From positions 8,346,883 to 8,410,882 of the forward strand of contig JAQMRL010000008.1 in assembly GCA_035578175.1 (NCBI GenBank): DNA of 64,000 nucleotides, in the 5' to 3' direction. The position numbers and the translations under genes are program-made. How positions within the stretch are numbered: the first letter of the stretch is position 1; every line of letters begins with the position of its first letter. Below, piece after piece: positions 1-64,000 of this stretch. Origin of the DNA: Catonia carolina (lineage: Eukaryota; Arthropoda; Insecta; Hemiptera; Achilidae). Below the pieces are notes generated by a model. That model searched no databases. It was not told the origin of the DNA and was given only the letters and a program-made list of their open reading frames with translations.

Positions 1-283
1 CCATACCGCTTCCATATACTTCTTTTTTCATCCACTCGCCTAAGAACCTCTAAATTACTTATTTTGCCCACCCACCTAATCTTTTAACATTTTCTTATAA
101 CACCGCATTTCAAAAGCTTCTATCCTCTTCTTTTCTACAGCTCCTATCACCCACGTTTCACTTCCTTATAATGCTACACTCCAAACATAATGTTTTAAGA
201 AATTTTTCCTAATCTGTAAATCAATGTTTGTAGTCAGTAAGCTGTTTTTCATTTCAAAGGCTTTTCTGGCTTGAGCAATTCAA
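1..283 (-). mobile_element. LINE-A copy, 3'-region fragment cut by window edge
   Basis: This stretch matches the copies at 1757-2266 and 22363-22808. On the minus strand it encodes the carboxyl tail of a non-LTR retrotransposon reverse transcriptase (motifs such as WCYRKMLKIRWVDKISNLEV in the better copies). It runs off the left edge, so its 3' end is not visible. Its 5' truncation falls near the same sequence (TTGAGCAATTC) as the 1757 copy, which could mean one insertion was later duplicated. RTE-like affiliation is inferred from the tail sequence only. Confidence 0.75.
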
Positions 284-599
284 GTCAGATTTAATTAAAA
301 AATACATAAACATTTATAAAAATATATAAACAATTTCAAGCCAGATTTATTTAAAACATATATAAACTTTGTTAATTTTTGCTGTGTGTTTTGTCACAAA
401 ATGTACAAGGGTAGTGATTTTTTGCTGCCTATATTGATATTATTTACATTACTTATTAATTCAGTCACCAGCTTTCACAATATAACCTTTCCTATAATTT
501 TGTCCTTGATATCTTGGTAACTGGTTCATGTTCAGAATTTATTACCGATGAATATTACATTTAGATTGTATGTTGGTTTCTGCACAAAATGTGTATGCA

Positions 600-880
600 A
601 GGAGTATAGATGCTGAAGTCACGAGATTGCCTTTTGCGTATGGATGGGCTGTAAGGCCACTTGTCCACTTGAGAGAAAATACTGCCGAGAGTACTCTCGA
701 GAGTAGACTCGCAAATGTATACGGGCCTGAGAGCTACTCTCTGAGAGCAGGTGCAGCTGTCGACAGTTCATTTCTCGCAAGTGTAAATGCTCGTTTCTAG
801 TCTCGAGAGTTATTCTCCACTCTTCCGTCAGTGTTGGAAAAGCTGAGAGCTTGTGTCGACAGTTCATTACATTTTATTTG
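600..880. repeat. Cluster of CTCTCGAGAG-type palindromes
   Basis: This GC-richer island is packed with variants of GAGAGTACTCTCGAGAGT, and GTCGACAGTTCATT is present twice. It looks like the subterminal repeat array of a DNA transposon, but I could not find matching termini or a target duplication. Open frames here follow the repeat structure and are not credible genes. The flanks (284-599 and 881-1039) are AT-rich and hold nothing I recognise. Confidence 0.4.
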
Positions 881-1039
881 TCTATTTTAAAATATTTTTA
901 TTACTTCTTATAGACTTTTTTTAATATTTTAATTTCTTTTTTAAATATTTCTTTTAAATTTTAATCTTTTTAATTATTTTAATGATAAATTTACTGATAA
1001 ATTGAAATTTATAGAAGTCCAGGAAAAACAGCTAGATCA

Positions 1040-1578
1040 GCAAGTTTAGAATTGCAAATTCCTCAGACCGATTGTGTGGAAAATTCTGTGGAACCATTTA
1101 AAAATGACACCTTATAAATTGCAGTTAGTTCAAAGTTTAAATATCAGTGATAAAGTCGTATGTAAAAATTTTTGTCAGGAGATGCAACATTGTGTTGAAA
1201 ATGACGATGCATTCTTTAATCACCTAATTTTCATTGATGCATGTAATTTTCACATTAGTGGAAAAGTTAATAAACATAATGTTAGAATATGGGGCACAGA
1301 AAACCCTAAAATAACTTTACAGCATACACGATTCCTCTAAGTAAACGTCTTTTGCGCATTATCTCATGAAAAGGTTTACGGGTCGTTCTTCTTTCACGAA
1401 GTGTCATTAACCGGAGTAATTTATCTGGACATGTTAAACGAATGTTTAATGCCTCAACTTCAGGAAGATAGTGATAACTTCATTTTTGTACAAGATGGAG
1501 CTCCGCCTCACTGGCACTTACAGGTCAGAAATTATCTTGATGAAAGTCTTCCTAGACGTTGGCCTATTCCAACTTGCA
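1040..1578 (+). pseudogene. Tc1/mariner-type transposase remnant
   Basis: Two consecutive frames, 1074-1340 and 1401-1570, read as one degraded transposase with stops between them. The first contains FIDACNFHISGKVNKHNVRIWG, the region around the first catalytic Asp (the usual SDEAHFHLNG...). The second contains FVQDGAPPHWHLQVRNYLDE, the second catalytic Asp block. The layout matches the intact transposase at 60800-61885, but the protein is a different, older family. The N-terminal DNA-binding half and the third acidic residue are missing. At 1579 it is cut by another repeat. It is not functional. Confidence 0.8.
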
Positions 1579-1640
1579 GGCTCCCACTTGTAAGCGACCT
1601 GCGTTCACTGTGCGCTTACCCTTAGGTTTGCTTGCCAGCC
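1579..1640 (-). repeat. Terminal piece of an unknown DNA element
   Basis: This segment is the reverse complement of about 10450-10520. It contains a hairpin with stem GTAAGCG / CGCTTAC around CACTGTG. It interrupts the transposase remnant on its left, so it is probably one end of a separate transposon family of which only this end survives. Confidence 0.4.
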
Positions 1641-1756
1641 CCAATGCAAATTTCAGAGTCGTAACTGTAGTTTACGACCTATACTTTAATTATTCTAATT
1701 ATGCATGAAAATATTACATTCATTTCATTTGGTCATGTTAATTCCTTTTTTTTATC

Positions 1757-2266
1757 ATCAGTCTCTCGACTGGTTTGATGCAGTTCTCCAACCTGTTCTA
1801 TCTTGCGCAAGTCGATTCATATCTACATACCTGTAACACCCTACATCTTTTGTAATTTGCTTTATATATTCTAATCTTTGGCTCCCTCTACAATTTACTC
1901 CCTCAATATTACCCTCCATTATTCATAGCCCAATACTTGGATGTCTTAGGATATGCCCCACTAGACTATCCCTTCTTCTGGTAAGATGCTTCCATATAGT
2001 ACTTCTTTTTTCATCGACTCGCCTAACAACCTCTAAATTACTTATTTTGTCCACCCACCTAATCTTTAACATTTTCCTATAACACCACATTTCAAAAGGT
2101 TCTATCCTCTTCTTTTCTACAGCCCCTATCACCCACATTTCACTTCCGTATAATGCTACACTCCAAACATAATGTTTTAAGAACTTTTTCCTAATCTGTA
2201 AATCAATGATCGTAGTCAGTAAGCTGTTTTTCATTTCAAAGGCTTTTATAGCTTGAGCAATTCTAC
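1757..2266 (-). mobile_element. LINE-A, 5'-truncated copy
   Basis: A minus-strand non-LTR retrotransposon tail. The frame at 1923-2234 gives a reverse-transcriptase C-terminal segment (YGSEMWVIGAVEKKR, MLKIRWVDKISNLEVVRRVD, LVGHILRHP), with downstream 3' UTR ending at 1757 next to a short poly-T run. The 3' end carries a hairpin (CAGTC, GAGA loop, GACTG on the sense strand) that resembles the tail of SINE-1. The SINE-1 copy at 2329 lies just beyond its 5' end. The copy is dead: it is only about 0.5 kb of an element that would be several kb. Confidence 0.85.
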
Positions 2267-2328
2267 TCTTGATATCACTTGTGCTTCTACCATCCTTTGT
2301 TTTTTTACTTTGTTAATTCCCATGTGCG

Positions 2329-2723
2329 CCCATAATAGACAGGTGGAGTGTCAAATTATTTACATTCAATCTGTTCCTTGCAGGGCTAAAATAAATAGTT
2401 CTGTTTCTTATCACATGGTCAGCCAATTAATGACTGAATTATTTAAGAACAGAAGAGGTAGAGGTGTAAAAGATACTAATCAGAGATATCTCCTCTGAAA
2501 GTAATGAATTTCATTATACAGCCAGACCCTGTGATGAATGAAGTGAAGGTGTCATTTGCAGAGTGGAAAATTTGCTTTTCAGAGGGCCCGGCATGCTGAT
2601 AAGCGCACTTTTCCACTCAGTGAGTTGTGGCAATGGTAAACCACCTCACTCCTCGTTTTACTTAATAAAACCTCTACAGGTTCAAACCAGCCTTTCGGCT
2701 GATGACCTAAACAACAACAACAA
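2329..2723 (+). mobile_element. SINE-1, full-length copy
   Basis: A repeat of about 395 bp beginning CCCATAATAGACAGGTGG and ending in GGTTCAAACCAGCC, CTGATGACC and an (AAC)n tail. It recurs at 11006, 12192, 32330, 37178, 37768, 45223 and 47341, often with target duplications, so it is a retroposed non-coding SINE. The GGTTCAAACC resembles a pol III B box but lies near the 3' end, so a tRNA origin is not certain. Short ORFs inside are chance. Confidence 0.85.
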
Positions 2724-2766
2724 TTCTCATGTAGTCAATAAGTAATTAATTTAACTGGGTTTTCAG

Positions 2767-2925
2767 GTGACTACTGAAAATAGTAACATGCCGAAACAAG
2801 TATGTTCAAAGTGCGTCCAACAAATCGATAGTTGGGTCAAATTTAAGGAATTATGTGATAGTGCTAATGCATTGTTACATCAATGTGTAGCTAATCTACA
2901 AGCATCCTCTAGTGAAGATGCTGAG
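2767..2925 (+). CDS. ZAD-domain exon (C-terminal half), zinc-finger transcription factor
   Basis: This internal exon is bounded by an acceptor (TTTTCAG at 2760-2766) and a donor (GAG|GTTAGT at 2923-2931). It encodes 53 residues in phase 0 at both ends. The protein includes PKQVCSKCVQQIDSWVKFKE, with C-x-x-C at residues 13-16, followed by LCDSANALLHQC. This is the second half of a ZAD (zinc-finger-associated domain), a four-cysteine zinc-binding dimerisation module found at the N terminus of many insect C2H2 factors. The first two cysteines must be in an upstream exon not visible here. The exon can join in frame to either downstream zinc-finger exon (5667 or 17604). The GTG at its first base is not a start codon. 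Expression cannot be judged from sequence. Confidence 0.8.
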
Positions 2926-2998
2926 GTTAGTATTGAATATTTTTTGTAATATATTTAACAGCTGTTGATTGCCACACAAAAAGGGTAAATTAAGTTAA

Positions 2999-3561
2999 CC
3001 TTTATAGGTTTATTTGGTAAGTATACTTACCACTGGCAATAAGGTTGATCTTATTTAAGAATAAGCTATGCAGTTGAACCTTATTGACATTTTATGGTGT
3101 TATAGATGTTCTCTGGTAAGTAGGCTATCCACATTTTGAAATTAGTGCGCAACGACCATTTGCTTCGTGAGTTGCACGAATGTGATAAGGATTCATACCA
3201 GTGTACGCTACCGTGTTGTTTTGTTGTTGTACTTTGTTTTTTTTTTTGTTGTTAAATTTGAGTTTTTTATGGGAAAGCAAGCATTCATGCTAATATAAAG
3301 TTTAGATAATTTATTTTATACATTTTTTTGTTATGTATTACTATCAGTTGTTTTAATAAGCTTTCTTACCATCTAAACATTATGTGATTCCCATTTCAAT
3401 AAACATTCCTTGGTAAGTACACACTTACCAGGGCTTAGCATCAAAACAAATAAATATCTCGCTGTTCTGGCACTAGAAATACATTATTCAAATCCCGGTA
3501 AAGCAAAATTTAACATTTTACAACATATATATTTTTCTCCGTAATTCTGCCCTATAAAGGG
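2999..3561. mobile_element. piggyBac-like non-autonomous element, 563 bp
   Basis: TTAA occurs on both sides (2995-2998 and 3562-3565), with ends CCTTTATAGG and CCCTATAAAGGG in inverted order. Just inside the left end is the palindrome GGTAAGTATACTTACC, and near the right end TTGGTAAGTACACACTTACC. There is no coding capacity. It sits in the intron after the ZAD exon. TTAA target duplication is diagnostic of the piggyBac superfamily. Confidence 0.75.
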
Positions 3562-3565
3562 TTAA

Positions 3566-4247
3566 CAACCATGAGATGAGGTAAATATTGCATATTGTAT
3601 TGTTAGAGGTTCACTGTCATATAAAAATAATTAAGACCACTGCCGCTGCTGAAATTTATTAATATATTAGTTTTTGTTTCTGTCCTTAGAACTCCTATTT
3701 TTTACCGAAATAAGATTTTTATTTTAAAATATAACAAAAAACACCTCTTGAATTATGAGGGTCAGTCTGATACAAATAGGATTTTTTTATCAATTCTAGT
3801 AGGAGATTCAGAGGGTGCTGTGGCTTGTTTATGAATTCCGTCTGGGTTTGTTGCCACTCCACTTTCATGCCCTGGCAAGGTTATTCTCATTCAGTCTGTA
3901 CTAAAGCAAAGAGTGAGCAAGAGATTCCTACTTCCATTGTAAAATGTATTATCATAAATTTTAGTTAGGAGGAGTGAGACCTTCTGAAATTTTAACTTGT
4001 CTATGAGCACAATGCAGGGATGAAACTCTCTCAAAAACTCTTGTGTATGAGTGGCACATAAGTGTTTCTGAAGAGCAGGAAATGGTGGAAAATAAAAGTC
4101 ACAATAGGGTCCTCAAACTTCCACCACAGAAGAAAACATCCGTGCATTAAGGGAGCTTTTTGATCAAGTCCCTCACTGAAAGAAGAACTGGGGGAAGACC
4201 AGTGCCTCACCATTGGTGAAATTACTTTTTCATTAGGTCTAAGTATG
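3566..4247. other. Intronic sequence without recognised feature
   Basis: AT-rich intron between the ZAD exon and the first zinc-finger exon. I see no conserved coding frame, RNA gene or transposon end here. Confidence 0.4.
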
Positions 4248-4930
4248 AGGGTGGTCTGAAAAGTTTTCGACCTCAACGTGAAGATGGCAGCACTCTTAAA
4301 TAAAAGCTAGTGAATTTTGTTGCTCATCTGCTGACAGTTACTCACCAAAGTTTCAGCCATTTTGGACGTGCAGTTGTTATGTAACAGTCATTTGAGTGAG
4401 TTGATGTGAGTGTTTTTGTGAAAATGGACAAAATTGAGTATCGAGCTGTCATTAAATATTTGTTTTTAAAAGGCAATACGCCTACGCAAATCAAAGATGA
4501 GTTGGATTCTGTGTATGGGGACTCTGCACCATTATTTACCATAGTGAAATTTTGGGCAGCTGAATTTAAACATGGTGTAAGAGCTTGGAAGACGATGAAC
4601 ATTCGGGACATCCAAAAACTGCAACTATCGATGAAAGCATCGCCAAAGTTCACCAAATTGTGATGCGCCGAATTAAAGTGAGAGAGATAGCAGAGATTAT
4701 GAACATGTCAAAAGAACGTGTTTGTCACATATTAAATCAACATTTAGGCATGAGAAAGCTGTCCGCGTGTTGGCTGCTGCGTTTGCTCATGTTAGACCAA
4801 AAACGTGTTCGAATGAACATTTCCAAAGCGCTGTTTGCACAGTTTAGCACTATAAATCCAAGTTTTGGCACCGATTAATTACTGTAGATGAAACTTGGAT
4901 ACACCATTATACAATGTGCTCTAATGCAAT
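4248..4930 (+). pseudogene. mariner transposase, N-terminal half, frameshifted
   Basis: The left end GAGGGTGGTCTGAAAAGTTT resembles a mariner terminal repeat. The frame from 4424 (MDKIEYRAVIKYLFLKGN, then DELDSVYGDSAP and VKFWAAEFK) is the mariner DNA-binding region. Near 4580 the frame shifts to one reading LEDDEHSGHPKTATIDESIA and KVREIAEIMNMSKERVCHIL. The copy breaks off after the residues around the first catalytic Asp (VDETWIHHYT equivalent, about 4885-4910). No right terminal repeat is present, so this is a 3'-truncated dead copy in the intron. Confidence 0.85.
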
Positions 4931-5127
4931 TTGAGTTCTGATATTATGTCTCACAACAGTCTACCTGTTAAAAAAGTTGCTAGTTTGATTTCTATTTAAG
5001 TATGAATTAAATGAAAAAAATTCATTAAACCAAATTTAAGTGGTATTTACAGCTTTTGGAAGATTTTAGTTGAAAATTTCTTACAGTAACTTATTAAATC
5101 TTAGTAAGTAAGCTGATTTTTAAAAAT

Positions 5128-5436
5128 GTTGTAGAAGCTGTTTTTGAGAAAATCACAAAGAAGGGAAAAAAGTACACAAATAAATTTGATCGATTGATTT
5201 TGGTGAAAATGTTTGTTTCGGGTCCTTTGCGATAGATGACTTAAGTTTCAAGTTTGTAAGATATTCTGTTCTTGAGATATTTTATTCACACACACGCACA
5301 CAAAAAGACCTATTGCTAGAAACATGATTTTGTGTGCAGGGGGCCTGAAAACAAATAATTTCCATTGTTTTTTTCATTATTTACGTTAGTAAGAGAAAGT
5401 CATGTAAGAGTTTTACACCTGATTTTTGGATACAGT
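5128..5436 (-). mobile_element. Diverged HINE-like repeat fragment
   Basis: Degraded and apparently rearranged copy of the 0.95-kb repeat described at 7081. It keeps the TTTTTGAGAAAATC block, a CA tract, the CAGGGGGCCTGAAAAC block and a terminal hairpin piece GTAAGAGTTTTACAC. The last piece is in the opposite orientation to the rest. It lies about 230 bp upstream of the first zinc-finger exon. Confidence 0.6.
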
Positions 5437-5666
5437 AGGCCTAATCTTTATATTCCTAACGTAACACGAACCCGACGTGTATTTTATCGAAACTAGTCTT
5501 AATTTACAATTACATTATTAGTGGAAATTTTTCTGGAACTTGCTTAAACCCCGTATAAATTGAGGATCAGTTTTTTTAATTCCAAGCTATCATCATAAAA
5601 TGCAATATAAAAATATTGTTAAAAACTCTTTTGTTTATTTTCTTCTTCTTTTTTGTTTTCTTACAG

Positions 5667-6953
5667 ACGTTGAAATATAATTTACAAGGTCCAGACACAA
5701 TCCTGTCCGATATGGACGTCAGTATATTCGAAAGAGATTCGTTATTCGGCGCTTTCGAGGATGGTTCATTACCGTTGTCAGAAGATTTAAACGCCTCATT
5801 CTCAGAAATCCTGTCGAATCAAAAAAATTGTCAAACGCCCAAAAAAAATATCGCTGATAATAATTTCATAAATTCTACCAATAACAATAACAATAAAAAT
5901 ATGTTTAAAAATATCTTATCAAACAATCAAATTGAAATTTTAAATCCTCTAGAAGAACATTCGAAAGATATAACAATACAAAAAAATAATGCGTCTAAAT
6001 ATAGACAGAAATATGATGAATTTTATAAAAAAAATTATCCGTGTAATATTTGTAAAAAAATTTTTTCTAAATTTACTCTTCTATTACATCACGATAAATT
6101 AGAACATTCCGAATTTTTGAACGATATTAATTGTGGTATTTGCGGTATGTTATTTGTGTCGAAATCAAGAGTCGATATCCATATGTTAAAACACTCGGAA
6201 AAACAATTTGAGTGTCCAGAATGTCATCGAAAAATGTTATCGAAAAAATCGTTGGCCGTACATATGAAATTACATAGCAGTAATAATAATTTTATATGTA
6301 AAGTTTGTGGTGCTGCTAAATTATCGAAAAGAATGTTAGACGATCATGTCAGAAGCGTTCATAGTAAAGAAACTCCGTTCCGGTGCGATTTATGCGGTAA
6401 ACAATTTTCAACCGAACAAAATCGCAATTCGCATTACAATCGTCACGTTAATAAAAAATTATTCAAATGTAATATATGCGGTAGTTTATCGCTTAACGCA
6501 AATAGTTATAAATCGCATTTAGATATGCATAAAAATATCAAAGATATCGTCTGCGATACTTGCGGTAAATTATTCAAATCGAATCAATTATTTCATGAAC
6601 ATATGAAAACACATAATTCGGAAAAACCGTTCAAATGTCTTATCTGTTCTTTTAGTTTTTCAAAACGTTATCTATTAGTTCGTCACGAAGCGACTCATTT
6701 AGGTTTACGACCGCATTCTTGTAGTTATTGTAATAAATCATTTAAACGTAAAGATCTATTAACGGCTCATATCAGAATACATACTGGCGAGAGAAAATAT
6801 TCGTGTAACAATTGTTTAAATAAATTTCTTACTTTACGATCGTTAAAAAGACATCAGCGTAAATGTACAATTACGAACAATGTTAGTACTAATAATTTAA
6901 TCATTAAGGATGTTTTAATTGAAAAATCTATTAACACTAATAATAATTGTTAA
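5667..6953 (+). CDS. Terminal exon A: ten-finger C2H2 array of ZAD zinc-finger factor
   Basis: A long open exon begins after a strong acceptor (polypyrimidine tract, TTACAG at 5661-5666), phase 0, and ends at TAA 6951-6953. Residues 1-125 or so form an acidic then Asn-rich linker. Ten C2H2 fingers follow, starting near YPCNICKKIFSKF and ending with a C2HC finger (CNNCLNKF...HQRKC). Linkers between fingers 7-8 and 9-10 approach TGEKP (HNSEKPF, HTGERKY), typical of sequence-specific DNA binding. The array is collinear with exon B at 17604, for example finger 3 LSKKSLAVHMKLH against LSKASLRCHMKKH. Spliced to the ZAD exon, the product would be a nuclear transcription regulator. The C-terminal tail (IIKDVLIEKSINTNNNC) abuts a transposon that overlaps the stop codon. 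I cannot assign a named orthologue. Confidence 0.9.
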   Translation, partial: TLKYNLQGPDTILSDMDVSIFERDSLFGAFEDGSLPLSEDLNASFSEILSNQKNCQTPKKNIADNNFINSTNNNNNKNMFKNILSNNQIEILNPLEEHSKDITIQKNNASKYRQKYDEFYKKNYPCNICKKIFSKFTLLLHHDKLEHSEFLNDINCGICGMLFVSKSRVDIHMLKHSEKQFECPECHRKMLSKKSLAVHMKLHSSNNNFICKVCGAAKLSKRMLDDHVRSVHSKETPFRCDLCGKQFSTEQNRNSHYNRHVNKKLFKCNICGSLSLNANSYKSHLDMHKNIKDIVCDTCGKLFKSNQLFHEHMKTHNSEKPFKCLICSFSFSKRYLLVRHEATHLGLRPHSCSYCNKSFKRKDLLTAHIRIHTGERKYSCNNCLNKFLTLRSLKRHQRKCTITNNVSTNNLIIKDVLIEKSINTNNNC

Positions 6954-6954
6954 T

Positions 6955-7216
6955 ATGAGGCGTTGTGGACCAGAAGGGCGAACTCAACAAAGGGTAGTTT
7001 TGAGAAAAACGCAAATTAAACTTTTTGATCCTAGGGCGAACTCAACAAAAATTCGTTTCAATTACTGTATTCGTAATAAATTTTTACTTTCTCTTGCCTA
7101 TATGAATATATAGGAAGGAAAGTATTGTTTTCATGTCGATTTTTGGAAATCGAGTTTTCACCGGATCTATACGTTTTCAGACCCCCTGAACCCAAAAAAC
7201 ATGTTTTTAGCGATTG

Positions 7217-7247
<31 letters not shown>

Positions 7248-8720
7248 AACAGAATATCTCAAGAACGGAACATCGTACGAACTTGAAACTTGAAACTTAA
7301 GTAACATACCACTACCGGACCCGACACGAACATTTTCATCAAAATCGGTCAACCGGAAGTAGTTTATTCGTATAATTTTTCACTTTTTTGCTATTTTCTC
7401 AAAAACTGGTCCTACGATTTTTTTTTAAATCGCCTGGTTTACTAAATTTTTAATTCTCTACAAGATAGGGTAGGCGCCATGTTTGCTGAAATTCTGCGTG
7501 AGGCTGTTTTTATGTAAAAACGTTTTCTTTTTAAGATTGCGGCTTTAATATGCATTTTAGCGCAAAACGTTATATAATAAAAGTTGTAGAGAATTTAAAA
7601 TTCTACAACTTTTATTTCAAACATTTTTTTGTATAACGCTTAGTTTAGCGGTAATTTGCGATTTTCTGTTTTTTTCTCACGAAAACGTGTGAAAAATTGA
7701 CTTTTTAAAGATTTCGGCCTTAGAATGCATTTTACGACAAAAGTGTATATAATTAATTTTATAGGAAATTAAAAGATGTACAACTTTTATTTAAAGCATT
7801 TTTCTCTACAGATCCTAGTTTAGAGAGAAAGAGTGATTTTCCGTATTTCTAAGCCAAACTGAGGTTGATTTTCATTTTGCGTCTTTCACTCATGATTAAA
7901 ATTAGGTTATGTTTATTGAGGTTAGTTTTTTGTTTATTTCTAATGTTTTATTACTAATATTAGGTTTATTGTTAATTATTTCTATTGGCAAGAGTAAGTT
8001 GTGTGAGTGTTTCACACCAGATTTTTATTTCCCGTGTTTTCCTCATTGGTCAGTGTCTACATTACTAGTAACTTTTATCTTATCTAAGACTTTACGGACA
8101 CATTTCTCACTAATCCTATGAATCCCATAAAACGCTGTCCGACAAACATCGTAAACATCGTGTGCCTATAATAATTGTATATATTATTCTTTGCTAAGTT
8201 CGACTAGGCCTACCTTTTACATAACTTCTCTTACAATCAGTACTATGAAGAAGTTTGTAGAGGTAGGCATTTTGCAAATCGTAAATTTCAATGGCCCAAA
8301 ATCATTAAAAACAGAAGTAATATTATTAACACCAACATTTTCCAAGCAGCCGCAAGAACAACGCTCACCAATCTTCCTGGAAATCACAACACTATTGTTA
8401 CAATGAGATACGTACTGTTGACCAGTATTCCGTTGCTTTTTTGCTAAATAGTAGGGGGAAAGGGTATAAGTGGGATGGGATCAGTAGCGCAGAGGTGACA
8501 AGACTGACGCCTTGCTGTTGAGTTCGCCCTTCTGGTCCGCGCAACTATCGTTCAAAGTAAACTCCCTGATTTTTTCTACTTCTCTTTTCATATAATTTAA
8601 AAGGCGAACTCAACAAAATATAGCTATAATATTGAAGTTTTTAACCCAAAGATACCAAATACAATTAAAACAAAAAATGACCCTATGTTGAGTTCACCCT
8701 TCTGGTCCGGAACGCCTCAT
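6955..8720. mobile_element. TIR transposon inserted at the stop codon of exon A
   Basis: The left end ATGAGGCGTT and right end AACGCCTCAT are inverted repeats that continue as GGACCAGAAGGGCGAACTC. ATTGTTA flanks both sides (6946-6952 and 8721-8727), which looks like a target duplication. The subterminal motif GGCGAACTCAACAAA recurs at least five times in both orientations, a pattern seen in hAT and CACTA ends. The HINE-like repeat at 7081-8026 is nested inside. There is no transposase. The superfamily is uncertain because the duplication length is ambiguous (7, possibly 8 bp). Confidence 0.75.
7081..8026 (+). mobile_element. HINE-like repeat, full-length copy
   Basis: It begins TTTTTACTTTCTCTTGCC and ends GGCAAGAGTAAGTTGTG followed by the hairpin GTGTGA..TCACAC and CCAGATTTTT. 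It contains a (GT)n tract at 7219-7247. The inner ACTTTCTCTTGCC / GGCAAGAG(A)AAGT pair is an inverted repeat. This plan of subterminal inverted repeats, a hairpin after the 3' repeat, a microsatellite and a T-rich target is that of Helentron-derived HINE/DINE-1 elements. There is no coding capacity. Class assignment is inference. Confidence 0.7.
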
Positions 8721-9453
8721 ATTGTTATAGTAATTTTTTTTTGCTAATACATGATGTGTTCTCTTTTTTAATGCTATTTTTCATATTTTCTAAGCCTTTT
8801 TAATTTTTTCATTACATTCTGTGTTTCTTTTCTTGTTATCATTGTCTTTTTGTTCCCTTGAAACCCTTCAAATTCTAAATTTGGTCAAATTTCTAAATTC
8901 TGGTCCAATCTATAATAGATGTATCCATAAAAATGAATTTTTCTTTTTTTATACAATCTGTTATTTGTGGGGGGGGGGGAGATGTTATCTCTGTTTTTAT
9001 AGTACATGAAAAAACATAACCCTCAAATTTTTGAATTTCCAATTTTTTAAAAACTCTCTTCTTTGAAATTAAAATGATTTTAAAATTGTTTATCATTAAT
9101 TTACTGTTTTCTGCTAACCAAATAGGAATTTTAAAATTCATGATACAATAATTTATTTTATGTAATTAAAAAGACTGAATTGTATTTGTTGTTCATTAAT
9201 GGTGTTACATGTGTACATTTTTTGCGGTTTTTTTGTTTTACTGAAGAATGTAATATAGTGTAATTTATTTTGTTTTACTTAGCTTAATGTACTTAAAATT
9301 GATCTTTATTTTGTTATGATGAAAATAAAATGAATTTTTAATTAAATTTTTTTATTATTTATTTAATTTAAGTGTACCATTATATCAGATACACCTGTAT
9401 GGTTTTTACTGGATTTGTGTTCATTTTGAATATTTAGGGTAGGAAATAAAACA
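8721..9453. other. Probable ancestral 3' flank of exon A
   Basis: AT-rich sequence directly continuing the host DNA after the transposon. If the transposon is removed, the exon A frame would read on for 25 codons to TAA at 8801-8803. Candidate polyadenylation signals AATAAA are visible at about 9324-9329 and near 9445. A G9-10 run occurs at 8970. No other gene is seen. Confidence 0.4.
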
Positions 9454-9590
9454 TTACTTTCTCTTGCCTATATGAATATATAAGAAGGAAAGTATTGTTT
9501 TCATGTCAATTTTTCGAAATAAGAGTTTTCACTGGATCTACACGTTTTCAGACCCCCTGAACCTAAAAAACATGTTTTTAACGATTGGCC

Positions 9591-9653
<63 letters not shown>

Positions 9654-10430
9654 ATACAAAATATCTCAAGAACAGAATATCGTACAAACTTGAAACTTAA
9701 GTTACATACCACTACCGGAACCGACACTAACATTTTCATCAAAATCGGTCAACTGGAAGTAGTAGTTTATTCGTGTAATTTTTCACTTTTTTGCGATTTT
9801 CTCAAAAACTGGTCTTCGACTTTTTTTAAAAATCGCCTGGTTTACTAAATTTTTTATGCTGTACAAGATAGGGTAGGCGCCATGTTTGCTGAAATTTTGG
9901 TGAGGCTGTTTTCACATAAAAAAATTGTTTTTTTAAAAATTGCGGCTTTAATATGCATTTTAGCGTAAAAATTTATGCAATAAAAAATGTAGAGAATTTA
10001 AAAACATATAACTTTTTATTTCAAACATTTTTTTTGTATAACGCTTAGTTTAGTTTAGCAGTAATTAGCGATTTTCTGTTTTTTCTCACGGAAACGTGTG
10101 AAAATCAATTTTTTTAAGATTTTGGCCTTAGTATGCATTTTACGACCAAAGTGTATATAATCAAATTTACAGGAAATTAAAAGATCTACAACTTTCATTT
10201 AAATGACTTTTCCATACAGAGCCTAGTTTAGCGTGAGAGTGATTTTCTGTATTTTTAAGCCAAACTGAGGTCGATTTTTATTTTGCGTCTTTCTCTCATG
10301 ATTAAAATATAAAATAAGGTTATGTTTTTTGAGGTTAGTTTTTGTTTTTTTCTAATATTAGGGGTTATATTGGTCATTATTTGCATTGGCAAGAGAAAGT
10401 TGTGTGAGTATTTCACACTAGATTTTTTTT
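9454..10430 (+). mobile_element. HINE-like repeat with long (GT)n tract
   Basis: Second plus-strand copy, same ends as the 7081 copy (ACTTTCTCTTGCC to GGCAAGAGAAAG plus hairpin). Its GT tract (about 9593-9648) is roughly twice as long as in other copies, so the microsatellite inside the element is variable. Frames with long runs of CVCVCV are repeat translation and not protein. Confidence 0.75.
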
Positions 10431-10447
10431 TTTTTTTAATTGTCTCA

Positions 10448-10720
10448 TTTACTACAAGTGTAAGGGTAAGCGCACAGTGGTCGCAGGTCGCTTACAAGTG
10501 GGAGCCTGCTAGTAGGAATAGGCCATTATATTCTAATCGGACGTCTCACAGTCTGGTGAGAACGCTGGTGGAGAAAGCTGCGCACTGGTCATTTGCGCAT
10601 ATCAGCTCACTGGTTTGTTTTGCATAAACCTGCCTGCTGCTTGCTAGCAGGTTGCTAAGTGTACTTGGCGTATTACTTAATGTGTACTTGGCGTAGTTAC
10701 TTGATGTATAATATGTATTC
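10448..10720 (+). repeat. Unknown element with GTAAGCG hairpin end
   Basis: It starts in TGTAAGGGTAAGCGCACAGTGG and shares roughly 60 bp with 1579-1640 in inverse orientation. It contains further short inverted repeats (CCTGCTAGTAGG, TGCTAGCAGG) and the direct repeat TGTACTTGGCGTA. Probably a non-autonomous DNA transposon or its end; the other terminus is not certain. Confidence 0.4.
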
Positions 10721-11005
10721 ATAAATAATAACATTTTGTTAATTAATTATAACATAGGTTTAAAAATATAACTTAAAAGATTATTACTGGCCAAAAAATG
10801 CTTTAATATATTGAATATCGGCAGTCAAAATGTTAAAAAAACATATTTCAAAGTAATCACAAGTCTTTCTTCCGGAAATACACTGTTGCTTGTGCAAGTT
10901 GCTCCATTGTTTTTTAAAACGAGTTCTACTTTAGACAATATAAAATTAAACATTTCCAGAGTCATTCTCATGCATTTAAAAAAACCTGTCTCTATCTTTT
11001 GTTTG

Positions 11006-11398
11006 CTGTTGTTTAGGTCATCAGCCGAAAGAGTGGTTTGAACCCGTAGAGGTTTTACTAAGTAAATCGAGGAGTGAGGTGGTTTACCATTGCCACAACT
11101 CACTGAGTGGAAAAGTACACTTATCAGCATGCCAGGCCCTCTGAAAAGCATATATTTTCCACTCTGCAAATGACACCTTCACTTCATTCACCACAGGGTC
11201 TGGCTGTATAATGAAATCCATTACTTTCAGAGAAGACAACTCTGATTAGTGTCTTTTGCACCTCTACCTCTTCTGTTCTTAAATGATTCAGTCATTTAAT
11301 TGGCTGACCATGTGATAAGAAACAGAACTATTTATTTTAGCCCTGCAACGAACAGATTGAGTGTAAATAATTTGACACTCCACTGTCTGTTATGGGCC
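11006..11398 (-). mobile_element. SINE-1 copy
   Basis: Minus-strand copy from the (AAC)n tail at 11006 to the 5' end GCCCATAACAGACAG. It contains the conserved hairpin in GGTCATCAGCCGAAAG. It is close in sequence to the 37178 and 47341 copies. Confidence 0.85.
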
Positions 11399-11701
11399 GA
11401 TCTTTTGTTTATTACGGAAAAAAAGATGATTATGCCGAACAAGTTTCTGTTCTTATTAATGTCGCTAACAGTATCGCCTTTAACTGATAATAATTTTGTT
11501 GAAACGTTTTCCATAAGAAATAATTCATTGTATTTGCTGCTACTGGAACTCATGTTGAATACCGACAGCTGAATGAAGGTTAAGCGTGTAGTTACATGCT
11601 CTCGCTATGCATGTTCGCCACCGTGAATCAGTATAAGACCCAAAAGCATAAGACATGTATCAAGCGTGTAACTCAAAATGTAACCATCACAAAATTCTTA
11701 A
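11399..11701. other. Spacer sharing homology with 15062-15190
   Basis: No gene recognised. The last 70 bases (from AAAAGCATAAGACATGTATC) match 15070-15135. The 13183-13330 segment continues the same match. Together they show that the 11702-13182 element interrupted one copy of a duplicated segment. Confidence 0.5.
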
Positions 11702-11828
11702 CCCTTCCTAACCCAGTGTGACATAGAAGTCACATTGGAGTGAAATAAAAGACATCAAAATTTTAGTTGTTAGCAAATACTTTGGATTAAAGAACGCTGG
11801 ATGTGAAGTGTAATCATTTTCTGTATCC

Positions 11829-11897
11829 TAGGCCGGAATCAAACCTGAGATCTCCGTTTTGCAGTGTAGCATGCTGGCCTTTTGCACCACAGAGGCG
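11829..11897 (-). repeat. tRNA-like SINE head
   Basis: On the minus strand this reads as a degenerate tRNA with A-box-like GTGGTGCAAAAGGCCAGC and B-box-like GGTTTGATTCC. Stems are imperfect and there is no free tRNA 3' end, so it is a SINE fragment and not a functional tRNA gene. Confidence 0.5.
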
Positions 11898-12191
11898 GCT
11901 ATTAGTTTCTTTTTTAAAAAAATTTTAGTTTTAAATATTTGTGTTTAATTACTAAAATAAAGTAGCATTTCTTTCTTTATTTTACCAATATTTTTTAATT
12001 GTAAAATTGTTTGTCTTAAATAATGACTAATATTAAAATTATATTTAGTTCTTTTGCTACAAATCTAAGTAAAAGAATATATTTTATTTAGGAAGCCTGA
12101 GCATGATTTTACTCATTAATATTGTTGGGAACTTTGATACCATGAAGTCCCAATGTCATGTACGTGTCAGGGGTAAAGGTCTAAAAGCAAT

Positions 12192-12590
12192 TTTGTTGTT
12201 TAGGTCAACAGCCGAAAGGCTGGTTTGAACCTCTAGAGGTTTAACTAAGTAAAAACGAGGAGTAAGGTGGTTTACCGTTGCCTTCCTCACTGAGTTGAAA
12301 GGGTATGCTTATCAGCATGCCAGGCCCTCTGAAAAGCACTCACTTTCCACCCTGCAAATGACACCTTCACTTCATTCACCACAGGGTCTGGCTGCATAGT
12401 GAAATTCATTACTCTCAGAGGAGATAACTCTGATTAGTGTCATTTACACCCCTACCTCTTCTGTTTTAAAATAGTTCAGTGATATAAGTGGCTGACTATG
12501 TGATAAGAAACAGAACTATTTTTTTTAGCCCTGAACCACACAGATAGAGTGCAATTAAAATAACACCACTCCACCTGCCCGTTTTGGGCA
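12192..12590 (-). mobile_element. SINE-1 copy nested in the piggyBac-like element
   Basis: Full-length minus-strand SINE-1. AAAAGCAATTTT before it and AAAAACAATTTT after it look like its target duplication. The following LINE-B used the same AT-rich site. Confidence 0.8.
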
Positions 12591-12605
12591 TAAAAAAACA
12601 ATTTT

Positions 12606-13081
12606 CTTCTTCTTCTTCAGCTTTTCCCTTCCTCAGGGGTCGCTGTTCCGTACTCTTCTCCTCCACTCCCTCCGATCCACCACATCCTCCTCGCTCAGGC
12701 CCTTCTCCCTCAAGTCGTCCGCCACGGCGTCTCTCCATCTTCTCCGGGGTCTCCCCCTCCCTCTCACCCCATCCACCACCAATCCATCCACAACCTTCCC
12801 CACATACTCCTCCTCCCTACGCATCAAATGTCCATACCACTGCAGCCTTCGTTCCTGAACCTTCTTGGACACTTCTATCACTCCCACAGACTCCCTTACC
12901 ACCTCATTCCGTATCCTATCTTTCCTAGTCTTTCCCTGCATCCACCTCAACATCCTCATTTCCGCAACCTCCAACTTGTTTCCCTGTCTCCTCGTCATAG
13001 GCCAAGTCTCACTCCCATATAACAATGCCGGTCTAATCACTGTCTTATATATCTTTCCCTTCATTTTTGTCCCAATCCTTC
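12606..13081 (-). mobile_element. LINE-B, 5'-truncated RTE-like retrotransposon tail
   Basis: The minus-strand frame 12633-13064 (143 codons) encodes a reverse-transcriptase C-terminal segment: YKTVIRPALLYGSETW, LRWMQGKTRKDRIRN, LQWYGHLMRR, and GRGRPRRRW. This tail is typical of RTE-like and related LINEs. The 3' end has a (GAA)n-rich tail. A 16-bp target duplication with one mismatch, beginning ATAAAAAAAC, flanks it at 12590-12605 and 13082-13097. The frame is open, so it is young, but it lacks the endonuclease and the RT core. It is GC-rich compared with its surroundings. Confidence 0.9.
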
Positions 13082-13385
13082 ATAAAAAAACGATTTTATT
13101 ACACTTAAATAACAGTAAAATGTATGAAATGTATGTACAGATATTTTTTTGTGTATAGTTGAAACATTTGGGATTGAAAGGGTTAAGTAATAAAATTTAG
13201 TTCATTACCCGTCACACTAAATAAATAAGGAGTAATGTAATTATTTAAAGAAAGTGAATCGTTTAAAATTCAATTGCAATTTAACATAACTTTATTGAAA
13301 ATAATGAAATATGAAAACCCTAAAAATACTGTGACGCTTATCGCTAAGGTCCGTTACGGGATCTAGGTAACTAAAGTCTAAAGTC

Positions 13386-13940
13386 ATGGTCTCATTCTGT
13401 CTCATATCCGGTATGGTATTTTAGTATGGGGTAATTCTAGCATGGGTAATATGAATAGGGTTTTTAAAATTCAAAAGAAAGCTATTAGGTGTATGGTGGG
13501 AGCTAACCAGCTAATCTCATGCAGGCCACTATTTAAGGAGCTTAAATTGCTTACAGTTCCCTGTCTCTACATTTTTCAGGTGATTATGTATGTTAGGCAA
13601 AATAATTTTATGCAGAATTTCAATGTTCACAATCATAACACGAGAAACAGGAATGATTATTATGTGGCTAATCACTCCACAAAATTGTTTGAACAAAAAC
13701 CTACTTATGCAGGGAGAAAATTCATAAATAAATTGCCCCAATCTTTAAAGTGTTGTGAGGATTTGAATTCCTTTAAAAAAAATTTAAAGAATTACTTGAT
13801 CGGTGAAACTTTTTATAGCGCACAAGAATTTCTTTCTTGATAGTAGTGATACATAGTGTGTTTCTTATATGTATTTCAGGTGTTACATCTGACGACATGT
13901 CCTATACTCCTCCTGGAGTCTCCAGGGCGCAGAAAAAAAA
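13386..13940 (+). mobile_element. LINE-D, 3' tail with intact C-terminal frame
   Basis: The frame 13442-13840 reads MNRVFKIQKKAIRCMVGANQ, CRPLFKELKLLTVPCLYIFQ, HNHNTRNRNDYYVANHSTKL and FINKLPQSLKC. It is the carboxyl end of a jockey/CR1-like non-LTR retrotransposon polyprotein. It is followed by about 90 bp of 3' UTR and a poly-A run ending at 13951. A second, broken copy lies at 44495-45190 and 46430-46500. The catalytic YxDD region is absent, so the copy is 5'-truncated and inactive. Confidence 0.85.
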
Positions 13941-13951
13941 AAAAAAAAAAA

Positions 13952-14311
13952 GTTTACAATTACAAATATTTATAACAACTAAAAGACTTACAAAATAAAT
14001 AATAAACTAATTATAATGGAGTATTACAGTAAATAACCTAAATAATTTACTTAGTACTACTTACAAATAATTATACACAAAGCACATACACAAAAACCGA
14101 ATATAATGCACATACACAAGATAATATAACAATAGTTAACCACTACAATGCTCGGATACGTAACCTGTACTACGCACCGATAGCCACTCAATAAACACTC
14201 GTCAAAGATTAAACGGATACTCAGTAATTAACCGCGCTCGGGTTTGTATAAATAGAATTTATATAGGCGGTTCAAAGAGCCTTCTCGAAAAACGCCGAAG
14301 TTCGATCAATA
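13952..14311. other. AT-rich spacer
   Basis: Low-complexity AT-rich DNA after the LINE-D tail; no gene or repeat end recognised. Confidence 0.4.
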
Positions 14312-14398
14312 ATCTTTTTTATTTCTATTTCATATAATGAATTAATATAATAATTTCACTAACCTTCTTTTTAAACTGTGTCACCTTTATTTTAATTC

Positions 14399-14440
14399 CT
14401 ACTTACACGTGTTTCAGTGGATCCACCATCATCAGAGTAA
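14399..14440 (-). ncRNA. Candidate hammerhead ribozyme motif, left arm
   Basis: Read on the minus strand: stem I strand TTACT, core CTGATGA, one extra T, helix II GGTGG...CCACT (closing pair G-T), then GAAA, stem III ACAC/GTGT, A at the predicted cleavage site, stem I partner AGTA. All conserved core residues are present. Stem III has no loop, as in minimal hammerheads that work as dimers. Confidence 0.55.
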
Positions 14441-14569
14441 ATGAAAAATTGAAACTAAAAAATGAGAAAAAATGAGATGAGATGAGAAAAAATGAAATTT
14501 ACAGAAGATGATACATCTTCTGTAAATTTTAAATAAATGAGAAAAAATTTTTTAGTTTCAATTTTTCAT

Positions 14570-14611
14570 TTACTCTGATGATGGAGGATCCACCGAAACA
14601 CGTGTAAGTAG
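14570..14611 (+). ncRNA. Candidate hammerhead ribozyme motif, right arm
   Basis: Core CTGATGA at 14575-14581, an extra T, helix II GGAGG/CCACC with one A-A mismatch, GAAA at 14595-14598, stem III ACAC/GTGT (14598-14605), predicted cleavage after A14606, and stem I TTACT paired with AGTAG. The unpaired T between core and helix II is shared by all copies and departs from the consensus hammerhead. Confidence 0.55.
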
Positions 14612-14739
14612 GAATTAAAATAAAGGTGACGCAATTTAAAAAGAAGGTTAGTGAAATTATTATATTAATTCATTATATGAAATAGAAATAATTTCAAACT
14701 GCAGGATGCATTATAAAGATTTATCTTTTTTATTTGTTG

Positions 14740-15184
14740 TCAAAAAATCATAACTAAGAAGTGTAAACAAATAACAATAGAATTAAAGGTGTTACAGGTA
14801 ATCAACCGACTCTTTCACAAATAGTTGTACAACAAAGACCCTACCTTATCTTACACAATAGCGCAGTCCTTTTAAATAAACTTTTTATGAATAGGTATCC
14901 TTTTATAGCTGACCCTATTGTTACTTTTTCATTCTATTATCTACTCTTTACCATTTTATGAATGAAGTACTAGAAATTTCTTGAGCCATATTCGTCTTCG
15001 ATATTGTCACAATACAATAACATTTTGAAATTATGCGAAGGACAGTATACTATCTATCTTACATCGGCCAATCCGAAAGCATAAGACATGTATCAAGCGT
15101 CTAACTCAAAATGTAACCACCACAAACACTTAAGTAATAAAATTCAGTTCATGACCCGTCACACTAAATAAGTAAGGAGTAATA
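14740..15184. other. Spacer, partly duplicated segment
   Basis: AT-rich DNA without genes. From about 15062 it is homologous to 11630-11701 plus 13183-13240, providing the unoccupied counterpart for the piggyBac-like insertion there. Confidence 0.5.
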
Positions 15185-16018
15185 CAGGGTGATTCACGAA
15201 GATATGCAGAAACTTTGGGAGCCCATTGTACATGTAAAAATAATGAAAAAAGTTTATATAAACATGGGTCCAAAAATGCTTCGTTACCGAGTTACGGCTA
15301 GCGAAAGATTTCTCCTGGATTTCAGCTCACCAGGTGAAATGAGGTCTTCCTGAAATTCTGGTAAGGTAGATTAAGGGGAGAATTCAATCGTTTCTTATGG
15401 TTTTTGACCTGATAAATTGAATAAAACAGGTCCCAGAACTGTAAGTTAAATAGTTTTTGAGAAAACCAGTGTCAAATGCATAAAGTGGAGTGAAAAAAAA
15501 CACATTTTTTCATCTTTGTTTTTCCGGTTAATTTTACCCTGTACTGTTATGAATAAAAACTCATTTAATCAAACATCTATTCGCTTTCTGTGTACTTTAT
15601 TTACACCGGTTTGTTCAGAATAAAATTTTCTACATGTTTTTTTCAAAAATTTTAACTGTTTCTCGGTGAAATAACAAAGTTATTCTTGCCCAAGACGAAA
15701 AAATTTGTTTTCACTCCATTTTTTGCATTTGACACTGGTTTTCCTAAAATATATTTAACTTACAATTCTAGGACCTGTTTTATTCAATTTATCAGATCAA
15801 AAACCATGAGAAATGATTGAATTCGCCCCTTAATCTACCTTACCAGAATTTCAGAAAGACCTCATTACCCCTGGTGAGCTGAAATCCGGGCGAAACTTTT
15901 GCTAGCCGTAACTCGGAAACGAAGCATTTCTGGACCCATGTTTATATGAACTTTTTTCAATATTTTTACATGTGCAATGAGCTCCTAAAGTTTCTGCATA
16001 TCTTCGTGAATCACCATG
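15185..16018. mobile_element. Foldback MITE with ~310-bp inverted arms, TA target
   Basis: The ends CAGGGTGATTCACGAAGATA and its near-complement at 15996-16018 extend as long inverted arms (for example CAGGTCCCAGAACTGTAAGT against ACTTACAATTCTAGGACCTG). TA flanks both sides. The paralogous segment at about 13231 (GGAGTAATGTAATTATTT) lacks the element, confirming the boundaries. The terminal GGGTGATTC motif resembles that of the mariner at 60693, but internal sequence differs. There is no transposase. Confidence 0.85.
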
Positions 16019-16458
16019 TATAATTATTTTAAAAAAGTGCATTGTTTAAAATTCAATTTCAATTTAATATAACTTTACTGAAAATAATGGCATATGAAAA
16101 CCCTAAAAATACAATAACATTTTGAAATTACCGTAAAACTAGTATTACTTACAATAATAAGCTCGCATCGACGGAACTCACGGACTAACTAGTCTACCAT
16201 TACAAATATCAAAGTGCAGTAATTCAGTTTACTGCTGATGACCAAAAAGGATACTAAATGTAGCTTAAGCCTAGTATTAAGGCTTATTTAGAATGAATAT
16301 TTATTATTTAGGATAAATTATTAAGAACAGTAAATAATACGATGGGATGTTTATAAAACGACATAGTTGTAAATATAATAAATCAATGTAAGAGTAAAAC
16401 TACAACTTGATGTCATGGTTAGAGCTGTCGCTATGATGTATTTAGAAAAGCACATATA
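16019..16458. other. Spacer continuing the duplicated segment
   Basis: The first ~100 bp match 13243-13330. The remainder is AT-rich, with no gene recognised. Confidence 0.4.
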
Positions 16459-17403
16459 ACGGGTGATTCAAAAAGAGCGCCGGTTTTTAAACGGCTGGTA
16501 AATTTTTGTTTATCGGTTGGCAACATTGTTAGACCTCATTTCTATTTCGGAGAACATTCCGATTGACCATTCAGTTGTAGTTTCTCTTGTTCGCAGTGTA
16601 GTACTCTCGCAGTCTGTGTCTAACCATGGAGAAGTTTACTATTGCACAACGAGTGTTAATCGTCAAAACATTTTACCAGAGTGGAGAGAGTTATGCGGCT
16701 ACTGTCAGACGACTTCGCGGTACTCTAGGACGTATTGAAGCACCGAATGAATCAACAGTTCGCAGGCTCATGAAAAAGTTTTTTGAGACGGGTTCAACAG
16801 TCGACCTTAAAAGTTCTGGACGTCGTCGTTCTGGCCGAACTGAGCAGAACGTTGCGTTGGTTCGTGACAGTGTGGCTGTTAGCCCAGCAAAATCAATACG
16901 TCGCCGTTCTCAACAATTGGGTTTACGATGTTCTTCTGTACGGAGAATTCTTCGGTACGATCTCCAATATCACCCGTATAAAATTCAGTTGCTGCACGAG
17001 AAACAATGTTGTTGCTCCGTGAACGGTTCCAGGATCTCGTAATTCCGACCATCAATGGCCACCAAGGTCGTGTGACTTGACGCCTTGTGACTTTCATCTT
17101 TGGGGTCATCTGAAGTCATTGGTGTATGCCAATAAACCCCCGAAACATCAATGACTTGAAGGAGGAAATTCGATGGGTTATCGGGCAAATGGAAGTCGAA
17201 ACTGGTCGTGCAGTAATATCCAATTTCATGGACAGAGTTGATGCGTGCCAGCGCAGTAGAGGAGGACACATGCATGACATCATTTTTCATACATGAAATC
17301 GGAAGGTAAGACGAACTTGTTGATGTATTTATTTTCAGTTTTTCAATCAAATAAATCTCTTAATTTGATATATCAAAACCGGCGCTCTTTTTGAATCACC
17401 CTA
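16459..17403 (+). mobile_element. mariner-like element, internally deleted copy
   Basis: The TA-flanked element has ends ACGGGTGATTCAAAAAGAGC and GCTCTTTTTGAATCACCC. The frame from 16626 is nearly identical to residues 1-122 of the intact transposase at 60800-61885. It then jumps near KIQL to the sequence around residue 258, an internal deletion of about 415 bp that removes the first two catalytic aspartates. Both terminal repeats are complete, so it could be moved in trans by the full-length copy. It sits in the intron before zinc-finger exon B. Confidence 0.9.
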
Positions 17404-17603
17404 TAGTAGCACTTCCAACCCCCGCATAATCCAGTCTTACTCTCGATGACGATCGTCAACTTATATCGCGTTACCAGTGCAGACTCACGGGTTTTATCAC
17501 AGTATTATGTCTTTGTAATTGTATTATTGTTTTAATTAAAATAATAAAACATTTAAAATTTGTTAGTTTGTATTTTAATTAGAATTATTATTTATATTTG
17601 CAG

Positions 17604-19021
17604 AAACCATCTGATGAATTTACTCAAAGTTTTGGTGAAGATGTATCTTCAACAATGAATACTCAAATTTTAAACGACGATGTATCTTCAAGTTTAAACA
17701 CTCAAATTTTAACAGAAGATGTACCTTCAACAATAAATACTCAAATGTTAAATGAAGATTTATCAACAGCTGCGATAAATTCTAATAATACAAAACAAAG
17801 CGATAGTACTAGTGGAAATCAAAAATCTTATTTTTTAATTGTGAAAGACGAAACAGATGACGATAATGCGATAAGTACTGATAATATTTTACGTAAAGAT
17901 AAAGATTGTAATTTACAAGAAAAAATCGAGAGTAAAACTTTTCGTAAAATAGATGATAATGAAAATATAAAAAATAATAATAATAAATATCGTAAAAAAG
18001 ATAATAAAAATATTAAAAATGAAAACGAAGAAAACGTATCGAAATGGAAATTAAAATATGAACGTTACCAGAAAAAAGAATACGTATGCGGTTTAAAATC
18101 ATGCGATAAAATTTTCAGTCGTTTTTGTGATCTGATTCAACATGATCGTTTGGATCACGAGAATATACCGATGGAAAAAACATGTAATATCTGTAGCAAA
18201 ATGTTTATAAATCAAAATCGAATTAAAATACATATGTCAACATATCATAGCGAGAAAAAATTTACATGCGATATCTGTGACGGTAAATTTTTATCGAAAG
18301 CTTCATTGAGATGTCATATGAAAAAACATAGTGGACTGTTTATTTGTAAAATTTGCGGTTTAAGTACAAGTTCAAATATGGCGTTAATTGAACATAGTAG
18401 AAAACATAGCGGAGAAAAACCGTTCATTTGCGATACATGTGGACGATCTTATGTTACCAAAACTAGTTTAACTTCACATAAACAATGTCATACCAAAGAA
18501 TTATTATTTAAATGCGATTTATGCGGTTATACTGCACATAATCATAGTTCAATGCATATGCATAAAGTTACGCATGGTATTAAAAATGCCGATTGTATTT
18601 GTGAAGTCTGTGGTAAAATGTTTAAATTTCCATCTAGGTTATATGAACATCGTAAGGTACATAATCCTAATAAAAAATTTATTTGCGATATTTGTAAATC
18701 ACCGTTTGCCAATAAATATCGTTTAACGATACATTCCAGAATACATTCAGGTGAACGTCCTTATACTTGCGATATTTGTAATAAATCGTTCGCGAGGCGC
18801 GATTCACTTAATGAACATATTCGTATACACACCGGTGAGAAAAAATATACATGTGCTCAATGTAATACTTCATTTTCGTTTCTGAAACCTTATAAATTTC
18901 ATAAATGCCCTCCTGAAGAACGTAAACCTAATAATGACGTAGTTACCCAAAAAAATACCGTTTCTAGTATTGATCCAGCAATTTTAAATCAAGAAGATGC
19001 AACACAGGGTATATTTAATTA
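17604..19021 (+). CDS. Terminal exon B: ten-finger C2H2 array of ZAD zinc-finger factor
   Basis: The exon starts after acceptor TTTGCAG (17597-17603) in phase 0 and ends at TAA 19019-19021. It begins with three tandem 13-residue repeats of the type EDVSSTMNTQILN, then an Asn/Lys-rich linker. Ten C2H2 fingers follow, from YVCGLKSCDKIFSRF (C-x4-C spacing in finger 1) to CAQCNTSFSFLKPYKFHKC. TGEKP-like linkers occur (HSGEKPF, HSGERPY, HTGEKKY). Finger order and spacing match exon A, pointing to exon duplication. Predicted DNA-contact residues differ between arrays, so the two would recognise different sites. Spliced to the ZAD exon at 2767-2925 it would form a second isoform. A separate gene using an unseen ZAD exon is less likely, since none was found between 6953 and 17603. 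Confidence 0.9.
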
Positions 19022-19085
19022 AAATTTTATTACTGCATGAATCTAAGCTTTGTGCAGCTGCGGGATGAAGGGGACAGACGAAGTA

Positions 19086-19425
19086 CAGTCCAGCCTCTCT
19101 TAGTTTGCTCCTAATGTAAACGAATAATGACGTCACTGAGCATGCGCATTATATCAAAATGTGTACATGCTGATTAAAAAGTAACAACTAAATACTTTCA
19201 AAAGTATTTAAATACAAAATACTTTTAAAAGTATTTTTATAAATGAAATTGTTAGGCCTACATCATATCATGACTGATGTTTTTAGTACTTTAAGTGCTT
19301 ATAATTTAAAAAATAGTTGACTTAAAGGAATACGACATCCGTAAAGTCGCGGACTCTAGCGTGCACCCTGTAGTAGCTGGCTTTTGTTTGTTTACAGTAG
19401 GAGCAAACTAACAACGGTTGAACTA
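19086..19425 (+). mobile_element. MITE-1 copy, TA target
   Basis: Non-coding element of about 340 bp with inverted ends CAGTCCAGCC..TCTTAGTTTGCTCCTA and its complement near 19400. TA lies on both sides. It starts only about 60 bp after the stop of zinc-finger exon B, so it probably lies in that 3' UTR. Other copies: 19591, 40662, 44594. Confidence 0.85.
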
Positions 19426-19590
19426 TAGGTTTATAGTTCCATGCTCGTAGAGGAAGTCTGTGTGCCGGCATGCGAAGTAAATGGTTGGACCAATTTCTCT
19501 TATACCGGGTGTCCCGCGGGGCGAGTCAGCTGTTTAACAACTGATTTTCGGAGACGAAGTTTCCCGGTTCAAATCCTAATAAAGGTGGTA

Positions 19591-20156
19591 CAGTTGAGCC
19601 GTTCTTAGTTTGCTCCTACTGTCAACAAACAAAAGCCAACTACTACAGGGTGCATGCTAGAGTCTGTGACTTTACGGATGTTGTATTCCTATTAAGTTAA
19701 CTATTTTTTAAATTATAAATACTTAAAGTACAAAAGTACTTACTTTAGCCAGCCGCATTGGCGTAGTTGGTAACTTGCTCGCCTCTCATCATGTGGTCTT
19801 GGGTTCGAATCCCATTCAGGTACGGCATATTTTCATACGTTACAAAAAAAAATCATTTCATCCTTCACCATCTGCATTAGCAGTAATTGCAGAACAGTCA
19901 GACGTTAAACCAAAAATAAAAATAAATAAATAAATAAAAAAAATAAAGTACTTATTACTTAACATCAGTCATGATATGATGTAGGCCTAACAATTTCATT
20001 TTGAAAAATACTTTTAAAAGTATTTTGTATTTAAATACTTTTGAAAGTATTTTGTTGTTACTTTTTAATCAGCGTGTACATATTTTGATATAATGCGCAT
20101 GCTCAGTGACGTCATTATTTGTTTACATTAGGAGCAAACTAAGAGAGGCTGGACTA
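19591..20156 (-). mobile_element. MITE-1 copy carrying a tRNA-SINE
   Basis: Inverse orientation, ends CAGTTGAGCCGTTCTTAG and CTAAGAGAGGCTGGACTA, TA on both sides. It is interrupted at about 19743 by the SINE at 19744-19955. Confidence 0.85.
19744..19955 (+). mobile_element. SINE-2 (tRNA-derived) copy
   Basis: A-box-like TGGCGTAGTTGGTAAC and B box GGTTCGAATCC sit in a tRNA-like head. The tail contains CCATCTGCATTAGCAG, GACGTTAAA and an AAATA-rich end. AAGTACTTA is duplicated on both sides. Related heads occur at 24355, 24530, 28119, 32760 and 36723. Confidence 0.85.
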
Positions 20157-20352
20157 TAGTTACTTTTAATATGGATTTGAATACTAGACAGTGGTTACCG
20201 GTGTACTTTGATGGTTGGGGTTCAATTAACCATACTCTCCCAGGAATGGTCGGGCTGGGTATGTACAAGACTACACGTCATACACATCATCCTCATCTCA
20301 TTGAGTCATGGGGTTGCTTAATGTTCTGAATTGAACAGATTGCAACATACAG

Positions 20353-21504
20353 TATTCTGATGAACTTGAGTCCCCTAGCCGTGGGAGTGAGAGAATGCAA
20401 AATAACGACTGTAGTATATTTTCAGATTTGGATTATAACGGTAAAGACCTTTGAGCGCATGCGTAGTTATGCTACTATACGCGCGCCAGCTCATGATCTC
20501 TGTCGCCTGGGGAAGTGGGGCGGGTGGCGTAATAGAATGTGAGTAATATATTTGTCTTATCGTGCAGTACAAAAACATTTAGTCATCATGTAAATATTAT
20601 TAGGCCTATTATGTCTATGTATTTATTTATTATAGGCCTACATGTTATTGCTTTTCACAACGGATACATGTGTCACAATATACAGTTGTACATTTGTGCT
20701 AATGCGTCTCGGATGTGTTAATCATTATTCATGATTTTTGATCACTAAAGTGATTTTTATTTTAAAATTTAAAGCGTGTTAACGTGCCAAAAGTTATTAG
20801 TTTTGTGTGTTTTGTGTTAGGTAAATTTCAACGTGTATTTTTCATATCTTTTGTTTTATTTTAATATGTCTTCCCGGAAAAATAAAGCGGTAATTCATTC
20901 GGAAGTGCGACAAATTATTGCATCAGTTATAAAAAACTGTGATGAAGAATCGCGTAAAGGACTCGGAATTGGCTGAACCATTCGATTTTTTTTTACCTCA
21001 GTAAAACAATCATAATCCAAATGTATTATGATTAGGTACTGATTAGGACTGAGGTAAAAAAAATCATAATAATAATTTGCTACTAATTATTTAGGCCTAT
21101 AAATTAATGTTATGAAATATATATTTTTTAATTTCCTTATTTTCTATGCTACGTACATATTTTAATTCCTGAGGACTGGCTGACTCAAACTGTAAATAAT
21201 TACTAAATATTAATAAATACAATGAAAGAAAAGTAAAAGAGTTACTATATTATAGAATAAATTGAAATAATAAAACAAAAGGTTACTTTATAATGACAAG
21301 AACATTATGATAAATGTTTTTTTTATGAATAGTATAATCTTTCATTGCATGCCGTAACAGAAATTCCTCACACGGATCACGAGCTGACGCGGCTGCTATA
21401 TATATCTCCCTCTCACTCGCTCGGCTATGGGACATTAGTTCGTCTGATACCTATACACACATTACGAAAAATATAGGCCTAGGGGAAATGGCATTGATTT
21501 TCAT
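20353..21504. other. Mixed spacer with possible transposon debris
   Basis: It holds GC-richer patches (20380-20560 and 21350-21450) separated by AT-rich DNA and one short coding-like frame (20866). No complete gene is seen. Confidence 0.35.
20866..20976 (+). pseudogene. Short N-terminal frame, possibly transposase start
   Basis: ATG followed by 36 codons, MSSRKNKAVIHSEVRQIIA then SVIKNCDEESRKGLGIG, ending in TGA. The pattern (basic start, HSE-x-R-x-IIA) resembles the N-termini of some insect Tc1/mariner-type transposases. Downstream sequence does not continue it, so it is at best a broken first exon. Low certainty. Confidence 0.3.
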
Positions 21505-23012
21505 TAGTTTGTTAATATTTTCTTCCCACGAATAAATGAAGACTTTTTATAATCAGGAATCATTAGAAAATGTTTAGACCTTTTAAAAAATATCAATTTT
21601 CGTACATTTTAAGCTGTATTTTAGCTTAAAAACGGGAATACACAAATTTGTAATCGTTTTCCATTTAAGTTTATAAATTTTATCTACTTTTCGCATTGTT
21701 ATGTTTGGAGTAATGGGAACATTCTGGTCTGGTGATTTATAGATAAATGGGTCGAATCCATCAGCGGTCAAGTTTTTTTATTGTTAAAAAATATTGGAAA
21801 TATTTTAAAAAAGTATTTATTTATTTTTTAATTTTGACAATTTGTTTTATCATCAAAAATTATTTACTTAAAAAATTTGTTTTTTCTAGAAGCAAATTCA
21901 CTGTTAAATAGGCCTACCTAAATATTTCCTTCAGCAAAATTTAATTTTCAGCGACAGCTAGCTGATTGTTGATGATAAAACAAATTGTTAAAATTTTTTT
22001 TTTTTTTTTTAGCTTTTATTTGTTCCGGGAACTGTACATTATTGACAACTACCCAATATGATGGCTTCTTTGCTGTATTATTTGATGTAGATTAGGCATG
22101 AGTTTGAACAGGGACCCCCAGTAGAGTTTGTTCACGGATGGCTGTCAGCTGGTCACCATACAAAGTTGCTTGGCCAACCGGTGTTACTTAACAAATAATA
22201 GCGACTTACTACCAGCTGACTGACTGGGCTGGCTCGAAGGCCTGTCGAAATTAAAAAATAAATAATTTTTACCGTGATGGATTTGACCCACCTATCTTAA
22301 ATGATCGGACGAAAACGTTACCATTATTCCAAACATAACAATGCGAAAAGTGGATAAAATTTTTTTTTTTTGTCATCAGTCTCTCGACTGGTTTGATGCA
22401 GTTCTCCAACCTGTTCTATCTTGCGCAAGTCGTTTCATATCTACATACCTGTAACACCCTACATCTTTTGTAATTTGCTTTATATATTCTAATCTTTGCC
22501 TCCCTCTACAATTTACTCCCTCAATGTTACCCTCCATTATTGATAGCCCAATACCTGGATGTCTTAGGATATGCCCCACTAGCCTATCCCTTCTTTTGGT
22601 AAGATGCTTCCATATACTTCTTTTTTCATCCACTCGCCTAAGAACCTCTAAATTACTTATTTTGTCCACCCACCTAATCTTTAACATTTTCCTATAACAC
22701 CACATTTCAAAAGCTTCTATCCTCTTCCGTTCTACAGCCCCTATCACCCACGTTTCACTTCTGTATAATGCTACACTCCAAACATAATGTTTTAATACAT
22801 AATGTTTTGGATAAAATTTACAATACTTAATAGGAAAACGGTTACAAGTTTCTATATTTAAGCTAAAATACAGTTTAAATTTCAAATTATCAATACAGCT
22901 TAAAATTTATCGAATTGTTTTTTTTAAAGGTCTAAACATTTTCTAATGATTCCGGACTACAACATGTCTTCATTTATTTGTGAGAAGAAAATATTAACAA
23001 ACTGTCAATCAA
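21505..23012. mobile_element. Large inverted-repeat element interrupted by LINE-A
   Basis: The left arm (from TAGTTTGTTAATATTTTCTTC through AATCATTAGAAAATGTTTAG and TTATGTTTGGAGTAATGG) pairs with the right arm in 22262-23012. The arms are diverged. The loop region (22000-22260) resembles 31050-31290. A second small inverted repeat (GACAATTTGTTTTATCATC against GATGATAAAACAAATTGT) lies at 21836 and 21969. No transposase. An old foldback-type transposon is the likeliest reading. Confidence 0.65.
22363..22808 (-). mobile_element. LINE-A, 5'-truncated copy with 11-bp target duplication
   Basis: Same family as 1757-2266. The frame within 22376-22800 gives YRSETWVIGAVERKR, WCYRKMLKIRWVDKISNLE and LVGHILRHPGIGLS, then IEGVNCRGRQRLEYIKQ and CYRYVDMKRLAQDRTGW, a more complete RT C-terminal tail than the other copies. 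Poly-T (minus-strand poly-A) is at 22361-22371. GGATAAAATTT is duplicated at 22352 and 22809. It interrupts the right arm of the inverted-repeat element. Confidence 0.9.
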
Positions 23013-23175
23013 TCCTATTTCAATATATGGTTCAAATTCCGTAGGCACCTGGTTAATTCTTAATGTTCACTGAGAGACTGAACCCACCGAAACTGTATCA
23101 TAGCCCACCGTACTCACTAATGACCCAGTTGATGCAACTTTAAATAAATTTAAAAATTCTTTTTTTCATAAATTA

Positions 23176-24126
23176 TTTTTACTTTCTCTTGCCTATATGA
23201 ATATATAGGAAGGAAAGTATTGTTTTCATGTCGATTTTTCGAAATCGAGTTTTCACCGGATCTATACGTTTTCAGACCCCCTGAACCCAAAAAACATGTT
23301 TTTAGCGATTGGTCTGTGTGTGTGTGTGTCTGTGTCTGTGTGTGAACAGAATATCTCAAGAACGGAACATCGTACGAACTTGAAACTGGAAACTTAAGTT
23401 ACATACCACTACCGGACCCGACACTAACATTTTCATCAAAATCGGTCAACCGGAAGTAGTAGTTTATTCGTATAATTTTTCACTTTTTTGCGATTTTCTC
23501 AAAAACTGGTCCTACGATTTTTTTTAAAATCGCCTCATTTACTCAATTTTTTATTCTCTACAAGATAGGGTAGGCGCCATGTTTGCTGAAATTCTGCGTG
23601 AGGCTGTTTTCACGTAAAAACATTTTCTTTTTAAGATTGCGGCTTTAATATGCATTTTAGCGCAAAACGTTATATAATAAAAGTTGTAGAGAATGTAAAA
23701 TTCTACAACTTTTATTTCAAACATTTTTTTGTATAACGCTTAGTTTAGCGGTAATTTGCGATTTTCTGTTTTTTTTCTCACGAAAACGTGAGAAAAATCG
23801 ATTTTTTTAACATTTCGGTCTTAGTAGTATGCATTTTACGACAAAAGTGTATATAATTAAATTTATAGAAAATTAAAAGATCTACAACTTTTGTTTAGAG
23901 CATTTTTCTCTACAGAGCCTAGTTTAGCGTGAAAGCGTGATTTTCCGTATTTTTAAGCCAAACTGAGTTCGATTGTCATTTTGCGTCATTCACTCATGAT
24001 TAAAATAAGGTTATGTTTTTGAGGTTAGGTTTTGTTTATTTCTAATATTTTATTAATAATGTTAGGTTTATTATTAATTATTTGCATTGGCAAGAGAAAG
24101 TTGTGTGAGTGATTCACACCAGATTT
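23176..24126 (+). mobile_element. HINE-like repeat, full-length copy
   Basis: Complete from TTTTTACTTTCTCTTGCC to GGCAAGAGAAAG plus hairpin GTGTGA..TCACAC and CCAGATTTT. The GT tract here is partly (TGTGTC)n. The inner palindrome TAAAAGTTGTAGAGAATGTA is paired with TACATTCTACAACTTTTA-like sequence at 23678-23718. Confidence 0.8.
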
Positions 24127-24354
24127 TATAATTAATATATGTCAGTATTGAAAATATTAATGAATTTGTATCAGTATTTGTATTAAGTATTTTATTGTAC
24201 CAGAAAATATATACATTTTATAAGTTAATTATGTTTTTATTATTTTATAAAAAATCCTGATGTACCTTCTTATTCTTATTCTTCTTGTAACCTATCCTAT
24301 GAGATATTCCCATAAAGTTAAATGAATAAACTATTCACTAACTGAAGTTTCGAC

Positions 24355-24510
24355 CGGCCCGTTGGCATAATGGTTAGCGCAACTGGCTTCTACGCCGGGG
24401 TCCCGGGTTCGATTCCCGGTCAGGTCTGGCATTTTTTCATCACTCATTTTCATTATCATCATTATCCACCATCTGCATTAGCAGATATTGCAAAACAGTC
24501 GGCGTAAAAA
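24355..24510 (+). mobile_element. SINE-2 variant with well-preserved tRNA-like head
   Basis: The head reads GTTGGCATAATGGTTAGCGC (A box/D arm), an anticodon-like arm, and CCGGGTTCGATTCCCGG, which is a perfect 5-bp T arm. The acceptor stem has mismatches, and a SINE body (CATCTGCATTAGCAG, ACAGTCGGCGT) follows directly. It is therefore a SINE and not a tRNA gene, though the head could still recruit RNA polymerase III. Confidence 0.75.
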
Positions 24511-24529
24511 AAATAACCAGTTTTTTTTG

Positions 24530-24723
24530 TTTTTTTTAATTCATTTATTTAACGTCGCATCAACTACTAAGGTCATTAGCGACGACTTTGGGGTATAACT
24601 ATATATAATGGAGGATGAAATGATTTTTTGTAACGTATGAAAATATGCCATGCCTTAGTGGGATTCGAACCCAGGACCGCATGATGAGAGGCGAGTACGT
24701 TACCAACTGTGCCAATGCGGCCG
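24530..24723 (-). mobile_element. SINE-2 copy
   Basis: Minus-strand copy with B box GGTTCGAATCCC (complement at 24660-24672) and A-box-like GGCACAGTTGGTAAC. The tail has AACGTCGCATCAACTAC and a poly-T end at 24530. It lies back to back with the 24355 copy. Confidence 0.8.
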
Positions 24724-24867
24724 GTAATAACCAGTTTTATAGACTCAGTTTTTATAGTTACTATAGTTTTATAGACTAATATACTATATTTAGTATATTA
24801 TAGAGAATATACTATAGTTTTTATAGACGCAGTTTTATAGACTCCGAAAAATTGAGTTGCCGAATAG

Positions 24868-25809
24868 AAAAAAAAAATCTGGTGTGAAACACTCACACAA
24901 CTTTCTCTTGCCAATGCAAATTATTAATAATAAACCTAACATTATTAATAAAATATTAGAAATAAACAAAAACTAACCTCAAAAACATAACCTTATTTTA
25001 ATCATGAGTGAATGACGCAAAATGAAAATCGAACTCAATTTTGCTTACAAAAAACGGAAAATCACACTTTCACGCTAAACTAGGCTCTGTAGAGAAAAAT
25101 TCTCCAAATAAAAGTTGTAGATCTTTTTATTTCCTATAAAATTTATTATATACAGTTTTGTCGTAAAATGCATTCTAAGGCCGAAATCTTTAAAAAATCG
25201 ATTTTTCACACGTTTTCGTGAGAAAAAAAATCAGAAAATCACTAATTACTGCTAAACTAAGCGTTATACAAAAAAACGTTTGAAATAAAAGTTGTAGAAT
25301 TTTAAATTCTCTACAACTTTTATTATATAAACTTTTGCGCTAAAATGCATATTAAAGACGTAATTTTAAAAAGAAAATATTTTTACAAGAAAACAGCCTT
25401 ACCGAGAATTTCAGCAAACATGGCGCCTACCCTATCTTGTATAGAATAAAAAATTGAGTAAACCAGGCGATTTTAAAAAAAATCGTAGGACCAGTTTTTG
25501 AGAAAATCGCAAAAAAGTGAAAAATTATACGAATAAACTACTACTTCCGGTTGACCGATTTTGATGAAAATGTTCGTGGCGGGTCCGGTAGTGGTATGTA
25601 ACTTAAGTTTTAAGTTTCAAGTTCGTACAATGTTCTGTTCTTGAGATATTCTGTTCACACACACACACAGAGCAATCGCTAAAAACATGCTTTTTGGGTT
25701 CAGGGGGTCTGAAAACGTATAGGTCCGGTGAAAACTCGATTTCGAAAAATCGACATGAATACAATACTTTCCTTCCTATATATTCATATAGGCAAGAGAA
25801 AGTAAAAAA
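24868..25809 (-). mobile_element. HINE-like repeat, full-length copy
   Basis: Inverse copy: AAAATCTGGTGTGAAACACT at left to GGCAAGAGAAAGTAAAAAA at right, with a short CA tract near 25656. About 740 bp separates it from the plus-strand copy ending at 24126. The two form a widely spaced inverted pair of about 0.95 kb per arm. Confidence 0.8.
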
Positions 25810-26566
25810 CTGGTTTCCCATGTTCAAGGGTAAATATTTCGCCGTGCGCCGAGCAGGAGTTCCACATCTGTAACAATACTGGAAAAGGTGATTAAAAATG
25901 AACAACCCGATTACAAAAACTATAACTTTATTAATAATAATAGATGTTTTTTCCTTTTATGAGTAATATACATAATTTTAGATATAATAATATTAATAAT
26001 AATAATATAATATAATATCACCCTTCAGTAGAACAAAATTAAAATATGAATTAGGTAATTATTTACAATAATATAATTTAAGTACATCTCCAAGAACCGG
26101 AACTTTATAACAATATATTCATTCATTTATTTACGTAATATTATACAAAATTAAACTCATTTACAATAATAGTAATAATAATATTGTATTTTTTAACATT
26201 TTTAAATACAGTAATTTATTTACATAGATTCCCGTTTATTTTTTTGCAATCAATTAGAACACTATTATAGTTTTAGAACACAATGATCAATTTATAAATA
26301 GAACTTTTATGAATCAAATTACTACATAACATGGTCTCATAAGATTTTTTAGCATCACCTGTAATCCTAAGAAAATTTACTGTAAAGGTTATTTACAGGT
26401 GTACGTGTTAGGAACCAGAGAGGTTTTTAATGTAATGTCGTCAGTAAACTCCTCATAACCTGAAATTTTAAGATTTTGAATGATTTGGATTATAAATAAT
26501 AATTTTTTTTAAATAGTTAAGAATTTTTTACAAGCAGTTATTTTTATTTTTTTTATTCCTAATTTG
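25810..26566. repeat. AT-rich spacer; first copy of a local duplication
   Basis: Very AT-rich. Positions 26233-26540 (from GTTTATTTTTTTGCAATCAA) are about 85-90 percent matched by 27376-27640 in the same orientation, including TACTACATAACATGGTCTCA and TAGCATCACCTGTAATCCTA. No gene recognised. Confidence 0.55.
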
Positions 26567-26862
26567 TGTACGTTGCAATCTATTCAATTTAAAACAATAA
26601 GCAACCCCATGACCCAATGAGATGAGGATGATGTGTATGACGTGTAAATGAGGTGTAATCTAGTACAGACCCAGGCCGGCCATTCCTAAGAGAGTATGGT
26701 TAATTGAACCCCAACCATCAAAGTACACCGGTAACCACTGTATAGTATTCAAATCTGAATAAAAGTAACTACTTTTACTAAGATTTGAACCAGGAACCTT
26801 CGTCTCTGAAAATCAGCGATTAAACAGCTGATTTTGGCGACGACTCTAGACCAACCCGGTGG
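26567..26862 (-). mobile_element. SINE-3, most complete copy
   Basis: Minus strand. The tRNA-like head (GGGTTGGTCTAGAGTCGTC, then GGTTCAAATC) is at the right end, the body GGTTCAATTAACCATACTCT in the middle, and CATGGGGTTGCTTATTG near the tail at left. It defines the family order used to read the split copy at 19503-20352. Confidence 0.8.
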
Positions 26863-28118
26863 GTACAATTAGAACTGGCACAACTCTTGCTCTACGTGTA
26901 CACACAGTTCCACATTATGTATATCCATAATTTATTCTTTCAACAAGGTCTACAAATTTTAATGTACGCAAATGCCTACAACCTTATTTCAATGGACAAA
27001 CATACAAATAATTATTTCATTTTAAAATATGTATTTAATTTTTCCCAGTAAAAATTTAAATTATAAATTACAAGAACAAACTGCAAAAATTCACTAAACT
27101 ATACTTTACAGACGCACGCAACTAACTAAACAAATTGGTCTGAATATTTTTAATGAACAGAAAATCATACATGAAAACAGATTAGTGATATCATTATGTC
27201 TGACAGATTATTAATAACAACAGTGAAAACACAGCGTAGTGATCATGCGTGAGTCGCACATTACAGTAGCGATTGTATACTTTTGTGACTGTACCATCGT
27301 TGCATGGTGAGGGGCGAAGAGTGGAGTAGATAAAAACTGAAGCTGCTTGTGCCAATTCAAATTGTCCAACGTATACGTTTATTTTTTTGAAAACAATTAG
27401 AACACTATTATAGTTAGAACAAATAATCAATTTATACAAAGAACTTCTATAAATCAAATTACTACATAACATGGTCTCATAAGTTTTTTTAGCATCACCT
27501 GTAATCCTAAGAAAATTTACTGTTCAGGTTGTTAGGAACCAGAGAGGGTTTTTAATGTAATGTCAGTAAATTCCTTATTACCTGAAATTTTAAGATTTTG
27601 GATTATAATTTTTTTTTAAATATTTAAGAATTATTTACAAACAGTTTAACCTTTAAACTTTCAGTAAATGTGTTAAAAATATTGGATTATATCTTAAAGA
27701 AGACATCACTCGAAAGTGTTGTTTCTGTCTAATCGTTTGGTTATAAATAATAATGGTAATAAAATATTTTGTGAGGGAGGAAAGAAACATCCAAACTGCA
27801 CAAATGAAATTCTTAAAGTCTCTAAAGAGTTGTACACAACTAGACAGGATCAAAAATTAAGATATAAAGCAAGAATTGAGAACTTTTCCACTCAAAAAAA
27901 AAAAATAAAATTTTACCATTCCCAATGGGGTTAAAATTTAAATAGAATTTTAGAAAGCTGATTACCTGGTTTACCAAGATGATACAAATCAGTGGGAAGC
28001 AGAGATATTGACAATTTGGCAATATAAGCAGAGATATGTTTGCCGGAACAGGTAGAAATGCTTAACCCATCAAGAGAAGAAGAAAAATCTTTGTCCAATA
28101 TAAAAATATCATATTGCC
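26863..28118. repeat. Spacer with second copy of the local duplication
   Basis: AT-rich. 27376-27640 repeats 26233-26540. A short GC-richer stretch near 27230-27370 has no recognised coding content. Short frames at 27653-28020 have no supporting motif. Confidence 0.45.
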
Positions 28119-28315
28119 AGCCACAATGGCGCAGTTGGTAACGTGCTCGCCTATCATCATGCGGTCCTGAGTTCGAATCCCACTCAGGCACAGCATATTT
28201 TCATACGTTACAAAAAATCATTTCATTCTCCATTGTAATGTATTTGGTTACACCCCAACGTTGTCGCTAATGACCATTACAGTTAATGCGACGTTAAATA
28301 AATTGAAAAAAAAAG
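28119..28315 (+). mobile_element. SINE-2 copy
   Basis: Contains ATGGCGCAGTTGGTAACG (A box) and GAGTTCGAATCCC (B box). The 3' end is ATGCGACGTTAAATAAA followed by an A-rich run. Typical full-length member. Confidence 0.85.
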
Positions 28316-28879
28316 TCATATCAAACGGTATTTTTATTGTTTGCTTTATTGAAATTCCTGGAATGGAATTTTATTAAGAGTCAATGAAAAAAGTTAAATT
28401 ACTTACAGTTCAAAAACAAATCAATAATGTAACATAATTTATGAGCATAAGATGGGCTATGTCAACATCTAAGAAAACTTATTTATCTGTTTAAAGTAAA
28501 TCTTTGCGACTTAAGGGACTTTAAAGTCCCGTTAACATTATTTGATAAATATTGTATTAAAAAAATTTCATACAAGAAAGTTTTAAACTGATTTTTAACA
28601 AAATAAATTATTTGCAGAGTTTTTTTTATAATGTGTGGTCTAAAAAGGGTTAAAAGTCTTTGAAGAATTTTAGATTTAAAAACATTAAAAGTAGTTTACC
28701 AGCCAGTTGCTCAATGAGCTCTTTTCTACAGTATTATTGGTTTGGGAGGAGTACATGAGATTTGATCAAAAAGTAGCGGGAATTTTTAATTTCGCAGGTT
28801 CTGTAAATCCGATTTCCAAAATTTTGTTTTAACTTGCTGGCACACCTATTTCTAACATATGTTCGCATTTGCAGCCATT
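28316..28879. other. AT-rich spacer
   Basis: No recognised gene or repeat terminus. Confidence 0.35.
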
Positions 28880-29462
28880 TTGAATGTACAGTTTATTGTT
28901 AGTAGTTGAAAAGAGTACATGAGTTTGCATTCACTTGGCGATTTGTTACTTCCGAAAAAAATGGATGAAAGTGTTACCATTGAGTGAAAAATTATATCAA
29001 AAGTAGTATCACACTCAAAATGTTGACAGTGGCTTTTGGTGAATCTACTGTGAGTAAAACAAGAATTTACGAGTAGTACAAACAGTTCAAAAATGGCCGT
29101 GAAAACATTGAAAATAACGACTGTCCTGGATGCCCTAGCACATCAATAACTGACGACAGCATTGTAGAAATGAGAAAATTATTCTGAAAGATCGCAGAAT
29201 CACTATCAGAGAGGTTGCAGATGAGGTTAGTATATCATTTGGATCATGTCAAGCCATTTTTTTTGGATGTTTCGGTCATGAAACGCATGGCAGCAAAGTT
29301 CATTCCGAAATTACAGAATTTGGAACTGAAATTATGTACACAAAGAACGTCGAGTAGACATTGCCCAAGAATTGGTGAATGAAGTCAACATTGATCCACA
29401 ATTTCTGCAAACGGTCATAACAGGTAACGAAACATGGATAATGGGTATGATGTCGAAACCTT
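28880..29462 (+). pseudogene. mariner transposase remnant (N-terminal two thirds)
   Basis: Several stops and frameshifts interrupt it, but pieces in order match a mariner transposase. They are a short start (MDESVTIE), a DNA-binding segment, DRRITIREVADEVSISFGSC-like sequence at 29190-29250, CFGHETHGSKVHSEI-like mutated sequence, and RVDIAQELVNEVNIDPQFLQ then TGNETWIMGM near 29350-29450. The last is the first catalytic block with Asp changed to Asn. The C-terminal part is absent and it cannot be active. Confidence 0.75.
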
Positions 29463-29719
29463 GTTTCGACGTTGAATAAATAAAAATTTTTAAGAAAAAC
29501 TAAAATTCCTGTTATTTTTTTTATCAAACCTCATATGATGCTCATATAATATGATTTTTAAGACTGCAGAAAACAATATTGAAAATAATAATAAAATACC
29601 AATGCTTACTATCTGATAAGCTTTTTAGGAATTTTTAAGTACTGGATATAAAACAGCTTAATGAACGACAAGTTCTTATTCAGGCATTTAAAAACAAATA
29701 CATCTTCCCTTTGACAACT

Positions 29720-30070
29720 TATTGCTACAATACCTAAAAAGCACTTGGTTCCATTCCACAGAGCTTCCACCAAATTATACCAAAAACCAATCGAGTTATT
29801 TACTGCCTAAACTTTTAAATCTTCTGCCAACTGATATAATAAATCCGCTGAGAATCTTAAAGTTTAAAAAGGTTGTCAGTGTGTGGTTGTTTAAGCAAGA
29901 CCATGAGATGTTCCAGTTGGAAGAAGGGAGGTGGGAAGACCTCGAAGAAGATGGCAGTAGTCGAGATGTATGGGCTGGAGTGTCTTGTGTTTGTGTAGAC
30001 GTACAGGATAGTTTGTGAGTTTGGAACAGGCTTATGCCTAATCCTTGATAGTAAGAAGAAGAAGAAAAAG
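29720..30070 (+). mobile_element. LINE-E tail with tandem partial duplication
   Basis: The frame 29722-30018 includes LLPKLLNLLPTDIINPLRIL and FKKVVSVWLFKQD, the extreme carboxyl end of a CR1/jockey-like LINE. AAGAAGAAGAAG follows as a tail at 30051-30070. Sequence at 29814-29905 recurs at 30073-30165 (TTAAATCTTCTGCC.. and GTTGTCAGTGTGTGGTTG), so part of the tail is duplicated about 260 bp further on. Confidence 0.65.
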
Positions 30071-30169
30071 AAGTTTTAAATCTTCTGCCTACTAATATTA
30101 GAAATCCGCCGAGAATCGTAAATTTAAAAAGGTTGTCAGTGTGTGGTTGATTAAACATGACAGACACAA

Positions 30170-30667
30170 GATCCACTGGATATTGACCCCTAATCCTTAA
30201 TTGGTACACCTGTTAATTTCTTGAAAAATTTAAAAATTACTACTCACAATCCTTGAGGATGAACCAATGAGGGCCATACCCCTCCATGGTTATCATGCCA
30301 TTTCAACACAATATTATAATCACACAATTTTGTATAAGTTTTTACTAATAATTTACAAAACAAAATAATTTTATTCTCTTTAAAAATGATTATTACTATT
30401 ATTGTATTTTGAACTATAGTATAAATTTACAATTTTCCAACAATTTAAAAAAATTCTTACCTATTAATAATATAATACAATTATTATATTATTCAATTAA
30501 CACTTATTTATAATACAACAATAAATTTTATACATTATTATAATAACTTTTTACAGAAACCAAGCTGAGTTTGTACTTTTCTTATATAATTTAAAATTAA
30601 ACAAGTTTAAAATAATTTAAATATATTTGTATTGGTATGGACTAACAGTATTGTAATGTTTATTAAA
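30170..30667. other. AT-rich spacer
   Basis: Over 80 percent A+T with TA-rich runs; nothing recognised. Confidence 0.4.
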
Positions 30668-30992
30668 ACCAGTTTTTGAGAAAATCGCAAAAAAGTGAAA
30701 AATTACATGAATAAACTACTACTTCCGGTTGACCGATTTTAATGAAAATGTTCGTGTCGGGTCCGGTAGTGGTATGTAACTTAAGTTTCAAGTTTCAAGT
30801 TCGTACGATGTTCCGTTCTTGAGATACTTTGTATACACACACATACACACACAGACCAATTGCTAAAAACATGTTTTTTTGGGTTCAGGGGGTCTGAAAA
30901 CGTGTAGATCCGGTGAAAACTCGATTTCTTAAAATCGACATGAAAACAATGCATTCCTTCCTATATATTCATATAGGCAAGAGAAAGAAAAA
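30668..30992 (-). mobile_element. HINE-like repeat, truncated
   Basis: It keeps only the third of the element nearest the GT/CA tract, ending GGCAAGAGAAAG at 30975-30988. The inner side is broken at ACCAGTTTTTGAGAAAATCG. Confidence 0.8.
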
Positions 30993-31049
30993 ATGGGTTT
31001 CCATGGTGCCATACTAAGTTTCCAGGTGTGCTGTAACCGACTTGACAAC

Positions 31050-31290
31050 TTTTACAAAACTTTTTTTGCTTTTATTATCAGGAACCATATGTACATTATT
31101 TGAAAACCACCAATTTGATAGCTGTATTATTTGACATAAATTTGGCATGAGTTTGAACAGTGACCTCCAGCAGAGTTTGTTCATGGATGGCTGTCAGCTG
31201 GTCACCATACAAAGTCACTTATCTAACCGATGTTACTAAACAAATAATAGCGACTTTCTATTAGCTGACTGATTGGGCTGGCCCTAAGGT
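31050..31290. repeat. Repeat shared with 22000-22250
   Basis: It shares TCATGGATGGCTGTCAGCTG, GGTCACCATACAAAGT and AACAAATAATAGCGACTT with the loop of the 21505-23012 element, flanked by imperfect TTTTGCAAAACTTT repeats. Probably part of the same transposon family without its long arms. Confidence 0.55.
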
Positions 31291-31437
31291 TTTGCAAAAC
31301 TTTAATATTAAATTTAAAAAAAAAATGAAGTGTTGCCAATATACACACTATTACTGTAAATTACTTTACAGCAATAATATTCCATGAAACCAGCAGAAAT
31401 TTTGGGTTTAATATTTATCTCAAGTTCCATTCCTAGT

Positions 31438-31528
31438 CAGGTCTGGTATTTTATCATCACTCATTTTCATAAATCATCATCATCCTCCACTGTCTGCATT
31501 AGCAGAAATTACAAAACAGTCAGACGTA
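31438..31528 (+). repeat. SINE-2 fragment (body only)
   Basis: It begins at GTCAGGTCTGG and contains CTGTCTGCATTAGCAG and ACAGTCAGACGTAAAA; the tRNA-like head is missing. A similar tail piece recurs at 32205-32225. Confidence 0.65.
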
Positions 31529-31650
31529 AAAAAAAATTATCTACAAATTAAAAATTATCAACCTCCGATAGGAGATAAATAAAAGACAAGTGAATATAGA
31601 AAAAAAAAATTAAAAAAAAAAAATTTACAAAAAAAAAATTAAAAAAAAAA

Positions 31651-31950
31651 ATTTTAAGAAACGCTATTATTTAACAATTAATTAAAAGAAAAATGAACTA
31701 AAAAGAAAAAAATAAAAATATTTACAAAAAAAAACAATCACAGACATTACAGTTAAAATAAAAGCGTGGCGCATTAATATATATAATATCTATTGTAAAA
31801 TATTCGTTGTAATATTATATATATTAATGCGCCACGCTTTTATTTTAACTGTAATGTCTGTGATTGTTTTTTTTTGTAAATTTTTTTATTTTTTTCTTTT
31901 TAGTTCATTTTTCTTTTGATTAATTGTTAAATAATAGCGTTTCTTAAAAT
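31651..31950. repeat. 300-bp near-perfect palindrome
   Basis: The left arm 31651-31787 (ATTTTAAGAAACGCTATTAT..) and right arm 31814-31950 (..ATAATAGCGTTTCTTAAAAT) are complementary almost base for base, with a 26-base loop. The GC-richest part of each arm is AAAAGCGTGGCGCATTAA. Flanking A-rich and T-rich runs extend the imperfect symmetry. The near-identity of arms implies recent origin or gene conversion. No coding content. Confidence 0.85.
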
Positions 31951-31959
31951 TTCTTTTTT

Positions 31960-32329
31960 GTAATTTTTTTTTTGTAAATTTTTTTTATTTTTTCTTTTTA
32001 GTTAATTTTTTTAAGTAATTGTTAAATAAAAGCGTTTTTTTAATTTTTTTTTTAAATTTTTAAATTTTTTTTTACAAAAGCGTATTGTCATTGAAGATAA
32101 ACAAGTGTGCAAAGTTTGATTCATATTGATACGGTAGAAGTATTAAAATTTTAAGTTTCAAGATTTGATGGATCCAAGAGTAAGTTAAATAAAAGCGTTT
32201 AATTACAAAACAGTCAGACGTAAAAAAAAAAATTATCTACAAATTAAAAATTATCAACCTTCGATAGGAGATAAATAAAAGACAAGTGAATATAGAAAAA
32301 AAACCGTTTAATAACTAAGAGCTTTGTAC
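31960..32329. repeat. Poly-T/A region with TIR-like piece
   Basis: Low-complexity T and A runs. At 31556-31600 and 32255-32305 the sequence CGATAGGAGATAAATAAAAG recurs; it matches the long terminal repeats of the mariner at 33421-34754. These are probably residual ends of that family. Confidence 0.45.
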
Positions 32330-32521
32330 GTTGTTATTTAGGTCATCAGCTGAAAGGCTGGTTTGAACCTGTAGAGGTTTTACTAAGTAAAACGAGGAAT
32401 GAGGTGGTTTACAATTGCCTTCCTCACTGAAAGGAAAAGCACGCTTATCAGCATACCAAGCCCTCTGAAAAGTAAATATTCCCTCTGCAAATAACACCTT
32501 CACTTCATTCACCACCGGGTC
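32330..32521 (-). mobile_element. SINE-1, truncated copy
   Basis: It contains the tail hairpin and about 190 bp of body; the 5' half is missing after CACCGGGTCA. Confidence 0.8.
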
Positions 32522-32759
32522 ATATTTTACATTCTTATTGTAAAGTTTTACAATAATATTTATAACAGCTATAATTGCCACATTTGTGGTAGAATATTGC
32601 TCGCTTGGCGATTAAGCTATAAAAAATATTATCTCATAAATATTGTTTTTCTCCTTTATTTCACAGAATTTTAATTATAAATTCTGGTGTATCAATTTAG
32701 TCATGTTTCCGAATGGATTCTTTTGATAAACTATGATTTGATTATTAATAATTAAATAA

Positions 32760-32906
32760 TTATCCTGGGTTCGAATCCCACTCAGGCACGGCATATTTTC
32801 ATACGTTACAAAAAATCATTTCATCCTCCATTGTAAACAGTTACACCCTAACGTCGTCGCTAATGACCGTTGTAGTTGATGCGACATTAAATAAAAAAAA
32901 AAAAGA
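32760..32906 (+). repeat. SINE-2, 5'-truncated
   Basis: It starts within the B box (TGGGTTCGAATCCC) and runs to ATGCGACATTAAATAAAA plus an A run. Confidence 0.75.
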
Positions 32907-33420
32907 ATTAAATAATTATCTTTTTACATTCTAATAATATTTTTGTTAGGTTGAGAAGATGTCAAATAAGCTTACTGGTTTTCTGAAGTGCGCAGAAAAT
33001 TTATTTTGGTAATGGCGTGCTCGGTTGTCTCAGGAATGGTGGGGGTCAGTGCTGTATTTGTTATGATTTGAGTCACATTGTTCTCGCAACGTTATATATC
33101 AGCTAACCTGAAAACATTAGTCTGTAATGTGTTGTATGTGGTAGGCGTTAATTGTTGTTTACAACTGAATGTTTTTAACATCGCTAATAGATGATAATTT
33201 ATATTGTTCAGCGCCTCTGATTTAATAGGCAGTGCGGTACTAAGACATGAAATTTACCGACTGAATCCAAACTGTTTGCGCAACTACACAGGCAAACTTA
33301 TTTGGCATCCACTCTACATATGTATTTAATGTTACACGAGTATTTTAGTTGAGTTCGGTCAACCTTTTTTTAAAATGTAGCTCACCATTTGAAAATAAAT
33401 TTGCCATTACTATTTATTTA
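32907..33420. other. Spacer
   Basis: Normal-complexity DNA without a recognised gene. Confidence 0.35.
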
Positions 33421-33483
33421 CGAGGGTTTTTTTTCAACCTCCAATAGGCGAATAAGTAAAAGATAAGTGAATATACAAAAAAT

Positions 33484-33646
33484 TTTAAATTTTAAATAAA
33501 TGAAAATAATTTTTAGTTTCAATTTTTCATTTACTCTGATGATGGTGGATCCACCGAAACACGTGTAAGTAGAAATTACAATAAAGGTGACGCAGTTTAA
33601 AAAGAAGGTTAGTGAAATTATTATATTAATTCATTATATGAAATAG
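33484..33646 (+). mobile_element. Single 163-bp retrozyme-like unit
   Basis: It is flanked by a perfect 13-bp duplication ATATACAAAAAAT (33471-33483 and 33647-33659). It is the same sequence as one arm of the palindrome at 14325-14722 and carries a hammerhead-like motif. No open frame. Size and structure fit known non-autonomous hammerhead retroelements ('retrozymes') and the terminal units of Penelope-like elements. That link is inference from the motif. Confidence 0.75.
33530..33573 (+). ncRNA. Candidate hammerhead ribozyme, best-preserved copy
   Basis: Stem I 5' strand TTTACT (33530-33535) pairs with AGTAGA (33568-33573), with one G-U pair. Core CTGATGA is 33536-33542. One extra T follows, then helix II GGTGG/CCACC (33544-33548, 33551-33555). 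GAAA is 33556-33559. Stem III ACAC/GTGT spans 33559-33566, with predicted cleavage after A33567. Every conserved core base of the hammerhead fold is present. Unusual points are the unpaired T before helix II and a loopless 4-bp stem III, which would favour action as a dimer or in tandem transcripts. Confidence 0.6.
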
Positions 33647-34049
33647 ATATACAAAAAATGTTTTATTTCTAAAAGTTACATATACTTTGGCTACTTTCCC
33701 ATATAATCATATAAGCATTTGTCGTATCTGTGAATGAGCTTTCCAATACTTTTCATAAAATGCTGCTGTCAATGAATTTAAATGACTCTTTAAGGTTTTT
33801 ATAGTCTAGTTGTCCTCCTAGCCACTTCTTCAGTGTAGGGAAAAGACGGATGTCATTTGGTGCTAGGTTCAGTCAGTATAGTGGGTGATCAAAATGTCCC
33901 ATTGAAATCGTTCAAGTTGGGTAGCACGAGCACTGTGAGGATGGGCGTTTTCATGGATCAGAACAACTCCAGAAGTCAGCGCACCTCTTCTTTTGTTACA
34001 AATGACTCTTCGCAAACTTTGTAAAGTTTTACAATAAACAACTGCATTA

Positions 34050-34501
34050 TAGAATAGAACGAAAAAGATCTAAAAACTTAAACGAAGGATCCTTAGAACT
34101 TGTAAATAATAGACTCCATGAAAAAGAAAAGGATATCTTCTTTGGCCATTTAATTAGAACAGCAGAAAACAGAATTTAAGGAACTTGTTTGCCAAAAAAA
34201 AAAAAAAAACAGCACCAATCTAAATCAAGAAAATCAAAGAGGATATGGAAGAACTAGGTTTAACTTTTAGGGATCTGGGGCTCAAGAGTTAAGACAGACA
34301 TACTTAAAGACAAAAACTTAAGATTTAAAACCAAAACCGAAAACAGAGGTACTAAAACGGTTGTTTCAAAGGTAGAGAGACAGGCCAGATCAGTTAGAAC
34401 GACCTAATATTGACGAAAAATCAGAGAAAAGTATGCAAAAAGAGCTTCTAAATAACTGACTAAAGTGATCCTTTACAGTCTCAAAAGTAAAAAAACAAAA
34501 A
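34050..34501 (+). mobile_element. LINE-C fragment, degraded
   Basis: A 13-bp duplication AACAACTGCATTA / AACAACAGCATTA flanks it (34037-34049, 34502-34514). Broken frames include EKDIFFGHLIRTAENRI and EDMEELGLTFRDLG-like text, resembling the RT carboxyl tail at 35764-36249 (RRVGFFGHLRRLPESRF). An A-rich tail ends it. Confidence 0.75.
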
Positions 34502-34756
34502 AACAACAGCATTAGTCGTGATCCCTGGCTACATGAACTCCACCAGAAATGCAACGAGTAGCTTCACGACTCATTTAAATTCAATGGCAGCAACATTTTA
34601 TAAAGCACAGGTACGACTAACGCTTCAATCAACAACGCCATTACGTGGATAAGTAGTTATAAGTATACATAAGTTTCAGTAATAAAACATTTTTTTTTTT
34701 ATTCACTTGTCCTTTATTTATCGCCTATCGGAGATGTAAACAAAACAACCCTTGTA

Positions 34757-35340
34757 TATTTATTTACAAAAATACAGTAGTAGTTATCATTAAATAAAGA
34801 TAAAATATATTATATTCCGGTTTATCACTTTTTATCTGGAACTGTTATAATTTTATACTCTCTCTTTAGAGTCTCCTGGATACAGTAATCTATACCAATA
34901 CAAAAGAATTTTATTCGAAACACTTACGTACATACATATCCAAAAAATATAAAAGATAAATTAAATTTAAATTTTTCAGTAGAAAAATAAATTGTAATAT
35001 TTTATTTACCTTTTTGTTATTCTAACATACAACATAAAACTGAAAAAAATAAAATAATTTTTATAATTTAATAAACTACATCACTGAGTACACAATTCAC
35101 TTTATTATTTTTGTTTATTTAAACTATTATGTTAATATGTTCACTATTTTAAACTAGATTTAAATAAAAATATTTTAAAATTATTACACAATAATTTATA
35201 AATATTTTATTAATATATAAGATATATTTAAATAAATTTTTGTACTAACTAGGTGTATCGAATTTAATAAAATAAATATAAGAAAAATTATTCAATAAAT
35301 TTATTATGAATTTTTAATGTACAATAATATTATTTAATAC
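34757..35340. other. AT-rich spacer
   Basis: About 85 percent A+T; no feature recognised. Confidence 0.4.
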
Positions 35341-35630
35341 TATAGTCCAATTCAAGAAAGAAAACACCGGACTTTAACCCTTTCAGTGTCGCAACAATAT
35401 TTGAAAGTTTGATCTAAAGCCATTTAATTTGAATAAGGGTGTACAAAAGTGCTAACCTTTATTTAGAAAACTTGCAGGTATAAGCTTGCCATTGCGAACC
35501 GAAATTTCAACGTTACAGAAAAATAAAATTTCCTGTGAAAAATTAATTTTTACAATGTTCATAAAAAAAAATTGTTCAGACACTAAAAATATTCAAAATA
35601 GTTTTTTTTAGTTTATTTAACTCTTACAGT

Positions 35631-36718
35631 GCCAAGGGAATATTCTGAGTTCCAACCGAAAAGTGCCAGCCTACTTTTGTACGATTTGTACCTTTTTTTT
35701 TTTTTTTTTTTTAAGCCCTCATTGGAGCAAAATTAATCGATTTATAGAAGATCCCTAAGATCCCTAGTTATTCCTCTTATTTGCCCAGTAGTTCTTCATC
35801 CTCTGCGACACTCTCGCCCTATCCTCCACAGTCCAATGTCTGTTTGTCTGCCTTTTAGGTACTTCTGGAAATTTCGTGTTTGGATTTTTGATCTTATATC
35901 CTTCTTCTCTGTTCAAAATCTGTGTCTCTGAGATATCCAGGTCCTGCAGATCCTGTTGAACTTCCTCAAACCAGGCGTACTTGACTTTGGTTTTCAAAAA
36001 GAAATCCAGTATCTGTCTGGTAAATCTGGATTCTGGCAGTCTCCTAAGATGTCCAAAGAACCCAACTCTTCTCTTCCTCATTATCTCGGAAATTTCCTCA
36101 TTTTCCCTGTATAGAACCGAATTTGGCAACAACTTATACTCATTGTCTACTCTGTGCTTTTTGTTTATTATTGTTCTGAGGATTCTTCTCTCTGTCTTTC
36201 TAAGGTCCTCCATCTTCCCACAGTGTACCTTTTTATATAATATACCCATAACATAGCTATTTTGAAAGTTATCTTAATGACTTATTTGTTTTGTTTGTAA
36301 TAAATTGATCTAGTACGACATTCAACTTGGAACAAATTTCTTACAATATAAAAATAAAGTGATCCGTAGTCATTTTTTGTGGAAATTTCCTCTTTGATTT
36401 AAAAAAACTCACCCTAAAAATTATGTTAGTCAATTTCACTTATATCACTTTAAAGACAGTTAAATTATGCAAAAATTACAAAAATTTAATTTTTAGTTTT
36501 TTTAATTAATATTAATCAATTAAATTCATAAAAAAACTCTACACATATTTTTTCAATCTAATTTCTTTCTGATTATTTTCATACATTGTTTTTAAAAATT
36601 GAGTGAAAAATAAAAATTCTATGAATTTTTCAGTCAATGTACTAATAAAAGGTCGAAGACGTTATTTTTTTAGTAAAACTGCTGACGTCCTAATAATAGG
36701 ACGCTGGCACTATAAGGG
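35631..36718. mobile_element. piggyBac-like inner element
   Basis: TTAA lies at 35627 and 36719. Ends are CTCTTACAGTGCC and, inverted, CCCTTATAGTGCCAGCGTCC. It contains the LINE-C fragment. The target lies inside the outer TTAA element, whose ends are related to its own, so a self-insertion within one family is possible. Confidence 0.75.
35764..36249 (-). mobile_element. LINE-C, RT carboxyl-terminal frame
   Basis: An open minus-strand frame of 161 codons contains MEDLRKTERRILRTIINKK, RRVGFFGHLRRLPESRFTRQ and NREEGYKIKNPNTKFPEVPK. It is the C-terminal tail of an RTE/jockey-type LINE, 5'-truncated. It lacks the catalytic RT and endonuclease. It is nested inside the inner TTAA element. Confidence 0.8.
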
Positions 36719-36722
36719 TTAA

Positions 36723-36886
36723 AGTCGCATCGACAGCTTGGTCATTAGCAACTACTGTGGGTTTTGGTACCTTAACAGTGGTTTAAACGTGTTTAAATTT
36801 TCAGACTGTAGCCGGGAATTGAACCCGGTATGTTTCGCCCTGCAGGCTAGCGCGCTAGTCACTACGCCACTGAGACGGTTTCAAAA
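36723..36886 (-). mobile_element. SINE-2-related copy inside the outer TTAA element
   Basis: The minus-strand tRNA-like head includes CAGTGGCGTAGTGACTAGCG and a GGGTTCAATTCCCGG T arm. The tail runs to GATGCGACTTT. It lies immediately beside the inner TTAA element. Confidence 0.7.
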
Positions 36887-37177
36887 TACATTATTCCATT
36901 AATTTTTGTTTTAAAGTTTTTTCTGTAAAATTTTGGTTATCCGGACGTTGGCACTTTATGCATAACTTACGGACATCCGGTAAACCGAATGTTGTAACTA
37001 CGTAAAATACATTAACGTCCTGTTTTACGGACGTTGGTACTGAAAGGGTTAAACATCAATATCTTTTGAACCGTTATATATGAAAACAATTACGATACAT
37101 CAAATTAAAGCTTGTTTTATTGTTATTTACAAGATATATTAACATTTTTGGAAATTAATAGTGTATTAAATATAACT

Positions 37178-37574
37178 GTTGTTGTTGTTTAGGTTATCAG
37201 CCAAAAGGCTGGTTTGAACCTGTAGAGGTTTTACTAAGTAAAACGAGGAGTGAGGTGGTTTACCATTGCCTTCCTCACTGAGTGGAAAAGTACGCTTATC
37301 AGCATGCCGGGCCCTCTAAAAAGCACATATTTTCCACTCTGCAAATGACACCTTCACTTCATTCACCACAGGGTCTGGCTGTATAATGAAATTCATTACT
37401 TTCAGATAAGATAACTCTGATTAGTGTCACAGTACACCTCTACCTCTTCTGTTCTTAAATGATTCAGTCATTTAATTGGCTGACCATGTAATAAGAAACA
37501 GAACTATTTATTTTAGCCCTGCAACGAACAGATTGAGTGTAAATAATTTGACACTCTACCTGTCTGTTATGGGC
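37178..37574 (-). mobile_element. SINE-1 copy with target duplication
   Basis: Full-length, AAATATAAC on both sides. Inserted into the left part of the foldback MITE. Confidence 0.85.
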
Positions 37575-37767
37575 AGAAATATAACGAATAACGCATAAAA
37601 AGTACCCTGTTTTAAATTACTTTTCCAGTATACCCGACTTCAAGGTACTATTACTTTCCTCATGCGTACTTTAAAATATATAGGGCTACTAAGTATTATA
37701 TGTTAATGTAATCCGGTAACCAGCAATAAAATAAGCTTTAATTTGATGTATCGTAATTGTTTTAAAT

Positions 37768-38169
37768 GCCCAAAACGGGCAGGTGGAGTGTTATTTTAAT
37801 TACACTCTATCTGTTTGGTCCAGGGCTAAAAAAAATAGTTCTGTTTCTTATCACATAGTCAGCCACTCATATGACTGAACTATTTAAGAACAGAAGAGGT
37901 AGAGGTGTAAAAGATACTAGTCAGAGTTATCTCCTCTGAGAGTAATGAATTTCACTATGCAGCCAGACCCTGTGGTGAATGAAGTGAACGTGTCATTTGC
38001 AGGGTGGAAAGTGAGTGCTTTTCGGAGGGCCTGGCATGCTGATAAGCATACTCTTTCAACTCGGTGAGTAAGGGGCAATGGTAAACCACCTTACTCCTCG
38101 TTTTTACTTAGTAAAACCTCTAAAGGTTCAAACCAGCCTTTCGGCTGTTGACCTAAACAACAACAACAA
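37768..38169 (+). mobile_element. SINE-1 copy with target duplication
   Basis: Full-length plus-strand copy from GCCCAAAACGGGCAGG to the (AAC)n tail, with ATTGTTTTAA on both sides. Inserted in the right arm of the MITE, opposite in orientation to the 37178 copy. Confidence 0.85.
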
Positions 38170-38243
38170 TTGTTTTAACATACAACGGTTCGTAAGATAT
38201 TGCTATTTAAAAACAGGTGTTTTCTTTTTTGAATTGGACTATA

Positions 38244-40661
38244 CATTGGGCGTGTAAACTCACACAATGACTACTGAAAGACATTATTATACCTAGAATA
38301 GATTTTGATGTGATAAATTTATAATGATTGGTTAGTATCATCGTATTTATTCCAAACTTTTACAAAATTTTTGTCGTAATAAATGAATTACCAAGAGATG
38401 ACGGTCAATGATTATAAAGAGAGGAGATCAATTAAAACATATGGTTCTTATTCTTATTCTATCGTTTGTTATATTCTGTTTACAAGGAAGGTCGGTGTCA
38501 GTGACATTTCCCACTGAGTTAATTTAGAATTTCATAATTTAGCAATAAAAATAAATTATACTTACAATAAACTTTATAGAAAATTACTGGAAAGTTGCAA
38601 AAGGAAACATCAAACACAAAAAAGTTTACAAAATATTGTTAAAATAATGTTGTTTCAAAAAGGACATAACAGAAAAATTAAGAAGATAGAGGTAACTCAA
38701 ACATAAATTCCAGGACTCCTTACATGTAACTTTACAGCCTGTATTCAAGGATAACAGCTTGTAACAATTGAAATGTCGTTATTGTGTAACAATGCTATTC
38801 CAGTATCCGTTTATCCCTATTGTATCAATTATGTAGTTCTCCAAAAACGAATGTGTATTTATTCTTGAGATTATTTCACTTATAAATCTTATGAACGAGT
38901 ATCAGTTAACATTTTCTTGTCTCTACAGTTTCAAATAAGTTGGCAATCTTGTATTTGTTAAATAAATTTCATGAGACTAGAGAAAGTACAAGATCAGAAA
39001 AGGGCACGTCGACCTTTAAAGATAATTGGGGAAGTTTTGGAGGATTTAAAAGAACGTTTGACTCACTTTTATAAAATCGCTGAGGAAGTTATATTCACAT
39101 GCTGGGATTGAACTATCTACTCTTTTCAGGGGTACTAAAAAAATTACATTTTAATATTTTTGTACTACATTCATGACACCTAAAAACAAGTAGCGTCCTT
39201 TTTTAAATATCTGTTATACAAAAGTGAATCGACCTTCCTTCCAGACAGAATATAGCTGTGCATTCAGTATTATTTGAGCCTTGTTGGATCCTGAACATTT
39301 TATATGTACTGTTCTCCAGACAGAACGTGTTAAGGGGGGACTGTATGTACCTAGTATCCTGCCAATGTTAAATTTGCTATTTTTACGTACATTTCAACAT
39401 ATTACAACATGTGTTGGGTTGTATACATCAGCATGCACGAACGAACTCATATTTGCAAAAATTTGCACATTCGCGAGTTTACCATTGGAGGGACGATATA
39501 GTTGGGAGCTCACTTGATTGCTAGCATAAGGAATTCGGTTGGAGAGGATTGTTTGTACGATTCCCTTCCTCCTATAACCTAGTAGTAGTAATAATACCAT
39601 TAGTATGCACTCTTCTAAAAATATTACTCACAAACCATTTCGAATAACTACTGTAATACCAGGCCCCCTGTTAACGCCACTTCATACTGACAAAATAGAT
39701 CCGTAAATCCCGCCTTGCTAATATTTCAAATTTACTTGATGCTTCCTATGACCTAACCGATCACGTCATTTCTCCCTCTACATCCTTGCATTTCCGTCTT
39801 CCTAATTGCTCATTGTTGGTTCAGCATTCATAATGAATGGATGCGCGCTTTTCTGATGCGTGTAACGCATGGCGTTGGGACGCTACCACGCTACCAGTTT
39901 TACAATCTCGTTTCGTTCTTACATTTCGTTTCGCTCGCTATGAACTCAATTCGTTTGTTCCTGTCTAATTTTTGTGAACGATTATATTCAGTTGCTCATG
40001 TCAAAATATTGTGAATTTTTTCGTTTGTTATTTGCTTCATGTGGTGTCTGTTAGTGCTATCCAGCACGCGCTGTCTACAATTGTGAATTCTCAGTACTGG
40101 ATTAAAGGTAAGTGCGCACTTGTTTATTATGTATTGTTGACCAATAATGTGTGTTCCCATGTAATGTCATGTCCTTTAACTCTCGTTTCCTACCCATTTT
40201 GTCAGTTTTGCTTAACCGCTTGTTTAACCATTTCGTTCAATCACTCAGTCGTTTAGTTGTGGCTGGCAACTACCCAATGCAACCAGCCTGGTCCTCCTGT
40301 TTAAATTGTTTAATCGCCTATTTATTTACGTTAGAAAATTATTCTTCTCGATTATTCTTTATTGTGTTCTACAACAACGTATATGCTTTAACACCCCCTT
40401 CTACTTCATCCCGCACTCGCAAACAAGTCAGCTCCCAACTATAGATTTATTGCCCCGAGGAGCTAACGGGCTGAATTTTAGCTCTCTAGATGATTGGTAA
40501 ATCAAGACTGAGTTAATTTTTCTATCTTTCATTTACATGCTGGGTTTTTCGAAATAAATGATATAAAAGTAATTTTTAACATGTGGCCGGATGATGCCTG
40601 TAGGTGTCAAAGTGAATCTCTTCCCAGGGCTAAATGACACCAATAGGCATCATATACCCTA
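38244..40661. other. Longest stretch without recognised elements
   Basis: Mostly normal-complexity, less AT-rich DNA. ATAGTTGGGAGCT at about 39497 is inverted at about 40433 (AGCTCCCAACTAT), so a 0.95-kb element may lie between. 39830-40110 is relatively CG-containing and is followed by AAAG|GTAAGTGCGC at 40107, which could be a splice donor of an untranslated first exon. No long open frame with recognisable motifs. Confidence 0.3.
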
Positions 40662-41002
40662 CAGTTCAGCCGTTGTTAGTTTGCTCCTACTGTCAACAAA
40701 CCAAAGCCACCTACTACAGGGTGCACGCTAGAGTCTGCGACTTTACGGATGTCGTATTCCTATTAAGTTAACTATTTTTTAAATTATAAGTAGTGAAAAT
40801 ACTAAAAACATCAGTCATGATATGATGTGGGCTTAAAAATTTCATTTAGAAAAACACTTTTAAAAGTATTTTGTATTTCAATACTTTTGAAAGTATTTTG
40901 TAGTTACTTTTTAATCAGCGTGTACACATTTTGATATAATGTGGATGCTCAGTGACGTCATTGTTTGTTTACATTAGGAGCAAACTAAGAGAGGCCGGAC
41001 TG
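40662..41002 (-). mobile_element. MITE-1 copy
   Basis: Ends CAGTTCAGCCGTTGTTAG and GCAAACTAAGAGAGGCC..ACTG; TA on both sides. Same orientation as the 19591 copy. Confidence 0.85.
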
Positions 41003-41146
41003 TATAAGTTTCTATAGCTTTAGTTCAATCAACAGCACACTGGTAGAGTTAGCAAATGCTGTTCAGGCAATCAAACTGAGCCTTATAGTGCTATATTGAA
41101 CGTCGTCTTTAGAAACGTACTGCCAGGAATTTTTGAACGAATTCTA

Positions 41147-42362
41147 CGAAGGGGTACCCAAAAATTACCAGAATAGCATTGCCGTGGGCGGCGTTTGTGT
41201 AGTACGCATTTCTGCTGAAAAAGAGACAGGCAAAGAATAAATGCTGTGGAGATGGATTTCTTGCGCCGGAGTAGTTGTGTTTCAAGGATGGATCGAGTAC
41301 GAAATTCGGAGATAAGGAACAGAATGGGGAAAATGGATACAACAGTGGAGCAAATTGAGAAGAAGCGCCTTATATGGTTGGGACATACACAGAGGATGAG
41401 AGATGAAAGGTGGCCCCAGAGAATGCTGAATTGGGATCCACCTGGAAGAAGAAGAAGAGGAAGACCGCCCGAACTGTGGAACAAGCAGGTGTATTCCGAT
41501 ATGAGGAATAGAAATCTGGTGGAGGGGGACTGGATGAACCGAGAGAGATGGCAGATGGGATGCGAGAAGCGGCTGGAGCTGTAGATCAAACTCGCTTATA
41601 TATATATTGTTTTTGCTAGCGCTGTTTTGTTCATGTTTCGGTTTTTATGATAACAAGTTTAAGTGAACAACGTGTAGCTGCAAAATTTTGTTTTCAACTA
41701 GGTAAAAGTGCTGCTGAAACTGTTTTAATGTTGAAAACAGCTTACAAAGATGATGCTACGGGAAAATTTCAAGTATACAAGTGGTTTTCTCGGTTTAAAA
41801 ATGGCGAAATGTCGATTGATGACCAACCTCGTTCTGGACGTCCATCAACTGCCCCGAATGGACGAAAATGTTAAAAAAATTTGAGAGCGTGTGCTCTCAG
41901 ACCGTCAACTGACAATTTGGAAGTTTTAAGAAAATTGCACAACAGTGTTAGTCAAAAAAGATCCGATTTGTGGTAGACAGGAGACTGGTTCTTCCACCAC
42001 GACAATGCACCTGCACACATAGCCATCTCGGTGAAAGATTTTTTGACTAAAAATGGTATGGTTCTGCTGCCCACGCACCTTACTCGCCATACCTGGCTCC
42101 GTGCGACTTTTACTTATTTCCACGCATGAAAAGGGACATTAAAGAAAACCGATTTGAAGTGGTCAAGAAAAAAAACGGTAGGAGCTGTCAGCCATTTTTA
42201 AAGACGACTACAAAAAATGTTTCAAACAGTGGAAGCACCAACGGGATAAATGTATAAGTTGTAATGGAGAGCATTTTGAAGGGGATAAGTTTATTTTGTA
42301 AAAAAAATTGAAAATAAATAACTTTTGAAAAATAATTCCGGTTTCTTTTGGGTACCCCCTCG
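41147..42362 (+). mobile_element. mariner element, broken, interrupted by LINE-B
   Basis: Ends CGAAGGGGTACCCAAAAATT and, inverted, CGAGGGGGTACCCAAAAGAA. The frame 41647-41874 reads AAKFCFQLGKSAAETVLMLK and WFSRFKNGEMSIDDQPRSGR PS (paired HTH region). After a deletion, a later part has FFHHDNAPAHIAISVKDFL (second catalytic Asp) and an SPYLAPCDF-like third block with stops. The middle of the gene, including the first catalytic Asp, is deleted. A LINE fragment sits at 41216-41585. Confidence 0.85.
41216..41585 (+). mobile_element. LINE-B-like RT tail fragment
   Basis: The frame 41246-41584 reads RVRNSEIRNRMGKMDTTVEQ, KKRLIWLGHTQRMRDERWPQ, GRRRRGRPPELW and ends at TAG after CEKRLEL. It is an RTE-like LINE carboxyl tail, 5'-truncated, inserted near the 5' end of the mariner. 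Confidence 0.85.
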
Positions 42363-43392
42363 TAAATTTAACAAATTTCTTTGTTTTTAGTGACATCCTT
42401 TCATCAAAAAAAGGTAAGAATAATACATATATATTTTTTTATTTACGATTACACATGAAAATAGTTTTCATTTATTAATTTATAAGTATTAATTATTAAT
42501 TTTTAATACCAAAAAAATGAATTTCATATCGTTGAAGAGTGTTAACCTTTTAACTTCATTTTAGGCCAACTTATGATTTTGGTTTAATATGAAAAAGGAA
42601 AATTAAATCTATCCACAAGAAAAACTACCAACTCTAATCAGTAGTATTAACACGTGTTTCGTTGTGACGATCATTTCTGTCAATTTTCGTGGGAACTATA
42701 CAAGTTTTATTCGATTTTTAAGCCTCTCCGTAATATTTCAGTAAAATGGAGTTAGCAGGTTAACATTTTTTACCAACGATATACAAATTTAGTAGAAACT
42801 AAACAACAAATGCGTAAAATAGTGTACTGATCTTTGCTGGTGAATAGATGAACAAATAAATACGATCGTTTGCATGGCTGGGTGATGCTTTTAAAGATCA
42901 TGGCGAGTCAGCATAGCAAAGCATTCATGATTCTACCCTTCAGGCTCAACGTGTTAACAAATAAGTTAAAATTTTGAATATAATTAAACATCTGATAAAG
43001 GTTTTAGAAAAAAGTTCCAACATTTTTTTGTTATATTCGTTTAAAATTACACTAAATGCTTGTTTATTTATAAATTAATAACAACAACAGATTTTAACAA
43101 TTAAATAATTTTGAGACAACCAAGAAAATAAATCGATGGTCTTGAATTTATCTATTCTTTGATTTATATATTGGGAGAGAAATGCAAAAATTATATATAA
43201 TATTTGAACACAGTTTATATAAAATAATAAATAAAATTTTTTAACATAAAAAAAATAAATATAAAAAAATTACACCATTTCCTTGAAAAAGATACTTCAG
43301 TAATATACAATTTAATTATAATATACAACACAGAACTGATCACAGTTTATAATAAAAATATTATTAAAGGAAATTCCTAGTTATCCGAAAAT
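42363..43392. other. AT-rich spacer
   Basis: No gene. Near 42648 the minus strand reads CGAAACACGTGTTAATAC after a short stem, reminiscent of the hammerhead-bearing repeat at 33484, but the CTGATGA core is not convincing. Confidence 0.35.
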
Positions 43393-44343
43393 AAAAAATC
43401 TGGTGTGAAACACTTACACAACTTTCTCTTGCCAATGCAAATAATTAACAATAAACCTAACATTAGTAATAAAACATTAGAAATAAACAAAAAACTAACC
43501 TCAATAAACATAACCTGATTTTAATCATGAGTGAAAGACGCAAAATGAAAATCAACCTCAGTTTGGCTTTAAAATACGGCTTTAAAACACTCTTTCACAC
43601 TAAACTACTGTCTGTAGAGAAAAATACTTTAAATAAAAGTTGTAGATCTTTTAATTTTCTATAAATTTGATTATATACACTTTTGTCATAAAATGCATAC
43701 TAAGGCCGAAATCTCAAAAAAATCAACTTTTCACACGTTTTCGTGAGAAAAAACAGAAAATCGCTAATTACCGCTAAACTAGGCGTTATACAAAAAAATG
43801 TTTGAAATAAGTTGTAGAATTTTAAATTCTCTACATTTTTTTATGTAAATTTTTGCGCTATAATACATAATATTAAAGCCGTAATCTTAAAAAAACACTT
43901 TTTTTATGTGAAAATGGCCTCACCTAGAATTTCAGCAAACATGGCGCCTACCCTATCTTGTACAGAATATAAAATTGAGTAAACCAGGCGATTTTAAAAA
44001 AAATCGTAGGACCAGTTTTTGAGAAAATAGCAAAAAAGTGAAAAATTACACGAATAAACTACTACTTCCGGTTGAAGGATTTTGATGAAAATGTTCGTGT
44101 CAGGTCCGGTAGTGGTATGTAACTTAAGTTTCAAGTACGTACGATGTTCCGTTCTTGAGATATTTTGTACACACACACACACGCACGCACGCACACACAC
44201 AGACCAATCGCTAAAAACATGTTTTTTGGGTTCAGGGGGTCTGAAAACATATAGATCCGCCGGTGAAAACTCGATTTCGAAAAATCGACATGAAAACAAT
44301 ACTTTCCTTCCTATATATTCATATAGGCAAGAGAAAGTAAAAA
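43393..44343 (-). mobile_element. HINE-like repeat, full-length copy
   Basis: AAAATCTGGTGTGAAACACT to GGCAAGAGAAAGTAAAAA; CA tract mixed with (CGCA)n near 44170. Complete element on the minus strand. Confidence 0.85.
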
Positions 44344-44593
44344 TGGGGGAATGATAATTTTATAGAAACGAACATTTTCAAATAATCCAGGTTACTTTTA
44401 TAAAGGAAAAAAAATTGTCCAGGAAATAAAATGTTAAGTAACTTGGTTAAAAATACAACGTACCCTAAAATGCACTTGCAGCTTATCATGGTATAATTCT
44501 GTCTCACATCCATTAATGGTATTTTATAGAATGAGGTAATTCTAATATGGGTTAACACAGATATGGTTTTTAAAATTAAAATGAAAGCTATTA

Positions 44594-44935
44594 AAGTCCA
44601 GCCTCTCTTAGTTTACTCCTAATGTAAACAAATAATGACGTCACTGAGCATGCGCATTATATCAAAATATGTACATGCTGATTAAAAAGTAACAACAAAA
44701 TACTTTCAAAAGTATTTAAATACAAAATACTTTTAACAGTATTTTTCTAAATGAAATTGTTAAGACTTACATTATATCATGAGTGATGTTTTTAGTACTT
44801 TAAGTACTTATAATTTAAAAAATAGTTAACTTAATAGGAATACGACATCCGTAAAGTCGTTGACTCTAGCATGCACCCTGTAGTAGGTGGCTTTTGTTTG
44901 TTGACAGTAGGAGCAAACTAAGAACGGCTCAACTG
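44594..44935 (+). mobile_element. MITE-1 copy with visible empty site
   Basis: Inserted in LINE-D at GCTATTA|GGTG. The intact counterpart at about 13480 reads GCTATTAGGTGTATGG, showing that TA was duplicated. The first base is A where other copies have C. Confidence 0.9.
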
Positions 44936-45222
44936 TAGGTGTATGGTGGGAGCTACCCAACTCACCTCATGCAGGCCACATTAAGGAGCTTAAAATGCTT
45001 ACAGTTCCTGCAGTTAATATTTTTGAAATGATAATGTATATTAGGCAAAATACTTTAATACAAAATTTCAATGACCATTATTACACAAGAAACAAACAAT
45101 TATTATGCGGCTAACCTCTAAATAGTTTGAACAAAAGCCTATTTAAGAGGGGAGAAAATACATCAATATATTACAATTTTTAAAATGTGCTAACTAATAA
45201 ATGGGCTAATTTTATGACCATA

Positions 45223-46418
45223 ACAGGAAGGTGGAGTGTTAAATTAATTGCACTCGATCTGTTGGTTCCAGGGCTACAAAAAATAGTTCTGTTTCTTATC
45301 ACATAGTCAGCCAATTATACGACTGAACTATTTAAGAACAGAAGAGGTAGAGGTGTAAAAGACACTAGTCAGAGGTATCTCCTCTGAAAGTAATGAATTT
45401 CATCATTAAACAGCCAGACCCTGTGATGAATGTAGTGAACATGTCATTTGCAGGGTGGAAAGTCAATGCTTTTCGGAAGGCCTGGCATGCTGATAAGCAT
45501 ACTCTTTCAACTCAGTGAGGATGGCACTTGTAAACCACCTCACTCCTGAATCCTGGTTGAGAGGGCTGAGAAGCCCTATGATGGCGACATCGTGTTAAGG
45601 AACACCTGGTCGCTCGGGGAACAATATAACAGAATAATTGCAACCTCAAGAAATTTAGGGGGAATTTTATAGTTTAAATAGGAAATAGGATTCTGGTTCG
45701 TGGGACATTGAAACTGGGACTTGAAAGGAGGTAATTCATTTTTAGAAGTTATCTGTGGAAAATTTAAAGTAAGGGACAAGTGGGTTTAAGAGCGGCTCTT
45801 TTATTTTATTTAATATTTCAGTGGCCTTTTTCAGTTTTGTGGGAGTCCTATTATCTTGGTGAGGGGAAGGCATGCATTTTACTGAACGTGGACTAAAGGT
45901 ATAATTTAAGGTAGGGGTTTGTTTATGATTTCAGGGGAGACGGAAAGGGTAGAGTTTGGCATAATCACCGGCCTTTTTATTTTCTGAGTGTTTACTAATT
46001 TAAAATGGCGGCTCTTTTCACCGTAGTGGAGTGATTATGCATAGGAACATGGGGACAACTACCAACTGGGGGGAGTGAGTCATACAAGTAGAAGGGGCAT
46101 GGGCAAATAAGAGGAATACAGGGCGGAATAAAAATGTGGCAACTCTAAATTTTGTTAAGTGGGTCATACTGGAATTTAGATAAAGTCGTGGAATGGTAAT
46201 GGCATAGAGACTTCAGGTGGATGTGGGCGTCGGTACAAGTCCTGAATGATCTGGGGTCCGTCAGTTTTCCCAGCGTCGTGTAGCCGTTTCGAGGTATTGT
46301 AAATAAAGTCCTCCATAGAAGGGAAGAGGTGTTCGTGTATGATGCGATTGGATATAAGATAGTGGAACTGTGTGATGCAAAGGTTCAAATCAGCTCTCGG
46401 CTAATGACCTAAACAACA
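45223..46418 (+). mobile_element. SINE-1 copy interrupted by 0.83 kb
   Basis: The 5' part, 45223-45548, ends at CACCTCACTCCTG. The 3' part resumes at about 46383 with GGTTCAAATCAGC and ends with (AAC)n. The intervening DNA replaces about 25 bp of the SINE. Confidence 0.75.
45549..46382. other. Unidentified insert inside SINE-1
   Basis: GC-richer than the surroundings. It begins AATCCTGGTTGAGAGGGCTG and ends TTCCACTATC..GTGATGCAAA on the plus strand. No long frame, no clear inverted ends, and no target duplication. It may be filler from double-strand-break repair or an unknown element. Confidence 0.35.
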
Positions 46419-46607
46419 ATTTGAATTTTTTTTTAAATCTGAAAAATTACAAAATTGATGAGACTTTTTAGTGTGCAAGAATTTCTTTCTAAATTTTTAT
46501 AAAAATAATGTACAAAAGAGAAATAACTCAAAAATAAATAAACGTACAAAAAATTAAAGTGAATGCTAAGAAAACTGTGTACTATTGTGGTGGTATTATT
46601 TATTTTA

Positions 46608-47090
46608 CATACGAGGTTTGTCTAAAATACTCGGTGAGCAGGCTAAGATATTGGTATTCAACACTTAAAACAAGGTCACTTGCATGCGTAGGCACGCACG
46701 GACCAGTCCACTGTCCAGGATTGCACGAGGTTCCTCATATCATACTGCTGCATTCATTTCAACAGAGTGTTCCGAGCCTTATGCATTGAAAAAAGCCATG
46801 GACACAATATAAAGTTCTATTTCAAATTGGAAAAAAACAGCGACAGAAAACCATGAAAGTTGGTACAAGTTTATGGACAGGATGTGAGTAGAAAATGTGA
46901 GTACGATTGGTTTGCAAGCTTTCGTGTTTGTGAGGAATCTGTACTCTGCTTGTGTAAGGCCGACCCGAATACGGTTCATCTTCCTTACCAGCACAAAAGC
47001 ATGCAAACCAATCGTATACACAATTTCTACTAAAAACACTTGCACATAAACTTGTACCAATATTTTATGGGTTTCCATTGGAATTTTACC
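46608..47090. pseudogene. Degraded mariner-like foldback remnant
   Basis: The left end ACGAGGTTTGTCTAAAATACTCGG resembles a mariner terminus. Sequence near 46800-46930 is partly inverted at 46990-47070 (GATTGGTTTGCAAGC against GCATGCAAACCAATC; TGGTACAAGTTTATG against CATAAACTTGTACCA). No usable frame remains. Confidence 0.45.
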
Positions 47091-47340
47091 AATTTTGAAG
47101 CAGAACTTGACCCTTTTAGACTGTTCATTTTGTCACTTTTTTTTGGTGTAAATAATTGTTTTGTTGGTGTTCCAACATGGAACTAATTTATAAAAGAACA
47201 AGCCAGAAAATGACATTTTTTAGGGTTTCAGGAAATTGCTTGTAAAATCATTCATTTTAATGATAAAAACTAAATTTTAGTGTCATTTAAATTCTAAATA
47301 AATGTACTACAAGATTAAATATAATGTTTTTTCATACACT

Positions 47341-47724
47341 GTTGTTGTTTAGGTCAACAGCCAAAAGGCTGGTTTGAACCTGTAGAGGTTTTACTAAGTA
47401 AAACGAGGAGTGAGGTGGTTTACCATTGCCTTCCTCACTGAGTGGAAAAGTACGCTTATCAGCATGCCAAGCCCTCTGAAAAGCACGTATTTTCCACTCT
47501 GTAAATGACAACTTCACTTCATTCACCACAGGGTCTGGCTGTACAATGAAATTCATTACTTTCAGAGAAGATAACTCTGATTAGTGTCTTTTACACCTCT
47601 ACCTCTTCTGTTCTTAAATGATTCAGTCATTTAATTGACTGACCATGTGATAAGAAACAGAACTATTTATTTTAGCCCTACAACGAACAGATTGAGTGTA
47701 AATAATTTGACACTCCACCTGTCT
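47341..47724 (-). mobile_element. SINE-1 copy with 12-bp target duplication
   Basis: Full-length; TTTTCATACACT lies on both sides (before 47341 and after about 47724). Confidence 0.9.
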
Positions 47725-47736
47725 TTTCATACACTA

Positions 47737-48090
47737 TAAAAATTAAATTTAGTAATGCGCAAGAGTAACAGCAGTTACAAAGTAATTAATAGAGAGTGGA
47801 CGATGGATCGCCCGCTTGGTCTTGGTAGCATATTACGTGCGGGCGACAGATCTCCTGCTCGGTCCCAAAAGGATTAATAAGTCATTGCTCCTTGGCTTTT
47901 AGATGCACACTGCTCAGAACACTGTAGAAATTAATGTAGCAATACGATACCAGGAGCCTCATGGACAAAGGGCACGTCCAGACATGTCCATGCATGATTA
48001 CGCATGAGAATAACCTAGTTTCAAGTGTAGATTACCGATACATTAACCAACTCACTGAATTTTTAGACACACTGTTTTCAGTGTCACGAT
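47737..48090. other. Spacer
   Basis: Contains a GC-rich hairpin (CGCCCGCTTGG ... GTGCGGGCG at 47808-47845). No gene recognised. Confidence 0.35.
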
Positions 48091-48890
48091 AATTTTTTTT
48101 TTTTTTTTTATTTAACTTATTTATTTACAATCAGCCTTACAATGTGGCTTTAAGCAAATCATTATATAAGAACTAAACTGATGTGAGTGAAGTAGACAGC
48201 CTTTGCTCTCACTTCAACTAAATAAAATTAGAAAATAAAGTTAATAAAAACTAAGAAAAGTTGTAAAGTTATAAAATTAACAAAAACAATGTAAAAGAAG
48301 TAAACAAAAAAATGAAGTAAACAATGCAAAAGAAGTTAACAATTGAAAAGTAAAATAAATAAAATTTTGAAATTTCACTTTAGATTAAAAAGTAGTGATG
48401 AAGATGAATGGTGAATTTAATTTCGTGTATGTATTAAAATCGTTGGTCTAAGTCGAGGATGTGATGTCTTTTGAGGCGCTTCGTTTCCTCACTGTTGCCC
48501 AGTAAATTTAATGTCAGGTGGTTCTGGTGATTGTTTAATCTTAGCTGGTACCGGAGGCTCAGCTCTCTTATCTCTTCTGTTATGGTACGGATACGAAGAT
48601 GGTCATGTATTTCCGAGTTTCTTATAAACCACCCAGCATTACTCATCGATCTTAATACTTTATTTTGGAAGCGTTGTATTATTTTTAAATTGGATCTGCT
48701 GGATGTACCCCAAAGCTGAGCGCCATACTTCCAAACAGGCTTGAAAATTGTGATCTTCTTCCTAACAACCAGTTAAACTTCATGTATTTTAAATTAAGCT
48801 CGTTCCGTTTACATACTATGTGATGTTGCCAAGTTAATCTCCGATCAAGATGCAAGCCAAGGTACTTCACATGATCTTGTTGTGGGAGTA
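48091..48890 (-). mobile_element. LINE-F, jockey-like 3' half
   Basis: Minus strand. VKYLGLHLDRRLTWQHHI (48820-48880) is the conserved block after the RT domain in jockey-like elements, followed by LNLKYMKFNWLLGRRSQ. After a frameshift near 48750 comes KYGAQLWGTSSRSNLKIIQR, then the frame 48434-48646 (MSNAGWFIRNSEIHDHLRIR.. to LDLDQRF). About 340 bp of 3' UTR and a poly-A (poly-T at 48091-48108) complete it. 5'-truncated and frameshifted. Confidence 0.85.
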
Positions 48891-49502
48891 CATAACACGA
48901 TAAATAACAGCATTTAAAATCACTAAAATTTTTCCTAAAAATATATTTTTCAATCGTTTCAAAAAACCTAGTTTAGGATAACTGGGAATTTACTTTAATA
49001 TATAATACAATAATAATAATAATCATAATAATAATGAATTACATAATACACCTCACTATCCAATATATATTGTATATTTTTAAATACAGCACAATATCTT
49101 TTATTTATTTACTTATTCTTTATCATTATTATGTACTATAAATATATATTATATATTATTTATTTATTTATTTATACAATTTATTATATAACTTTATACA
49201 TGCATTTTATTTCGATTATAATTTATTTAACCAAACAATTATGTATCGCATTATATTCATTCTTTCGTTAAAAATTATTTTATTATATTTACATGATTAT
49301 ATAATTTTTATTATTTTCTAAATTAATTTCAAAAAAATAATAAAAAATTAAAATAGTTTATTATGTTGAATTTAAAATAAATAAAAAATATAAATCTGTA
49401 ATTGTATGACTACACTTTAAACCAGTATTTATTTCAATTTTTTTAAAAAAAATTTAAAATAATATGAAAAAGATTTGAAAGTGACTATTTTTAGCGGATT
49501 AT
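48891..49502. other. AT-rich spacer
   Basis: Over 85 percent A+T; nothing recognised. Confidence 0.4.
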
Positions 49503-49655
49503 CATTCTACAGTTTGGGTTTAATAAACCATACTCTCTAAGTCTGTACAAGACTTAGAGAGTACAAGACTCAATTATACGTCATATAAATATTATCCTCG
49601 TCTGATTGGGTCATGGGGTTATTGGTCTTAAATTGAACAGATTGCAACATATACA
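49503..49655 (+). repeat. SINE-3 fragment
   Basis: Contains AATAAACCATACTCTC, TCATGGGGTTATTGG and TTGAACAGATTGCAACATA; the head is missing. A short segment (GTACAAGACTTAGAGA) is locally duplicated. Confidence 0.65.
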
Positions 49656-50207
49656 TATTACTGATAAAAAAAATTATTTGCCTTAATCCTTGGCGGACTA
49701 TTGATGGAAATATCCGCCAAAATATCTTTCCCACACATTGTTTTGTGGATATATCTATACATTTAAAAATTAAATCAAAAAATATTTTAACTAAAGTTTT
49801 TCTTAATAATCATCAAAATTATGTTTCGATATATAAATACTCCAGGAAATTTGCGCCCGTAGAAACTGGGTTGACAGCACTACCTGCCAGTATTTTCTGG
49901 CTGCCACGAAGTCGGTGTTTCATATCAGTTGTACTTCCTCTGGTTTTTAATACTTATACTCAATGACATGTTTAGTTGAGACTACTGTTCAAATGGACAT
50001 AAGTAGAATTACTAACTGTTCTGAATACATTACAGTAAAATTTTCAGAGCAGTTCTCTCCTTCCTCACTCTCTTTCCTTACCTTTGCTTTCATACTATTT
50101 CTATTGATGTTATAACTTTTATCGCTCAGTATAAAAACAGCATGACATAATGATCTAAATTTAGACATACTCTATTATTACAATTATACTCTAACTTAGC
50201 TGTTTAA
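49656..50207. other. Spacer
   Basis: No gene recognised. TTAATCCTTGGCGG..CCGCCAAAA at 49683-49723 looks like a lone piggyBac-like end with subterminal palindrome; no partner was found. Confidence 0.35.
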
Positions 50208-50885
50208 CCCTTCAGTGTGTTTTGACGTACGCCGTACGTCACCAACATTTAGTACCCTGAATGCGTTTTGACGTACGCCGTACGTCATCTGACATACTAT
50301 CATGTGCTTCTATCTTACGGTCTCAAATGTAATTAAATCAACTTTAACTAAATGTAGTATTGTTGTATAGGGTTAGTTTTACGTATTGCAAGTTTCGTAT
50401 TATCGATATCGTACAGTATTCGATTGTATCAATCGATGAAAAGTCGATGTAGACCGCTTGCTTTTCTGATCAGCTGGTGTTGATGTATATTTTGTGGTTA
50501 TGGTGTTTATTGTGCTATACACGTGTTTATTTTGTTTTGTGTAATAAAAAAATAATATTCATGGCAGATCCTAGTTCTAGTAGGTTAAATGACAGTGAAA
50601 TTGCAAGATTATTGGATGATTTAGCTTCATCTGTGTCTGATGTTTCAGAAGTTGAACACTTAGATTTAGAACAATTTGATTATGACAGTGAGGATGATCT
50701 TGATGATCCCGTAAATATTGTAAATAGTTTATTTTATAAGGTAAGTGATAATTATTGTAATTTGTAATAATAGCTATCTGTTTTCATGTGAATAAAGTTG
50801 CATGTGCACGTTTTGCCTATTTTGTGGAAAAAAACGCACGCAGATGGGGAGTATGAATTGATAAAAATATGAACACGTTAAAGGG
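50208..50885 (+). mobile_element. piggyBac-like deletion derivative, 678 bp
   Basis: TTAA lies at 50204 and 50886; ends CCCTTCAGTGTG and, inverted, CCCTTTAACGTG. Two direct copies of a 17-bp palindrome GACGTACGCCGTACGTC lie inside the left end. The first transposase exon is retained (50561-50740) and everything between its donor and the right end is lost. Confidence 0.85.
50561..50740 (+). CDS. piggyBac-like transposase, N-terminal exon
   Basis: ATG at 50561 begins 60 codons: MADPSSSRLNDSEIARLLDD, LASSVSDVSEVEHLDLEQFD, then YDSEDDLDDPVNIVNSLFYK. A consensus donor GTAAGT follows at 50741. Piggybac-type transposases start with an acidic, Ser/Asp-rich, poorly ordered region of this type and carry their DDD catalytic core in later exons, which are absent here. 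Retention of an undamaged frame and donor suggests a young deletion product. It could at most make a truncated, non-catalytic peptide. Assignment rests on the TTAA ends plus composition, not on catalytic motifs. Confidence 0.65.
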
Positions 50886-51236
50886 TTAATAATATTTGTA
50901 TTAACATTTCTGGTTAGTTTCCACAGATGTATTGTATAGATTATTCTTTTTTTTTGGGGGGGCTCCCAAACTCCCCTACACCCCACCGTCTCCACCCACT
51001 ACTATGGCTGGTCGCAAGGATGCGAGGTGGTACAGTAGAACAGCAATAGAATATCGCCTCAGTATACCGCACCATTATAATTTAACGTACTCATTCTTTC
51101 TTCACTAAAAAACAGTCAGCCGCCGAGCTTAACATACATTATATAGACACAAATAACATAAAAATACATAAAATAACATAATTTTATCAAACATCCTATG
51201 TAGGATTTTTAAACAGCCATATTATTTAAAATTGAA

Positions 51237-51522
51237 ATATATATTTCTAATCACCAGAATACGGTAACATAAAGCACTTACCAATGTTTATAGCGGTTTC
51301 GTGTATCTTGTAAACATCTTCAGTAAATTAAAATTTATTTTACGTTAAAATTTAAAACTTAAGGAATCCTTATCTACCATGGTAGGAGCAGGAAGTTTTA
51401 AATTTTAACGTAAAATAAATTTTAATTTACTGAAGATGTGTACAAGATTCACGAAAGCGCTATAAACATTGGTAAGTGTTTTATGTTACCGTATTCTGGT
51501 GGTTAGAAATATATATTTCAAA
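51237..51522. repeat. Inverted repeat related to the retrozyme-like family
   Basis: Arms of about 130 bp (AAATATATATTTCTAATCAC.. and its complement) surround a centre near 51385. Each arm has TTTACTGAAGATG, a short helix, CACGAAA and GGTAAGTG in the same order as the hammerhead-bearing unit. The CT of the CTGATGA core seems deleted, so ribozyme activity is unlikely. Confidence 0.55.
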
Positions 51523-52894
51523 ATAACATAAATATCACGCAGTATTTACAGCCTTCCTTCACAGTATCCTGTATAGTTTTTCTTTAATTTTATCATCTCT
51601 GTAAAACAGATCTACCTCTCCATTTATTTCATTGGCTGTAGCTATACATCTATTGATTGGAGCTATTAAGGTATAACAATAATAATCATAAAATAAATAT
51701 AGTAAATATCGTAGTATACACAATTTACTTGTGTTTGCAAAGGTAATAGTACGATAGGTAAATGTTTTCATAATGAATAGTAGTTGTAAACTGCCATAAG
51801 AAATGCATGGCCAATATTACTCAATTCTCTCAACTAACTATGTCATCAAGTACACATGTATTACGTTCATCCAACTTATAACCATATATTTCTATAAACA
51901 ATCTTTGTACTTGGAGATTTATTTTTTCTTCTCCTTTTATTCTATAATTCAAGAAACAAATAACTATTATTTTAGTCAGTTCTATTTACTGAAATATCCG
52001 CATAGCTATGTCACAACACTCAGGATTAAAGACGGATAAATCCGTTATCCATTATTATTGAGTAAAAATGAAGAGAAAAATATGTAATGAAAATTTTGTG
52101 GATTCTGCACCTTTAAAAACAGTTTTTTATCTAGGAAAACAAATTTTTTACGCCAACACTTAATTAAATTCATTTGTAACACAAAACTAATTCAGTTCAT
52201 AAAGGATTAAGATTTATAAGAATAAAATAAAAAAGAAAATTCACATTTATATAATTTTTTTTTGTAATAGCAAACTGTAATAAGTTTATATAATATTTTA
52301 AGCAATTTTAAAACATAATGAACCAAAAATCTCACTAAAAAAAAACAGTCGTCACAAAATTACAGATTTAACTTTAAATTTTATGAATTAAAATTGTATA
52401 TAAATTCTTTTAAAATTAATGAAAAATGTATTAAATAAATTTATTAATCTTAAACTATTAAAGAATTGGGATGAATAGGTTAAAGAAATGGGTATTTAAA
52501 TAGTTTCTTTACTCTTTTTATTTTCCGAAACTTTTTAGTTTCAAAATAAACTAAAATAAAAATCATTTTATCACATTAATCATGCATCTACTATTGGAAA
52601 AATAAAATGTGGTGAAGAAGTTTGTGAAAATTATGCAAATAAATAAGATATTTGAACAAGCTATGTCCTGGCAAAAATAAATAAATTTAAAATTGATAAA
52701 TAATTTTCATCCTACAGCCTGTAAATTCTATTATAAAAATATTGTAATTTTTACTAATATTTTACAGCTGCTATATTATAAATTTTCCCTGTTTTTATTT
52801 TTAACACATTGGAACCTATAGATGAGTCCAGCTCATCCACTGCAAACAGCTCTAAAATCCTAAGATTGAGTGGTACTTGTTCTTAAGTTAAAAG
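51523..52894. other. AT-rich spacer
   Basis: No gene or repeat recognised; several short frames have no motif support. Confidence 0.35.
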
Positions 52895-53292
52895 TTCATT
52901 TGTTCTTCGAGCTGTATGAGGACGAGAAAACAAATGAACTTTTGGCCAAGTTTAAATGGGACGTTTTCGATCATCCCCCATACAGCCCGGACTTGGCTCC
53001 TAGTGACTTTCACCTGTTCCTGAACAAGAAGCGGTGGCTTGCATCTCAGCAGTTCGCCAATGACGAAGAGTTTCAAAACACCGTGAATGGTTGGCTACAT
53101 TCACAGGCGGCAGATTTTTATGCAGAGGGTATTTCTAAGACTGTTCCAAGGTACGACAAGTGCTTGAATCTGTTTGGCGACTATGTCTAAAAATATAGAA
53201 AAACTGTAGTTTTAATATGTATATAATAAAGTTTTTGTATCTTCACTCGTTTACTTTTTATTTCAAAACTGAGGTTATTTTCTGGATAACCC
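52895..53292 (+). pseudogene. mariner transposase, carboxyl-terminal third with right end
   Basis: The frame to TAA at 53188-53190 reads FKWDVFDHPPYSPDLAPSDF HLF, with SPD as the third catalytic residue block. LASQQFANDEEFQNTVNGWL and PRYDKCLNLFGDYV follow, the usual mariner ending. The right terminal repeat resembles TTATTTTCTGGATAACCCTC (53277-53296). The 5' two thirds are absent. Confidence 0.85.
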
Positions 53293-53438
53293 TCGTATAA
53301 CGCCCCTTTTTTGTTTAGTCGACAGTTGTCTAATGTAGATTTTGTTACCACACGGATGTAGATAATTGTTGTTGTTGTTTTAAGTACTGTACCATTAAAT
53401 GCCAGACAATTTCTCTCTCTAGTGCTTTGTTCATTAAG

Positions 53439-54420
53439 ATGAGTGAAAAACAGAAACGTACTTCCGTGTATATGTAACAAAGGTTAAATGCGTTAAAACG
53501 GTTAGACAAATGTGAATCTCTGGCAAATATTACTAACAATCTTAAAGGTGGTAAAAGCACAGTGCTTGACTGGTGTAAAAACAGAAAAGCCTTACAAGAT
53601 TTTTGAACGCAAGTTAAAGATGATTAACCCCTTACCGGTTTTTGCCGGAATATTCCGGCGTACGAGAAGTGCATAAAAAGGGCCACTGACGGAATATTCC
53701 GACAATAAATTTTGTCCAGTTTTAAAACGTCCGTTGTCGGACTATTCCGTTTTAACTATTGCGTATCTCTTTGTATAGCTATTTTAGTTCTATGTTCTAA
53801 CACTTACAGTGCTAGTAAATATTTTTGTAGAAGTTTATCTTCAAAATAACGTTGCTATTCTGCTACGGGTACTCAGACAGTTTTAGGTTAGTGTTAGCCA
53901 GCCGACTTGTTTACTATTGTAAAGAGTTACGTCGACCTGTCATTTTCTGTTAAATCCCGTATTATGGTTTATAATAGTGGAGAAAATTTAGTTTTTTCAT
54001 TTTTTATAATTATAATCTTCAATTTGAATAAATTAACTTTGGTATTTAGTTTTTCGTTAATTATTGCTTCCTAAAGAGGCATTGATCTGTCGTCACCAAA
54101 AGCAGCTATGACAGGTTAGGTATCCATTTCTTATTATTGTAATAACATCTACTCTGCATGCAAAATACCAGTGTTTGTTACTTAATAAGTCATAACTAGG
54201 ATATACACAACTTTCTATGCAATAAAAAAAAATAGAGCAACTTAGTATCGTTTTCTGAAAAAAAAGAAACCGGTAAGGGGTTAAGCACTCATAAATCGTT
54301 GCACTCTGAAAAAATCTAACAACAAATTGGTGGATGATGCTTTAATAACATTGCTTAAACAGTCTTCTATTTACACTAGAGTTATAGCACTACACATTAC
54401 TGGTCTTTTTGCAATGACTT
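53439..54420 (+). pseudogene. Tigger/pogo transposase N-terminal part, split by a TTAA element
   Basis: MSEKQKRTSVYM, stop, then QRLNALKRLDKCESLANITN and GGKSTVLDWCKNRKALQDF: this is the psq/CENP-B-type helix-turn-helix of pogo-family transposases. After the inserted element (53628-54280), SNNKLVDDALITLLKQS continues the second DNA-binding domain. Several stops make it inactive. The right limit is approximate. Confidence 0.75.
53628..54280. mobile_element. piggyBac-like MITE with perfect 14-bp ends
   Basis: TTAA lies at 53624 and 54281; perfect inverted ends CCCCTTACCGGTTT / AAACCGGTAAGGGG. The subterminal palindrome GCCGGAATATTCCGGC is followed by two further GGAATATTCC- or GGACTATTCC-type motifs. 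653 bp, no frame. It splits a Tigger transposase between two conserved helices, so the original reading order is clear. Confidence 0.9.
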
Positions 54421-54545
54421 CTGTTTTTGTTTTTTTAATCCTTAATGGTGTACGTAGCAATCTGTTCAATTCAGAACAATAAGCAACCCCATGACCCAAT
54501 GAGATGAGAACGATATGTATGACGTGTAAATGAAGTAGTGAAAAG
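54421..54545 (-). mobile_element. SINE-3, 3' part, with long target duplication
   Basis: Contains CAATAAGCAACCCCATGACC. The flanks TTGCAATGACTTCTGTTT occur at both ends (about 54408 and 54549), a duplication of roughly 17-18 bp. The right copy is the first unit of the minisatellite that follows. Confidence 0.75.
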
Positions 54546-54680
54546 TAGTTGCAATGACTTCTGTTTGTGTAAATAAAGTGTAGTTGCAATGACTTCTGTT
54601 TGTGTAAATAAAGTGTAGTTGCAATGACTTCTGTTTATGTAAATAAAGTGTAGTTGCAATGACTTCTGTTTGTTCAAACT
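54545..54680. repeat. 35-bp minisatellite, about four units
   Basis: Unit GTAGTTGCAATGACTTCTGT TTGTGTAAATAAAGT recurs four times with one or two changes. The unit starts from the SINE target duplication. A frame across it gives repeated QLHFI, not a protein. Not a CRISPR: there are no variable spacers. Confidence 0.85.
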
Positions 54681-55013
54681 CTTTTTAGTTCATATTGTGA
54701 TTACTTTTTATTTTATTTTTAATCTGTTTCATTTTAAACAGAATTTTATATAACATTTTATTTTATTTTATTTTAAAAAACAGGTTTTTTTTACTCAAAA
54801 ATTGATGTTATTTACAAATAAATATTTTATTTTTTGATAAATTTTAATCTTAAAGTTAATTTACTACAATCTTTTGAAGATAGCTAAAAAATATTCAGGA
54901 CCTGGTTGTCATACTTTATAAAAAACTGTAGACTCCAATGTGTTAATTTACATGTTTCTATGGATCTACCACATTATCTGAGTATATAAATTCAAAAAAA
55001 ATTAAAACTAATA
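54681..55013. other. AT-rich spacer
   Basis: Nothing recognised. Confidence 0.4.
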
Positions 55014-55797
55014 CAGAGCACTCTCGTTTATCCGGGATCGTGTCAACCGGGATGCGGATCATCCGGGATGAAATTTGTATCAAATTACAAACATGTACTT
55101 CATGTATCGGGGTAGTTGGCAGATGCCGACACCCCCGTTCGGAATGAGGTTCGTCAGAAGACAAACCAACTACGACGGCAGACGACCAGGAGGAAGACCT
55201 CATACCAGATCGAGACATCAGACACAGCACTGCGTTAATCTACGCTGAGGGTCTATACGATTATCTTGAACAATGTCAGGAAAGTACGCTGTCTGAAAAA
55301 TTGATGCTTCGAAATTTGCGCAGCACAATTGCACGTCGCGTTAATGAAAATAAGAAACAAACAACTCTGTTATCATATTTCAGAAAATAAAGTAAGTACA
55401 GTTTTAATTTACGTTATCGATATGCATTATTTCTTAATTTACCCTCAGAATGCCAACACTTAATCCTACTACATTTACGTACATTTTTATTCGTAATTAT
55501 TTTATCGTTTCTCGTATTTTTTAGTACGTAAACGTATATGTACTATGTATGTACGTATGTACAAATAACTAAATTTCGTTTTAACGTTTTGTAAAATCAC
55601 ATTATTACGTACTACATACATATGTACGTATACGTTTCATATGCACTATGAAATGGGGCAGTCAGCTACTTTAAAGAAGGGTGGTAGTGTAAATAATGGC
55701 TCTAAACGTAGTTTTTTTGCAACAGCGGATTAACCGGGAAATATGTTATCCGGGAAACAGCATTTCCCAAGCATCCCGGATAAACGAGAGTGCACTG
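55014..55797 (+). mobile_element. Tigger-like element, internally deleted, 784 bp
   Basis: TA lies on both sides; inverted ends CAGAGCACTCTCGTTTATCC and, at right, CAGTGCACTCTCGTTTATCC. The subterminal repeats CCGGGAT/ATCCGGG recur. It keeps the carboxyl end of a transposase at about 55217-55390: AEGLYDYLEQCQESTLSEKL, MLRNLRSTIARRVNENKKQT, TLLSYFRK then stop, the typical end of Tigger/jerky proteins. The DDE core is deleted. Confidence 0.85.
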
Positions 55798-57837
55798 TAC
55801 ATTAAAATTTATTTTTATACAAATGACTGAATATACATATAATCTAGAAATTTTAACAAATTTAATTTCAATTTTTTTTAATTTATGTACTATGATGATA
55901 GTAGATCCACTGAAATAAGTTAAAAAATAAAAATATCAGGAAAAAATAATTAATACATCACTTTTAAAACGTTAACAAAAATTACAATTGGAGAATTTTA
56001 AACAATACTACTTCTATCATAAAAACAAAACTATATATTCAATAAAACTCGCTTACAGCAAAGATATAACGAATAAAATTCACTGGAAATATAAAAATTA
56101 CAATAATAAAAAACAAACAAAAGTTTATCCTGTTGAACATATAATATATTCCGATATGTCATACATCCTTTTACAAAAAAAAAATTAACTCAACAAATAA
56201 TAAAAACATACTACAAAATAATAAATTTAATAACAATAATTATTTTATTAACTATTTAATACATAACAACATTATAAAAATAATAGTATTAATTTTTATG
56301 AGTATATAAATATTTACAATGTATTCAAATTTATTAAGTACATTATTCATACTACCGGTATTTTTTTTACGATTACTCTCTCTTATTTTGTTGCTCAATA
56401 TATATTGTGTTGCACATGTTCCAAAAAAAAAAAAAAAAAGAATTAAAATAAAAGTATTTCCCAGAATTTTCTTAATAGATATAAACCATTTAAAAATAAA
56501 TTTTTGAAATTTACATTTGAACATTTGATCCTCTTACAGAAGAAGGACAAACCAGAAATCTCGCAATTACAATTTTATAAATTTCGGTCTACTCTATTCA
56601 AAATTTATAAAACCAGATTAATAAGACATAAAAAACTAAACCAGAATTTAATTACAAATGATGGTACAATCACTATCAAAGAAAATTATGTAAATACCAA
56701 ATTACCAATCACTATCAAAGAAAATTATGTAAATACCAAATTACAAAAAAAAAAAACAATTATCAACATTATAGAGACTGGCCACTGGCTTGTGGCACCT
56801 ACAAAAAAAACAGCTGACATCCTCCGTTCCCCATCCCTCACCCATTACGTATAGTCACTTCACTTCACATACGCACATACTCTACTTATGTAATTTATGT
56901 CATACTAACAATACATTAGAACAATTGTTCTATAGTAATGTTATGCTCGGATTTTATACACAATTCATTTACTTAACATTAACCCTTACTAACCGGGAGG
57001 CCCAATATCACTCATTCGTCATCATCTTTCTTTAAACTCAATTATCTCCATAACTATTCATTATTTTCTAACGGGTTTAGTTTTATTAGATAGAGACGTT
57101 TTTCTTCTTTCATTTGATGTATTTTGCATATTTATACGATGAAAATTGACGACGTGGTGTTACGCGAAAAAAAGCTTTTTTTCTTTTTTTTGAACAGCCA
57201 GTACTAAAATTTGATCGTTTTCATCCATAACTTTTCAACAAAAAACCGTATTTGTTTGGGAATGATTTTGTTTCAAAATCAATAAATTATAAGTGCCGGC
57301 GACAAATTTTATGACCCTAAAATCGAGCAAAGAAGGTTAACACTACCTGTCTCGTCTATCCCTCGGTTAAACCTTACAATTAGCGTCAAAATAAACATTA
57401 ACATATTTTGATTTATGCTATCCTGTTTAGAAAAGGATAATACATATACACATATAAAGGACAAACAAAATTCACAAAAGAGATAAAACTTTCATAGAAG
57501 AGGAGTAAATAAAAATTGAAAAGATGCCACATTATTTTGAGGCAATTTTTACCTAATTTTTTTCATCCAGCACATTACTTTGTTGAACAAAAAGTGTGAT
57601 ATCTTTTGAATGCGTCTATCAATTTGCAATATCTAAACGTTGTTACTTTTGCAATAAATTGCTTTATTTATGTATGTATAGCTAAACATATGTTTTTGTA
57701 TTTTTTACTGATTTAGTGACACTTTTTGTACGTAAATTGATATTACAAAAAGAAAATATTTTTTCATAATATTCATTTTTTATTCAGGTGGAAATGAAAA
57801 CGGAAAAATTTGGTTTAAACATTGTTCTAATAACAAA
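55798..57837. other. AT-rich spacer; possible weak TTAA element
   Basis: At 55890-55930 a degraded relative of the 163-bp unit (GATGATAGTAGATCCACTGA) is visible. A 39-bp stretch (ATCACTATCAAAGAAAATTA..) is tandemly doubled at 56660-56740. TTAA-flanked 56982-57336 begins CCCTTACTAACC and ends AAAGAAGG, a poor match for inverted ends. No convincing gene. Confidence 0.35.
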
Positions 57838-59310
57838 CCTATATATATAAAGCTGAGTGTAGCGGTGTTTGTCCGGAAATTCTAACCTATAAGGAGTCCT
57901 CCTAGCGAAAAAATGATTTGAATCTTTTCTGTTCCTCGCCTCCTGAAACCCCCAGGAAAAATCAAAAATCCGGGGTACGACCACTCTGGGGCTCAAAAAA
58001 CTTAAAAAACTGTATAACTCTTTAACGGCTAGAGATACCGAGCTCGGACTTTTTTTAATCGATTTCTCGACCCAGAAAACATAACGTCCTTAAGACTTTA
58101 ATTAGCTTGAGTACTATAGCACAAGAGTATTACTTAAAGACATTTTACAATATTTTTCAATTTTGATGTCGCTACGTAAAGGGTAATAACACATCATGTG
58201 AAAGTACCGTTATGCCTATTATTGTATGTAGCCTATGACAACCCTTATTGTCACCACGCCTACACAATCACATTGTTCCAGTCAGTCTTCGCACAACAGT
58301 CTACCTGTGCAGTTCCATTTTCGTTGTTTGCTACTGCTATATTTTTACCGTAGCGTATCACTGAAATAAACAGTTCTTTTAAGAACTAAATCTTTTCTAT
58401 AAGTGGCAACCTGTTTTGCATTGCTATATTTGTAACATAGCGTATTATTCAAAATATAAACAGTTCTTTTAAGAACTAAACTAATATTAATTTAAGTATA
58501 ATATCAGAGTGTTTACTGATACTGTAAGGACCATTTTGTTTTGCAATACAAAGTGGATCTCGAGGTTCTGACTCGATAAACCAGGTCGTTTACCATTAGT
58601 TTAAACAGTCATCATCATAATATTATATTATCCGTATTTTTAAAACTTTATTATATATATTTTTTAGAACTATCATTTACCGTTAGATTACAAATGGCTG
58701 CTCATATATTACCTTTATCCGAATCTGCTGTTGACGAGCTGATGAATAACGATTTATTTATCTACAGATCACGTAAGAAAATTTAATGAAATTTTGTCAG
58801 CACACACGGAGTTGCAACCGCAAGAAGCTCTGTTAATGTGGAATCTCATCGAGGATATAATTCCCATTCCCAGAAATTACAAACATATCCAGCTACTACC
58901 TTCCAAAGCCACAGAACATATTACGCACTGGATTTTTACCTATTACGACGGAAATATTATTCATGTATATGACAGCTTAAACCCAAATAAAAATTTCAAA
59001 ATAACTGACCAACAACTAACTTTTCTTTTCGCTTTATTTCCCCACAAACCTTCCATTGTTTATGAAGATTGTCAACAGGAGCAAAATTGAACTGATTGTG
59101 AGGTTTTTTCTATTGCATTTGCAGTTTCTATCGCGTTGGGCATGAACCCATCTGATCAAATTTTCAAAATATCGTCAATGCGAACTCACATAAAGTTCAT
59201 TTTATATATACATATACATTAATATACATATATACTACATTACAATATACATTAACATAATCTCATTATGTTTTTACAACACGTGCAGCGAAGCGCATGG
59301 GTCCCGCTAG
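57838..59310 (+). mobile_element. Helitron-like element, non-autonomous
   Basis: The left end CTATATATATAAAGCTGAGTG and GTGTTTGTCCGGA, and the right end GTGCAGCGAAGCGCATGGGT followed by CCCGCTAG, match the usual insect Helitron termini (CTAG end preceded by a small GC hairpin). It has no inverted ends or target duplication, as expected. A 4-bp hairpin GTGC/GCGC lies about 15 bp before CTAG. It carries the protease-like fragment at 58694-59215. No Rep/helicase. Confidence 0.75.
58694..59215 (+). pseudogene. Ulp1-like (C48) cysteine protease fragment, broken
   Basis: From MAAHILPLSESAVDELMNND a stop and frameshift intervene. The frame 58794-59090 then gives HWIFTYYDGNIIHVYDSLNP, VYEDCQQEQN, stop, and the same register continues TDCEVFSIAFAVSIALGMNP. 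His-Trp, the Asp in YDSLN, a Gln and DC-x-VF match the catalytic His, Asp, Gln and Cys blocks of Ulp1/SENP-type proteases. Such proteases occur in several insect transposons and host genes. The stop before the Cys block and Gly-to-Glu in DCGVF indicate a dead copy. It was either captured by the Helitron or is part of its ancestral gene set. Confidence 0.65.
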
Positions 59311-59604
59311 TTCTTTATATATAAATGGTAATTTTTTGAAATTTTTTAGGAATGAAACTGAATGAAATAAAAGAGTTTTTATTAGGCGTAAAATGACAGT
59401 CCGCGTGATTGTTAAAAATCTCCGTTCTTGTCGGGTTAAGTTGATAAAATAAATTAATATTGGGCGTAAAACAATTTATAAAATAAAGTGACAAATCAAG
59501 TTTATATGACGACTAACCAACGTAGATTTTTATTGTTAATTCTACAACACAAAGTATTTCCAGGATATATTAATAATGAAATAATGATATATATATTTTT
59601 TTTT
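59311..59604. other. Spacer
   Basis: Nothing recognised. Confidence 0.35.
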
Positions 59605-59800
59605 TAATTCCTAATGTGTGTACGTTGCAATCTGTTCAATTGAGAACAATAAGCAACCCCATGACCCAATGAGATGAGGATGATGTGTATGACGTGTAAA
59701 TGAGGAGCAGTCTTGACTCAGGCCGACCATTCCTGAGAGAGTATGGTTGATTGAAACCCAACGTACCCAATGTACACAACCCAAAGTACACCATTACCTG
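59605..59800 (-). mobile_element. SINE-3 copy, 3' two thirds
   Basis: Contains GAGTATGGTTGATTGAAACC and CAATAAGCAACCCCATGACC; poly-T at the left (59590-59605). The tRNA-like head is missing. Confidence 0.8.
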
Positions 59801-60186
59801 TGTACTTTGATGGTTATGATGATATTAATAACACTATGATGGTTGTTATATGATTGTGTATAAAAATATGATTTCATTTAAATTATCACATTATTGTTAA
59901 TAATAATAAAAGCAGCCTTCTACAAAAGTCAGCTGTTTCATACAACACAGCACTATACAATTCTTGAGTTCTGTTTGGTTTGTTTTTAAATGTCCTTTGT
60001 TTTGTGTGGAGGGACCACAAAGCCAGCAGCCGACCTATACCTTAATAAAAAAAAAAAAACTATGAGAGCAAGAGAAATAGATAAAAAAAAGAAAGAGAGA
60101 GATAAATGGAAGAATCAGGAACGGGGAAGGGCTAATTATGTAATACATTATGACTGTGGTCCACTTATTATTATTATGTAATTACC

Positions 60187-60227
<41 letters not shown>

Positions 60228-60532
60228 TTACACTATACGTACATACATACAAACGACATTCATACTTTAACATAACGTTACTTAACCATTTATAAATACA
60301 TTACATACAATACAATACAAATCAATATACCGGTGTGTGTATATACAATAAATAGATACATAATACGTATTTACTTATTTTTTTTTTCAATATTATTTAT
60401 TTTATTTATTTATTTATTTATTTCAAAGATACGTTTGCTCATCTTCGTAGTAATAGTCAATTGCGTTTTCGATATTACGATTATTAAAATAATGGCAGTT
60501 GTGATTGCAGGTTGATCTGAAACGTAAGAAAA
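59801..60532. other. Spacer with simple repeats
   Basis: (AAT)n at about 60187-60230 and other short tandem runs. No gene recognised. Confidence 0.4.
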
Positions 60533-60692
60533 AAAAATTTGGTGTGAAACACTCACATGAATTTCTCATACCAATGCAAATAATAAACAATATATCCTAA
60601 CATTAGTAATAAAACATTAGAAATAAACAAAACAAAACTAACATCAAAAACATAACCTTATTTTAACACTTTGAAGCCGAAGCCCAAAAATA

Positions 60693-62052
60693 TAGGGTGA
60701 TTCAAAAAGAGCGCCGGTTTTGATATATCAAATTAAGAGATTTATTTTATTGAAAAACTGAAAATAAATACATCAACAAGTTCATCTTACCTTCCGATTT
60801 CATGTATGAAAAATGATGTCATGCATGTGTCCTCCTCTACTGCGCTGGCACGCATCAACTCTGTCCATGAAATTGGATATTACTGCACGACAAGTTTCGA
60901 CTTCCATTTGCCCGATAACCCGTCGAATTTCCTCCTTCAAGTCATTGATGTTTCGGGGTTTATTGGCATACACCAATGGCTTCAGATGACCCCAAAGATG
61001 AAAGTCACAAGGCGTAAAGTCACACGACCTTGGTGGCCATTGATGGTCGGAATTACGAGAAATGATGCGATCCTGGAAACGTTCACGGAGCAACAACATT
61101 GTTTCTCGTGCAGCGTGACAGGTGGCACCATCCTGCTGAAACCACAACTCGTCAATGTCCATTCCATTCAAATGACGCCACAAAAACTCCCTAATCATCG
61201 TACGGTATCGGTCTCCATTTACTGTCACGGCTTGTCCTTCTTGATTTTCAAAAAAGTAAGGGCCGATGACACCGCCCGACCAAAAGCCGCACCAAACTGT
61301 CACTCGCTGTGCATACATTTCCCTTTCATTAACCACGCGAGGGTTTTCTAAACCCCACATACGGCAGTTTTGTTTATTCACAAAACCGTTTAAGTGGAAG
61401 TGCGCCTCATCACTGAAAATGATTTTGTTTGCGAAGGTGTCATCATCCTGCCGTTTTCTCAATACCCAGTCAACAAACTGTCGTCTCTTCTGGTGGTCTG
61501 CCACTTTCAAATGTTGCGTCAACTGAATTTTATACGGGTGATATTGGAGATCGTACCGAAGAATTCTCCGTACAGAAGAACATCGTAAACCCAATTGTTG
61601 AGAACGGCGACGTATTGATTTTGCTGGGCTAACAGCCACACTGTCACGAACCAACGCAACGTTCTGCTCAGTTCGGCCAGAACGACGACGTCCAGAACTT
61701 TTAAGGTCGACTGTTGAACCCGTATCAAAAAACTTTTTCATGATCCTGCGAACTGTTGATTCATTCGGTGCTTCATTACGTCCTAGAGTACCGCAAAGTC
61801 GCCTGACAGTAGCCGCATAACTCTCTCCACTCTGGTAAAATGTTTTGACGATTAACCCTCGTTGTGCAATAGTAAACTTCTCCATGGTTAGACACAGACT
61901 GCGAGAGTACTACACTGCGAACAAGGGAAACTACAACTGAATCGTCAATCGGAATGTTCTCCGAAATAGAAATGAGGTCTAACAATGTTGCCAACCGATA
62001 AACAAAAATTTACCAGCCGTTTAAAAACCGGCGCTCTTTTTGAATCACCCGT
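60693..62052 (-). mobile_element. Complete mariner-like element, 1360 bp
   Basis: TA lies on both sides (60691, 62053). Inverted ends GGGTGATTCAAAAAGAGCGC CGGTTTT at both termini. It encodes one uninterrupted transposase. The deleted copy at 16459-17403 has the same ends. Completeness of ends and gene suggests recent or current mobility. Confidence 0.9.
60800..61885 (-). CDS. Tc1/mariner-superfamily transposase, intact
   Basis: A single open frame of 361 codons, start MEKFTIAQRGLIVKTFYQSG, stop at 60800-60802. Residues 1-115 hold two helix-turn-helix units (..NESTVRRIMKKF.., ..RSQQLGLRCSSVRRILR) around a GRRRSGRT basic hook like the GRPR motif. The catalytic triad is Asp159 (IIFSDEAHFHLNG), Asp252 (WFQQDGATCHAA) and Asp289 (WPPRSCDFTPCDFHLWG). 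The last two are 37 positions apart, so this is a DDD enzyme with longer spacing than the DD34D of classic mariners. The N-terminal Met lies 5' of all conserved motifs. The enzyme would cut and paste its own ends at TA sites. No damaging change is visible, but activity is unproven. Confidence 0.92.
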   Translation of the reverse strand: MEKFTIAQRGLIVKTFYQSGESYAATVRRLCGTLGRNEAPNESTVRRIMKKFFDTGSTVDLKSSGRRRSGRTEQNVALVRDSVAVSPAKSIRRRSQQLGLRCSSVRRILRYDLQYHPYKIQLTQHLKVADHQKRRQFVDWVLRKRQDDDTFANKIIFSDEAHFHLNGFVNKQNCRMWGLENPRVVNEREMYAQRVTVWCGFWSGGVIGPYFFENQEGQAVTVNGDRYRTMIREFLWRHLNGMDIDELWFQQDGATCHAARETMLLLRERFQDRIISRNSDHQWPPRSCDFTPCDFHLWGHLKPLVYANKPRNINDLKEEIRRVIGQMEVETCRAVISNFMDRVDACQRSRGGHMHDIIFHT

Positions 62053-62960
62053 TATTCGGGCTGACTAAATTACGCAAGTGGACGAAGCCCGAACATTTTC
62101 GGGCCGTCATATGTTATTCGATATAAAACTTCAAACAGCTGATTTTAATGTTTTGGCTTCGTAGAACAACTCACTAGTTCATTTTGTTCAATTATTTATG
62201 AATTCAGCACATTCTAACGGCTTGTTTTGAAAAAATAAAAGAAATACGAAGGCAATGTAATTTGAGGTTAAACGTATATCTTGTGGGCGGTCGTGTTCGT
62301 TGTCCAAGTTTATGATTTATTTGCTCTTTCCGCAGTTTTAAATAATTTAGTTGCAGTTTTTTTGAAATGTTTTTTTGTTAGTATTTCTCCCAATTTATGT
62401 AGTAAGTGTTTTTTTTGCATAGTGTTTCATGTTTATAATGTTTGTGTAACTGTTTGTTTACATTGTGCGAGTGACTTGGTTATGTTTTTGTTGTAAGGTT
62501 TTTCTTATGTAAATATTTTATTCCAACAACTATTTTTCCATGTACACTTACTTATTGCACAGTATTATTGTAGATTTTATGTTTTTTTTATAATGGATAA
62601 GTTTCAACTGCATGCAGTACAATGAACTGAACGAATGTTACAATTTTTATTTTCTTAATTTATTACTACATTTTCAACACTTCACAAAAGTAGTGGCGAG
62701 TACTCTATTATATGCATGTATATATTAAAATAAACTGCACGATTTTCTCTTTAAAATGATGTATAAATTGTCTACCTTCATTAAAATATTATGCTGGCAC
62801 AATGTTTTAAAAAATACCTCAAAACCCCCAGGCAACCAGGTTCGAGCATATGTAAAACTGGCTAGGCTTCAAAGTGTTAATCATGAGTGAATGATGCTAA
62901 ATGAAAACCAACCTCAGTTTGGCTTAATAATACAGAAAATCACTCTTTCACGCTAAACTA

Positions 62961-63355
62961 ATATGTTTTTCACGGTTGATGAGCTCTGCTGTTCCACACG
63001 TTTAGACCAATCAGAATGTTTGCCAGCATTGTCAGATTGTACCTGACAAATATTACGCGGGCATGCGTTTATGAGCTTCAATAATTCACTCTCGTCTTGC
63101 ATCTCGTACTGAACACATCGATTATAGAGCGCTAAGTTAATATGCAATACTTTATAACATAAACAGCTGATTGTATGTTTGTACGTTATATTTATTATTG
63201 AAAGACTAAAAAAATGGCTGACAAAATATTTAATACAGTATACAAGAGCAAGTTTTGGCAACGTTGCTGGCAAGTCAATGGCTAGCTATAAAGTGGGTGT
63301 TGGGGGGGGGGGGCAATGCATACTCTTAAGAGCTCATCACCCTTGAAAAATAGTA
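62961..63355. mobile_element. MITE (395 bp, TA target) inside the HINE-like repeat
   Basis: TA lies at 62959 and 63356. Imperfect inverted ends ATATGTTTTTCACGGTTGAT GAGCTCT and, inverted, ATACTATTTTTCAAGGGTGAT. The host repeat reads CGCTAAACTAGGC.. in uninterrupted copies, confirming the boundaries. A G13 run lies at 63302. No gene. Confidence 0.75.
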
Positions 63356-64000
63356 TAGGCACTGTAGAGAAAAATGCTTAAAATAAAAATTTGTAGATTT
63401 TTCAAATTCCTATAAATTTGATTACATACACTTTTGTCGTAAAATGCATACTAAGGCCGAAATCTTTAAAAATTCATTTTTTACTGATTATCATGAAAAA
63501 AACAGGAAATCACTAATTACCGCTAAACTAAACATTATACAAGAAAATTTTACTAATAAAAGTTGTAGATTGTTAAATTGTCTACAACTTTGATTATATA
63601 CACATTGGCTCTAAAATGTATTTTAAAGCCGCAATCTTAAAAAAACAATCTTTTCCTACGAGAGAACAGCCTCCCATGAATTTCAGCAGACATGGCGCCT
63701 CCCCTATCTTGTAGAGCATACAAAGTGTAGTAAAAGAGGCAATTTTTTTAAAAAAGTTGTAGGGTCCGTTTTTGAGAAAATCGGAATAAAGTTAAAAATT
63801 ACATGAATAAACTACTACTTCCGGTTGACCGATTTTGATGAAAATGTTTGTGTCTAGTCCCGGTAGTGGTATGTAACTTAAGTTTCAAGTTCGTACGATG
63901 TTCTGTTCTTGAGATATTCTGTTCACACGCACGCACGCGCGCGCGCGCACACGCACACACACACACACACACAGACCAATCGCTAAAAACATATTTTTTG

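Follow-up and report, generated by a model that had tools for sequence, protein, structure and literature searches.

Short hammerhead-bearing repeats in a Catonia carolina contig, probably derived from the pseudo-LTR of a Penelope-like element, one pair of them in head-to-head orientation

How does a short repeat with a predicted hammerhead in its interior come to stand alone at one place in a genome and as a head-to-head pair at another, between perfect 13-bp repeats in both cases? We address this question in a stretch of 64,000 nucleotides from Catonia carolina, which was analysed as a whole and which we call the window. Our answer is that the units are probably ORF-less insertions of the pseudo-LTR (pLTR) of a Penelope-like element (PLE). 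The preliminary description of this DNA, made from its letters, had proposed a non-autonomous, ribozyme-bearing retroelement, and had named retrozymes and the ends of PLEs as the two settings in which such hammerheads occur. A retroelement with the motif and with target duplications is well supported by what follows; as to its home, the retrozyme setting suffers from the lack of a tandem array in the window, and the Penelope-like terminus fits the published anatomy in many points. The features on which the argument depends are listed in Table 1.

Table 1. Positions of the units, their flanking duplications and the parts of the predicted hammerhead, in coordinates of the window
Feature	Position	Strand	Remarks
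Left 13-bp duplication of the pair, ATCTTTTTTATTT	14312-14324	+	Abuts the minus unit
Minus unit of the pair, including palindrome arm	14325-14510	-	186 bp
Junction palindrome	14495-14529		16-nt arms 14495-14510 and 14514-14529 around ATA
Plus unit of the pair	14514-14685	+	172 bp
37-nt extension, on one arm only	14686-14722	+	Read as an optional PLE tail
Right 13-bp duplication of the pair, ATCTTTTTTATTT	14723-14735	+	37 nt past the plus unit
Hammerhead motif, minus unit	14398-14441	-	First helix II pair is G-U
Hammerhead motif, plus unit	14569-14612	+	Third helix II pair is an A.A mismatch
Left 13-bp target-site duplication of the single unit, ATATACAAAAAAT	33471-33483	+	
Single unit	33484-33646	+	163 bp; read as a solo pseudo-LTR; slight 5' truncation relative to the pair
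Type I hammerhead motif, single unit	33530-33573	+	Predicted cut after A33567
Stem I, single unit	33530-33535/33568-33573		TTTACT/AGTAGA, six pairs, one of them G-U
Core CTGATGA, single unit	33536-33542		Extra T at 33543
ATG from A9, extra T and G10.1	33542-33544	+	At the start of helix II
Helix II, single unit	33544-33547/33552-33555		GGTG-GATC-CACC; GAAA at 33556-33559
Palindrome ACACGTGT, single unit	33559-33566		Cut predicted after the A that follows
Right 13-bp target-site duplication of the single unit, same ATATACAAAAAAT	33647-33659	+	
Decayed hammerhead-like relative	55880-55934 (model match), 55848-55915 (BLAST)	+	Missed in the preliminary description

The single unit presents the simplest case. 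The two copies of ATATACAAAAAAT adjoin its ends directly and are identical over all 13 bp, and among the 63300 positions compared at the same spacing this locus is the only one at which an identical 13-mer abuts on both sides; the placement of the unit between perfect 13-bp repeats, as first described, is thereby confirmed. For other word lengths the same test returned from 1 to 10 positions (10 for 12-mers), and a control with looser criteria found some word of at least 13 shared within the 60-bp flanks of 9 among 2000 random loci. By eye, the single unit has no visible terminal inverted repeats, and we reject a MITE reading for that reason. The units contain 24% G+C and measure 163 and 172 bp (single and plus unit), or up to 186 bp when the palindrome arm of the minus unit is counted.

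The second occurrence consists of two such units in opposite orientation. The minus unit is 97% identical to the single unit over 137 bases, and the plus unit is 95% identical to it over 163 aligned columns. According to a count made by eye on the alignments, any two of the three units differ by four substitutions across the 137 bases that they share, and this equality of the arm-to-arm and arm-to-single distances fits either similar ages or separate templates. The pair had been described as occupying 14325-14722 inside a different 13-bp repeat, and this stands, with the units reaching to 14685 and the extension making up the remainder. Of 63300 positions, 2 show a left-abutting 13-mer that recurs within the pair's range. 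Neither arm alone is flanked by a repeat of at least 7 bp in the short stretches that were compared; we therefore reject two independent insertions and conclude that the pair most likely entered as one. Both insertions carry a 13-bp target-site duplication in A+T-rich DNA. The extension itself has no second copy in the window by a 12-mer recurrence check, and the fold of its region is unremarkable when compared with shuffles (z = -0.01). Within the minus unit, at 14457-14495, a AAAAAATGAG-type repeat takes the place of part of the normal 5' region, an arrangement that looks like a piece flipped and duplicated.

All three units have the strand order of a type I hammerhead, as the preliminary description had read them, and the core is identical in all three. 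Our strict descriptor is passed by two of the three, the plus unit failing because of the one A.A mismatch in its helix II. The part of the earlier reading that we cannot retain is the ACAC/GTGT pairing of helix III, which is impossible in a monomer because no loop separates the two strands. Helix III is a zero-loop palindrome that offers 2 bp and an ACGU loop in a monomer, and 8 bp between two molecules. In the single unit GGTGGATCCACC and ACACGTGT are both perfect palindromes. Weak or palindromic helices III that work, or are proposed to work, as dimers are described for hammerheads of newt, axolotl and Aedes. The palindromic-stem-III hammerhead of Aedes aegypti (PMC3088659) resembles the present motif in having a helix III that is weak in the monomer and fully paired in the dimer; hammerheads of that type differ in that ACACGTGT here has no loop whatever and in that helix II of the single unit is also a perfect palindrome.

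How much weight can such a motif bear? The strict descriptor found no match in 30000 unit shuffles; in window shuffles it found 1 match in 60 and, separately, 2 matches in 400 searched on both strands. Given no match in the unit shuffles and two in the 400 window shuffles, it is unlikely that the type I order arose by chance. Other lines of evidence are less favourable. The preliminary description had proposed a check with hammerhead covariance models, and this check, run within the window via Rfam, gave no hammerhead match, whether at the gathering score over the whole window or at E<=10 over both loci. Rfam matches to MIR7533 and MIR6027 lie over the pair, both under the gathering score; we attribute them to the long inverted repeat of the pair. 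The hammerhead is not the structure obtained by minimum-energy folding in any of the three units, whose hammerhead folds have energies of -5.0, +0.9 and -1.3 kcal/mol against minima of -11.2, -8.3 and -7.6 kcal/mol; similarly, a double hammerhead of the single unit has -25.1 kcal/mol against -39.0 kcal/mol for the best dimer, and in none of the six pairings tried is a double hammerhead the best dimer. Neither tertiary contacts nor the non-canonical pairs of the core enter into these energies. Compensatory changes, also suggested then as a test, are represented by a single pair changed on both sides, the first pair of helix II, which is G-C, G-U or A-U in an alignment of four rows in which 91.5% of the cells pair; 248 of 500 shuffles reach the same, and such changes are too few to decide the matter. 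The predicted motif thus rests on its exact core and on the order of its parts, and not on covariation or energy.

A fourth, decayed relative lies near 55 kb. A model derived from the three good units finds it with 29.1 bits and an E-value of 0.0012, where all other matches outside the units have E-values of 0.75 or worse, and BLAST aligns it at 74% identity over 73 columns. It keeps the GATC loop, has A in place of C3 and is without helix III, as PLE hammerheads often are in published accounts. No Penelope ORF was found around it. Exact-pattern scans for further relatives returned 0 loci in collections of viral contigs and prokaryote genomes.

The core contains one nucleotide more than expected. 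An extra T beside helix II in all copies had been remarked upon as odd, and we find it in every unit and in the decayed relative as well. The natural hammerhead of CChMVd reportedly also contains a single additional nucleotide close to A9 (De la Pena and Flores 2001); there it is said to be an A, whereas here it is a T that completes an ATG. Under the PLE reading, the extra T may be the T of a start codon that overlaps the hammerhead core, which would explain the odd nucleotide, since the ATG that it completes stands at the start of helix II, where a characterised Penelope ORF begins. Counted from this ATG, all three units have the predicted cut at +26 and their end at +105, although the distance of +26 is partly fixed by the geometry of the hammerhead, and the counting in the paper on PAc, the Poseidon element of Anolis carolinensis, may differ from ours by one base. 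In each unit the frame opened by the ATG runs for eight codons and is then closed by a TAA.

The predicted cut site lies inside a GTAAGT (33564-33569, and the matching place in both units of the pair), which we take to be a perfect 5' splice-site hexamer. For the plus arm seven AG acceptors can be listed. One of them, in a CTGCAG within the 37-nt extension, leaves 15 residues of open frame beyond the junction, with about five codons inside the extension and the rest in flanking DNA. This acceptor was picked after the fact among the seven, and its behaviour may be due to chance.

The likeness to PAc extends over several features. In PAc (PMC11167929), the ORF starts at stem II, the cut is at +26, reverse transcription starts at +111-118 and the tail has 30-40 bp; the units likewise have a hammerhead that may overlap an ORF start, a cut predicted 26 nt on, an end that suggests priming some 105-118 nt into the ORF, and, on one arm, an extension of comparable length that may be such a tail. 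In addition, both target strands are cut and extended by PAc, its targets are AT-rich, unprocessed RNA is its template, and in the absence of the PLE protein no cleavage of its hammerhead was seen in vitro (PMC11167929). The comparison is one of anatomy. PAc has an open ORF (PMC11167929), while here the frame stops after eight codons.

Further support for the PLE reading comes from the Penelope inserts reported for Adineta vaga. In the examples given there (PMC3846280) the pLTRs measure 181-218 bp, an inverted pLTR, most often head to head, completes the insert, palindromes of 18 and 38 bp occupy the 5' ends of pLTRs, and a 31-bp tail is optional on one inverted pLTR; duplications, where present, have 8-10 bp, and several inverted or solo pLTRs are without any. 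Our loci share with these examples the approximate pLTR length, the head-to-head arrangement of pLTRs, the junction palindrome, the presence of duplications and, if the extension is element sequence, the tail on one arm. They differ in that most of these A. vaga examples include an ORF and have duplications of 8-10 bp or none (PMC3846280), whereas we see no ORF and 13 bp. Hammerheads go unmentioned in the part of that paper on which we rely (PMC3846280).

A repeat of about 180-220 bp bounding an ORF for a reverse transcriptase (RT) and GIY-YIG nuclease is not what we find: the units measure 163-186 bp, and no RT or GIY-YIG domain was detected in the window's 101 ORFs of at least 75 aa (scanned as a set of 10, one of which was taken from its first start codon and not from stop to stop, and a set of 91). 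The claim is that the units are pLTR-derived, rather than a complete Penelope element. We restrict it in this way because of the eight-codon frame, the lack of a PLE domain in these ORFs, the requirement that a PAc template include 172 nt of ORF (PMC11167929), and an extension that is single-copy and unremarkable. That requirement exceeds what a unit holds, and a longer transcript must therefore be assumed.

With this restriction, the three units, which have a fixed 3' end, a variable 5' end and an unbroken course across the predicted cut site, suggest the following mechanism. A PLE transcript would carry a pLTR, and in the 3' part of that pLTR a minimal type I hammerhead, prone to dimerise, would overlap the ATG. 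After cutting AT-rich DNA, the PLE protein would begin reverse transcription at an internal site of the RNA, about 105 nt beyond the ATG, or alternatively about 142 nt beyond it, in which case a tail would be left. Copying back to the 5' end of the RNA, which may lie near CATCTTCTG, would then produce an insertion of the pLTR alone, fixed at its 3' end and variable at its 5' end. If only one cut strand were extended, the result would be a single unit such as that at 33484-33646; if both were, two cDNAs would come together in head-to-head orientation through their palindromic 5' ends, as at 14325-14722, and the tail on one arm only would follow if these cDNAs had started one from each of the two sites. 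Since no unit is interrupted at the predicted cut site, linear monomers released by cleavage are unlikely to have served as the direct template.

One may carry this a step further, and we do so tentatively, with the odds in our judgement against the full statement. The pair could preserve a snapshot of Penelope-type integration, in which each cut strand primed cDNA from a different start site and so left the tail on one arm; the overlap of the hammerhead core with the start codon, through the extra U, and the position of the cut site inside GUAAGU could make cutting, splicing and translation of the RNA mutually exclusive; and internal priming could by default yield pLTR-only units as its short product, with no separate family to be postulated. 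The inverted junction, on the other hand, may have been made by a self-primed hairpin that folded back, the explanation favoured for such junctions by the A. vaga authors (PMC3846280), although a single self-primed hairpin is not in itself enough to produce a tail on one side only.

It is important to weigh these PLE readings against a different origin for the units. The animal non-LTR retrozymes are tandem arrays that are transcribed into RNA, cut by their hammerheads into monomers, circularised, and reverse-transcribed as circles by the enzyme of another element. Published metazoan retrozymes are low-G+C repeats of 150-450 bp with duplications longer than 4 bp (15 bp in Nematostella), and retrozyme-like repeats have been reported from insects. 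Our units, at 163-172 bp and with their low G+C content, type I motif, weak helix III and long duplications, would be at home in this group (PMC7229834), and copies that cross the cut site would equally be expected from a circle primed at a constant position. Nevertheless, we regard a retrozyme origin, the main rival of the PLE reading, as unlikely. Within the window, neither BLAST nor a tandem scan found units arranged head to tail, the ends of the units do not coincide with the predicted cut site, and the inverted pair, the junction palindrome and the one-sided extension lie outside the published model as there set out, which produces tandem cDNA copies. The metazoan retrozymes are moreover tandem and have been shown as circular RNA (PMC7229834), whereas the present units are single or inverted. 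The two origins may in the end meet, since it has been proposed that PLEs drive retrozymes.

The A-rich target and 13-bp duplications would also suit the machinery of a LINE, and ORF fragments that are presumably LINE-like (an assignment not based on Pfam) lie nearby. We have therefore to consider a SINE-like short retroposon, moved by a LINE, that happens to carry a hammerhead. We find this improbable: Rfam and ARAGORN gave no tRNA-, 7SL- or 5S-type match in the units, their common 3' end has no poly(A) or simple-repeat tail, and the head-to-head pair would be left unexplained. Least credible of all is a merely fortuitous resemblance to a hammerhead in an ordinary repeat with an RNA that folds into other hairpins, which would sit well with the Rfam result, the lower energies of other folds and the shuffles that match the covariation, and which the shuffle counts of the strict descriptor and the shared core of the three good units speak against.

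The surroundings of the units include other mobile and repetitive DNA. A full-length ORF for a DUF4817/Mos1-HTH transposase occupies 60803-61909 (-), with up to 87% identity to unnamed proteins and with named matches in a spider, a butterfly and Hymenoptera, and a second, shorter copy lies at 16602-17042 (+). Two C2H2 zinc-finger ORFs are found at 5616-6953 (+) and 17598-19022 (+), the latter containing a 39-bp tandem repeat at 17637-17764; among the 7946 candidates scored for a zinc-finger ORF, named Sternorrhyncha matches have 46-52% identity, and the best E-values belong to vertebrate proteins, at lower identity. Taken together, the transposase and zinc-finger matches point to an arthropod genome, and weakly to a sternorrhynchan one. 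A tRNA-like sequence at 24356-24427 (+) has an odd anticodon loop and scores 30.9 in Rfam (cut-off 29), with no assignment by ARAGORN. Finally, a 35-bp tandem repeat of 3.7 copies with 97% matches is located at 54545-54673.

The kind of element to which we would assign the units is already known, and it is their layout that has a bearing on the way in which such elements insert. Among Penelope elements, inverted pLTRs and optional tails are familiar oddities of debated origin. An ORF-less head-to-head pair with intact duplications offers a clean case for this question, and its one-arm tail argues for two separate priming events over one self-primed hairpin. The extra nucleotide of the hammerhead core is, at the same time, offered a reason: it completes what may be a start codon.
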